From contig JAEHKV010000081.1 of the NCBI GenBank assembly GCA_016838845.1, forward strand, positions 1-37,652: a stretch of DNA of 37,652 nucleotides, in the 5' to 3' direction. A program made the position numbers and the translations under genes. Origin of the DNA: Nitrosopumilales archaeon. GTDB taxonomy: Archaea > Thermoproteota > Nitrososphaeria > Nitrososphaerales > Nitrosopumilaceae. The first letter of the stretch is position 1, and each line of letters opens with the position of its first letter. Below the pieces are notes generated by a model. It saw only the letters and a list, made by a program, of their open reading frames with translations. It did not search any database and was not told where the DNA came from. This document shows positions 1 through 37,652 of this stretch, one piece after another.

Positions 1-1
1 C

Positions 2-328
2 ATGGCAGAACCCGAACCCATGGCCCCATTTACTGGCACAATTTCAGTTCCCGAAGGTTCTGGGGTACCTGGTTGTGATGAAAGAAACCAATGTTACATT
101 CCAGCTGATGTAACAATAAGCGTTGGAGAAACAGTTACATGGTCTAATGATGACACTGCGGCTCACACCGTTACTAGCGGTATCCCAGCAGATGGACCCG
201 ATGGAAACTTTGATAGCAGCTTGTTCATGGCAGGGGATACATTCTCTCATACTTTTGAAGAAGCAGGTGAATATGACTACTACTGCATGGTTCACCCCTG
301 GATGTCTGGCAAAGTTCAAGTGGGTTAA
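2..328 (+). CDS. Plastocyanin-like cupredoxin, 5' end probably outside window
   Basis: Blue-copper electron carrier of the kind thaumarchaea use in place of cytochromes c. The visible 108 residues hold one cupredoxin fold with the ligand set His55, Cys95, His98 and Met101 (AAHTV and YYCMVHPWM), plus a Cys pair (PGC...QC) that could form a disulfide. The first Met is at the window edge and no signal peptide is visible, so the export signal probably lies upstream and this ATG is likely internal. ctaA follows 16 nt later, which fits a respiratory-chain context. Its domain is about 60% identical by hand count to the C-terminus of the fusion protein at 6843-7757. Confidence 0.9.
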   Translation: MAEPEPMAPFTGTISVPEGSGVPGCDERNQCYIPADVTISVGETVTWSNDDTAAHTVTSGIPADGPDGNFDSSLFMAGDTFSHTFEEAGEYDYYCMVHPWMSGKVQVG

Positions 329-344
329 ACTTTAGAGAATAATA

Positions 345-788
345 TTGATTTTAAAGTACTTAGCACTAACATCACTTGTCGTTTTGTATTCTTTGATGTT
401 TATTGGTGGATATGTTTCAGCTGCCGGTTTAGGTCTTACTTGTCCTGATTGGCCGCTCTGTCCAAGTGGAATTTTCCCAGATGAACAATATTTTATTGAA
501 TGGACACATAGATTCATTGCTGCAATAACAGGCACTCTTATAATTGCAACAACAGTTGGTTGTTGGCTTACTAAGAATTCTGAAAGCAAAATTAAACTCA
601 CCAGCACATTGGCCGCAATTTTTGTTATAACTCAAATTAGTCTTGGTGCCTTGGTAATTGATCTTAAACTTCAAGCTGTTTTAGTTTCAATACACTTCGG
701 AATTGGAATTCTCCTATTTGCTATGGTCCTTTTGACAACTCTGTTTGCATTCAGACTGAATAAAAAATCAATTCAAACTAAGATTTAG
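345..788 (+). CDS. ctaA: Haem A synthase, CtaA/COX15 family (half-size archaeal form)
   Basis: Membrane enzyme that oxidises haem O to haem A for the terminal haem-copper oxidase. The 147-residue protein has about four hydrophobic helices, which is half of the eight-helix bacterial form. It keeps the family motif GLTCPDWPLC (residues 30-39) and haem-ligand-type histidines in EWTHR (His55) and SIHFG (His117). Start is TTG at 345, 16 nt after the cupredoxin stop, so the two may be co-transcribed. The last 11 nt overlap the convergent gene at 778-1302. Half-length CtaA proteins are known in archaea and probably act as dimers. Confidence 0.85.
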   Translation: MILKYLALTSLVVLYSLMFIGGYVSAAGLGLTCPDWPLCPSGIFPDEQYFIEWTHRFIAAITGTLIIATTVGCWLTKNSESKIKLTSTLAAIFVITQISLGALVIDLKLQAVLVSIHFGIGILLFAMVLLTTLFAFRLNKKSIQTKI

Positions 789-1302
789 AACCAAATCCTA
801 ATCTTTTTGGCAAATAGATGTATCCCATTACTATAAAGAAGATAATAGCTCCAACGGATATACTAACGAAGAAAATATATCCAAAAGGACTTTGGGTGCT
901 CATGTTAAAGGTGTAGGTTAGGACGCTTTGGGTTCCTTCCATATCATAAAGATCTACTTTGAAGATATGATTTCCAGGAGCTTCAAAAACATAATCAGTA
1001 GTCCAGTGTGATCCTTCATGTGATTTTGAGCGGAAGGTATCTACTTGTTCGTCATTAAAAAAAACTCGAATTCCCATCGTAAATCTATCAACCTCATTAA
1101 AGTCTGCATCAGTAACTCGAAACAAAAGCTGAGAGGTTTCACCCACATTTGGAAATTCTGGAAGAGTTGCAACTTGAACACGGTAACCTCCAATAAACTT
1201 CTCTGCTGAATTGAACAAAGAATGACCATTAGCTTGAGAAATCATTGGGATCGATAAAAAAACAAAAAAAACTAAAATTGTAAATAAAAGATTTTTTTTC
1301 AA
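778..1302 (-). CDS. Secreted, C-terminally membrane-anchored FixH/YtkA-like protein
   Basis: Unnamed protein of 174 residues with a clear signal peptide (residues 1-24, ending near SQANG), a beta-rich extracellular domain and one C-terminal membrane helix (about 138-162) followed by a basic tail. The Ig-like segment (VRVQVATLPEFPNVGE-type start, FRVTDADFNEVDR, EGSHWTTDYVF) resembles YtkA/FixH-like domains found beside oxidase genes; this is a pattern match only. It converges on ctaA with an 11-nt overlap, in keeping with a role near the oxidase. No metal-ligand cluster is obvious. Divergent from the SRPBCC gene at 1400. Confidence 0.6.
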   Translation of the reverse strand: MKKNLLFTILVFFVFLSIPMISQANGHSLFNSAEKFIGGYRVQVATLPEFPNVGETSQLLFRVTDADFNEVDRFTMGIRVFFNDEQVDTFRSKSHEGSHWTTDYVFEAPGNHIFKVDLYDMEGTQSVLTYTFNMSTQSPFGYIFFVSISVGAIIFFIVMGYIYLPKRLGFGSKS

Positions 1303-1399
1303 TCAAGTAAGATCTGATTTTAATGAATATATTGTAAAGGAATTTACAAATCTAAAAATTGACAAAACCTTTAAATCCAGACTGACAAAACATCCACCG

Positions 1400-2002
1400 T
1401 TGACCGTCGTTAGCAAATCTATTGACATCAAAGCACCCATTGATACAGTTTTTACATATTTTGCAAGACCAGAACACGTTTCAGATCAGATGACAGAGAA
1501 AGGTGTCGGAATGACCATTATTCCTATGGATATCAAAGCAGGAATGGGCGTAGGTACAACATTTAGAGTTATTGGAGATTTCAACGGCAAAAGACTAGAA
1601 TGGGATTGTGAAACAACTGAATTTGACAGAGAGGAAAGAATTTCTGCAAAAATGATTGAAGGACCTTTTAAGAGATGGCAAATTAAAAATGAATTCAAAG
1701 CATTAGGTGATAATCTTACTAAAGTAACTATGACAGTTGATTATGTAATGCCATTTGGTCCTTTAGGAAGTATTTTAGATAAAGTCAAGTTTGAAAAATC
1801 TGCAAAACGTGGAATGGAAACTGCACTCTATAAAGTTAGAGGACTACTTGAAGGAAATGGTTCAATTCCAGTGTACATTACACTTGACGCGTACAAAAAA
1901 CTTTTAGCTGAAAAGAAGAAAATGAATAATGTTCCAGTTTCGACAGTACTTACTGCGATTTTAGAAAAGTACAACGAAATAGAATCTAAAGTTACGAACT
2001 AG
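1400..2002 (+). CDS. SRPBCC (START/polyketide-cyclase-like) family protein
   Basis: Two-hundred-residue protein that begins as a typical SRPBCC ligand-binding fold: the opening strand (VSKSIDIKAPIDTVFTYFAR), a central beta-sheet, then a long helix near 128-150. The last 50 residues (YKKLLAEKKKMNNVPVSTVL) are an extra helical tail. Such folds bind small hydrophobic ligands; no ligand can be inferred. TTG start at 1400, with an AT box TTTAAATC about 28 nt upstream, which would make the transcript leaderless. The gene ends about 50 nt before tRNA-Lys, the element integration site. Confidence 0.7.
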   Translation: MTVVSKSIDIKAPIDTVFTYFARPEHVSDQMTEKGVGMTIIPMDIKAGMGVGTTFRVIGDFNGKRLEWDCETTEFDREERISAKMIEGPFKRWQIKNEFKALGDNLTKVTMTVDYVMPFGPLGSILDKVKFEKSAKRGMETALYKVRGLLEGNGSIPVYITLDAYKKLLAEKKKMNNVPVSTVLTAILEKYNEIESKVTN

Positions 2003-2053
2003 ATTTTTTTTAACTCAAAGTTAATAACGATACTAGCATTTGCTAAGTTTATC

Positions 2054-2127
2054 GGGTCTATGGCTCAGCCAGGTAGAGCACCGGACTCTTAATCCGGCTG
2101 TCGAGGGTTCGAATCCCTCTAGACCCG
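2054..2127 (+). tRNA. tRNA-Lys(CTT)
   Basis: Complete cloverleaf. The acceptor stem GGGTCTA (2054-2060) pairs with TAGACCC (2120-2126), with discriminator G2127. The anticodon stem CCGGA/TCCGG holds loop CTCTTAA with anticodon CTT at 2088-2090. The T arm is GAGGG-TTCGAAT-CCCTC. CCA is not encoded and there is no intron. The 3' part is the attachment site of the element to its right. Confidence 0.97.
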
Positions 2128-2129
2128 CT
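2111..2129 (+). repeat. attL: left copy of 19-bp integration repeat
   Basis: The 19-bp sequence spanning the T-arm/acceptor 3' end of tRNA-Lys recurs exactly at 15440-15458 (core CCCTCTAGACCCGCT). The tRNA gene stays intact at the left end, the usual result of tyrosine-recombinase integration into a tRNA 3' end. Confidence 0.9.
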
Positions 2130-2173
2130 TCATTTTTGACATTTATCTAGGACACCGAGATACTATTACTGCC

Positions 2174-3499
2174 TTGACAGTCAAACTAGACAAAAAAGAC
2201 GTGACACAAACGACAGAAGATGCACTAGCACTATTCAGAACAGGAATAAAATCAGAAAAAACACGGGAAACTTATGAAAAAAGGTTAAAGGAATTTCTTT
2301 GTGGAACCTTAGAAAATTACCTTGACGGAGATAAAGATCTTCGAGAAAAACAACGTCAACAAAGACTAGCTGATGGAGATAAGAAGAAGATTAGCTTGAT
2401 TCTAGACGCTGATTTTTCAATCAGGGCAAATGAGCTAGTTAAGAAAACAAAGGAAGATCCTGATGAAATAATGGGATTGTTACTAACCTATTCTACTAAA
2501 TTAAAAGAAAGATGTGAAAAATCAAAAGAGGATCCGGACTATCTTAACCCTAACACCATTCCAAACATGTTCAAACCCATAAAGAAGCTATTCAAGATGA
2601 ATGGTGTCCACTTTGAATGGCAAAGAATTGATGTAACTTATCCGGAATCAGAAACCAACCCCGAAAGTAGAGGATACACACGAGAAGAAATTAGTGAAAT
2701 CCTAAAATTTACTAATCCTCTTGAAAGTTCTGTAACTCTAACAGCTTCTTCCTCTGGAATGAGAAGAGGCGGATTTGATTTTACTTGGGATTGCATTAGA
2801 CCAGTCTATAGAAGAAATAATGACTATGTGATGGGAAGTTTTGATGACAAAGATGATTCTGACATTGTTTGTGGAATGATTATTGTTTATGCTGGTTCGA
2901 ACGCACAATACTTTGCATTATTTACGCCAGAAGCTTGGGGGGCAATACAGGTTTACAGAACTCAATGGCGTTCTGATGTTTTGCATGATCCAAAACCAAA
3001 AGATCCATTCTTGAAAAGGACTGGAAATTCAGTGATTGCTTTGAGCTGCGATGCAATGGCAAACAGACTAAACAAAATTCTCAAAAAAGCAAAGATCAGA
3101 GAGCCATTAGAAGCTGGAAAGCGGAATTACGACATACCAATAATGAATGGATTCAGAAGATTCTTCAACAAAATTAACAAAGAGACACTCTCGAATGATT
3201 CTCCATTGGCAGCTCTCATCAAAAAAGAGATGATGATGAGCCATACTGGCCTGCTAAAGCTTGACAAAAACTATTTCCAAACTCATTGGAAGGAATTAGT
3301 AATAGAATATCTTGAAGCTGTTCCATCACTAACAATATCTTCTGAAGAGCGTGCAAAAGCTGATAATAAGAGACTTAGAAGTGAGAAACTAAATCAGGAA
3401 CAACTCAGAAAACAAATGAAAGATGAACTAAAAGAAGAACTAAAAAAAGAATTTTCATTCTTTGTAGAAGGCTTTAAGTCAAAATCAAAAAGTAATTAG
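2174..3499 (+). CDS. int: Tyrosine-recombinase integrase of the tRNA-Lys element
   Basis: Site-specific recombinase that would join the element to the tRNA 3' end. 441 residues: helical N-terminal core-binding part, catalytic domain from about residue 165, and a Lys/Glu-rich coiled C-terminus (about 395-441). Visible catalytic residues are Arg197 (SSGMRRGG), Arg328 in NGFR, His357 (MMSHTG) and Tyr367 (KNYF). The first residue of the HxxR box is Asn325, where the related integrase at 15503 has His288. The TTG at 2174 is 45 nt after the att core. It shares blocks with the 15503 integrase (NPNT...KPIKKL, GYTREE, TPEA). Confidence 0.92.
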   Translation: MTVKLDKKDVTQTTEDALALFRTGIKSEKTRETYEKRLKEFLCGTLENYLDGDKDLREKQRQQRLADGDKKKISLILDADFSIRANELVKKTKEDPDEIMGLLLTYSTKLKERCEKSKEDPDYLNPNTIPNMFKPIKKLFKMNGVHFEWQRIDVTYPESETNPESRGYTREEISEILKFTNPLESSVTLTASSSGMRRGGFDFTWDCIRPVYRRNNDYVMGSFDDKDDSDIVCGMIIVYAGSNAQYFALFTPEAWGAIQVYRTQWRSDVLHDPKPKDPFLKRTGNSVIALSCDAMANRLNKILKKAKIREPLEAGKRNYDIPIMNGFRRFFNKINKETLSNDSPLAALIKKEMMMSHTGLLKLDKNYFQTHWKELVIEYLEAVPSLTISSEERAKADNKRLRSEKLNQEQLRKQMKDELKEELKKEFSFFVEGFKSKSKSN

Positions 3500-4120
3500 T
3501 TATTCTTTCAAAGATTTTCTAGATTCTTCTAGCTTACTATGTTCGCTCTTCTGGAATTTTAAGAAATAATTGATTTCATCTAACGCTTCTGAATCTCTTT
3601 GCTCTAAATCCGCCATTACATGAATAGCAATGTCCCCGTCTACACCTTTAGCTAATTCATTCAAAAATTCGTCAATTCTTTTTTGAAGATCAGTCCAATG
3701 TTTAGGGTGCTTCCTAAAACCATTTGTTGTAAGAATAAATATAACAAAATCACGAAATGCAAAAACCTTCTTGTACGCAGATCGATAAACAGAAATGACT
3801 TCTTTGTGAGGCCTGTTCTCAACAAATTTCAAGCTTTTCTTAATTTTTGACTCCATAATTTCATAGTCTTCCATCACTTTTTTCCTCAAAGTATCAAAAC
3901 TTGGAAAAATTTTTGTTGAAACGAACCATGCTTTCTCATTCTGTTGTAATCTTTGAAGCTCAATTAATCCATAATCCTGTAATCTTCCCAAATATTTTGA
4001 AGTAGTTTCTTTAGGCAAGTCAGCTAATGCAGCTGCTTTAACGTCATTAATTCCAGGATTTTCCTTTACGATCTCAAATAATCTTTCTTCATATTGATTT
4101 AGATCTATTTTTTCACTCAT
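3500..4120 (-). CDS. Winged-helix regulator with helical C-terminal domain
   Basis: The N-terminus (KENPGINDVKAAALADLP then TTSKYLGRLQDYGLIEL) reads as a winged helix: recognition helix plus wing. The remaining 140 residues are charged and helical. ATG at 4120 (MSEKIDLNQ) is preferred to a TTG 21 nt upstream. It is divergent from the operon starting at 4174, with about 50 nt between the starts, so it is a candidate repressor of that operon and of itself. Its 3' end abuts the integrase stop. Family below the winged-helix level is not recognised. Confidence 0.7.
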   Translation of the reverse strand: MSEKIDLNQYEERLFEIVKENPGINDVKAAALADLPKETTSKYLGRLQDYGLIELQRLQQNEKAWFVSTKIFPSFDTLRKKVMEDYEIMESKIKKSLKFVENRPHKEVISVYRSAYKKVFAFRDFVIFILTTNGFRKHPKHWTDLQKRIDEFLNELAKGVDGDIAIHVMADLEQRDSEALDEINYFLKFQKSEHSKLEESRKSLKE

Positions 4121-4173
4121 ATAGGAACGTCTTTGACACAATCCTATGTTAATTTTCGTATACTATACAATGT

Positions 4174-4392
4174 ATGGAAAGTAGCGTAAATCAATATTGT
4201 ACAATAATCAATTTTGGTATTAGAGTAATTAGTAATCGAAATTCTTCAAAAACAATCGCATTACCAAAAACAGCACTCAAGAATTTGAGCGATGGAAGAT
4301 TCTCTAAATTAAGCATTCAATTAATAGATGAAAATGGAAACAAGTTCCTCAAACTAACTCCTGTCTTTGATTTGCGGAGGAAAATTTTATGA
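4174..4392 (+). CDS. Small AbrB-like protein (tentative)
   Basis: 72 residues. The middle (ISNRNSSKTIALPKTALKNL) followed by a strand-rich tail (LSIQLIDENGNKFLKLTPV) resembles the swapped-hairpin AbrB/MazE DNA-binding fold, where a short strand, IALPK and a following helix are typical. No partner toxin is visible. First gene of the operon that runs to 6483; an AT-rich box (TATACAAT) lies just upstream. The next gene overlaps it by ATGA. Low certainty on fold. Confidence 0.5.
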   Translation: MESSVNQYCTIINFGIRVISNRNSSKTIALPKTALKNLSDGRFSKLSIQLIDENGNKFLKLTPVFDLRRKIL

Positions 4393-4511
4393 AACAAGTT
4401 TCGAATAATTGCCCAATCTGTAACAAAATCTCATCTGATCATTCTTTAGCACAGCTAGATGAGTGCTATCGAAAATTTATCGATAAATTAACGGAGGATA
4501 ATGCTTGCTAA
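4389..4511 (+). CDS. Tiny C-x2-C-x6-H-x7-C zinc-type microprotein
   Basis: 40 residues. Cys8, Cys11, His18 and Cys26 (CPIC, DH, EC) have exactly the spacing seen in three further microproteins at 16861, 17319 and 17620. Four ligands of this kind suggest one Zn ion. Translationally coupled to the gene before it by an ATGA overlap. Too short for standard gene callers. Function unknown; such one-finger proteins could bind nucleic acid or a protein partner. Confidence 0.65.
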   Translation: MKQVSNNCPICNKISSDHSLAQLDECYRKFIDKLTEDNAC

Positions 4512-4565
4512 ATCACCTCTTTGTAGGATTTCTCCCTCGCGCAGCTATTTTTGGAGTTAGCATAG

Positions 4566-5156
4566 ATGATGACTAAACAGCTCACAGAAAGACAGAAAGC
4601 AAAATGGATAAACCCGCTAATAGACAGAGATGATTTCCAATGCTTCTACTGTACGGGTAAGTTTGGGAAAAACAGTTACGTTTTTGATCATTTGAATGAT
4701 AATCCACATGATAATAGGTTTGATAATCTTGTTTTAGCACATCAAAGTTGTAATGTAAGAAAAGGATTCTATGGTGAATACCAGGTAATAGCACGGGAGA
4801 AGCTCAGGAAGAATGAAGCAGAGAACTTTTTGGCGGAGTGGGAGAGGGAGCAAAAACACAGCACGCACAAGGAAACGAGCGATGAAGCAGACCTAAACAA
4901 AACCATCATCAAGACCTCAAAACAATTCTTGATACAGGAATTATTGTCACAGATGGGCCATGAGCCCAGGAGAGATGAAATCCTTATGAAAGAAGCAATA
5001 GAATGTGTGTGTTATTTAGTCCAACAAGAAACTGGTAGAGGCTCCCATACTGCTGTACAACGACACTTGGAAACACTAACGTGTGTAATATCCAAAGAAT
5101 TTGCAAGAAAGGAGGTAAACGGAAAAAAGTACATCATAAGGAGGGAGGGGCTTTGA
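4566..5156 (+). CDS. HNH endonuclease with C-terminal helical domain
   Basis: 196 residues. The N-terminal HNH domain has the structural zinc Cys26/Cys29 (CFYC), the His-Me motif DH at 41-42 (FDHLND), a central Asn (FDNLVL) and a second zinc pair formed by His59 and Cys62 (AHQSC). After a charged linker, residues 110-196 look like a small winged-helix module (GSHTAVQRHLETL). HNH nucleases of this size are common in archaeal plasmids and viruses, where they nick or cut DNA. The two ATGs at 4566 and 4569 are both possible. The next gene overlaps the stop by TTGA. Confidence 0.8.
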   Translation: MMTKQLTERQKAKWINPLIDRDDFQCFYCTGKFGKNSYVFDHLNDNPHDNRFDNLVLAHQSCNVRKGFYGEYQVIAREKLRKNEAENFLAEWEREQKHSTHKETSDEADLNKTIIKTSKQFLIQELLSQMGHEPRRDEILMKEAIECVCYLVQQETGRGSHTAVQRHLETLTCVISKEFARKEVNGKKYIIRREGL

Positions 5157-5269
5157 CTCCAATCAAGAACCAAGAAAACAAAAGCGAGTTGGAGTCTTTC
5201 AATGATTTGAATGAATTGTTATTTTTTGTCACAAAATTAACCCAAAAGTGTAAGAGCTGTACCGAATGA
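5153..5269 (+). CDS. Short orphan protein in element operon
   Basis: 38 residues starting at TTG 5153 inside the HNH stop (TTGA overlap) and ending inside the next start (ATGA). The overlap at both ends is the main reason to accept it. It has a helical middle (LESFNDLNELLFFVTKL) and ends CKSCTE. A longer reading of the same frame from 5081 would overlap the HNH gene by 75 nt and is less likely. Function unknown. Confidence 0.45.
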   Translation: MTPIKNQENKSELESFNDLNELLFFVTKLTQKCKSCTE

Positions 5270-5520
5270 AGGAACCATTCAATCTGTCGCAAACATACAG
5301 GAATCACTTGAACGACAAAATAGACCAGGGTTATGATTTTAGTTTAAGGAGTGATAGGAAAGCTGACCTGTTAGAATTTTGTGAAACATACAACCTGGAT
5401 CCTGATGTAGCACGCTACACAATTTCTAAGGTAAGAAAGCAAGTCTTCAAGAAAAGAGGCTTTGATCTGTATGATCTCGGTTACGGCAGATATTATCCTT
5501 ACAGATGGGTTTACACATGA
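5266..5520 (+). CDS. Orphan basic protein, operon member
   Basis: 84 residues, mostly helical with a Tyr/Arg-rich C-terminus (GFDLYDLGYGRYYPYRWVYT). Overlaps its upstream neighbour by ATGA and precedes the recombinase. Net basic and rich in Arg/Lys, so DNA binding is possible (for example as a directionality factor for the recombinase next door), but no known fold is recognised. The pattern of overlaps from 4174 to 5527 supports one polycistronic message. Confidence 0.55.
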   Translation: MKEPFNLSQTYRNHLNDKIDQGYDFSLRSDRKADLLEFCETYNLDPDVARYTISKVRKQVFKKRGFDLYDLGYGRYYPYRWVYT

Positions 5521-5550
5521 TCATAACTTGGGAGGGGAAAAATTTTTTCG

Positions 5551-6483
5551 ATTAATGAAAAATTAGACAGCATACAATCGGATATTTCTAAAATCAAAAC
5601 ACACCTAAAAATTGTTGAGGATCGTGAAATAACTATCACAGACTTTGAGGGTAAAATTTTAGAGTATACTCAATATGCACAAGACGAGCTTAAAATTGGT
5701 AAGGGGACTATTGATAATCATAAATCGATTATCCGATCTTTTCATTCACATTCGGGAGGAATAATCAATCGAGAAACAGTAAAAGCATATCTTGAATCTA
5801 ATGATTCACAAGATTGGAAGTCAAACCAAATCAAGGCATTACGGAAGTATATCCGTGATTTTCTAAAGCTTGGTAATTGGATTAATGAGTTCAAATTCTC
5901 AAAGAAAAAAACCAGCATAAAAAAGACAGACATTCCAACGGATGAAGAGCTTGCCTATTTCTGTGCGCAGCTACCATACCATATACAGATGGTGTTCTTG
6001 ATCCTGCTTACTTCTGGACTTCGAGTTGGTGAGGTATTGAAATTAAGAGAAAGTGACATTGACTTTGAAACAAACATGATTGATGCATCCGGAATCCACA
6101 AGGGAGATACAAAGTCTGCATGGATTAGCTATGTTACTTATCAGACAGCAGATTATGTGCAAAGCTACATTGAAACCGAAATCGATTCTTCAGATGATCC
6201 AAAGCTTTTCGACATATCTTACAATACTGTTCAAGAGGCTTTCAAAAAAGCATCAATTCAAACAGGAGTATTCATCAAACCACACTTTTTGAGGACAGTT
6301 TTCACAGAAAAATGCACACAAGCTAACATTGAGGGCAAGTACATCGATGCTTTTTGTGGAAGAATCCCAAAAAAGATCTTAGAATCTAACTACACAGTTT
6401 ACTCACCCCAATCTTTGAGCAAACAATATGAAAAAGTGGAAGAGTTTTTGGTCTTACCTTTTTCTGAGGATGAAGAAAGCTAG
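5551..6483 (+). CDS. Second tyrosine recombinase (XerA-like), non-ATG start
   Basis: The frame is open from 5527 to the stop at 6483. It encodes an N-terminal core-binding domain (EYTQYAQDELKIG, NQIKALRKYIRDFLKLGNW) followed by a catalytic domain with Arg in TSGLRVGEV, HFLR, a late GR in place of the usual His, and a Tyr in NYTVYSP. The first ATG is at 5989, inside the catalytic domain just before its Arg, so it cannot be the true start. No ATG, GTG or TTG occurs in frame upstream. ATT at 5542 or 5551, after GGGAGGGG (5530-5537), is the best candidate. About 310 residues. It may act in element resolution or inversion. Confidence 0.7.
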   Translation: MNEKLDSIQSDISKIKTHLKIVEDREITITDFEGKILEYTQYAQDELKIGKGTIDNHKSIIRSFHSHSGGIINRETVKAYLESNDSQDWKSNQIKALRKYIRDFLKLGNWINEFKFSKKKTSIKKTDIPTDEELAYFCAQLPYHIQMVFLILLTSGLRVGEVLKLRESDIDFETNMIDASGIHKGDTKSAWISYVTYQTADYVQSYIETEIDSSDDPKLFDISYNTVQEAFKKASIQTGVFIKPHFLRTVFTEKCTQANIEGKYIDAFCGRIPKKILESNYTVYSPQSLSKQYEKVEEFLVLPFSEDEES

Positions 6484-6521
6484 TTTTTTGGCATTTTGCG
6501 ATATCACAATTTGTTACAATT

Positions 6522-6709
6522 AGCTACAATAGCTAATGTAGCTTTTTCTCCATGCGTAACATAGCTGTCACAAACAGCTTTTGTTACGCACAAAACAGCT
6601 ACAAAAGCTGTTTGTAGCTAATTGTGGTGCGCCACATCGCTGTTTTTAGCTATTTTGCGGTAGCTATAGCTATAACAAACAGCTGCAAATTGTAGCTAAT
6701 TGTGGTGCG
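6522..6709. repeat. AGCT-dense repeat field
   Basis: Thirteen AGCT tetramers lie in 176 bp (first 6522, last 6694). Nested inverted repeats include GCGTAACA (6554-6561) with TGTTACGC (6582-6589) enclosing AGCTGT/ACAGCT, and ACAGCT (6595-6600) with AGCTGT (6606-6611). A 20-bp direct repeat at 6612-6631 recurs at 6690-6709 (core TAGCTAATTGTGGTGCG). No ORF. Candidate replication origin, operator array or structured RNA. This is the main content of the 6484-6842 gene-free stretch. Confidence 0.75.
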
Positions 6710-6726
6710 TAAAGAAAATGTTCGCT

Positions 6727-6755
6727 TTCGGGTAATCTTAGTATGATTACCCGAA
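6727..6755. repeat. Perfect 11-bp inverted repeat, TAATC/GATTA family
   Basis: TTCGGGTAATC pairs with GATTACCCGAA across a 7-nt loop. Longest of six related hairpins in the element. It lies between the recombinase and the fusion gene, so it could be a terminator or operator. Confidence 0.75.
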
Positions 6756-6842
6756 CACGAAAACTTGAGATATAGCCAAAAATTTTGGGTCAACCTTTAT
6801 TCTAATCGATTAAAATATTTGGATGGAGGATGATTATTCCTT

Positions 6843-7757
6843 ATGACAAAAACTTGTTTTATTATATCATCTATTGGTAAGGAAGATTCTGAAACTAGAG
6901 CGGTGGCAGATGAAAAGTTTGAGTTAATTTTTGAACCCGCGTTAAAAGAAGCAGGATATAAAGTGACTAGAGCAGATAAAATAGGAACACCTGGTTCTAT
7001 TTCTAGAGAAATTGTTTCAAATGTAATTAATTCAGATTTAGTAATTGCTGATGTTACAGATGAGAATCCTAATGTTTTCTATGAATTAGCTATTCGCAAT
7101 GCTGCCAAAAAACCAGTAATTATTTTCAGAGGAGTAAATCAGCCCATGCCCTTTGATATTTATGATAAACGTGCTATTGATATTGATAGAAATCAACCGA
7201 GAATTTGGGAAAACGCCAAGAAAGCACTAAAAATCCACATTCAGGGAGCTGAGAAAAAACCTGAATTAGCATCCGAATCTATTTTGACAAATTTTACGTT
7301 TCAATTAGATACAGAAAAACAACCAAGTAATACAGATGAAATGTATTACATATTACGAGATTTACAACAACAAATTAGTAAAATCCCCAAATCATCTACA
7401 GATCGATATATTAGTCCTCAAGAACGTAAAATTAAAGCTGTAACAGAATCTGTACCTGAACATCTTATGGTTCGTATTACTCCTGGTTCTTCTGTTCCAG
7501 GATGTGAAAACACACATGATTGTTTTGATCCAAACATTTTGGAAATAAAACAAGGAGAAACTGTTTTGTGGTTGAATGAAGATACTGCAGCACATACAGT
7601 GACTAGTGGAACCGCAGCTGATGGTCCCAGCGATGATTTTGACAGTAGTTTATTCATGTCGGGTAATACATTTAGTCATGAGTTTGATTTTCCTGGAGAA
7701 TTCCATTATTTCGATATGGTTCATCCTTGGATGGAAGGGACAATAATAGTCAAGTAA
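6843..7757 (+). CDS. NDT/TIR-like enzyme domain fused to a cupredoxin domain lacking the copper Cys
   Basis: 304 residues. Residues 1-120 match the nucleoside 2-deoxyribosyltransferase/TIR-like fold used in many defence effectors: CFIISSIG, IADVT (68-72) and NPNVFYELA with the likely catalytic Glu81. Residues 125-215 are a linker. Residues 216-304 are a cupredoxin domain with His251, His294 and Met297 at the expected spacing, but Asp291 stands where the copper-binding Cys belongs (YFDMVHPWM). No signal peptide, so it should be cytosolic, unlike normal cupredoxins. The domain is about 60% identical to the host cupredoxin at 2-328. GGAGG lies 14 nt before the ATG. Role inferred: a nucleotide- or NAD-processing effector with a mimic or sensor domain. 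Confidence 0.8.
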   Translation: MTKTCFIISSIGKEDSETRAVADEKFELIFEPALKEAGYKVTRADKIGTPGSISREIVSNVINSDLVIADVTDENPNVFYELAIRNAAKKPVIIFRGVNQPMPFDIYDKRAIDIDRNQPRIWENAKKALKIHIQGAEKKPELASESILTNFTFQLDTEKQPSNTDEMYYILRDLQQQISKIPKSSTDRYISPQERKIKAVTESVPEHLMVRITPGSSVPGCENTHDCFDPNILEIKQGETVLWLNEDTAAHTVTSGTAADGPSDDFDSSLFMSGNTFSHEFDFPGEFHYFDMVHPWMEGTIIVK

Positions 7758-7784
7758 TTCGTAATCTGTACTAGGATTACGAAT
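7757..7784. repeat. Perfect 10-bp inverted repeat after the fusion gene
   Basis: ATTCGTAATC pairs with GATTACGAAT across an 8-nt loop and begins at the last base of the fusion stop codon. Member of the element-specific TAATC/GATTA hairpin family; placement suits a terminator. It is followed by a tail (AGTTCAAATCTCAAC) that recurs after the copy at 8991. Confidence 0.75.
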
Positions 7785-7886
7785 CAGTTCAAATCTCAAC
7801 GGATTTACTATTTGTGGGTTTAATCAATCAATAATGAATATGGTTTGTTGGAGATTAAATAAATTCTATATACTCCAAAGTACATT

Positions 7887-8366
7887 ATGACACCAATTGA
7901 AGAAAGACTTCTTCAGCTAAAAGCAGACGCTGAAGAATTAAGAATAACATCTGAAGAAAGCGAAATTGGATTTAACAAAGTAAAAGATTTCATTGCCGTA
8001 ATAGGTAAAATAGATATTAAAACGAAGAAAGGAAAAGAAGCATTTCAAGAAGGATCTAGAAAAATCTTAGATGCAGAATTAGATTATCTCAGAGATAAAT
8101 CCAATATAATTCGAAAAGTGTCTCCAAAAACTGCGGAGTTTCTAGAAAACAAAATCAATGATTATGAAAAATCTGCAAGATATGTTTTAGAAAAATTATT
8201 AGAAAATAATTCTGATGGTTCATCGGCAATGGACGATCTAGGTACTTTGTTTGCAGTTGCAAAAGTAATCTATTACATGGGTCATCTACAAGGTATTGTT
8301 TCAGTAGCTTGTGACAGCTTCTTAGATACTATAGATTACTTAGAAGGAAACAAAGTTATCAAATGA
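7887..8366 (+). CDS. Orphan helical protein downstream of the fusion
   Basis: 159 residues, almost entirely charged amphipathic helix (EERLLQLKADAEELRITSEE, KSARYVLEKLL), with a more hydrophobic C-terminal helix (FAVAKVIYYMGHLQGIVSVA). No motif recognised and no signal peptide. It has its own AT-rich upstream region 130 bp after the fusion gene and is followed by another TAATC/GATTA hairpin. It could be the partner of the fusion protein, but only proximity suggests this. Confidence 0.6.
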   Translation: MTPIEERLLQLKADAEELRITSEESEIGFNKVKDFIAVIGKIDIKTKKGKEAFQEGSRKILDAELDYLRDKSNIIRKVSPKTAEFLENKINDYEKSARYVLEKLLENNSDGSSAMDDLGTLFAVAKVIYYMGHLQGIVSVACDSFLDTIDYLEGNKVIK

Positions 8367-8419
8367 CAATCAAAGGTCAAAATAGTTACTACTCCCGTAG
8401 TCCTATCTAAGATTATGTC

Positions 8420-8442
8420 GGATAATCCTGTATAGATTATCC
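8420..8442. repeat. Inverted repeat GGATAATC/GATTATCC
   Basis: Perfect 8-bp arms with a 7-nt loop between two convergent genes (7887-8366 and 8467-8910). A partial copy (GATTATG) lies just upstream at 8411. Candidate terminator of the hairpin family. Confidence 0.65.
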
Positions 8443-8466
8443 AATAGAGGAATTTATTAAAAATAT

Positions 8467-8910
8467 TTAATCTGATAGAAAATTGCCAATTATTTGAAAA
8501 CCAAAACCAAGTATAAGTAAGAAAAATCCCCGGGCAAGAAAACGATACTTGTCAACAGAGCCTACTCTTTGACTTGCAACCACTGCAATTGCCTCATCCC
8601 CTTTTTGCCCAATTCTTTTTACTCTATTTGCCAGCTCAGGAATCAGCACCACAGTTACTCCAGTTATGTCCAAAATTAATCCCATAATTATTAAGTTTCC
8701 ACCAAGATCTTTTTGTCCAATAATACTATCAGGAAAAATAACTGAAAATGCAGCTAGACCAAATGCGATTATAACTCCTCCTAAAATTACTCCCCAAGCC
8801 GCTGTTACAGGATTATTTTTTTTCATTTGGTCATTATCAATTCCATTATGCAAATCATGTCTTTCTTCTCCACGTCTTACTTTTTTACATTTACCATTAT
8901 TACAGTACAA
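8467..8910 (-). CDS. Small multi-pass membrane protein
   Basis: Up to 147 residues with three hydrophobic helices (AAWGVILGGVIIAFGLAAF, a second around LIIMGLILDITGVTVVLIP and a C-terminal FFLLILGFGFQIIG). The cytosolic loop between helices 2 and 3 is basic. The long form uses TTG at 8910 and adds a polar N-terminus with CNNGKC; ATG at 8826 (MKKNNPV) is equally plausible. Function unknown. It is convergent with the helical protein at 7887. Effector systems often pair a cytosolic toxin with a membrane protein, but nothing here proves that. Confidence 0.6.
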   Translation of the reverse strand: MYCNNGKCKKVRRGEERHDLHNGIDNDQMKKNNPVTAAWGVILGGVIIAFGLAAFSVIFPDSIIGQKDLGGNLIIMGLILDITGVTVVLIPELANRVKRIGQKGDEAIAVVASQRVGSVDKYRFLARGFFLLILGFGFQIIGNFLSD

Positions 8911-8990
8911 TAAGATCTCTTTAATGCTAAAATTAATAAAATAACAGGCATGCCTGTTAAGTTCCGCTACCGTTTAGGAACTATTTTGGG

Positions 8991-9007
8991 TAATCATAGT
9001 AAGATTA
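8991..9007. repeat. TAATC-N7-GATTA hairpin (degenerate copy)
   Basis: Five-bp arms with loop ATAGTAA in the divergent region between the membrane-protein gene and the nuclease gene at 9258. It is followed by AGTTCAAATCTCAAC, the same tail as after the 7757 copy. Confidence 0.55.
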
Positions 9008-9108
9008 TACGAAGTTCAAATCTCAACAGATTCACTCATTGTTCTTTTCGTTTGTTATTGCCAACCTACAAAAATTATATTCCACTTCGCTTTATCAGAT
9101 AGAAAAGC

Positions 9109-9166
9109 CAAGGGGCTAGTGAATCGAAGCGAGGAAGAACGGGAGACAGTTCCTCCAAGCCCCTTG
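9109..9166 (+). ncRNA. Candidate structured RNA with nested stems
   Basis: CAAGGGGCT (9109-9117) pairs with AGCCCCTTG (9158-9166), and inside it GAGGAA (9131-9136) pairs with TTCCTC (9150-9155). A third palindromic run (GATCTTGATCGATC) follows at 9170-9183. The region 8945-9257 has no ORF and is locally more GC-rich than its surroundings. It could be an independent RNA, a leader of the 9258 gene, or a DNA-binding site; strand is uncertain. Confidence 0.4.
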
Positions 9167-9257
9167 ACCGATCTTGATCGATCAACTGGTCGTATTTAGG
9201 CTTTAATTGTTCGGCTTCGTCTCATTGTTCTTCTTCTCGAGACTAACTGTAATGTAA

Positions 9258-10745
9258 ATGGAATCAAGCTTTAATTTTGGCACACTACAAGATTACTCGT
9301 TGCTTCTAGAGGAGGTTCTCCCACACCTAAAAAACACCTACAAATCAATTGACTTGCGCATAGCGTGCGTTTTGTATGAAGGAAAATGGCACAATCTCTT
9401 CACATTGATTCGCTTCACAAATGACGATGTCAGTTTATTGGATAAACAACTGACGAAAAAACCACAATTAAGCCAACTAGGCAAGGGTGTAAATTTTAGA
9501 ATATTCTTTCGTCACCTCTCTTTAACGGAATTTGAAGAATTAACTACCGATCTTATAAAAGGTTCAATCAAAGCTGATGACACCACAATTCAGTATGAAC
9601 CAAGCGACATCAAAAAATTCTCTGTTCACTTAAGCCATAGATCAACTGCTTCCGGAAACTCGCCAGCCTTTTTTACCACAAGTCAGACAAAAAGCAACAT
9701 TCCAGATAAGTGGAACAACTTTTATGATTCCGTGAAGAGTGATGTCATTCCCCTTGGGTGTGAAGATGCTTTTGAGGCGATAAAACATTTCTTCGATTAC
9801 AGCGACTATGGGCGTTCTTCCAATTATGATTTGGCAATAGCGGCTCCTGTATATGGCAAGGTAGAGGAAATGAAGCTTGAAATCAGGAAAGCAAGAATCA
9901 CTGTGCGTTATCACAAGAATCTAAACGGTTTGTATCTGCATTACAAAAGATACAATCAACTACAGAGTTCTGATATTCAACAAGTATGTGTTTTTGCACA
10001 AAATGAAGGAATCACAAAAAATGAGGGCGATTTTAACATCTGGCAGATTGAAGCAGACGATTTAGATTTAAGTGGCCAGTCGTATGAGAATTTTGCATGT
10101 GAGGCAGAACTATTTTCCAAGCCTCTGAATAGTCTGATCTCTGATTTATCAAGACTGGTAACAGAATTGATTGCTGAGAAAAAGATGCTGGAGACCAATC
10201 CACTGGCAAAAATATTTGCAAAGTTTTGCCCGATTGACCAATTCACGAAAATGCTGGTTAATCCAACAAATGTGGGAATAAGCAATTTCAAATTGAGTGA
10301 AACTGATAATTTCGAGCGTGTGACACAATGGTTGTTTTCCCTGCATGGGTTTCAGGGAATTTGGCTCGGAAAAGATTACGAAAAAATTACAGATGCACGA
10401 AAACGCACGGATGAATCAGTGGATTTGTTATGTTATAGCGAGAAAGAAAAGGCACTTGCCTTAGTAAATTGCAAAACTAGCGTTCCAGATGAAAAACACA
10501 TTGATCTTGCCAAAAATCTTGCTAACAAAATCAGTCAAGATGTTAAAGACTTGGGCATAAGAGTAGTACCAATTATTGTCTCCTCAAAACCATGTCAAAC
10601 TATCAAAAATGTTGGTTTGAAGGTTGGTGTTGACATAATCGATGTAGATGATATCCAACGAATTGTTTCAAAAATTTATGAAGGGCCACCTACTCCAGGT
10701 CTTCTGTTACGCACAATCAGAACTTCTTCGACAATAGGAGCATGA
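9258..10745 (+). CDS. Large PD-(D/E)XK-type nuclease-like protein
   Basis: 495 residues. The N-terminal 330 residues are not recognised. The C-terminal domain has the layout of a restriction-type nuclease: Glu in FERVTQWLF, Asp389 in ESVDLL, and then NCK at 404-406 at the end of a beta strand (ALALVNCKT), followed by a helix and strand (VVPIIVSS) as in Mrr-like enzymes. The position that is normally Glu, Asp or Gln is Asn404, so activity is uncertain. Its place beside the R-M genes suggests a DNA-targeting role. ATG start at 9258. Confidence 0.6.
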   Translation: MESSFNFGTLQDYSLLLEEVLPHLKNTYKSIDLRIACVLYEGKWHNLFTLIRFTNDDVSLLDKQLTKKPQLSQLGKGVNFRIFFRHLSLTEFEELTTDLIKGSIKADDTTIQYEPSDIKKFSVHLSHRSTASGNSPAFFTTSQTKSNIPDKWNNFYDSVKSDVIPLGCEDAFEAIKHFFDYSDYGRSSNYDLAIAAPVYGKVEEMKLEIRKARITVRYHKNLNGLYLHYKRYNQLQSSDIQQVCVFAQNEGITKNEGDFNIWQIEADDLDLSGQSYENFACEAELFSKPLNSLISDLSRLVTELIAEKKMLETNPLAKIFAKFCPIDQFTKMLVNPTNVGISNFKLSETDNFERVTQWLFSLHGFQGIWLGKDYEKITDARKRTDESVDLLCYSEKEKALALVNCKTSVPDEKHIDLAKNLANKISQDVKDLGIRVVPIIVSSKPCQTIKNVGLKVGVDIIDVDDIQRIVSKIYEGPPTPGLLLRTIRTSSTIGA

Positions 10746-10786
10746 TGTAAAGACTTTGGTTCATTCTGATTTTTTATGAGGTTTAA

Positions 10787-11188
10787 TTGATAATCTCTAA
10801 TGACATAACTGATGCATTTGAATATTTAGCTTTTACGGCAGTATTTATAAAAAGTTTAGAAGATTATCTTTCTGATGAAAAAAATATTGATGAAAAAACT
10901 TTTTCAAAGAATTTTAAGGTAACAGTAAATGCAATAAACTTTAACTTTAATAGTTATCATAAATCTAGAATGAAATACTCGGAAACAATAAAAGATATTG
11001 TATCTCAGATTATTACTTTAGAATCTAGTTTTTTTGAGACAATGGATTTATTATCGCCGTTGAGTACTGCCAAAATTACTAAACTTCAAACTATTATAGG
11101 AAGTCTTCAAGAATTAATTTTATCTAAAATCCCTAAAAATTCTAAGGAATATAAACATCTCCAAAAAGAATTTCCAGGTAAATTATGA
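10787..11188 (+). CDS. Orphan helical protein next to nuclease
   Basis: 133 residues from a TTG start (a weak choice; no ATG is well placed). All-helical and charged (EYLAFTAVFIKSLEDYLS, YSETIKDIVSQIITLESSFF), with no recognised domain. It begins 42 nt after the nuclease gene in the same direction, so it could be an accessory protein of it. Followed by a TAATC/GATTA hairpin at 11244. Confidence 0.5.
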   Translation: MIISNDITDAFEYLAFTAVFIKSLEDYLSDEKNIDEKTFSKNFKVTVNAINFNFNSYHKSRMKYSETIKDIVSQIITLESSFFETMDLLSPLSTAKITKLQTIIGSLQELILSKIPKNSKEYKHLQKEFPGKL

Positions 11189-11243
11189 TAAGCAAGTGAT
11201 CATTACACAAAGTAACAAATCTTAGCAGATTTGCACTTCTGTA

Positions 11244-11260
11244 TAATCTATGCAGGATTA
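11244..11260. repeat. TAATC-N7-GATTA hairpin
   Basis: Arms TAATC/GATTA with loop TATGCAG, in the gap between two convergent genes; a second GATTA lies at 11281. Terminator-like placement. Confidence 0.55.
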
Positions 11261-11305
11261 CTCGACATAGTCTTAGATAGGATTATGAAACTACGTTTAA
11301 AGTGA

Positions 11306-11959
11306 TCATGCTTTGTATTCTTCGATGATTTTTTTCAGTTTATCAGTATACTTTGAAGGATCATCTGATTTCACATCAAGCTGACCGTTTTCTGCGCCGG
11401 TTATGATTACTATCTGTCTAATCCTTTCACCGGTCTGCTCTTCCCACGCAGTTGCATAGAATGTTGCTTGGAGAAGATAGTTCTCGTTTGTTTCATCACG
11501 TATCTTTGACGAAGTCTTAAAGTCAATCGTGGATAGCTCTCCATCAAAATCTGCAATGCAGTCTGTCCTTCCTGCAACACCCAGGTTTACACTGTATAAT
11601 GCCTTCTCCAATGCCCTGATTTTATTAATTTTATCAAGTGCTGGTCTCATCAAACTAAACAAGCCAGCTGCAAGTATACCGTGTTCTCCAACAAGATCAT
11701 TTTGTGGTTCGTTTGAAAGATACAATTCTACTATTTTGTGCAGCTTACTACCACGAATGGATGCAATTCGCATCGCATAATCAGCTATGTCATCTCCTAC
11801 AGACTCCCTCCAATCCAAAATCTCCTGTGGTGTCAAAGACGACAAGAGAGTTGTAATTGAAATGAATGTGCCATGAGGAGTTTCATAATGTCTTTTTCCG
11901 TCAATGTTGATTTGCTTTATTTGTGGAAGTTCTTGGGATGGTAAGTGGGCAAATGCCAT
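11306..11959 (-). CDS. RecB/Cas4-type PD-(D/E)XK exonuclease-like protein
   Basis: About 217-222 residues. Counting from the upstream GTG (11974): His79 in GSKLHKIVELYL, Asp138 in AGRTDCIADFDG, IDFKT with Asp151/Lys153, and Gln169/Tyr173 in QATFYATAW. This order (H, GxxD, D-x-K, Q-x3-Y) is the signature of phage-type RecB/MGME1-like nucleases that degrade or trim single-stranded DNA ends. ATG at 11959 (MAFAHLP) is preferred to GTG at 11974. Encoded opposite to the R-M genes. Likely used in element replication or recombination. Confidence 0.75.
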   Translation of the reverse strand: MAFAHLPSQELPQIKQINIDGKRHYETPHGTFISITTLLSSLTPQEILDWRESVGDDIADYAMRIASIRGSKLHKIVELYLSNEPQNDLVGEHGILAAGLFSLMRPALDKINKIRALEKALYSVNLGVAGRTDCIADFDGELSTIDFKTSSKIRDETNENYLLQATFYATAWEEQTGERIRQIVIITGAENGQLDVKSDDPSKYTDKLKKIIEEYKA

Positions 11960-12114
11960 GATCTTTTGGAACACTTCAAATAATAAAAGCTAGTTTCTTT
12001 CTTTCATCTTTTTTCCACAGCCATTTTCATCAAATCATCACGATAACTTCATGCTAAAAAGCGATCTTATGAATACAAAGTAAGAGAAATAGACATCAAT
12101 ATCCAATATCTCTC

Positions 12115-12537
12115 ATGGCAGATATTTTCACCAAGGAGAAAAGATCATGGGTTATGTCTAGGATCCGTGGGAAGGACACCAAGATCGAGATTAGGATGAA
12201 TGAGATCCTGCAAGAAACTGGAACCAAATACCGAAAACATCCTGAGATGTATGGCAATCCTGACTTTGTTGTAAAGGAAGAAAAAATTGTAATTTTCTGT
12301 GACGGTGACTTCTGGCACGGCTACAATTATCGTAAGAAAAGGAAGCCCCCTCAGAAATTCTGGCGTGAAAAAATCAACAGAAACATGAAGAGGGATGTTA
12401 GAATTAGTAGAAAACTTAGAAGGCAGGGCTGGTCTGTCCTGAGGTTCTGGGAGCACGACATTGAAAAGAGGCCTCGAGTCTGCGCAGGAAAAATCAAAAG
12501 AAAGATCAAAGAGAGGGGTTTGTCAACACAGCAGTAA
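12115..12537 (+). CDS. vsr: Very-short-patch repair endonuclease (Vsr)
   Basis: Cuts beside T:G mismatches produced when 5-methylcytosine deaminates, and so protects sites methylated by a C5-methyltransferase. 140 residues, the usual family length. Visible signatures: SRIRGKDT (15-22), the metal-binding Asp50 in GNPDFV, FCDGDFWHG with His68 (61-69), and WSVLRFWEHDI near the end. It lies 36 nt upstream of a C5-methyltransferase gene in the same direction, the classical pairing. Confidence 0.92.
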   Translation: MADIFTKEKRSWVMSRIRGKDTKIEIRMNEILQETGTKYRKHPEMYGNPDFVVKEEKIVIFCDGDFWHGYNYRKKRKPPQKFWREKINRNMKRDVRISRKLRRQGWSVLRFWEHDIEKRPRVCAGKIKRKIKERGLSTQQ

Positions 12538-12575
12538 AAGATTATTTTTTATTCCATTGAACTTTTAATATTGTG

Positions 12576-13751
12576 ATGCAAATAGTCGAGTCAAAGGCAA
12601 AATCAAAGCATGGCACCCCTACTGTACTCTCGCTATTTACTTGCGGAATGGGGATGGATCTGGGTTTCGAAAAGGCTGGTTTTGAGATAGTCTATACCAA
12701 CGACATAGCCAAATTTGCTTGTGAGACCATAAGAGCAAACAGGCCCAAAATATTGTGTGATGAGGGAGACATAATTGAAATTCCAACTAATGAAATCTTG
12801 AAAAAAATTGGTCTAAGAGATAATAAAATAGATGTAATTATTGGGGGGCCACCATGTCAATCATTTTCAACAGCTGGAATGCGGAATGGTTTTTCTGACA
12901 AACGAGGAATCGCATTACTAGAGTTTATCAGGATTGTTAAAGAAACAAGGCCAAAAATTTTCATCTTTGAAAATGTTGCTGGTTTAAAATCAATGCCAAA
13001 AAAACATGTGTCATTTTATGAGCGGCTGAAACAAAAAAAGAAAAAACTTTCAAAAGAGCAACAGTATGGATCACTCTTTGAAGAAATCCTTGAAAGATTT
13101 GAATCAATAGAAGGATACAAAGTTGACTGGGACATCCTAAATGCGGCAGACTTTGGAGTTGCACAAAAAAGAAAAAGGCTAATCCTTATTGGCTCACGGA
13201 AATTTTCCCCAACAAAAACTCTTGAAGAAATTAAGAATAATGCAGTATTCGCTGACCCAAAAATTGCTAATAAAGTTGGTAAGCGAAAATGGAAAAATCT
13301 AAGACAAGCACTAAAGGGATTAGAAGATAAAGAAAAAGAATGCACTAGGTTTCCAAAATGGGGAAAATACCTCAAACATGTTCCTCCAGGAGGATGTTGG
13401 GTCGATTTGCCAAAGTCAATGCAGAAAAAAGCAATGGGAGGAGCTGCAGATACTACTGATCCTTTAAGGAAAGGAAAACAGGGAGGTAGGAGAGGATTCT
13501 TTAGAAGGTTGAGTTGGGACGAACCATCACCAACTCTAGTAACTTCACCAACTCAGATGGGAACCTGCTTGTGCCATCCCAATGAAAACCGACCACTAAC
13601 TGTAAAAGAATATGCAAGACTACAAGATTTCCCAGACAATTGGAATTTTGTTGGCTCTACACACCAAAAATATAGGATGATAGGGGAAGCGATTCCAGTC
13701 AAGCTTGCGGAAGCTATTGCTTCCGTTACCTACGACCATTTAAGAAGATAA
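12576..13751 (+). CDS. DNA (cytosine-5-)-methyltransferase
   Basis: Full-length modification enzyme. Numbered from the GTG at 12573, the motifs are: I at 22-29 (FTCGMGMD, with Cys where Gly is common), IV at 91-100 (GGPPCQSFST, catalytic Cys95), VI (FENV), VIII (QKRKR), IX (RRLSWDEPSPTL) and X (MIGEAIPVKLAEAI). The target-recognition region lies between VIII and IX (about 220-310). ATG at 12576 is chosen over GTG at 12573. With Vsr upstream and a probable restriction enzyme at 13842 it forms a type II R-M system. Recognition sequence cannot be told from the sequence. Confidence 0.95.
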   Translation: MQIVESKAKSKHGTPTVLSLFTCGMGMDLGFEKAGFEIVYTNDIAKFACETIRANRPKILCDEGDIIEIPTNEILKKIGLRDNKIDVIIGGPPCQSFSTAGMRNGFSDKRGIALLEFIRIVKETRPKIFIFENVAGLKSMPKKHVSFYERLKQKKKKLSKEQQYGSLFEEILERFESIEGYKVDWDILNAADFGVAQKRKRLILIGSRKFSPTKTLEEIKNNAVFADPKIANKVGKRKWKNLRQALKGLEDKEKECTRFPKWGKYLKHVPPGGCWVDLPKSMQKKAMGGAADTTDPLRKGKQGGRRGFFRRLSWDEPSPTLVTSPTQMGTCLCHPNENRPLTVKEYARLQDFPDNWNFVGSTHQKYRMIGEAIPVKLAEAIASVTYDHLRR

Positions 13752-13841
13752 TCACAGCTGAACTAAAATTATCAAATTAATTACAATCGAGTCATAAATT
13801 ACTGATACTTCGCATTTTAGGTAATTACAAAAGTAGTAAGC

Positions 13842-14537
13842 GTGTCACGTGACGAACAGATTAAGAAACCACTGGAGGACTTTATCACACGTGCTGCAGA
13901 AATAATTGATGAGCTGTCTGCAGAAAAAATGATTAGCGAAAGTGCAATCAATCCAATTCTTGCACAAGCATTAGGCTTTAGTGATTTTCGCTCCCTAGCT
14001 AGGTTCTATGTGTATCAGAGAATAAGTAGAAGCCTCGTAACAAGTTTTGGCACACATATGGAAAATTTAGTCAAATCAATAATAGATGGTGAAAAAGGTG
14101 ACTGGTGGGACGTTGTGAAGAAGAGCTCAAAAATAAATTATTATGTCTCAGTAAAAAGTGGCCCAAGGGATATGAACAAAGACCAGACTGTCGAGTTTTC
14201 ACGACGGGCCAAAAGAATTATGGAAGAAGATCCAAAAGCACTACCTATAATCGCAATGGGTTATGGTAAAAAGGCATGGCCAGTAATTACTGACACATTA
14301 AAAAACCAAGGTCTAGACCCCAATAAACATAGTTATGTTGGAAAAAATTTGTATACACTGCTAACTGGTGACAAGAACTATTACAAAAAATTACTAAACA
14401 TAGTAGTCAATGTTGAGTCCAAAGTTATAGGGAAAAAAACAATCCTACAACTAATGGATGAGAAAGTTGATGAAATTGCAAAAGAGTTCAAAAACAAATA
14501 CAAGAATGTTGATGAACTTCTATCGGATACATTCTAG
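13842..14537 (+). CDS. Probable type II restriction endonuclease
   Basis: 231 residues starting at GTG, 90 nt after the methyltransferase. The middle has a likely metal site: Glu74 (THMENLV), Asp90 (WWDVV) and Lys105 at the end of a strand (YYVSVKSGP), which fits the PD-(D/E)XK order; the strand residue two before Lys is Ser rather than Glu. The block FYVYQRISRSLVTSFGTHME resembles restriction enzymes that NCBI names after PmeII; this is from memory and unverified. Its position after vsr and the methyltransferase is the strongest evidence. Confidence 0.6.
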   Translation: MSRDEQIKKPLEDFITRAAEIIDELSAEKMISESAINPILAQALGFSDFRSLARFYVYQRISRSLVTSFGTHMENLVKSIIDGEKGDWWDVVKKSSKINYYVSVKSGPRDMNKDQTVEFSRRAKRIMEEDPKALPIIAMGYGKKAWPVITDTLKNQGLDPNKHSYVGKNLYTLLTGDKNYYKKLLNIVVNVESKVIGKKTILQLMDEKVDEIAKEFKNKYKNVDELLSDTF

Positions 14538-14562
14538 TTATACCCCTTTATATGATGATACA

Positions 14563-14587
14563 GGCATAAAACAAACGTTTCATTTTT
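14563..14587 (+). repeat. Diverged direct repeat, left copy
   Basis: GGCATAAA then ACGTTTCATTTTT recurs with a small insertion at 15404-15434, next to the right att site. The two copies bracket the genes at 14684 and 15109. A shorter TTCATTTTTG also lies at the left att site (2129-2138). Possible integrase arm sites or the scar of a cassette insertion. Confidence 0.4.
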
Positions 14588-14683
14588 AACATGAATTTCT
14601 TTACACTCACATTCTTTTTGGTTTAATTTTGTACTATGCTAGGAAGTAAGTGATATTACATTATACATAATATACTGATTTGA

Positions 14684-15094
14684 ATGGAAGAAGAAAAAAT
14701 AGTAAACGAAATAAGTGCAATAGATAGAAATGTTGGATTACTTGCAGGCCAAATAGTTCAATCCCTAAAAAATAAAATTTTTTTTGTAGCATTCTGTGGG
14801 CTGTTCACTCTTGCAGAAAATTCACTTATTGCGCAGTATAAAGAAAAAAAGACATTTCAAGTGTTGATTAAGGAAGCATTTGATAGCAATGTAATCGATG
14901 AACCTGAGAAGTTAATTCTAGACCACCTTAGGCAATTTAGAAAACTCACTATTCACTCAGATCCACAACAGACTTCGTATATCCTGGGAGGAACTGTGTA
15001 CGCCTTCAACGAAGATTCAACTTATGAATTCCTAATGAAGAGATTCTCAATTGATGTTTTGAATACTATAAAGAAAATTGTGATGAGTAAGTAA
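14684..15094 (+). CDS. HEPN-like helical protein (tentative)
   Basis: 136 residues, helical. The segment HLRQFRKLTIHSDP contains Arg86-x4-His91, the spacing of the HEPN RNase active site, placed after a long helix as in HEPN proteins. HEPN domains act in abortive-infection and toxin-antitoxin systems by cutting RNA. No MNT-type antitoxin is adjacent; the next gene is a zinc-ribbon protein 14 nt downstream. The motif is short, so this is a suggestion. Confidence 0.45.
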   Translation: MEEEKIVNEISAIDRNVGLLAGQIVQSLKNKIFFVAFCGLFTLAENSLIAQYKEKKTFQVLIKEAFDSNVIDEPEKLILDHLRQFRKLTIHSDPQQTSYILGGTVYAFNEDSTYEFLMKRFSIDVLNTIKKIVMSK

Positions 15095-15108
15095 TCGTAA
15101 TTTCTTGA

Positions 15109-15282
15109 ATGAAACAGAAGATTTTTAGATGGAATTCAGGTACTGGATTTCCTATGCCATATGAAATACCTATAGACAAACTTCGTTCTTGCAATGACTG
15201 TGGTTGCGTGTATGTGGATCAACCAGATTTTACAAAATGCCCAGTATGTGGTGGTTTAGCAAGAAATAAAATAGTAAAATAA
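15109..15282 (+). CDS. Small zinc-ribbon protein
   Basis: 57 residues. Two Cys pairs, CNDC and CPVC, about 20 residues apart form a typical zinc ribbon near the C-terminus; the N-terminus (KQKIFRWNSGTGFPMPYEIP) is unrecognised. It starts 14 nt after the HEPN-like gene, probably in the same transcript. It is the last gene before the right att site. Partner or regulator of the preceding protein is possible. Confidence 0.6.
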   Translation: MKQKIFRWNSGTGFPMPYEIPIDKLRSCNDCGCVYVDQPDFTKCPVCGGLARNKIVK

Positions 15283-15382
15283 AAAATAATTTTTCTTGTA
15301 ATAATAATTTCTTTTATGAAATTACTAGAAAAACTGCCATCCTATATTCAAGAGAGAAAATTGTAGCTTAATCATGAACGGG

Positions 15383-15399
15383 TAATCAAAGTAAGATTA
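15383..15399. repeat. TAATC-N7-GATTA hairpin, rightmost copy
   Basis: Arms TAATC/GATTA with loop AAAGTAA, 40 bp inside the right end of the element. Same family as 6727, 7757, 8420, 8991 and 11244. The gap 15283-15439 holds nothing else but the diverged repeat at 15404. Confidence 0.55.
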
Positions 15400-15403
15400 T
15401 GTA

Positions 15404-15434
15404 GGCATAAAGCCAAAAGACACGTTTCATTTTT
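15404..15434 (+). repeat. Diverged direct repeat, right copy
   Basis: Partner of 14563-14587. Shares GGCATAAA and ACGTTTCATTTTT and ends five bases before the att repeat. Confidence 0.4.
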
Positions 15435-15439
15435 GCCCA

Positions 15440-15458
15440 GAATCCCTCTAGACCCGCT
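15440..15458 (+). repeat. attR of element 1 / probable attL of a tandem element
   Basis: Exact 19-bp copy of 2111-2129. A shorter 9-bp copy (TAGACCCGC) follows at 15478-15486. The integrase at 15503 starts 45 nt after the core, the same distance as integrase 1 from its core, so this site also looks like the left end of a second element. Confidence 0.85.
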
Positions 15459-15502
15459 ACGTAAGTTGGTCTTAAAATAGACCCGCCTGTACCTAACATT
15501 AA

Positions 15503-16693
15503 ATGCAAATTTCAATTAAGGATGTACATGCCAGAGAAGATCCATACCGACTCTTCCTTGATTCCATAAAAAACTCTGACACCAGAAGAAAATACAAAAA
15601 CATCCTTTACAGGTTTTTAAAACTAATCCCAAACCAGTTTTATGAAGATTCCATAGGCCATTCACCTAAAAACACTAAAATCGAAACTCTTGCCAAGTCG
15701 TTTGTATATCTTACAAAGAATGATCCGAAATTAGCTCAAAATATCATAGCAACATTCATCAAAGAAGAGAAAAAGCTAGTAGAATCTGGTGAGTTAAACC
15801 CAAACACTTTATCAAATCACATCAAACCCATCAAAGCATTACTTGATGCAAATTCAATTGCATTACATTGGAAAACACTCCATAAATTGTATCCAAGACC
15901 AAAAAAGACACAAGATCGAGCCTATACTAGACAAGAATTACAGCAAATGATAGAAGCTTCACCTGACATTACAGACAAGCTAATAATTCAGTTATTTTCT
16001 TCAGGTGGGTTTCGATTAGAAGCATGGGATTATTTCACTTGGAAGGATGTGATATTTTTCAAAAATGATGATAATTCCTACCAAGGGGCCGCCTTGCTGG
16101 TTTACAGAGGCGACCCTGAAAGCTATTGGACGTTTATTACTCCAGAAGCATGCCACACATTAGACCATTATAGAGAGGTTTGGAAGTCAGACATCGGAAG
16201 ATATCCAAAACCAGATGAACCTTTGATCAAATCTGTTAGATTCCCTGTAATTCGAAGACTAAATGCGTTGGGTGTAAAGCGAAGAATTCAAAAAATTGTA
16301 AAAAAGATTGGTCTACGACCTTCATTACCAGAAGGAAAGAAGAGACATGATGTTCCTTTAGATCATGGCTTTAGAAAATATTTCAACACAATGATGAGAC
16401 GTGCCAAGGTTAACTATCTGGACAAGGAGGACATGATGGGCCATTCTGTGGGGCTTGAAAAACATTATGAAAGATATCAAGAAGAAGATTTTGAAAGATT
16501 TCCAGAGTATCAAAAAGCAATTCCATTTTTGACAATCTCTGATACAGAACGAATTAGATTAGAAAATCAGCAGTTAGAGAAAGAAAAATCAGAACTTGAA
16601 ATGCAAAAAGGAAAAGTTGTAAAATTTGAATTAGATATGAAAGAAATGCAGGAGAAAATCCGAATTCTTGCAGAAAAGTTACTGGTCGAATAA
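15503..16693 (+). CDS. int: Second tRNA-Lys-type tyrosine integrase
   Basis: 396 residues, homologous to the 2174 integrase and with a full active site: Arg171 (SGGFRLEAW), HGFR with His288/Arg291, His314 (MMGHSVG) and Tyr322 (KHYERY). The C-terminus (about 345-396) is a Glu/Lys-rich coiled coil, as in integrase 1. ATG at 15503, 45 nt after the att core. The gene is intact although little else of its element is visible. Shared blocks with integrase 1 include NPNTL...KPIKAL and RAYTRQE. Confidence 0.92.
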   Translation: MQISIKDVHAREDPYRLFLDSIKNSDTRRKYKNILYRFLKLIPNQFYEDSIGHSPKNTKIETLAKSFVYLTKNDPKLAQNIIATFIKEEKKLVESGELNPNTLSNHIKPIKALLDANSIALHWKTLHKLYPRPKKTQDRAYTRQELQQMIEASPDITDKLIIQLFSSGGFRLEAWDYFTWKDVIFFKNDDNSYQGAALLVYRGDPESYWTFITPEACHTLDHYREVWKSDIGRYPKPDEPLIKSVRFPVIRRLNALGVKRRIQKIVKKIGLRPSLPEGKKRHDVPLDHGFRKYFNTMMRRAKVNYLDKEDMMGHSVGLEKHYERYQEEDFERFPEYQKAIPFLTISDTERIRLENQQLEKEKSELEMQKGKVVKFELDMKEMQEKIRILAEKLLVE

Positions 16694-16860
16694 TCTTTAA
16701 AAATCCGTTAAATTCTGTTTAACTACGATCTTGTGTAGTTACTTTATTGAAGATATTGTTCAAAACACTCTTTCGTGTCTGTGTTAACATAGACCTGTAA
16801 CAAGAAACTTGTAAGTTTCAGATTTATAGCAAAAAATATTTTCGCCTATTTTACCTTAGA

Positions 16861-16971
16861 ATGAAGTCTAAATATGCAAAAAAATGTCGGTGCAGGGTTT
16901 GCAGTAAATCTGTGGGGTTACATTCTACCAAGGAACTTCTCGAATGCATGTTGTCACTAATAGAGGAATGA
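16861..16971 (+). CDS. Tiny C-x2-C-x6-H-x7-C microprotein
   Basis: 36 residues with Cys12, Cys15 (CRVC), His22... in the fixed order and spacing C-x2-C-x6-H-x7-C, ending ECMLSLIEE; the region before is basic (MKSKYAKKCR). Same family as 4389, 17319 and 17620. A possible TATA box (TTTATAGC) lies about 38 nt upstream. It is preceded by a 167-bp stretch (16694-16860) that shows only a short hairpin (AACTAC/GTAGTT near 16721). Confidence 0.6.
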   Translation: MKSKYAKKCRCRVCSKSVGLHSTKELLECMLSLIEE

Positions 16972-17017
16972 AGAATTCAACTTTGATTGAAAATACCAAA
17001 AAATTTACTGTGAAACT

Positions 17018-17056
17018 CATCACAAAGCCGTCACAAATTATCGTCACACCGTCACA
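17018..17056. repeat. CGTCACA short direct repeats
   Basis: CGTCACA occurs at 17029, 17042 and 17050, with the variant CATCACA at 17018 and a small palindrome CACAATTTTGTG directly after. The stretch 16972-17282 has no ORF. Possible operator or small iteron cluster of the decayed element. Confidence 0.45.
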
Positions 17057-17282
17057 ATTTTGTGCCTGAAACTGTAAATTGTGATAGCCTTACTATAATG
17101 TTCCCGACATTTTCACATTGTCACATTTAGAAAATAAAAAAAATCAATTAGGTAATACTGAAACAGATGAATCCCAGTCGCTTGTACACCTTATAACAAA
17201 TCAACATCTTAACCACAATTTCGGGTCTAAACTAATCCCATAAACGGTGTGAGTCTTAACAGTTCCGAACTTGTTTAATCCT

Positions 17283-17301
17283 GAAAATTCTTAATTCTTA
17301 G
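17283..17301 (+). promoter_or_regulatory. GAAAATTCTTAA box, 36 nt before start of 17319 gene
   Basis: GAAAATTCTTAATTCTTAG begins exactly 36 nt before the ATG. The same distance is seen at three further genes, so this is probably a TATA-type promoter giving nearly leaderless mRNA. Confidence 0.65.
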
Positions 17302-17318
17302 AATGAGTTAGAAAAATC

Positions 17319-17438
17319 ATGACTAATGATGTTTGTCTTTTCTGTAAAAGAATGATTTCAGATCATACAAAAGAGGAATCCATACACTGTGCAATAAAAA
17401 TCTGTCATGGTGGTCAAGAAAATGAAGAAGAATTCTAA
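17319..17438 (+). CDS. Tiny C-x2-C-x6-H-x7-C microprotein
   Basis: 39 residues: CLFC at 6-9, His16 and Cys24, the same spacing as 4389, 16861 and 17620, then a further Cys and an acidic tail (GGQENEEEF). Promoter box 36 nt upstream. Its stop region supplies the promoter box of the next gene. Function unknown; probably one zinc-bound mini-domain. Confidence 0.6.
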   Translation: MTNDVCLFCKRMISDHTKEESIHCAIKICHGGQENEEEF

Positions 17439-17455
17439 AAATTCTTAATTCTTAG
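17437..17455 (+). promoter_or_regulatory. AAAAATTCTTAA box, 36 nt before start of 17473 gene
   Basis: Same box as at 17283, starting on the stop codon of the 17319 gene and 36 nt before the next ATG. Confidence 0.65.
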
Positions 17456-17472
17456 TTTGACATAGAAACTTT

Positions 17473-17595
17473 ATGCCTGTCTGTGAAAGATGCGGTGAGC
17501 CAGCTTCTCAAAGTATTACATGGGACGAAGCGAAGGGCGTAACTAGAATACATTATTATTGTAAAAAACATAATCCAAAGTCTGAAAATTCTTAA
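17473..17595 (+). CDS. Small Cys/His protein
   Basis: 40 residues. Cys4/Cys7 (CERC) and Cys30 with His33 (CKKH) could form one zinc site of a C2-C-H type. The spacing differs from the C-x2-C-x6-H-x7-C family. The last codons (SENS) encode the promoter box of the next gene. An ORF on the opposite strand (17452-17691) is a shadow. Function unknown. Confidence 0.55.
   Translation: MPVCERCGEPASQSITWDEAKGVTRIHYYCKKHNPKSENS
17584..17595 (+). promoter_or_regulatory. GAAAATTCTTAA box inside the end of the 17473 gene
   Basis: The box overlaps the stop codon of the upstream gene and lies exactly 36 nt before ATG 17620. The second half of the motif (TTCTTAG) is missing. Confidence 0.55.
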
Positions 17596-17619
17596 ACGAT
17601 TTCGTTGTAACATTATGTT

Positions 17620-17772
17620 ATGACAGAGCCATCTAAACCAAAAGAAGGGGATGAAGTCTGTCCCATGTGTGGAAGACCAAAAAGTAAACATTCTTCCGAA
17701 GAATTACTTACATGCTCTCGTAAGATGGGAGAGTTTAAGAAAAATACTATTGGTGGGGCTGGAATTGAATGA
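17620..17772 (+). CDS. C-x2-C-x6-H-x7-C microprotein, 50 residues
   Basis: CPMC at 14-17, His24 and Cys32 reproduce the family spacing exactly. The 13-residue N-terminal extension is charged and the C-terminus is polar (GEFKKNTIGGAGIE). Promoter box 36 nt upstream. A nearby ATG at 17614 is followed at once by a stop and is not used. Confidence 0.65.
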   Translation: MTEPSKPKEGDEVCPMCGRPKSKHSSEELLTCSRKMGEFKKNTIGGAGIE

Positions 17773-17794
17773 ATATTTACAAACTGTTAATTCT

Positions 17795-17813
17795 GAAAAT
17801 TCTTAATTCTTAG
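17795..17813 (+). promoter_or_regulatory. GAAAATTCTTAA box, 36 nt before start of 17831 gene
   Basis: GAAAATTCTTAATTCTTAG again 36 nt before an ATG. The 26 bp from 17793 are identical to 34183-34208, where no gene follows at that distance. Confidence 0.65.
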
Positions 17814-17830
17814 TTTAATCTAGTAAAGAC

Positions 17831-18082
17831 ATGTCAGATAATTCAGCATACTATGTTGATATGAAAATATCAGATTGGGAGATAGTACCAAAATCAGAGA
17901 TAGATGAACCTAAATTGATCGCGTTAGTAGAAAATGCATCCATTGAAGCAACTTCTACTGATGGCAATAAGAGAACTATTCATTTTAAGAAAGGATCTGT
18001 AATTAAAGTTGTTAAAAATCCCAGTGGTGGTTCCACTATTTGGGATCCTGTAGATGTTTTAATTGATACATCCACAAGATAA
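17831..18082 (+). CDS. Orphan small protein
   Basis: 83 residues, beta-rich and polar (KLIALVENASIEATSTDGNK, TIHFKKGSVIKVVKNPSGG), suggesting a small SH3-like or barrel-like fold. No family recognised. Fourth gene behind the 36-nt promoter box, hence probably co-regulated with 17319, 17473 and 17620. It converges on the AsnC-like gene at 18098. Confidence 0.55.
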   Translation: MSDNSAYYVDMKISDWEIVPKSEIDEPKLIALVENASIEATSTDGNKRTIHFKKGSVIKVVKNPSGGSTIWDPVDVLIDTSTR

Positions 18083-18097
18083 GACAAAAATTGATTC

Positions 18098-18337
18098 TTA
18101 CTCTAGACCCTCTATTGTCATTAGCGTTAGCGTTGATCTTACCCTGTTTAATTTTCTAATTTTCCAGATAATTGTATCCCTTAGAATGTCTGCATTAGCT
18201 GACTCAAGCTTTACAACAATATCATAGGCACCATAAACTCCGCGGACTTCCTTTACATCCTCAACCTGTTTTATCTCATGAACTATTTCTGTATCAAATC
18301 CCAAATCACAACTAACTAAAACATAAGCCATTGCCAT
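18098..18337 (-). CDS. Stand-alone Lrp/AsnC ligand-binding domain protein
   Basis: 79 residues matching the C-terminal RAM half of Lrp/AsnC regulators (AYVLVSCDLGFDTEIVHEIK, VKEVRGVYGAYDIVVKLE), with no helix-turn-helix. Such proteins bind amino acids and can modulate full-length Lrp proteins or enzymes. The 3' end contains CTCTAGACCC, a 10-bp match to the att core, on the plus strand at 18101-18110. An amino-acid catabolic cluster lies downstream. Confidence 0.85.
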   Translation of the reverse strand: MAMAYVLVSCDLGFDTEIVHEIKQVEDVKEVRGVYGAYDIVVKLESANADILRDTIIWKIRKLNRVRSTLTLMTIEGLE

Positions 18338-18490
18338 GATATAATTACGTTAGAATCATATTTCAAGTCATATCATATCTAGGCTTATGTTTTTAAAAAT
18401 CTTAAATCAAACTGTTGTCATTACAAAATGTCTGCGTGAATCACACAATTTGATATTTCCCTAGTAAGAAGTGTGGTTCATTCTAGACAA

Positions 18491-18548
18491 CTAAGTGAGG
18501 GCTTTAGGGCATGATACTTGTTTGTCACGAATTCACAACCTCACTTAG
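18491..18548. ncRNA. Candidate stem-loop RNA
   Basis: CTAAGTGAGG (18491-18500) pairs perfectly with CCTCACTTAG (18539-18548) around a 38-nt loop. It sits in a 320-bp gene-free stretch (18338-18659) between divergent genes. Could be a small RNA or a long operator; no known RNA family is recognised. Confidence 0.4.
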
Positions 18549-18566
18549 AACTTAAATTCTTAATTC

Positions 18567-18588
18567 ATATTCTAAATATTTAGAATAT
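18567..18588. promoter_or_regulatory. 22-bp perfect palindrome
   Basis: ATATTCTAAAT followed by its exact reverse complement, about 80 bp before the secreted-protein start at 18660. Likely a dimeric regulator site. Confidence 0.5.
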
Positions 18589-18659
18589 AGACCGATTCTA
18601 ACTATTTGTTCTAAAGATACTATGGTGAACAAGGGCATTAAATTGTCATTCAAAGATTA

Positions 18660-19319
18660 GTGAAACTAATGATTAACTCAATACAGAAAAAAGTGGTTTT
18701 AGCCTCAATCATTACAGCTTCTTTAGTTCTTTTGGTTGGTACAACACAAGATACTCAAATTTTGGCAGAAGAATTAGAAAAGAAAAAGTATACAACTGCA
18801 AATGAGATTGAAATTCACGCTGTTTTTGAATTTCGTGAAGGAATAGAAGAAACAGATGGATTTCAAGTGTACAAACAAATGGGTGGTTTTGACAAGATGT
18901 CAGAAACACCAGAGTTTAAGCTTGAAGGAGTTGTAAATTCTGATAAAGCGATGCTCTATGAAGCAGCCGACATGTTTCAACTAAGATCAAACTCTCCAAC
19001 TGTACAACACAGTTTCAGTGAATTTGATGCTGATATTTATCTTCATCAAAATGGGGTTACCTTAAGACACTTCAAGTACACTGACTGTGAAATAACTGAA
19101 TACAAGGTTGATACATTCTTTGACAAAGAGGAAGGATGGACCACCAGTAAGGGATTTGCAATTGTTGACGAGTTTGAGTTTACTTGTAGGGGATATGAGC
19201 CAAACAATCCGTTGTATGATTTGATGAAAACCAATGGATACCGTGTCAGCACACAATCTTCACTTGATGTAGACAACAATATAGAAACATGGGAAGAACA
19301 TCCAAAGTTCCAAAATTAA
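18660..19319 (+). CDS. Secreted protein of unknown function
   Basis: 219 residues with a signal peptide (basic start, then VVLASIITASLVLLVGTT, cleavage near residues 32-38). The mature part is beta-rich with Cys residues in TDCEITEYK and FTCRGYE that could pair. GTG 18660 or ATG 18669 are both possible starts. It appears to be an extracytoplasmic protein of the thaumarchaeal envelope. A host-type repeat with loop TTTGATACGAAC follows 25 nt after the stop. Confidence 0.6.
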   Translation: MKLMINSIQKKVVLASIITASLVLLVGTTQDTQILAEELEKKKYTTANEIEIHAVFEFREGIEETDGFQVYKQMGGFDKMSETPEFKLEGVVNSDKAMLYEAADMFQLRSNSPTVQHSFSEFDADIYLHQNGVTLRHFKYTDCEITEYKVDTFFDKEEGWTTSKGFAIVDEFEFTCRGYEPNNPLYDLMKTNGYRVSTQSSLDVDNNIETWEEHPKFQN

Positions 19320-19343
19320 CCTTCTCTTTCTTTTTTATTTACA

Positions 19344-19355
19344 TTTGATACGAAC
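19344..19355 (+). repeat. TTTGATACGAAC repeat (extended loop variant)
   Basis: Core copy preceded by TTTACA; the matching TGTAAA is displaced about 20 nt further downstream, making a longer loop. Lies between two host genes. Confidence 0.6.
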
Positions 19356-19442
19356 CATAGATGAGATTCAACCAATGTAAACTAAAATGAAATCTATCAC
19401 TCTTTTAAAAATTTTAACTAAGGTCTAAGATTATAACATTAC

Positions 19443-19784
19443 ATGAATTACAAAAAAATGATTGAGGTTTTGGAATCAGATTCTTTGTTAAAAAAAATTG
19501 TTAAATATTTTGGGCACGATAAAGAGATTTTATCAATTATTCTCGCCTCTTATACCAAAAAACTAGGAGAAAGAGAAAAAATACTGTTATTACTTGAAGA
19601 TAATGAAGTAGAAAAATATGTAAATTCAAAACTAAAAGAAGAACACTCAATAACTGAATTTTCAGATATGGCAAAAAAAGTTGGCCCAATGATAATGGAA
19701 TTAGCATCTAACAATGACATTACAATAACCGACAGTTCTCTTAATACCTGGCTAAAACATATCATAGATGGAGAAATTAAATGA
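19443..19784 (+). CDS. Orphan helical protein
   Basis: 113 residues, charged and helical (YKKMIEVLESDSLLKKIVKY, LGEREKILLLLEDNEVEKYV), without recognised motifs. Start ATG 19443 with an AT-rich box (TTTTAAAAATTTT) about 40 nt upstream. It ends 14 nt before the aldehyde dehydrogenase gene, so the two may share a transcript. Role unknown. Confidence 0.6.
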   Translation: MNYKKMIEVLESDSLLKKIVKYFGHDKEILSIILASYTKKLGEREKILLLLEDNEVEKYVNSKLKEEHSITEFSDMAKKVGPMIMELASNNDITITDSSLNTWLKHIIDGEIK

Positions 19785-19798
19785 TATGGGTGAAGTGA

Positions 19799-21364
19799 TT
19801 GATAGAAAATGAAAATACATATGCAAAGGCACTTGAGAATAACTCTCTAGATGAATTTCACAAAAGTTTTGATCAGACTATCAACGAAGTAGAAAAAGAA
19901 CTTGGAAAAGATTATCCTATGATAATAAATGGGAAGGAGATCTTTTCTGATGATAAATTTGCTGCTAATTTGCCAACTGACCGTTCAACCTGCCTTGCAA
20001 ATTTTCCAAATGCCAAAAAAGAAGATGTAAACCTTGCAATAGAATCAGCGAAAAAGGCTTTTCTTGAATGGAGCAATATCTGGTATCCTAAAAGAGTACA
20101 AATCTTCCGAGATTGTGCAGAGGTATTCTCTAAAATCAAATTCAAACTTGCTGCAATACTTTGCTTCGAAAATGGAAAAAACCGTTTGGAATCAATTGGT
20201 GAAATCGATGAGACGATTGATTTTTTGAGATACTATGCAGAACAACTTGAGAAAAACGAGGGCTTCATAAAGAAAACCAAAAGTGTTACTCAAAATGAAA
20301 AAACACAGAGTGTGCTAAAACCTTATGGAGTATGGGGAATTATCACTCCCTTTAATTTTCCATCTGCAATCGCAGTAGGGATGACTACGGGAGCCCTAAT
20401 AACGGGCAACACTGTAGTGTTGAAACCTTCTGATAAGGCGCCAGTTTCTTCATTTAAGTTTGTAGAAACAATTTACAAGAAAATTCCTGCGGGCGCAATT
20501 AACTTTGTAACCGGAAGTGGCATCACAGTAGGAAAAATGATTGTTGAAAGCAATTTGATAGATGGATTTGCCTTTACGGGATCCCTTGAAGTAGGATTAA
20601 ATGCTTTCAAAAAAATTAATGAAGAAATTCCAAAGCCAGTCATTTCTGAGATGGGCGGAAAAAATCCTGCCATTGTTACAAAATCTGCGGATCTTGATAA
20701 AGCAACGGATGGAGTATTGAGAGCTGCCTTTGGTTATAGTGGACAAAAGTGTAGTGCTTGTTCCCGTGTCTATGTACACAATAGTATAGCACAGGAGTTT
20801 AAGGATAAACTTGTACAAAAAACAAAGCTACTAAAAATTGGCATCCCATGGCAAAAAGATGTATTTCTGGGGCCTGTGATAAATGAAGATGCCAAAAAGA
20901 AATATGAACATGCAGTTGAACTTGCAAAGAAAGATGGAAAAATACTATGCGGTGGAAGAGTCCTAAAAGATTCAATCTATCAAAATGGTAACTTTGTTGA
21001 ACCGACGGTAGTATCTGGCCTTTCTGAAAATCATGAACTTGTTAAGAAAGAATTGTTTTTGCCTTTTTTGTGTGTGCAAGAATACGAGAATTTTGATGAC
21101 GCAATCAAAATGGCAAACGACATAAAATTTGGTCTTACAGCAGGAATTTTCAGCGAGGACAAAGAACAGATTGAAAAATTCTTCAACTCAATCCAAGCTG
21201 GCGTAACATATGTAAATAGAGCAGCAAGTGCCACCACTGCGGCCTCTCCACAAAGTCAACCATTTGTGGGATGGAAAGGATCTGGTATCTCTGGGAAGGG
21301 TGCAGGTGGTCAGTACTACCTTCAACAATTTATGCGTGAGCAGACTCAAACCATTTGTCAATGA
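19799..21364 (+). CDS. Aldehyde dehydrogenase, glutamate-semialdehyde/P5C dehydrogenase-like
   Basis: Oxidises an aldehyde to an acid with NAD(P). 521 residues with the full ALDH set: cofactor region TPFNFP (183-188), Glu284 in SEMGGKNP, and catalytic Cys318 in GQKCSACSRVYV. The long N-terminus and the CSAC motif are closest in memory to RocA/PruA-type 1-pyrroline-5-carboxylate dehydrogenases; an aminoadipate-semialdehyde dehydrogenase is an alternative. TTG start at 19799. Converges with an aminotransferase gene at 21404, which would supply the semialdehyde. Confidence 0.85.
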   Translation: MIENENTYAKALENNSLDEFHKSFDQTINEVEKELGKDYPMIINGKEIFSDDKFAANLPTDRSTCLANFPNAKKEDVNLAIESAKKAFLEWSNIWYPKRVQIFRDCAEVFSKIKFKLAAILCFENGKNRLESIGEIDETIDFLRYYAEQLEKNEGFIKKTKSVTQNEKTQSVLKPYGVWGIITPFNFPSAIAVGMTTGALITGNTVVLKPSDKAPVSSFKFVETIYKKIPAGAINFVTGSGITVGKMIVESNLIDGFAFTGSLEVGLNAFKKINEEIPKPVISEMGGKNPAIVTKSADLDKATDGVLRAAFGYSGQKCSACSRVYVHNSIAQEFKDKLVQKTKLLKIGIPWQKDVFLGPVINEDAKKKYEHAVELAKKDGKILCGGRVLKDSIYQNGNFVEPTVVSGLSENHELVKKELFLPFLCVQEYENFDDAIKMANDIKFGLTAGIFSEDKEQIEKFFNSIQAGVTYVNRAASATTAASPQSQPFVGWKGSGISGKGAGGQYYLQQFMREQTQTICQ

Positions 21365-21403
21365 CAAAATAGAGACTTGGATTACAAATAGCAGGCTTGG
21401 TGA

Positions 21404-22612
21404 TTAATTCCGTGAAAAAACTTCGTTCATTATTGTTAATCCTTGTTCAATTTGTTCTTTAGTTATCACAAGTGGTGGAATCAATCTTATCGATTTTTTG
21501 CCAGCAGGAAGAACCAATAAATTTCTCTTAAACAACTCATTCATCTTTTTGTCTCTCTTTTTTGCCAAGTCAAATTCTATTCCTATCATCAAGCCCAAAC
21601 CTCGTACGTTTGTAATTCCATGCTTTCCTGATATTTCCGTTAATCCTTTTTTCAGAGTCTGGCCCATTTTGGTTACATTTTCTAGTAGTTTGTCCCGTTT
21701 GATTACTTTGATAATTCGAGTAGCTATGGCCATATTGATCCTATCACCTCCCCCCCATGTGCTAGATAGAACTCCTCTTTTTCGAGGATCAAATTTCTTG
21801 TCATAAACTGAAGCTCCTACCTGTAACGCCTTTGCGGCACTCATTATGTCAGGCTTAACACCAAAATGTTCAAACGCCCACCATTTTCCCGTATGACCAA
21901 GGCCTGTTTGAACCTCATCTAATATCAATGGAACAGAATACTTGTTTGCTAATTTTCTCAAAGTTCTAATGAATTGCTTACTTGCTACATTGTAGCCCCC
22001 TTCACCCTGAATCAATTCAGTAATGATGAATGCAATTTTGTTTTCTTTTAGTAATTTTTCTGCCGCATTAATTTCAGGATCGTTCTCTGTTGTGCAAAAC
22101 TTTATCCTTTTGACAGCAAACTCTGGAAAGTTTTGTTTTTGCTCTGACTTACTGTAAGTAAATGTTAGTGCGCCAAGTGTTCTACCATGAAAAGCATCAA
22201 TACAAGAAATTGCTGGATGTGGACCCATCTTTCTGTATGCTAACTTTATAGAGTTTTCAACAGCTTCAGTTCCACTATTACACAAAAATAATTTGAAATT
22301 AGCTGGTAGAACTGAAAGTAGAGTCTTTGAAAGTTGTGCATGTTCTTCACAGTAAAAATCCTGCCCCGCTATTTTGAACATTCCAATTTCTCCATACTTC
22401 GCTCTAACTTCAAGAATATCGGGGTGTCTATATCCTAGAGGAGATGACCCAATATTTGATGTAAAATCAAGAAATTCGTTCCCATCCACATCCTTGATCA
22501 TACAATCATGGCCGTCGGCCACTACTAACGGGTACACATATGTAGAATCATAGGAATTTCTTTTGATGACATCTATAATCTTCTTCGCTTTGGTTCCAGG
22601 AATTTTTCCCAA
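21404..22612 (-). CDS. Class III (omega) aminotransferase, lysine-6/ornithine/GABA type
   Basis: PLP enzyme moving a terminal amino group to 2-oxoglutarate. 402 residues: LDFTSNIGSSPLGYRHP at the N-terminus, DEVQTGLGHTG for PLP ring binding, the Schiff-base Lys in SAAKALQVG, and STWGGGDRINM. The KALQVG...STWGG pattern recalls L-lysine 6-transaminase; ornithine or 4-aminobutyrate remain possible substrates. TTG start; it follows the CoxG-like gene by 8 nt on the same strand, so the two form an operon. Confidence 0.82.
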   Translation of the reverse strand: MGKIPGTKAKKIIDVIKRNSYDSTYVYPLVVADGHDCMIKDVDGNEFLDFTSNIGSSPLGYRHPDILEVRAKYGEIGMFKIAGQDFYCEEHAQLSKTLLSVLPANFKLFLCNSGTEAVENSIKLAYRKMGPHPAISCIDAFHGRTLGALTFTYSKSEQKQNFPEFAVKRIKFCTTENDPEINAAEKLLKENKIAFIITELIQGEGGYNVASKQFIRTLRKLANKYSVPLILDEVQTGLGHTGKWWAFEHFGVKPDIMSAAKALQVGASVYDKKFDPRKRGVLSSTWGGGDRINMAIATRIIKVIKRDKLLENVTKMGQTLKKGLTEISGKHGITNVRGLGLMIGIEFDLAKKRDKKMNELFKRNLLVLPAGKKSIRLIPPLVITKEQIEQGLTIMNEVFSRN

Positions 22613-22620
22613 TGTAAGAC

Positions 22621-23061
22621 TTAACGCTCCAGTTTTTCTTTAATGCTACCCAACATTGATTTCTCAATGTCTTCGACTGCCTTGTATATCAAAGATTTTG
22701 GAACTGGTTTTAGCAGACCAAAGGTTTTAACCTCTATATCCAACTGAATCTTTGTCCCCTCCGCAGGTAAAATAACAACATACATTGTAATTTCAAGGGA
22801 TGATCCTATTGATGAACCCTTTACAATAATTTTGAGGCGCTCTTTTTCTTGGATTGTCTCGATTTCAGAATTTATGCTAAACTTGCCTCGTATGAAAGAG
22901 TAAGGAGGTTTTACTTTTCCTGTAAACTTTGTAGGGGATTCTATTTGCAGGTTTTCAAGATATGGTATGCAGTCAGTCACCATTTTAATGTCTGTCAGAA
23001 AACTCCACACCTTTTCAATTTCCGAATTAATCACATATTCTTTTTTGAATAACAGTTGCAA
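22621..23061 (-). CDS. CoxG-like SRPBCC protein
   Basis: 146 residues with the carbon-monoxide-dehydrogenase-subunit-G type SRPBCC pattern: KEYVINSEIEKVWSFLTDI, the middle FTGKVKPPYSFIRGKFSI, and a C-terminal helix (YKAVEDIEKSMLGSIKEKL). The fold binds hydrophobic ligands; in CO oxidisers CoxG anchors enzyme to membrane, but no CO dehydrogenase is present here. First gene of the operon with the aminotransferase, divergent from the acyl-CoA dehydrogenase at 23168. Confidence 0.8.
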   Translation of the reverse strand: MQLLFKKEYVINSEIEKVWSFLTDIKMVTDCIPYLENLQIESPTKFTGKVKPPYSFIRGKFSINSEIETIQEKERLKIIVKGSSIGSSLEITMYVVILPAEGTKIQLDIEVKTFGLLKPVPKSLIYKAVEDIEKSMLGSIKEKLER

Positions 23062-23167
23062 ACTATCGTCGAACAGTGGGTGTGGTACCTTATATGTGAT
23101 GCAACCAGAACTTAGTTTAGCAATCTTACCGCCATATTATTATAAATTAATCCTGTAAAAAAAAGTC

Positions 23168-24331
23168 ATGGAAGAATCAGAATCGATACTGAAAGATGTA
23201 AATGATTTTTGTGAGAAACTCAGACCCATAGCAGATATTTGTTATTTGGAACACAAGTTTAATGACCAGATCATACCCCTTGCCAAGGAATTTAATATTC
23301 TTGGTTTGCCTGTACCAAGAGAATTTGACGGTAGAGGAGCAGATATTTTCACGTACATCAAAGCGTTTGAAAGGATTGGCATGGAGGGTACTGGAATAAG
23401 GACTGTTTTTTCCGTTCACAGCTCCCTTGTACAAAAAACATTGATGAGATTTGGCACTAATGAACAAAAGGAAAGATATCTCAAGCCTTCTGTAAAAGGT
23501 GAAATTATTTTTGCGTTTGCACTAACAGAGCCAGATGCTGGAAGTAATCCTCTAGAACTCAAAATGAATTTTAAAAAAGATCAGGATTCATACGTTCTCA
23601 ACGGCACCAAATATCTAATATCTAACGGAACCATTGCAGATGCAATAATCGTATTTGCAAAAAGCACCATCGACGACAAGATGAGCGCCTTCATTATTGA
23701 CACGGATGGAGAGGGAATTGAGAAAGAGGAGCTTGTTTCCAAGATGGGTACGCCAACAATCGATACTGGTATGTTTGAGTTGCAAGATTACAAAGTTGAT
23801 GTTAATAACCTCGTGGGAGGGGAAGGCCAAGGTTGGCAAATAGCGAAACAAGCTTTGATTGAGGGAAGACTTGGAGTAGCAGCAGGTTGTGCTGGAAGTA
23901 TCAAAGACTGCCTGATTGAAGCTACCGAGTATTCAAAAGAAAGGATGCAATACGGCAAGCCCATTGCAAAACATCAATTAATTCAGGAACACATAGCTGG
24001 GATAGAAGTTCACCTGAGTTCTTCGGAAGCAATGGTGAATAGAGCTGTGACTATGAAAGACGAATGGGATAAAAATCCAGGAGACAAAGAATTGATGAGA
24101 AGGGCAGATCTTGCTGTTGCTGAAGCCAAATTGTTTTGTGCTAATGCAGCCTTTGATGCAGCTGACAGAGCTGTGCAGATCCTTGGTGGTAGAGGGTGGT
24201 CTTTCCTGTATCGTCCTGGAAGGCATCTTGTAGACACTAGGGTGTGTAGAATATACGAGGGTACGGATGAGATATTGAAGTTAAAGATTGCTGCTGGTGT
24301 TTTAGGAAAACAGTATCGAGCATACTTTTGA
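23168..24331 (+). CDS. Acyl-CoA dehydrogenase (glutaryl-CoA/short-chain type)
   Basis: FAD enzyme that introduces an alpha-beta double bond into an acyl-CoA. 387 residues, normal length: FALTEPDAGSNP (flavin site), EYSKERMQYGKPIAKHQLIQ, ILGGRGW and IYEGTDEI, whose Glu is the usual catalytic base position. The substrate is uncertain; together with the aminotransferase, ALDH and the L-2-hydroxyglutarate-oxidase-like gene it suggests lysine or C5-dicarboxylate breakdown. Followed by a host hairpin repeat and a convergent small secreted protein. Confidence 0.88.
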   Translation: MEESESILKDVNDFCEKLRPIADICYLEHKFNDQIIPLAKEFNILGLPVPREFDGRGADIFTYIKAFERIGMEGTGIRTVFSVHSSLVQKTLMRFGTNEQKERYLKPSVKGEIIFAFALTEPDAGSNPLELKMNFKKDQDSYVLNGTKYLISNGTIADAIIVFAKSTIDDKMSAFIIDTDGEGIEKEELVSKMGTPTIDTGMFELQDYKVDVNNLVGGEGQGWQIAKQALIEGRLGVAAGCAGSIKDCLIEATEYSKERMQYGKPIAKHQLIQEHIAGIEVHLSSSEAMVNRAVTMKDEWDKNPGDKELMRRADLAVAEAKLFCANAAFDAADRAVQILGGRGWSFLYRPGRHLVDTRVCRIYEGTDEILKLKIAAGVLGKQYRAYF

Positions 24332-24348
24332 GGGTTGTTTGTGAATCA

Positions 24349-24372
24349 TTAACATTTGATACGAACTGTTAA
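24349..24372 (+). repeat. TTTGATACGAAC hairpin, stem TTAACA/TGTTAA
   Basis: Perfect 6-bp stem around the invariant 12-nt loop, in the convergent gap after the acyl-CoA dehydrogenase. Confidence 0.75.
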
Positions 24373-24423
24373 TCAGAATAAAAAAAAGAGGGGGATTTTC
24401 TCTCGTTATCTTGCTTTATCTGT

Positions 24424-24666
24424 TTACTGACCCTTGGCCAAATTCTTGGCAGCAGTGTCTCTCTCCTCATTGGCGACTCCATCTGCATCTATAGCTGCGC
24501 TTCTTTTGTTCATGTTTACGTCTCGGTTTTCACTTGTGTCATCAGGGTTGTTGATGTTGGCATCATTTCGTGCAGCATCAGCTTCACCAATAAGATCTGG
24601 CGTTAGTGCCACCAATACTAGTGGCAAGATTGCGAGCAATCCTATGTATTTTGTTATTTGTTTCAT
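24424..24666 (-). CDS. Small secreted protein with shared MKQ leader
   Basis: 80 residues. Leader MKQITKYIGLLAILPLVLVA followed by LTPDLIGEADAA is nearly identical to those of 26269 and 28869. The mature part is hydrophilic and Asn/Asp-rich (NDANINNPDDTSENRDVNMN) with no Cys. The conserved upstream block AAATGATATTTTTCAA starts exactly 64 nt before the ATG, as in 26269, 28869 and 31279. Function unknown; probably an abundant envelope or extracellular peptide. Confidence 0.75.
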   Translation of the reverse strand: MKQITKYIGLLAILPLVLVALTPDLIGEADAARNDANINNPDDTSENRDVNMNKRSAAIDADGVANEERDTAAKNLAKGQ

Positions 24667-24699
24667 TGTTCTTTTATGAGTAAAAGTAGCAATAAGATG

Positions 24700-24730
24700 A
24701 GCTAAGAATAGTTGTTGAAAAATATCATTT
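24700..24730 (-). promoter_or_regulatory. Shared promoter block upstream of 24666 gene
   Basis: On the minus strand AAATGATATTTTTCAA then CTTAGCT, 64 nt before the ATG; same arrangement as at 26205, 28805 and 31215. Confidence 0.65.
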
Positions 24731-24771
24731 GGTGTTTAATGGGAATATTCAAGACTAAAAATTCAGTACAG

Positions 24772-24788
24772 TGCAATACAATGCAATT
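24772..24788. promoter_or_regulatory. TGCAATAC repeat motif
   Basis: TGCAATACAATGCAATT, related to copies at 25570 and 27138, all upstream of small-protein genes. Possible operator. Confidence 0.4.
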
Positions 24789-24836
24789 GGAATAGAATTG
24801 GAAATTCAGTTAAGTATTATTTTTACATATGATATA

Positions 24837-24991
24837 TTGCGAGGTTTTTCGCTTCAATGCCCTCAATTGGTGAAAAACTTGAACACTGGAACTCCTTAAG
24901 CCTCACAATATTGTGTGGGGTTTATGCTTCCTAGAGTTATCCTCGCAATCCTATCTCAAGGTGAAGGCTTTGAAAAATTTCAAGGCCTCAC
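24837..24991 (+). ncRNA. Candidate structured non-coding RNA
   Basis: TTGCGAGG (24837-24844) pairs with CCTCGCAA (24941-24948); inside is a hairpin around CACAATATTGTG (24904-24915). Directly after comes a strong stem-loop at 24961-24991 (14 pairs with one bulged A and one GU). A TATA-like run (TTTTTACATATG) lies about 25 nt upstream of the first stem. The stretch 24667-25137 has no convincing ORF and is GC-richer here than its surroundings. No known RNA class is recognised (not RNase P or SRP RNA as far as can be judged). Confidence 0.5.
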
Positions 24992-25137
24992 TAAAATGAT
25001 GTAATTTGTATCAAGCTAAAAAGTGAGAATAAGAAATTTTTTCTAGGCATAAAAAAGCGTAATCCCAAATGATTAGCATGAATATTCTTGCAAATGATTG
25101 CACAATATTATAAGTTCATTTGACAAAATCGAATATA

Positions 25138-25245
25138 ATGAATGATTATACCTGCACTTGCTCATGTGGATGTCAGAATCCAGCTGATGATTATGTTTGT
25201 TATAACTGTAAAATAGGCATGTGTAAAATTGGAATGAAACATTAA
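25138..25245 (+). CDS. Tiny CxCxCGC microprotein
   Basis: 35 residues: Cys6, 8, 10, 12 in TCTCSCGC, then CYNC and a final C/H-rich tail (GMCKIGMKH). Resembles the predicted protein at 36884-36994 (CPCECGC...CIHC...GTH). Cys density suggests metal binding, for instance zinc or copper. ATG start. Too short for standard gene callers. Confidence 0.6.
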   Translation: MNDYTCTCSCGCQNPADDYVCYNCKIGMCKIGMKH

Positions 25246-25301
25246 TTCGTTTTACTAATTTACTAATCTAACTCAATTTGTAATCAAAAAAAGGAAGGAG
25301 A

Positions 25302-25517
25302 TTAACGTCTCCTTCTTGTGGATATTCTTTTTGAAGATCTACGTGTAGTTTTTCTCCTTCTTGCAGGAGATCTTCGTGTAGATCTTCTTTTTGCAGTTGC
25401 ACGACGACTACGTCTTGCTGCAGCTTTTTTTCTTGCTGCAGCTTTTGCAGCTGCATTTCTTTTTCTAGTGCGTGCTGCTTTTCTTGCAGCTGCACTACGT
25501 TTAGCTTTTGTAGCCAT
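25302..25517 (-). CDS. Ala/Lys/Arg-rich basic DNA-binding-like protein
   Basis: 71 residues made almost only of Ala, Lys, Arg, Ser and Thr. The N-terminal half is Ala/Lys helical (AAAKAAARKKAAARR) and the C-terminal half is Arg/Ser/Thr-rich (RRSTRRSPARRRKTTRR), like histone H1 tails or bacterial HU tails. It could coat nucleic acid. Low-complexity sequence gives shadow ORFs in other frames, which are ignored. A TGCAATACATTGCA palindrome lies 53 nt upstream of the start. Confidence 0.8.
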   Translation of the reverse strand: MATKAKRSAAARKAARTRKRNAAAKAAARKKAAARRSRRATAKRRSTRRSPARRRKTTRRSSKRISTRRRR

Positions 25518-25569
25518 TCTGCTAATTGCTTTACAACTATTATAAAAACGGTTTTATTTTAACAAAAAA

Positions 25570-25583
25570 TGCAATACATTGCA
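25570..25583. promoter_or_regulatory. TGCAAT-AC-ATTGCA palindrome
   Basis: Perfect 6-bp arms, 53 nt upstream of the basic-protein gene on the minus strand. Second copy of the TGCAATAC motif. Confidence 0.45.
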
Positions 25584-25714
25584 ACATTTTGCAAACAAAT
25601 AACGTAAAAATTTTTTTTAACATGTTTGTGTCCTTGTTAAACATATTTTGTGTGTAATTTGCGCAAGAAATTATCAAATATTTGTTATAATGTTGTTGTT
25701 TGTGTATTGATAAC

Positions 25715-25800
25715 CGAGTACAAATTCCTAAACAGGAATAAACAATGAAAAACACTAGAAACTGTCGAGTCTAACTCTGATAGTTCTAGTATTTTTTTTT
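25715..25800 (+). ncRNA. Candidate small RNA with terminator-like end
   Basis: A TATA-like TTATAATG at 25685-25692 is followed about 25 nt later by a stretch with hairpin TTCCT-AAAC-AGGAA. It ends with a stem ACTAGAAACT (25754-25763) against AGTTCTAGT (25782-25790), one bulge, and a run of T (25792-25800). No plus-strand ORF. The rest of 25518-25842 is AT-rich and shows nothing further. It could instead be the far end of the thioredoxin transcript. Confidence 0.4.
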
Positions 25801-25842
25801 AACTTGAATTAAAAAGAAAAAAAAATTAAGGTTGTTTAATCT

Positions 25843-26160
25843 TCAAGCAATGTGCTTGTCAATGTAGGCTTTGATTGATTCTTTAGATGCAGCACCTACT
25901 ACCTGTGCAACTACCTGTCCATTACGAAAGATCGCAAGAGTAGGAATACTAAGGACACTGTATTTTGATGCGAGTTCTTTGTTTTGATCCACATCGACTT
26001 TGACAAAATCTACCCTATCTTGATATTCTTTTGAAATCTCCTCAACAATTGGTGCTACAATATTACAAGGACCACACCACGTTGCCCAAAAGTCAACAAA
26101 AACTGGTTTTTCAGAATTTATGACTTGTTGTGCCCATTGTTCTTTTGAAATGTTTCTCAT
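25843..26160 (-). CDS. trxA: Thioredoxin
   Basis: Disulfide reductase of the cytosol. 105 residues, the normal length, with WCGPC (Cys29/Cys32), the buried Asp in VDFWATW, the cis-Pro SIPTLAIF and the final helix. No signal peptide. Start ATG at 26160. Monocistronic, with its own promoter region divergent from the small secreted protein at 26269. Confidence 0.95.
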   Translation of the reverse strand: MRNISKEQWAQQVINSEKPVFVDFWATWCGPCNIVAPIVEEISKEYQDRVDFVKVDVDQNKELASKYSVLSIPTLAIFRNGQVVAQVVGAASKESIKAYIDKHIA

Positions 26161-26204
26161 GATGATTAAATGTGAAAAAAAGTAGATATCATCAGCTAAA
26201 CTTC

Positions 26205-26238
26205 AAATGATACTTTTCAAGACACTTTCCTAGCTGAT
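26205..26238 (+). promoter_or_regulatory. Shared promoter block upstream of 26269 gene
   Basis: AAATGATACTTTTCAA then CCTAGCTGAT, starting 64 nt before the ATG. ATCAGCTA at 26191-26198 is the exact reverse complement of TAGCTGAT at 26231-26238. Confidence 0.7.
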
Positions 26239-26268
26239 CTTAACACTAATTTTCATTATTAAGAAACA

Positions 26269-26499
26269 ATGAAACAAATAATCAAATACGTGGGATTGCT
26301 CGCAATTCTACCTCTATTCTTGATTGTACTGGCACCTGACTACATTGGCGAGGCTGATGCAGCAAAAGCACAAGGAAGCCCTGGCCAGCAATCACCAAAG
26401 TCCTATGGATCAGCAACTGATGACATAGTATGTGGCGACAAACTATGTAGCACACCTGAAGGTAGCGAAGATCCAACAAACGTAGGTAGAGCAAGTTAG
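26269..26499 (+). CDS. Small secreted protein with shared MKQ leader and VCGDKLCS motif
   Basis: 76 residues. Leader MKQIIKYVGLLAILPLFLIV then LAPDYIGEADAA, cleaved probably after ADA. The mature part has GSPGQQSPKS and a terminal motif VCGDKLCS that also occurs twice in the 28869 protein; its two Cys may form a disulfide or bind metal. Promoter block at 26205. Function unknown. Confidence 0.75.
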   Translation: MKQIIKYVGLLAILPLFLIVLAPDYIGEADAAKAQGSPGQQSPKSYGSATDDIVCGDKLCSTPEGSEDPTNVGRAS

Positions 26500-26565
26500 A
26501 GCACAAAAGTATAGCAGAGAATAAAAAATTCTCTTTCCTTTATTTTTTTATTTCAATTACAAAAA

Positions 26566-27099
26566 TTAGTCAGAAATATTTCTATTTAGGATAAGTTCGG
26601 GGATGTTTTTTTGTTTGGAAGTAGATCGATTCAGATTTTCATTAGTTCCTGATTCATTTTTGTAATTTTGTTTCTCATTTTCATAGATATCGTAAACTCT
26701 CTCTGAATTGTCAAGAAACAAGACAACATTTTTGTTCAGCGTTCTAAGGTTATTTTTCATATTTTTCATGCTTTCAATGCAAACGGTATCAATATTTTGA
26801 ACAGTTTGAATCCACGCCTCTGTGTTTTGTTTGATGATATTTTTGATGAGATCTGGATAATACCAGCCAGGAAATTGGGCTGGATGCTTTTTTTGCGCAT
26901 CCAGATAGTGCTGTGCTATATCAAGACACCCATACAGAAACTCAGTATTACATTCTACACACATATTTGATAAGCGCTTAGAAAAGGCATCTACCTCATC
27001 GATCCTTTTTACATAATCTTCTTTTAAGGTATGAATTAATTGTTCATGTGGAATTGAGGCAGTTTCAATTTTATTCATTTCATTATCAGTGTTTTCCAA
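26566..27099 (-). CDS. Helical protein, phasin-like character
   Basis: 177 residues, all helix, with a Cys-containing start (LSNMCVECNTEFLYGCLDIA) and an aromatic middle (HPAQFPGWYYPDLI). The C-terminus is polar. It resembles the 27851 protein in general layout (long helices, aromatic/Met-rich), like small granule- or membrane-surface proteins, but homology is not shown. Divergent from the 27210 gene with a TGCAATAC inverted repeat between. Confidence 0.5.
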   Translation of the reverse strand: MENTDNEMNKIETASIPHEQLIHTLKEDYVKRIDEVDAFSKRLSNMCVECNTEFLYGCLDIAQHYLDAQKKHPAQFPGWYYPDLIKNIIKQNTEAWIQTVQNIDTVCIESMKNMKNNLRTLNKNVVLFLDNSERVYDIYENEKQNYKNESGTNENLNRSTSKQKNIPELILNRNISD

Positions 27100-27137
27100 T
27101 TATTTGATTTTCCCTTGAAATTAACCTAAAAACATTG

Positions 27138-27165
27138 TGCAATACTTGCAATCAGATGTATTGCA
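27138..27165. promoter_or_regulatory. TGCAATAC/GTATTGCA inverted repeat
   Basis: Perfect 8-bp arms 12 nt apart in the divergent region between 27099(-) and 27210(+). Candidate operator controlling both; related to 24772 and 25570. Confidence 0.5.
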
Positions 27166-27209
27166 GATCATCGCATGGCTATTTTAACTACTAATTATCA
27201 AAATGCATA

Positions 27210-27620
27210 ATGTCAACCATTATTTCAAAAAATAAACTGTTTGAAGCTCAACACGGATCTATAATAAAACATGGTATAGAATTGATCGGCATAATCAATA
27301 GCCAAGGGCGAATGATAAATTTGATTGGAAATACTGATCTCAATTTACCAAAAGACAAAAAAGAAATGTTTCTCATGAAAATTGCCCTCAGAAATTCTAT
27401 GCAAAAAGATTTTGATGAAGATTTAGGACCAGTAAGCTATTGCATGACACTACGAGGAAATAAAAAGTACATCTCAATCCCAATTAATAATGACAAAACA
27501 ATACTAGTTGTTGCTAAAAAGGACGTTGATCACGAACAAGTTATTGTGGGAATTAAGCAACTAGTACAACATTCACAACAATTTTTGGGTGAAAAAATAT
27601 CAAGTGGAGATTTGAGATAA
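27210..27620 (+). CDS. Roadblock-like thaumarchaeal protein (tentative)
   Basis: 136 residues. Pattern of alternating strands and helices (GIIGIINSQGRMINLIG-like start, YCMTLRGNKKYISIPIN, KTILVVAKKDVDHEQVIVGI) resembles the profilin/roadblock fold used in small signalling modules. A thaumarchaeal DUF of this type exists in my memory (DUF6659-like), unverified. First of three genes (27210, 27622, 27851) in close order. Confidence 0.55.
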   Translation: MSTIISKNKLFEAQHGSIIKHGIELIGIINSQGRMINLIGNTDLNLPKDKKEMFLMKIALRNSMQKDFDEDLGPVSYCMTLRGNKKYISIPINNDKTILVVAKKDVDHEQVIVGIKQLVQHSQQFLGEKISSGDLR

Positions 27621-27621
27621 A

Positions 27622-27834
27622 TTGAACATTTACGACACCAAAGTGATTCGTTGCTATAGGTGTGACAAAGATCTTGGTGAAGTAGATTGGGAGGCTGTTG
27701 TTATTGCCCCCAAGTGTGGAGATTGTGCAAATCCATATCCAAAGAATGATGATTTACTACCTTGCGCTGTCCGTAAAGTTGCAAAAACCAAAAACATAGA
27801 GCAGCCAATTGCAGAAAACATGATTACATGTTAA
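27622..27834 (+). CDS. Small Cys-rich protein
   Basis: 70 residues from TTG 27622, one base after the upstream stop. Two Cys pairs CYRC and CGDC about 21 residues apart make a zinc-ribbon-like domain; two extra Cys lie in LPCAV and at the C-terminus. Start codon supported only by spacing. Probably translated with its neighbours. Function unknown. Confidence 0.6.
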   Translation: MNIYDTKVIRCYRCDKDLGEVDWEAVVIAPKCGDCANPYPKNDDLLPCAVRKVAKTKNIEQPIAENMITC

Positions 27835-27850
27835 AAGGAGAAATAAAAAA

Positions 27851-28324
27851 TTGGTTTTAGAAACCCAAAGCTCAGTAAAGATTTTAGCTAATCCTCCACC
27901 AATGTTAACTCAAAGTGAAGCCAAAACCTCTGTCTGTGATGTTATGAAGGATAACACATCAAAGGTAATCAAAAAATTAGAATCTCAAACTCCAGCAAAT
28001 ATACAACTGTACTCTGATCTATACACGGAATATCTACACATGTTTGATGATCTCTTTGGAACATGTTACATATCAGAAAAACAGTTTTTTGATAAGCTTG
28101 GTCTTGACCAGAACACACTCAACACATTTGGCAATTACTCAAACAATTTAACAAATTTCTATACCACGCAAATTGATTTAATGTCTAACTTTCAAAGAGC
28201 CTATGTCCAAATGCGAATTTCAGCCATAAAATCATATGATAAATACGTGCATACCATGATGGACTCCTACGCAATGATGTTAACGCAGTTTAATTCCATC
28301 TTTAAAAACAAGAATTTTTACTAA
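27851..28324 (+). CDS. Helical protein, phasin-like character
   Basis: 157 residues, helical, with a Met/Tyr/Phe-rich second half (YTTQIDLMSNFQRAYVQMRI, YDKYVHTMMDSYAMMLTQFN). TTG start at 27851, preceded by AAAAGGAG. Its layout is like that of 26566 and of phasin-type granule proteins; thaumarchaea are known to carry polyhydroxyalkanoate synthase genes, but none is visible here. Identity not established. Confidence 0.5.
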   Translation: MVLETQSSVKILANPPPMLTQSEAKTSVCDVMKDNTSKVIKKLESQTPANIQLYSDLYTEYLHMFDDLFGTCYISEKQFFDKLGLDQNTLNTFGNYSNNLTNFYTTQIDLMSNFQRAYVQMRISAIKSYDKYVHTMMDSYAMMLTQFNSIFKNKNFY

Positions 28325-28339
28325 ATTAAAATTATTTTT

Positions 28340-28441
28340 TTATTGTCCATAAGCTTCTTCTAAACATCTTGAAGAGCAAAAAGGACTAGATATACTATGG
28401 TACTCTCTACCACAATTCCTGCATTCTTTTATCCACCTCAT
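28340..28441 (-). CDS. Tiny zinc-finger-like protein
   Basis: 33 residues: ECRNCGREYH then SPFCSSRCLEEAYG, a C-x2-C...C-x3-C finger of the FCS/MYM-like kind found in small RNA- or chromatin-associated proteins. ATG start. The remainder of 28325-28559 shows nothing else convincing. Confidence 0.6.
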   Translation of the reverse strand: MRWIKECRNCGREYHSISSPFCSSRCLEEAYGQ

Positions 28442-28559
28442 ATTTCTATCAACTCAATTGGTGGTGTAGAATGCTTTGTGATAGTATTATGCAGGTTGGC
28501 ATGATCTACATGCTTGAAGGTCAAATTACACCTGTAACATTTCCATGCTATTATGACCG

Positions 28560-28760
28560 TCATTGTTCAGGACCTATGATTATAACAATTGGCGATATAA
28601 CGGGCTCTTCCTCTGAAACTGGTTGGCGCTGGCCTCCTTGTTTTAGTATGGGATCTTCATATTGTACAGCCCCTACTTCACCAATGAATGAAAGAGCGAA
28701 TACAGTTAACAATAGCGGAAGTATTACAATTAAGCCTACACGCATCATTTCTTGTTTCAT
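28560..28760 (-). CDS. Small secreted protein, divergent member of the MKQ-leader family
   Basis: 66 residues. Leader MKQEMMRVGLIVILPLLLTV then FALSFIGEVGAV keeps the family outline (MKQ, GL-ILPL, IGE). The mature part is Pro/Glu-rich and ends in a hydrophobic PIVIIIGPEQ. It lacks the shared 64-nt promoter block. A plus-strand ORF in the same place (28471-28776) is a shadow. Divergent from 28869. Confidence 0.6.
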   Translation of the reverse strand: MKQEMMRVGLIVILPLLLTVFALSFIGEVGAVQYEDPILKQGGQRQPVSEEEPVISPIVIIIGPEQ

Positions 28761-28804
28761 AGTTTATCTATTGTGAAAATTTATGATAAGTCCAACTAAA
28801 CTCA

Positions 28805-28837
28805 AAATGATATTTTTCAATATCTTTTCTTAGCTGA
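28805..28837 (+). promoter_or_regulatory. Shared promoter block upstream of 28869 gene
   Basis: AAATGATATTTTTCAA then CTTAGCTGAC, starting 64 nt before the ATG. Confidence 0.7.
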
Positions 28838-28868
28838 CATTATCCCTACTTGTCTGTTAAGAAGGGCA

Positions 28869-29336
28869 ATGAAACAAATATTAAAATTCATAGGATTGCT
28901 CGCAATCTTGCCACTAACATTAGTAACAATAAGTCCAAACTTAGTTGGTTATGCCGACGCAGTAAATGTCGGAAGTCAAGATGTTAGCCGCCCTGGCCAG
29001 CAATCTGATAAAGTATGTGGAGACCGCCTTTGTTCTGGAAATGATGGAGTAAATGTAGGCGGTCAAGATGTAATTGGACGCTCAGGATACCAGCCTGATA
29101 AAGTATGTGGAGATAGATTATGTTCAGACTCTGCATCCGCCAGTTCGGCAAAGAGTGAACAGAAACTATCAAAATCTACTGGAAGCGTTGAATATGATGC
29201 CTTAAGTGCCCAACTTGCAGAAAAAACTATGGAACTAAGCATTGCCAATGCAAACGGTGACTCTGATAAAGTTGCAGAATTACAAGACGAACTAAAAGAC
29301 ATTCGAAACCAAATTGCTGAGTGGAAAAATAATTAG
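28869..29336 (+). CDS. Secreted protein with shared leader, duplicated VCGDRLCS motif and coiled-coil tail
   Basis: 155 residues. Leader MKQILKFIGLLAILPLTLVT then ISPNLVGYADAV. The mature part carries an internal duplication, VNVGSQDV...DKVCGDRLCSG and VNVGGQDV...DKVCGDRLCSD. It ends in a coiled coil (YDALSAQLAEKTMELSIANA, VAELQDELKDIRNQIAEW). The VCGDxLCS motif links it to 26269. Likely an extracellular oligomer; function unknown. Confidence 0.75.
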   Translation: MKQILKFIGLLAILPLTLVTISPNLVGYADAVNVGSQDVSRPGQQSDKVCGDRLCSGNDGVNVGGQDVIGRSGYQPDKVCGDRLCSDSASASSAKSEQKLSKSTGSVEYDALSAQLAEKTMELSIANANGDSDKVAELQDELKDIRNQIAEWKNN

Positions 29337-29388
29337 GTTATAAATATGATAGTTGATTTTCATTGTTGATAATTTATGAACAAACAAA

Positions 29389-29420
29389 AATTTTCCAATT
29401 TGGACTCAATTTGGAAAATT
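29389..29420. promoter_or_regulatory. Inverted repeat before the RHH regulator gene
   Basis: AATTTTCCAA (29389-29398) against TTGGAAAATT (29411-29420), perfect 10-bp arms, 31 nt before ATG 29451. Candidate autoregulatory operator, since ribbon-helix-helix proteins bind such repeats; it could also end the 28869 transcript. Confidence 0.5.
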
Positions 29421-29450
29421 CGTTAAATGATTTGTAAACAAAAAAAAAAT

Positions 29451-29984
29451 ATGGAAGAAAAAGCGAAAACTCGCACTGTTTCCTTCCGTGTTCCAGAACA
29501 TATTCTTGCAGATATAGAAAAAGAAGCAAAGACGCAACTTGTTTCTACAAATTCCCTGATCAATAGAATTCTGTTACAATATGTTCAATGGGACAAATAT
29601 GAGAACAGAATGAAAATGTTTCCTGTGCCAGGAGATAGCCTTCAACACATTTTAGAACACCTTGATGAAATAAAAAGAAAGGAGGCAGTTGAAATTATCT
29701 ACGACAGTATTAGAGATTGGACACTAATCTCAAAGAAAAAATTTGACATCCATTCTGTTTTAGAGGTTCTTGAAGATTATTGTAGAATGGTTGACATATC
29801 TATTGAGGATACTGTTTCCTCTGGGTATCGTTCCTATGTTATACGCCACAATCTGGGTAGAGACGTTTCTTTACTGATATGTGATTTAGTTAAGAAAATT
29901 TTCTATGATTCATTAAAAATGAAAGTAGACACTAATATGACAAATACTACGGTGGTGGCTAAACTTACTTCTAAATTTGACTGA
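29451..29984 (+). CDS. Ribbon-helix-helix (CopG-type) regulator with C-terminal domain
   Basis: 177 residues from ATG 29451 (an ATG at 29427 adds eight residues). The start TRTVSFRVPEHILADIEKEA then STNSLINRILLQYV is a typical ribbon-helix-helix DNA-binding domain. The following 120 residues (helical, with EVLEDYCRMVDISIEDTVS) are unrecognised. Upstream inverted repeat at 29389. The winged-helix gene at 30019 follows 34 nt later in the same direction. Confidence 0.75.
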   Translation: MEEKAKTRTVSFRVPEHILADIEKEAKTQLVSTNSLINRILLQYVQWDKYENRMKMFPVPGDSLQHILEHLDEIKRKEAVEIIYDSIRDWTLISKKKFDIHSVLEVLEDYCRMVDISIEDTVSSGYRSYVIRHNLGRDVSLLICDLVKKIFYDSLKMKVDTNMTNTTVVAKLTSKFD

Positions 29985-30018
29985 GAACCTTTTTGTGAAG
30001 GAGGAGTAACGTATTATC

Positions 30019-30828
30019 TTGTTGGATGAAGAATCAAACAATTCTCTCTCCGAAGTATTCATGGAGTTAGCAGGTGAAAGTCGATATGGCATTCTTCTAA
30101 TGTTGGAGGAAAAAAAGTGGAGGTCTTCTCAACTTGCAAAAGAACTAAACCTCACAATACAGGAAACTCATCGAAACACTACCAGATTAGCGAATGCGGG
30201 TTTGATAGAAAAGGGCTCTGATGGATTTTTTTCACTAACCTCCTATGGCAGAATTTTAGTTTCACAGCTTGACCCTTTTGATTTCCTCAATAAGTATAAA
30301 GAATATTTTACAGATCATTTCCCATCGGATCTGGCTCCAAAGTTTCTTCAAAGAATGGGAAATTTGAAAAACTGTGAATTAATTCAGGGAAATTTTGCCA
30401 TAGTTGAGAAATGGATGTCTTTAGCTGATGAAGCAGAAGATTATCTCAAAGTAATGACGTCACAGATACCCCCAGAGTTCTATAAACTAAAGGTATCAAA
30501 GGCAAAGAAAGGAATTAAAGTTTTTTTGATTCATGGGGAAAACACAATAGCTCCTAAAGGTTTCAAAAAAGAGCTTACAAGTTCTGGAGTACGAAGTCTG
30601 ATTTCAAATGGAATTTACAAAAGAAAAATGGTGAAAAAAATTCAAACTATGATTGTATTAAACGAAAAAAAAGGAATCATCTTCTTCCCAAATTCAAAAG
30701 GGGAGCCGGATATGTACTATGCCTTCATCAGTGATGATCCAGATTTTCATGAATGGTGTGTTGATTTCTTTGATCATGTTTGGGAAGTGGCAGGAGATTA
30801 TGATGTTTCCAAAATACGTGAAATCTAG
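30019..30828 (+). CDS. Winged-helix regulator, FilR1/DUF1724-like
   Basis: 269 residues: N-terminal winged helix (FMELAGESRYGILLMLEEKK, SSQLAKELNLTIQETHRNTT, RLANAGLIEKG) and a C-terminal sensor region with KVFLIHGENTI and GIIFFPNSKGEPDMYYAFIS, the outline of archaeal DUF1724/FilR1 regulators. TTG start at 30019, preceded by GGAGGAG (29998-30004). May be co-transcribed with the RHH regulator. Ligand unknown. Confidence 0.8.
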   Translation: MLDEESNNSLSEVFMELAGESRYGILLMLEEKKWRSSQLAKELNLTIQETHRNTTRLANAGLIEKGSDGFFSLTSYGRILVSQLDPFDFLNKYKEYFTDHFPSDLAPKFLQRMGNLKNCELIQGNFAIVEKWMSLADEAEDYLKVMTSQIPPEFYKLKVSKAKKGIKVFLIHGENTIAPKGFKKELTSSGVRSLISNGIYKRKMVKKIQTMIVLNEKKGIIFFPNSKGEPDMYYAFISDDPDFHEWCVDFFDHVWEVAGDYDVSKIREI

Positions 30829-30858
30829 GTTATTTTAACACAAATCTCTTTAAAGTTT

Positions 30859-31020
30859 CTATTTCCTTGCCTTCCTGATCAGTTTCTTAATGCCTCGGTA
30901 GGTCAAGGCTGGAACCACACAAGAAGGGCAGCCCATTTTTGAGATAGGACAACAACACCAACAGCTGCACTCTCCCTTCGTGTGGTTACAATCAGGACAC
31001 TGCTGTGAATTACTCTTCAT
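30859..31020 (-). CDS. Cys-rich microprotein with GECxCxCC motif
   Basis: 53 residues from ATG 31020: CPDCNHTKGECSCWCCC, then CPSC and a basic tail (GIKKLIRKARK). The motif C-x2-C-x-H-x2-GEC-x-C-x-CC recurs at the end of the 35036 protein. The start overlaps the stop of the acidic protein at 31010-31171 by 11 nt, suggesting coupled translation. A longer reading to 31098 in this frame overlaps that gene and is rejected. Metal binding likely. Confidence 0.65.
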   Translation of the reverse strand: MKSNSQQCPDCNHTKGECSCWCCCPISKMGCPSCVVPALTYRGIKKLIRKARK

Positions 31021-31171
31021 AATCATCATCGTAATCTTCGTCATAGTTCTCTTCGTCATATTTTTCAACCCAAGGTGGGTCCAATGGTTTTTTTTCATTA
31101 GGTATTACATCTGGAATTATGCTAGTGCTTCCTTGTAATCCGCTTAGAATAATTTGCATTTGTGTCTCCAT
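31010..31171 (-). CDS. Small acidic protein
   Basis: 53 residues. The N-terminal half is neutral (METQMQIILSGLQGSTSIIP) and the C-terminal half is strongly acidic (EKYDEENYDEDYDDDYEE). Its last 11 nt overlap the Cys-rich microprotein gene, which has a basic tail, so the two products may bind each other. Not covered by a long ORF; found by reading the minus strand. Function unknown. Confidence 0.55.
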   Translation of the reverse strand: METQMQIILSGLQGSTSIIPDVIPNEKKPLDPPWVEKYDEENYDEDYDDDYEE

Positions 31172-31214
31172 ATTACTATATCGAATGAATCACTCAAATT
31201 ATCAACTAAACATG

Positions 31215-31238
31215 AAATGAGATTTTTCAATACTTTCT
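31215..31238 (+). promoter_or_regulatory. Shared promoter block upstream of 31279 gene
   Basis: AAATGAGATTTTTCAA then CTAGCTGAT, starting 64 nt before ATG 31279. Preceded by ATCAACTAAAC as in 26191. Links a zinc-ribbon gene to the secreted-leader genes. Confidence 0.65.
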
Positions 31239-31278
31239 CCTAGCTGATATTATCACCAATTCTATCTAATAGGTGGGT

Positions 31279-31455
31279 ATGATGCGGTCAGAACCCCTTT
31301 CATTCACATGCCCAGTATGTTATGAACGAAGTTTGACCCATTCTGGTTTTCTAAACTCCTTGAACCTCTTCAAGATTACAAAATGGTTGATTTGTGACAA
31401 TTGTGGATTTTTGAGCGGCCTCGAAGATTTCAAAAATTTCTTGGTAAATGTATGA
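31279..31455 (+). CDS. Small zinc-ribbon protein
   Basis: 58 residues (ATG 31279; ATG 31282 also possible). CPVC and CDNC, about 27 residues apart, form a zinc ribbon. No signal peptide, unlike the other genes with the same promoter block. Function unknown; zinc-ribbon microproteins are frequent in thaumarchaea. Confidence 0.6.
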   Translation: MMRSEPLSFTCPVCYERSLTHSGFLNSLNLFKITKWLICDNCGFLSGLEDFKNFLVNV

Positions 31456-31520
31456 TTCTAAAAATTGCAATTGAAAATCATAATGAATTCTTAAGTAATA
31501 TCGTATCATTGTGATGTGGC

Positions 31521-31868
31521 ATGAGGTTAAGCGTAAGAGCAATTAAGGCCAATTGTAATCCTCAAATTAAACGACTCTTGTGGTTTCTATTTGCTGGTTC
31601 TAGAGGAGGATTAAACAGAATAAGAATAGTTTTGGTCCTTAAAAAACGACCATACAATACGCATCAACTTGCTAATGAAATAGGAATTGATTACAAATCT
31701 ATTCAGCATCATCTCAAAGTATTAGAAAGAAATAACCTCATAACAAGTAGTGGACAAAAATATGCAGCCCAATATTTTATTTCAACATTTTTAGAAATCC
31801 ACCTAAATGTATTTGATGAAATTGTAACAAGATTAGAAAATAGTAGCCTAGTAAAATTTAGAGAATAA
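31521..31868 (+). CDS. ArsR-like winged-helix regulator
   Basis: 115 residues. Helix-turn-helix with wing: GLNRIRIVLVLKKRPYNTHQ, LANEIGIDYKSIQHHLKVLE, RNNLITSSGQKYAAQYFIS. No Cys metal site, so not a metal sensor of the classical kind. The N-terminus is basic. Followed by two host hairpin repeats and the membrane cupredoxin gene at 32019. Confidence 0.8.
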   Translation: MRLSVRAIKANCNPQIKRLLWFLFAGSRGGLNRIRIVLVLKKRPYNTHQLANEIGIDYKSIQHHLKVLERNNLITSSGQKYAAQYFISTFLEIHLNVFDEIVTRLENSSLVKFRE

Positions 31869-31879
31869 ACTATTCATTT

Positions 31880-31903
31880 TTTACATTTGATACGAACTGT
31901 AAA
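31880..31903 (+). repeat. TTTGATACGAAC hairpin, stem TTTACA/TGTAAA
   Basis: Perfect stem just after the ArsR-like gene; followed by TCCTGAAAATTCT, the start of the AT-rich tail also seen after the 34156 copy. Confidence 0.75.
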
Positions 31904-31936
31904 TCCTGAAAATTCTCCCATCTTTTTTATTCAAAA

Positions 31937-31959
31937 TTACATTTGGTACAAACTGTTAA
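31937..31959 (+). repeat. Variant hairpin repeat, loop TTTGGTACAAAC
   Basis: Core with two substitutions and an imperfect stem (TTACA/TGTTAA), 34 nt after the previous copy. Confidence 0.55.
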
Positions 31960-32018
31960 TTGCTCATCATTGAAAATTGTATTCCCACTTTATATCCGAT
32001 GGACCGCATTAAAGTCTC

Positions 32019-32531
32019 ATGGCTAACGTAAGTGGAATAGCAGTAGGAATCGCTATAGTTGCAATTGCATTAGCCGTTGTATCATTTGGTTCAGTAACAC
32101 AAACTACAACACTACAATTACCGAGTGTTAGCTCCGAGCCTATAGAACGAACAATTTACATCAATCTCATAGAGCCCAAAGGTTCCACCAATATAGAAAA
32201 AGAACCATTCCCAACAAAGGCTCTCCCCGAGGGTGGGGGATATGAACTAAAACCTCCTGACGAAAGTGGTAGATGGGTTGTGGAAACGTATACCTTTTCT
32301 CCCTCTATCATCGTAGTAAACCAAGGAGATACTGTGAACATCAAAATGCTAGGAATCAACGGAGCACTACACAAAATAACTATCGAAAATTACATCAATG
32401 AATTTGATATACATCGTGGTGAGCTAAAAGAAATTTCATTTTTAGCAGACAAGACAGGTACCTTCAAAATGTCCTGCGATGTTCACCGCCCTGCCATGGA
32501 AGGATATTTGATGGTTTTGCCAAACGCATAG
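32019..32531 (+). CDS. Membrane-anchored cupredoxin
   Basis: 170 residues. An N-terminal membrane anchor (GIAVGIAIVAIALAVVSFG) leads to an extracellular cupredoxin domain with ligands His118 (GALHKI), Cys153, His156 and Met160 (CDVHRPAM). Typical electron carrier or copper protein of the thaumarchaeal outer face. Start ATG 32019. Unlike the fusion at 6843, it keeps both export signal and Cys ligand. Followed by a hairpin repeat. Confidence 0.88.
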   Translation: MANVSGIAVGIAIVAIALAVVSFGSVTQTTTLQLPSVSSEPIERTIYINLIEPKGSTNIEKEPFPTKALPEGGGYELKPPDESGRWVVETYTFSPSIIVVNQGDTVNIKMLGINGALHKITIENYINEFDIHRGELKEISFLADKTGTFKMSCDVHRPAMEGYLMVLPNA

Positions 32532-32550
32532 ATTTATGAAATTAAATTGA

Positions 32551-32574
32551 TTAACATTTGATACGAACTGTTAA
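32551..32574 (+). repeat. TTTGATACGAAC hairpin, stem TTAACA/TGTTAA
   Basis: Perfect stem, 20 nt after the cupredoxin stop. Confidence 0.75.
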
Positions 32575-32653
32575 GGAAAAAACAAAATCAGATTTGAGAA
32601 TAGTACATCGATCTTAAGTATCGTTTTAACATTATGAAATAAGATTAGAAATT

Positions 32654-32860
32654 ATGAAGGTCAAATGTCCAGAATGTAAAAAAGACGTAATTATTGTTAA
32701 AAACTATACGCATATTTTATGTGAATCATGCAAGCTTGATTGGGAATTTAAAGAATTTATAATGGTGCTGATGCGGAGCGACAAGACAGCTATGGATGTG
32801 CTTGCAGATTATGAAAAAAAATTGCAAGAAACATCTGAATCCTATGTTTCATGGGGCTAA
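32654..32860 (+). CDS. Small zinc-ribbon protein
   Basis: 68 residues: CPEC at the N-terminus and CESC about 20 residues later form the ribbon; the remainder is helical (MDVLADYEKKLQETSES). Ends 10 nt inside the possible ATG 32851 of the next gene, so translation may be coupled. Function unknown. Confidence 0.65.
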   Translation: MKVKCPECKKDVIIVKNYTHILCESCKLDWEFKEFIMVLMRSDKTAMDVLADYEKKLQETSESYVSWG

Positions 32861-34155
32861 ATATGACATTGGAAAAATGTGACGTTGCCATCGTTGGTGG
32901 TGGAATACTTGGAACCACGATCTCCTATTGGTTATCTGCCCTTTATGATCTAAAAATCTGTGTGATTGAAAAAGAAAGAGACGTTGCAATGCATACAAGT
33001 AGTCGCAACACTGGTTTAGTTCACTCACCGTTACATATTGATCCCAAAAAAAATAATGTGATTGCAAGATGTGCCTATGTAGGACGGGATTGGTGGCATG
33101 CTCTGGCAAAGAAAAGAAGTCTCCCTTGGAAGGAAATCGGCAAATTAGAAGTCGCCCTAGACGAAAAACAACACAAAACTCTGGAAAAATTTCAAAAGTG
33201 GGGAGTAGAAAATGGCATGTCAGAAAACGAATTAGAAATAATGGATTCAAAACAGGTTTCTCAAATGGAACCAAACGTAAAATGTCATTCAGCTATTTTC
33301 TCTAAACGTGATGTTTCGACAGATTACGGTATTCTAACAAAGCAAGTAATGATGGAATCACAAAAAAATGGAACAAAGTTTCTTTTTGATCATAACGTAG
33401 TAAATGTTGAAGAAAATTCCGAAGTAAAACTTACCTTCACTGATAATTCCATCCTTACATCCAAACTTTTGATAAATTGTGCAGCTGGACATTCCCTTGA
33501 TATTGCCAAGAAACTTGGTCTTGCAAACGAATATGCCCACCTGTTTTTTAGAGGAGAATATTGGGTTAATGGAAATCAATACGATTCAGTCAAAACCAAC
33601 ATCTACTCTGTTCCAACAAATTCTCAATTCCCATTCCTTAATCCTCACTTAATCAAAAGAGCAAATGGAGAAACACATGTAGGTCCTAATGCTGCTTTAG
33701 TTAGTGGACCAGAAGTATACCAAGGATCCACAAGCGATCTTTCTTCAACAATATCAGAGATACTAGAAATTTTTCACGGTAGCCCTAGAAAGTTATTCTT
33801 TAATCGTGCTTTTTTATCAATGGTGAAAAAAGAATGGCTAAGCTCAATTTCAAAAACGGCCATGATCAATAGAGTGAAAAAGTTTGTCCCAAGTATTCGT
33901 TCTAAGAGTTTTTCAAAACGAGGAGTTGCCGGAATTAGAGCCAACATCATTACCCCGGAAGGAACCTTTTTGCCAGAAGTAATGGAACTAAAAGGGAATC
34001 ATTCATTTCATATAATTAATTACAACTCTCCAGGCGCAACAGGTGCAGCTGCCTATTCAGCTTTGGTTGTAAAAAAATTACAGGACGCTGGATTTTTAGA
34101 TTATACACAGAAACCAAAGAATACGATTTGGAATTTTGAAGAGATTATCAACTAA
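32851..34155 (+). CDS. lhgO: FAD-dependent oxidoreductase, L-2-hydroxyglutarate-oxidase-like
   Basis: 434 residues of the DAO fold: dinucleotide motif VAIVGGGILGTTISYWL, then FAD-binding VIEKE, HTSSRNTGLVHSPLH around the flavin, and a C-terminal NYNSPGATGAAAYSALV. The N-terminal SSRNTG-VH block recalls LhgO, which turns L-2-hydroxyglutarate into 2-oxoglutarate. ATG 32851 overlaps the upstream gene; ATG 32863, just after its stop, is equally good. May connect with the aminotransferase/ALDH/acyl-CoA dehydrogenase cluster at 19.8-24.3 kb. Confidence 0.75.
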   Translation: MGLNMTLEKCDVAIVGGGILGTTISYWLSALYDLKICVIEKERDVAMHTSSRNTGLVHSPLHIDPKKNNVIARCAYVGRDWWHALAKKRSLPWKEIGKLEVALDEKQHKTLEKFQKWGVENGMSENELEIMDSKQVSQMEPNVKCHSAIFSKRDVSTDYGILTKQVMMESQKNGTKFLFDHNVVNVEENSEVKLTFTDNSILTSKLLINCAAGHSLDIAKKLGLANEYAHLFFRGEYWVNGNQYDSVKTNIYSVPTNSQFPFLNPHLIKRANGETHVGPNAALVSGPEVYQGSTSDLSSTISEILEIFHGSPRKLFFNRAFLSMVKKEWLSSISKTAMINRVKKFVPSIRSKSFSKRGVAGIRANIITPEGTFLPEVMELKGNHSFHIINYNSPGATGAAAYSALVVKKLQDAGFLDYTQKPKNTIWNFEEIIN

Positions 34156-34208
34156 ATTTACATTTGATACGAACTGTAAATCCTGAAAATTCTTAATTCT
34201 TAGTTTAA
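34156..34208 (+). repeat. TTTGATACGAAC hairpin with AT-rich tail
   Basis: Stem ATTTACA/TGTAAAT (7 bp) right at the end of lhgO, then a tail CTGAAAATTCTTAATTCTTA... whose 26 bp (34183-34208) are identical to 17793-17818, there serving as a promoter box. Confidence 0.75.
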
Positions 34209-34290
34209 AACAAGGTAGAACACTTAATCAAACGATTGTCAATTTTTTGATCTTCAATGCCTAGTTAAGATCCTAAATATTATGGTAAAA

Positions 34291-34353
34291 TAATGGCGGG
34301 TTATTGCTTCAGATATCGCATATGTCCCTCTGTCAGTTTTCAACCCACCATTA
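34291..34353. ncRNA. Candidate stem-loop in gene-free stretch
   Basis: TAATGGCGGGTT (34291-34302) pairs with AACCCACCATTA (34342-34353), 11 of 12 positions, loop 39 nt. The gap 34209-34473 holds no convincing ORF. It could be a small RNA or a terminator. Confidence 0.35.
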
Positions 34354-34473
34354 ATTCTTGAATCATCAAAAACTTTAGCTACAGATCATTTATTTGATTG
34401 GTAAATTATACCGCCCTATGGAAGCTGGTACCACGCACTCCTCGGATCTAACTTCCAATCTACGAGTAATAGT

Positions 34474-34695
34474 ATGTGCTCAGAAGCCAAGTACTGGCTT
34501 CCATTTTCTCCAAATTTGTCAGAGGGATGTAAATTTTTCATGGGAATGAAAATTAATCCTACAAATCCCGAAAGAGTGACGGTACAATACAAGTTTGAAG
34601 ATCAAGATAAAGTGCTCGTTAAAATGATGACACTGAATGAGTATGAAAGTCTAAAAAAAATTGACAATATGGAATATTGTAAATTAATGCAATAG
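34474..34695 (+). CDS. Orphan small protein
   Basis: 73 residues, beta-rich with Lys/Glu repeats (MKINPTNPERVTVQYKFEDQ). It starts at ATG 34474; no alternative in-frame ATG upstream. Three Cys are scattered and form no obvious site. A second overlapping ORF from ATG 34418 is less protein-like. It converges with the basic repeat protein at 34706. Confidence 0.45.
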   Translation: MCSEAKYWLPFSPNLSEGCKFFMGMKINPTNPERVTVQYKFEDQDKVLVKMMTLNEYESLKKIDNMEYCKLMQ

Positions 34696-34705
34696 AATGA
34701 AAAGT

Positions 34706-34963
34706 TTATTTCACTTTACGTCTTTTAGTGCCTCTTGCCGTTGAAATATATCTGCCCTTACCAGACGGACGCCCTGTTGTCTCTTTTATGTCACCATATT
34801 TTACGCTTCTAGTACCACGTCCCGTCGAAATGGTTCTCCCTTTTGCTGCCTCCTTTCGTTTTTTCTGAAGCCCTCTGTATGATTCACCCGTCCAGTTGTC
34901 GGACTCTTTTTCTACTATTCTTCTTTTAGTTCCTCTTCCACCTACTCTGACGACTTTAACCAT
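34706..34963 (-). CDS. Basic protein with RGTKRR repeats
   Basis: 85 residues, strongly basic. Three similar units: GGRGTKRR (8-15), TGRGTRS (46-52) and TARGTKRRK near the end, the last two inside GR-x-IST repeats. Low-complexity, Arg/Gly/Thr/Lys-rich, like RNA- or DNA-coating proteins. It is not the H1-like type at 25302. Function unknown. Confidence 0.6.
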   Translation of the reverse strand: MVKVVRVGGRGTKRRIVEKESDNWTGESYRGLQKKRKEAAKGRTISTGRGTRSVKYGDIKETTGRPSGKGRYISTARGTKRRKVK

Positions 34964-35001
34964 TCAACAATCTATTCTTTAACCATCTTTAAAGTTATTC
35001 G

Positions 35002-35013
35002 TTTGATACGAAC
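35002..35013 (+). repeat. TTTGATACGAAC core, degraded stem
   Basis: Core intact, but flanks are GTTATTCG and TGTCAACA, so pairing is weak. Lies downstream of the minus-strand gene at 35036. Confidence 0.55.
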
Positions 35014-35035
35014 TGTCAACACCTTATGAAAAGTA

Positions 35036-35257
35036 TCATTCAGGATCTTCTTCATCAGCTCGGCAACACAAACAAGCACATTCCCCATAAATGTGACCGC
35101 AACTAGAACATTGAAATTTCATCCTAGTTCTTTCCTTCCAAGTTGTATTTGGTTTTGTTCTAATCTTTTTACCACATTCTGAACATCGTGTAATGGATTT
35201 TGGATACTTAATTTTACAAGGTATGCAGAAATTATACAACAAATATGGACTCGACAT
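35036..35257 (-). CDS. Cys-rich protein with two zinc ribbons and GECxCxCC tail
   Basis: 73 residues. CIPC...CSEC (first ribbon) and CSSCGHIYGECACLCC (second region), the latter matching the motif of the 30859 microprotein. The C-terminus is acidic (RADEEDPE). Metal binding is almost certain; function unknown. ATG start at 35257. Confidence 0.65.
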   Translation of the reverse strand: MSSPYLLYNFCIPCKIKYPKSITRCSECGKKIRTKPNTTWKERTRMKFQCSSCGHIYGECACLCCRADEEDPE

Positions 35258-35338
35258 GATGAATATTCTTTACTTAGCAAAATAAAAGATTTCCAAGCAT
35301 CACGTTCTATTTCATACCAATTTGCATGAATTTTTAAA

Positions 35339-35360
35339 TTACATTTGATACGAACTGTAA
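35339..35360 (+). repeat. TTTGATACGAAC hairpin, stem TTACA/TGTAA
   Basis: 5-bp stem around the invariant loop, in the gap between two minus-strand genes. Confidence 0.65.
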
Positions 35361-35429
35361 ATTACTCTTGATTAATAGACAGAACGCCTTGTTTAATTCA
35401 CTTTTCAAAACAAAAATGGGTTCAAAATA

Positions 35430-35451
35430 AGACCCAACAAGTAGCGGGTCT
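35430..35451 (-). terminator. Hairpin AGACCC/GGGTCT after the 35459 gene
   Basis: Perfect 6-bp stem with 10-nt loop starting 8 nt beyond the stop of the minus-strand zinc-ribbon gene. Terminator-like by position; no T-run is obvious. Confidence 0.45.
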
Positions 35452-35458
35452 CAACGGA

Positions 35459-35602
35459 TTAGCCTTTTCCTATTCTGTACATTTTGGTACTACAGGTAGG
35501 ACAGGTGCCTTTTGTTGCAGGCCTACCATTTTTCATGGTGACAGATTTTGGATTCTTTATTTCTCTTTTTGCTCTGCATTTTACACAGTATCCTGTTGTC
35601 AT
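35459..35602 (-). CDS. DUF5679-like zinc-ribbon protein
   Basis: 47 residues: YCVKCRAKREI, then KNGRPATKGTCPTC and KMYRIGK. This matches a widespread small family with C-x2-C pairs about 27 residues apart (from memory, DUF5679). It is found in archaea and bacteria; probably binds nucleic acid. ATG at 35602. Too short for the usual ORF threshold but very likely real because of the conserved pattern. Confidence 0.85.
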   Translation of the reverse strand: MTTGYCVKCRAKREIKNPKSVTMKNGRPATKGTCPTCSTKMYRIGKG

Positions 35603-35693
35603 AACAACTAATCCTAAACTTGATCCTATTTAGAAAGATGCTGTGAATTTTGTTTAACAATAAACAGTAATTGCGAATGACTAGGATAAGAAA

Positions 35694-35945
35694 TTAACTA
35701 AATCCTGCTCCAAATTTGTCTCCTTCTTGCAACGGATCTAGAGAATCTGAATTTTTAAGCTTCAAATAAAGTAGTGCTTCGTAAACAAGTTGTAAAGCAG
35801 TTTCTTCATTAATTTTGAAGTTGATTTTTGCATAATCATGATATTTTTTTAGTTTGTTAGGATCTTGTTCATCTGGAGACAGTTTATCATCTACCATTAA
35901 GGATGCTAGTTTTTCAATTTGTGAATTATATTCTGACTCATCCAT
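35694..35945 (-). CDS. Orphan small acidic protein
   Basis: 83 residues, charged and helical (SQIEKLASLMVDDKLSPDEQ, EETALQLVYEALLYLKLKN), ending in GDKFGAGFS. No motif recognised. ATG 35945. Isolated gene with 90 bp upstream to the divergent 36037 gene. Confidence 0.6.
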   Translation of the reverse strand: MDESEYNSQIEKLASLMVDDKLSPDEQDPNKLKKYHDYAKINFKINEETALQLVYEALLYLKLKNSDSLDPLQEGDKFGAGFS

Positions 35946-36036
35946 TAGTTAATGAATAATTTTCGTTCATTTAATGTATTGTTCCAAATCAAATATTCAA
36001 GACTAATTTTTTGACGGTGTTTTTACAACAGGTGGC

Positions 36037-36228
36037 ATGACGCTTTTCTCAAAACTGATAATCAACGATGGGTTATATTGTATCAAAAGTTTAGAACGCA
36101 TGTTGTCTGAGAATCAAGAGGCAGAAATTGGTTGCATGTGTACAAAGTGTAACTGTAAGACAATTGTTCCACTCGTAGTTTCAATTTGTGACCTTGCCTC
36201 AAAGACGACCACTCATAAAATCGAATAA
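36037..36228 (+). CDS. Small Cys-rich protein
   Basis: 63 residues. CMCTKCNC in the middle and a later Cys form a likely metal site; the N-terminus (GLYCIKSLERMLSENQEAEI) is helical. No family recognised. The next small ORF starts 12 nt later in the same direction. Confidence 0.5.
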   Translation: MTLFSKLIINDGLYCIKSLERMLSENQEAEIGCMCTKCNCKTIVPLVVSICDLASKTTTHKIE

Positions 36229-36239
36229 ATCCCCTTGAC

Positions 36240-36377
36240 ATGAAAAGAACGCCAGCAATGAAAAACAATGAAAAAATGTGGAAGTTAGAATATTGGGAAT
36301 CTGCCTCTCATCAAGAACCTGATGAACAAAATAAAGTAAAAGAAGACGATGAAAATTATTGTGATAAGACACAATAG
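36240..36377 (+). CDS. Short acidic protein (uncertain)
   Basis: 45 residues (MKRTPAMKNNEKMWKLEYWE, then an Asp/Glu/Gln-rich tail). Accepted for its ATG and for the short gaps on both sides (12 nt before, 17 nt after), which suggest an operon from 36037 to 36814. No motif. Low certainty. Confidence 0.35.
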   Translation: MKRTPAMKNNEKMWKLEYWESASHQEPDEQNKVKEDDENYCDKTQ

Positions 36378-36394
36378 CAAGTTTGAGACTACAA

Positions 36395-36814
36395 ATGATG
36401 GCTATGAAAAAATTGAATATCTTTGGCAATTTTAAATTCGTGTTTATTCCAGCCATAGCAATAGTCTCATTTTCTCAGTTTATGGTAGTGCTGTTTGGCC
36501 AAACTATTCCTAATACGGTCTGGTCGTTTTTCAAAGAGGTGGGCTTTGTCATAGTTTTAGCAGCAGCTCTCATCTTTACAATTATGTGGTTATTTCGAGC
36601 AATTCCTCACCACAAGACAAAAAATTACTCTATAATTAGTTTTGATGTTTTTGGACAAGAATCAAAAATTGATGGATTGCGTACAGAGTTTAAGACTCAT
36701 GACGTAGCATGGAGTTTTATGAAGCAGTACAAAAAATCCTATCCTTTGCATCATTTCGCATTGATATCAGACATATCAAAAACAGAGAAAAAAACTATTA
36801 TCAGATATCTTTAG
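36395..36814 (+). CDS. Two-helix membrane protein
   Basis: About 139 residues from ATG 36395 (36398 and 36404 also possible). Two hydrophobic helices (FVFIPAIAIVSFSQFMVVLF and VGFVIVLAAALIFTIMWLF) are followed by a cytosolic 70-residue domain (YSIISFDVFGQESKIDGLRT, VAWSFMKQYKKSYPLHHFAL). No family recognised. Confidence 0.6.
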   Translation: MMAMKKLNIFGNFKFVFIPAIAIVSFSQFMVVLFGQTIPNTVWSFFKEVGFVIVLAAALIFTIMWLFRAIPHHKTKNYSIISFDVFGQESKIDGLRTEFKTHDVAWSFMKQYKKSYPLHHFALISDISKTEKKTIIRYL

Positions 36815-36883
36815 AAAAGAAGGGCATCAAACTAATTTAGAAACGATATAAGAAGCAGAGATCACTATCTTCTGATTAGAATT

Positions 36884-36994
36884 TTGCAATATAAGAAATG
36901 TCCATGTGAATGTGGTTGCACTAAAACAATATCAAATGTGTTTTATGATATTTGCATTCACTGTACACTTGGAACACATAAAAAACCTCAATAA
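36884..36994 (+). CDS. Tiny CxCxCGC microprotein, non-ATG start
   Basis: 36 residues if TTG 36884 is used (no ATG is in frame). KKCPCECGCTKTI, then CIHC and GTHKK, the same order as the 25138 protein. The conserved Cys pattern is the reason to accept it. Metal binding likely. Confidence 0.5.
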   Translation: MQYKKCPCECGCTKTISNVFYDICIHCTLGTHKKPQ

Positions 36995-37061
36995 AACGAA
37001 TTGTGAACCATTTGTTCGAAATACCCTTATACTAAATTCTTTAGGTTTTATTTGAAGTAAA

Positions 37062-37142
37062 ATGACAATCATTTTTGTTCCGATCAGACCAAGTAGAAGA
37101 AACGAAGAATTAGATGAATTAGAAAAGACAGAAGAACAATAA
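37062..37142 (+). CDS. Very short ORF (uncertain)
   Basis: 26 residues (MTIIFVPIRPSRRNEELDEL...). Only an ATG and a TATA-like AT stretch upstream support it. A host repeat core follows at 37186. May not be translated. Confidence 0.25.
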   Translation: MTIIFVPIRPSRRNEELDELEKTEEQ

Positions 37143-37185
37143 ATTTCTGAAAGAATTTCAGTCCCAAAAACTTGTTTAATTAACA

Positions 37186-37197
37186 TTTGATACGAAC
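37186..37197 (+). repeat. TTTGATACGAAC core, imperfect stem
   Basis: TTAACA before the core but TATCAT after it, so only part of the stem pairs. Rightmost of nine copies. Confidence 0.55.
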
Positions 37198-37258
37198 TAT
37201 CATTACCAATTCTGAATTTTAGTCCTTGATATAAAAGTGGGAAAATCATAGTGAATAC

Positions 37259-37652
37259 ATGGCAAATCAATACATCTGGATTGGAATATCTATTGCAATA
37301 TTTTTTGCAGGATTTGCAGGTGGTTATGTTATTTCCGAACAGACTTACAGTCCAGCAAACTTGATGGCTAAAGATCCACAAACAACAACACAATGGATGG
37401 AAACTATGATGGGAACCATGATGAATGACCCAGATTTGCGTAATGAAATGATGACAATGATAATGCAGAATCCAGAGATGATGCAAGCAATGATGCAGAA
37501 TCAACAGATGATGGAAGGCACTATGGGTTCTGGAATGATGATGGGTTCAAACCCAATCGAGCAGCATGAAAGAATGCTAGAATTGATGGGGACGATGATG
37601 GATAATGAGGACATAATGAACCATATGTTTGCCCACATGATTGAAAATGAAC
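37259..37652 (+). CDS. Met-rich membrane-anchored protein, cut by window end
   Basis: At least 131 residues, open to the last base. An N-terminal membrane helix (IWIGISIAIFFAGFAGGYVI) is followed by an extracellular region rich in Met, Gln and His (METMMGTMMNDP, MMTMIMQNPEMMQAMMQNQQ, HMFAHMIENE). Repeated MM and M-x-M pairs are typical of copper(I)-binding sites, fitting an organism with heavy copper use. TATAAAAG about 28 nt upstream of ATG suggests a leaderless transcript. Confidence 0.7.
   Translation, partial: MANQYIWIGISIAIFFAGFAGGYVISEQTYSPANLMAKDPQTTTQWMETMMGTMMNDPDLRNEMMTMIMQNPEMMQAMMQNQQMMEGTMGSGMMMGSNPIEQHERMLELMGTMMDNEDIMNHMFAHMIENE

Follow-up and report, generated by a model that had tools for sequence, protein, structure and literature searches.

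A repeat field beside a XerA-like recombinase as a candidate part of an attachment region for dif-like gene cassettes in Nitrosopumilus-type archaea

A word field on an integrated element

A dense field of AGCT repeats lies directly downstream of a tyrosine recombinase gene on an integrated archaeal element, which raises the question of what such a field might do there. The field is located in a window of 37,652 nucleotides (the whole stretch of DNA analysed here), which is contig C81 of a 1.52-Mb genome in 174 contigs. A tRNA-Lys gene (2054-2128) ends in an 18-bp left attachment repeat (2111-2128) that is matched exactly by a right attachment repeat at 15440-15457, so that the element integrated at tRNA-Lys is about 13.3 kb in size. 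Its genes encode, in order, an integrase (2174-3499), a product that we take to be a wHTH protein (3500-4141; Pfam gave no match), a small protein, an HNH protein, a second small protein and the recombinase, followed by the field and the accessory genes. The cargo includes a TIR-like protein and a restriction nuclease of the EcoO109I family (3e-12) with an adjoining C5-methyltransferase (12573-13751) and Vsr; no known Rep was found in the element. Recombinase, field, anchor, cores and attachment repeats are given on the + strand, except for one double core on the - strand that is indicated below.

The recombinase is an open frame at 5527-6483 (Pfam Phage_integrase, 9.5e-9). Its best profile is NCBIfam XerA_Arch (1.8e-26), yet it scores 93 bits against a cut-off of 220, and it fails the integron-integrase profile TIGR02249 with 33.7 bits against a cut-off of 265. 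A structure model (mean pLDDT 84.6, pTM 0.58) is nearest by E-value to XerA crystal structures, with the integron integrase 2a3v at ranks 8-10 of the matches; the TM-scores are modest owing to uncertain domain placement. None of the start codons ATG, GTG and TTG occurs in the frame ahead of residue 154, and an upstream ATG (5517), separated from the frame by a homopolymer run (5537-5547), does not read in phase with it. The gene may therefore be frameshifted or mis-sequenced, a sequencing error or a genuine frameshift near 5537-5547 being likely. Homologous recombinases were identified in 15 of 300 related genomes and at 14 loci in named metagenome-assembled genomes (MAGs), these loci partly overlapping; among named records, the closest recombinases come from Nitrosopumilus and Thaumarchaeota MAGs, and IMG/VR yielded a single remote match.

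The first-pass annotation had been drawn to this place by its AGCT density, and its count was confirmed: 13 AGCT occur within 6522-6697 (176 bp), where about 0.7 are expected from the mean density of the window. When the whole window was shuffled 50 times preserving dinucleotides, the best 176-bp stretch held no more than 6 (mean of maxima 4.1), and shuffling of the field region itself gave a maximum of 6. The nested inverted repeat was also recovered, as a dyad GCGTAACA-AGCTGT...ACAGCT...TGTTACGC at 6555-6590, as were both exact copies of the 20-bp direct repeat (6612-6631 and 6690-6709), offset from each other by 78 bp. An inverted pair of the arm motif described below, ATGCGTAA ... TTACGCAC, encloses the AGCTGT/ACAGCT dyad at 6552-6593, and two perfect 15-bp inverted repeats are located in and around the field (6570-6584/6601-6615 and 6516-6530/6689-6703). 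The non-coding gap, 6484-6842, is indeed long (359 bp), but it is not clearly the longest of the element, as had been claimed, since 8911-9257 (347 bp) and 15095-15457 (363 bp) are comparable. The feature is larger than first described: a field of iterated AGCTA words and nested dyads extends from the recombinase stop codon to an anchor core (6484-6726), and the whole reaches an anchor site and a landmark, ending near 6800. The field contains 17 AGCTA in 244 bp, a count reached by none of 200 shuffles, and its single strands fold far beyond chance expectation (RNA z -8.1, DNA z -7.0; overall range z -7 to -9).

AGCT density alone was tried as a genome-wide marker and rejected: AGCT triples occur 33 times in the source genome and are present in all 61 genomes searched, so that density is not diagnostic. 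A similarity search with the field DNA, which returned only short chance-like matches beyond a second element of the same genome (C40), is uninformative because the words differ between lineages; a search of a phage collection returned no match.

Fields and anchors in related genomes

Whether a field is conserved beside the recombinase in related elements had been proposed as a check, and AGCT-type fields were found directly downstream of the recombinase in C40, G003, LS_AOA/G173 and the NORP47a and NORP47b copies. C40 resembles the window element in gene order, and its recombinase shares 61% identity with that of the window; the field downstream of its recombinase stop codon is 94% identical to the window field over 87 bp, and its word enrichment is weak, being reached by 16 of 200 shuffles. 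The words after homologous recombinases are AGCTA in the window, G003, LS_AOA and the NORP47 copies, and other words take the same place elsewhere (GCTAC in OFTM383, GTACA in bin.103, CAACT in REEA14). In NORP47a the unit GTAGCTGTTT is repeated at exact 10-bp steps, and the words of NORP47a and REEA14, which follow one another at about 10 bp, point to a spacing of one helical turn. No word field was present at five recombinase loci (OTU3, NORP47d, OFTM383b, L119 and L120).

In Nitrosopumilus-type MAGs the order is recombinase, often a field of short-word repeats, and then an anchor. Comparison of about 18 anchors gave a common layout, namely an arm motif (RTGCSTRA) and, after a spacer of 16 bp, a dif-like core, which is followed at 33-44 bp by a landmark resembling AAAATTTTGGGTCRACCTTTTTT (TCRACCTTTTT-type). 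The window contains this layout complete at 6705-6800: the arm motif GTGCGTAA (6705-6712) lies 16 bp upstream of the 9-bp arm of the anchor core TTCGGGTAATC-TTAGTAT-GATTACCCGAA (6727-6755), a dif-like palindrome with 11-bp arms and a 7-bp centre, and the landmark AAAAATTTTGGGTCAACCTTTAT (6778-6800), common to anchors in G003, G002, G058, G144, NORP47 and others, follows downstream. In 11 of the approximately 18 anchors the best arm-like octamer precedes the core by exactly 16 bp (four full and seven partial matches), and in none of the simple cassette sites examined was an arm motif seen at that distance. RTGCSTRA occurs 19 times across 15 fields, where 0.84 would be expected (3.8 per kb, and 0.26 per kb elsewhere), and in some cases two copies form an inverted pair; the count is partly post hoc, as it was made in the loci that had revealed the motif.

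The combined pattern arm-N19-GTARTC-N8-GAYTAC matched nine places in 250 genomes of the family, and its reversed control matched none. Those previously known were in G003, G144, C40 and the OFTM383 locus. Among the newly found places a landmark and a significant word field are present at L134, and no field at L129, L130, L131 and L133, indicating that anchors occur away from fields too, although some of these matches may be due to chance. A strict landmark pattern (GATTACGNA...GTCRACCTTT) proved too narrow, with matches in three genomes, and the full anchor pattern had no match in IMG/VR.

Several related loci show variations on this arrangement. In G002:C73 (L091, 10260-10800) two anchors that share a centre and are inverted relative to each other flank a field holding 20 AGCT in 300 bp; this field could itself be an invertible or mobile non-coding module. 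In REEA14 (L116, 6984-7556) the CAACT word field is accompanied by a variant core, TTGCGCCATC-CTATACAT-GATGACGCAA, which suggests that site and word change together. A locus in G002:C20 (L090, 7400-7560) has no AGCT words and carries, upstream of its anchor, a long hairpin with arms AGTGAGTGCGTATGA/TCATACGCACTCACT and an extra copy of the motif. In G144:C24 (L092, 7109-8560) a word field and two anchors are found beside a relative of the 2174-3499 integrase, without the recombinase family.

Cassette cores and breaks in homology

Downstream of the anchor, simpler cores separate single genes or small gene groups. These cassette cores are 26-bp palindromes of the form TTCGTAATC-N8-GATTACGAA, and in a search allowing two mismatches or fewer they gave about 125 matches (summed from the counts listed), spread over 34 of 300 genomes and clustered at intervals of roughly 0.3-2.5 kb; the reversed control gave about 35 scattered matches. 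The geometry is 9-8-9, or 10-6-10 with Y/R ends. A limited set of 8-bp centres is common to different species, including CATAGTAA, CTATACAA, CTAGTACA, CTAGTAGA and CTATCTAA. The core pattern matched four IMG/VR contigs, which overlap one another at 99.9-100% identity and hold one isolated site and no array. Besides restriction-modification and TIR-like genes, the cassette cargo includes SIR2 and NYN proteins.

In the window, the core that follows the first cassette gene is a perfect match to the consensus (TTCGTAATC-TGTACTAG-GATTACGAA, 7758-7783) and shares its centre with cores in G001, G002 and G003. It is followed by a double core, CCCGTAGTC-CTATCTAA-GATTATGTC and then GTCGGATAATC-CTGTATA-GATTATCCAAT (8394-8445), and by TTTGGGTAATC-ATAGTAA-GATTATACGAA (8985-9013), the 3' flank of which resembles that of the 7758 core (30 bp, 87%). 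A double core on the - strand (11231-11285), with centre CTATCTAA, is an inverted copy of 8394-8445 (55 nt, 82% complementary), and a last, weak core-like palindrome, GGTAATC-AAAGTAA-GATTATG, is located just inside the right attachment repeat (15378-15404). The two inverted double cores, which share a centre, flank about 2.8 kb, and recombination between them would invert the intervening segment.

Homology between near-identical segments breaks at cores in three independent pairs. Two copies of recombinase, field and anchor in one MAG, NORP47 (L113/L115), are 99.74% identical along 1,924 nt, and their divergence sets in at the final base of a core; the two contigs could be strain variants in one assembly, the change still being located at the core. 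NORP47 and G173 (L115/L085) share, at 93% identity, a segment of 1,121 bp that carries a gene of 364 aa, and the similarity ends inside a core. In G003 and G002 (L045/L091) a gene for a NYN-domain protein matches at 97% identity across 643 nt, and the match ends 3 nt past a core. These breakpoints point to recombination at cores and support gene exchange there. We consider the existence of a cassette system to be well supported.

Interpretation of the field and comparison with known systems

In attP sites of the lambda type and in integron attI sites, recombinase or helper proteins bind accessory repeats and thereby position a core for strand exchange. A recombinase, accessory repeats, an arm and core locked in phase, and simpler cores further on together form the layout expected of an attachment region. 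Our preferred reading, which we hold to be probable by a modest degree, is that the field is the accessory part, with an attI- or attP-like role, of a composite attachment region in an integron-like, dif-module-like cassette system carried by an integrated Nitrosopumilus-type element. The recombinase just upstream, or a partner protein, would bind the iterated words and arm motifs, and the bound field would build, with the anchor core at 6727-6755, a complex for strand exchange through which gene modules with dif-like cores at their borders are inserted, removed or exchanged. In this model the recombinase presumably acts on these sites, and the field may control the reaction. Core arrays also occur without this recombinase family (G020, G058, G148 and G185), as do the field and anchors of G144, and another enzyme may therefore act on cores; for the four arrays this suggests either that a different Xer-type enzyme does so or that they are sedentary remnants.

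The first-pass annotation had considered the field to be an array of protein-binding sites. As a putative role this general idea stands, but the specific options that it offered fare worse. One was an iteron-type origin, at which the excised element would replicate after an initiator (the wHTH protein or a large helicase-like protein) had bound the words. Helically spaced iterated words and A+T-rich dyads do resemble iteron origins, and a large helicase-like protein is encoded next to the recombinase in the C40 and G003 elements; however, the helicase-like gene is absent from the window and from the LS_AOA/G173 elements despite their fields, the change in GC skew that had been proposed as a check is not seen at the field, and fields abut anchors, in G002:C73 even lying between two of them beside cassettes. 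We regard an origin as unlikely.

A promoter or operator for the first cassettes or the recombinase, acting on them as driver or repressor in the manner of the integron Pc region, is quite unlikely to explain the field. The field does lie upstream of the first cassette gene of the window, and its repeats could be operators, as had been proposed for the fusion gene there, but that gene is merely the first cassette here: the first genes after other fields are unrelated to it and run in either direction (+ in the window, - in G003 and OFTM383), and the phase-locked spacing of arm and core is left unexplained. A promoter or operator role may exist in addition to that in an attachment region.

It seems improbable that the cores are REP-like dispersed repeats or transcription terminators, with the field as a local decay product of such repeats. 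Such an origin would suit short, mostly intergenic, dispersed palindromes, but it does not account for 8-bp centres that recur as a limited set across species or for homology that ends at core edges in three independent pairs. The loop of a terminator need not be conserved.

The highly stable predicted fold (-92.9 kcal/mol for the RNA, with the z-score given above) could point to a structured non-coding RNA, yet the DNA folds equally unusually, as expected of dyad-rich DNA, the Rfam search of the field gave only sub-threshold matches, the stems of the window and C40 differ, with some paired positions changed without compensation, and the words change between lineages, all of which makes this very improbable. 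The proposal that the field is a region controlled by methylation through the element's own C5-methyltransferase is hardly credible, as the partner nuclease is EcoO109I-like, the known target of EcoO109I being RGGNCCY, its predicted site GGNCC is absent between 4959 and 7623 and hence from the field, and related fields without AGCT words exist; the literature yielded nothing specific on an AGCT methyltransferase.

If the field belongs to an attachment region, the system as a whole can be compared with four known ones. Integrons, including archaeal ones (Ghaly et al. 2022, PMC9668308), likewise combine a tyrosine recombinase gene, an adjoining platform site, small site-bounded modules and defence-type cargo, and in the window and at L110, L113 and L115 the anchor comes right after recombinase and field and is followed by more cores, as in an integron-type platform. 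The main text of that archaeal survey contains neither of the words Thaumarchae- and Nitroso-. Unlike integrons, the system described here has a recombinase that fails the IntI profile, what appear to be short dif-like palindromes in place of longer attC hairpins, and cassettes that run in both directions. The attC sites are longer imperfect hairpins with GTTRRRY/RYYYAAC boxes, and we know of no integron counterpart of the iterated-word field. By the criteria examined, the system is integron-like in layout and dif-module-like in its sites, and falls outside the IntI-type integrons.

The dif/pdif modules of Acinetobacter plasmids (PMC6449649) are genes flanked by short palindromic Xer-type sites, with site clusters in accessory regions and modules common to several species, and here too Xer-type palindromic sites delimit gene modules, which different species have in common and which show breaks in homology at cores. 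The pdif modules depend on host XerC/XerD and 28-bp sites of 11-6-11 geometry (PMC6449649), whereas here a dedicated XerA-like recombinase adjoins many arrays (others are without it), and there is a special anchor and word field. Archaeal XerA/dif chromosome resolution shares the XerA-like recombinase and an inverted-repeat core with a short centre, but employs one site per chromosome, near the terminus (PMC2958812). The cores described here, in contrast, number several per array and up to 12 per genome and are absent from most genomes of the family, which does not fit a single conserved chromosome site. No core at two mismatches or fewer was found in single-contig genomes such as G004, G005, G008 and G010, indicating that the core is not a general host dif. 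The cryptic integrated elements of Thaumarchaeota surveyed by Krupovic et al. (2019, PMC6563490) are tRNA-integrated and carry an integrase, a wHTH protein and accessory genes, a class that the window element fits; in the passages of that survey consulted here, cores, cassettes and field are not described. A search confined to open-access papers, and thus short of most subscription papers, turned up no account of such cassettes, or of a system of this kind, in Thaumarchaeota, and our claim of novelty is accordingly provisional.

More tentatively, at slightly less than even odds in our estimate, we propose an independently evolved analogue of the integron in Nitrosopumilus-type archaea. Its parts would be a recombinase derived from XerA, a platform in which a phase-locked anchor is combined with a word field that evolves fast and is specific to its lineage, and dif-like, defence-rich cassettes that spread between species. 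That the words differ from lineage to lineage suggests that recombinase and platform recognise each other by a code that changes fast. Ammonia-oxidising archaea rank among the ocean's most abundant cells, and little is known of the way in which they gain variable genes. If this proposal holds, a cassette system that has a recombinase of its own and sites that can be recognised would account for some of the turnover of their genes, among them defence-type genes of the restriction-modification, TIR, SIR2 and NYN kinds, and cassettes could be read from genomes by a simple pattern. It would also represent an integron-like solution built on a different recombinase, and the origin of such platforms would become testable.

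Two further observations concern the genes of the window. A second integrase gene (15503-16693) begins directly after the right attachment repeat, and this region (15440-16693) suggests a tandem second element or a remnant of one. The first cassette gene (6843-7757) encodes a TIR-like/nucleotide-hydrolase-like N-terminus (PADLOC TIR, 1.4e-11) fused to a C-terminal plastocyanin-type copper domain (Pfam, 2.2e-5), which is an odd pairing.
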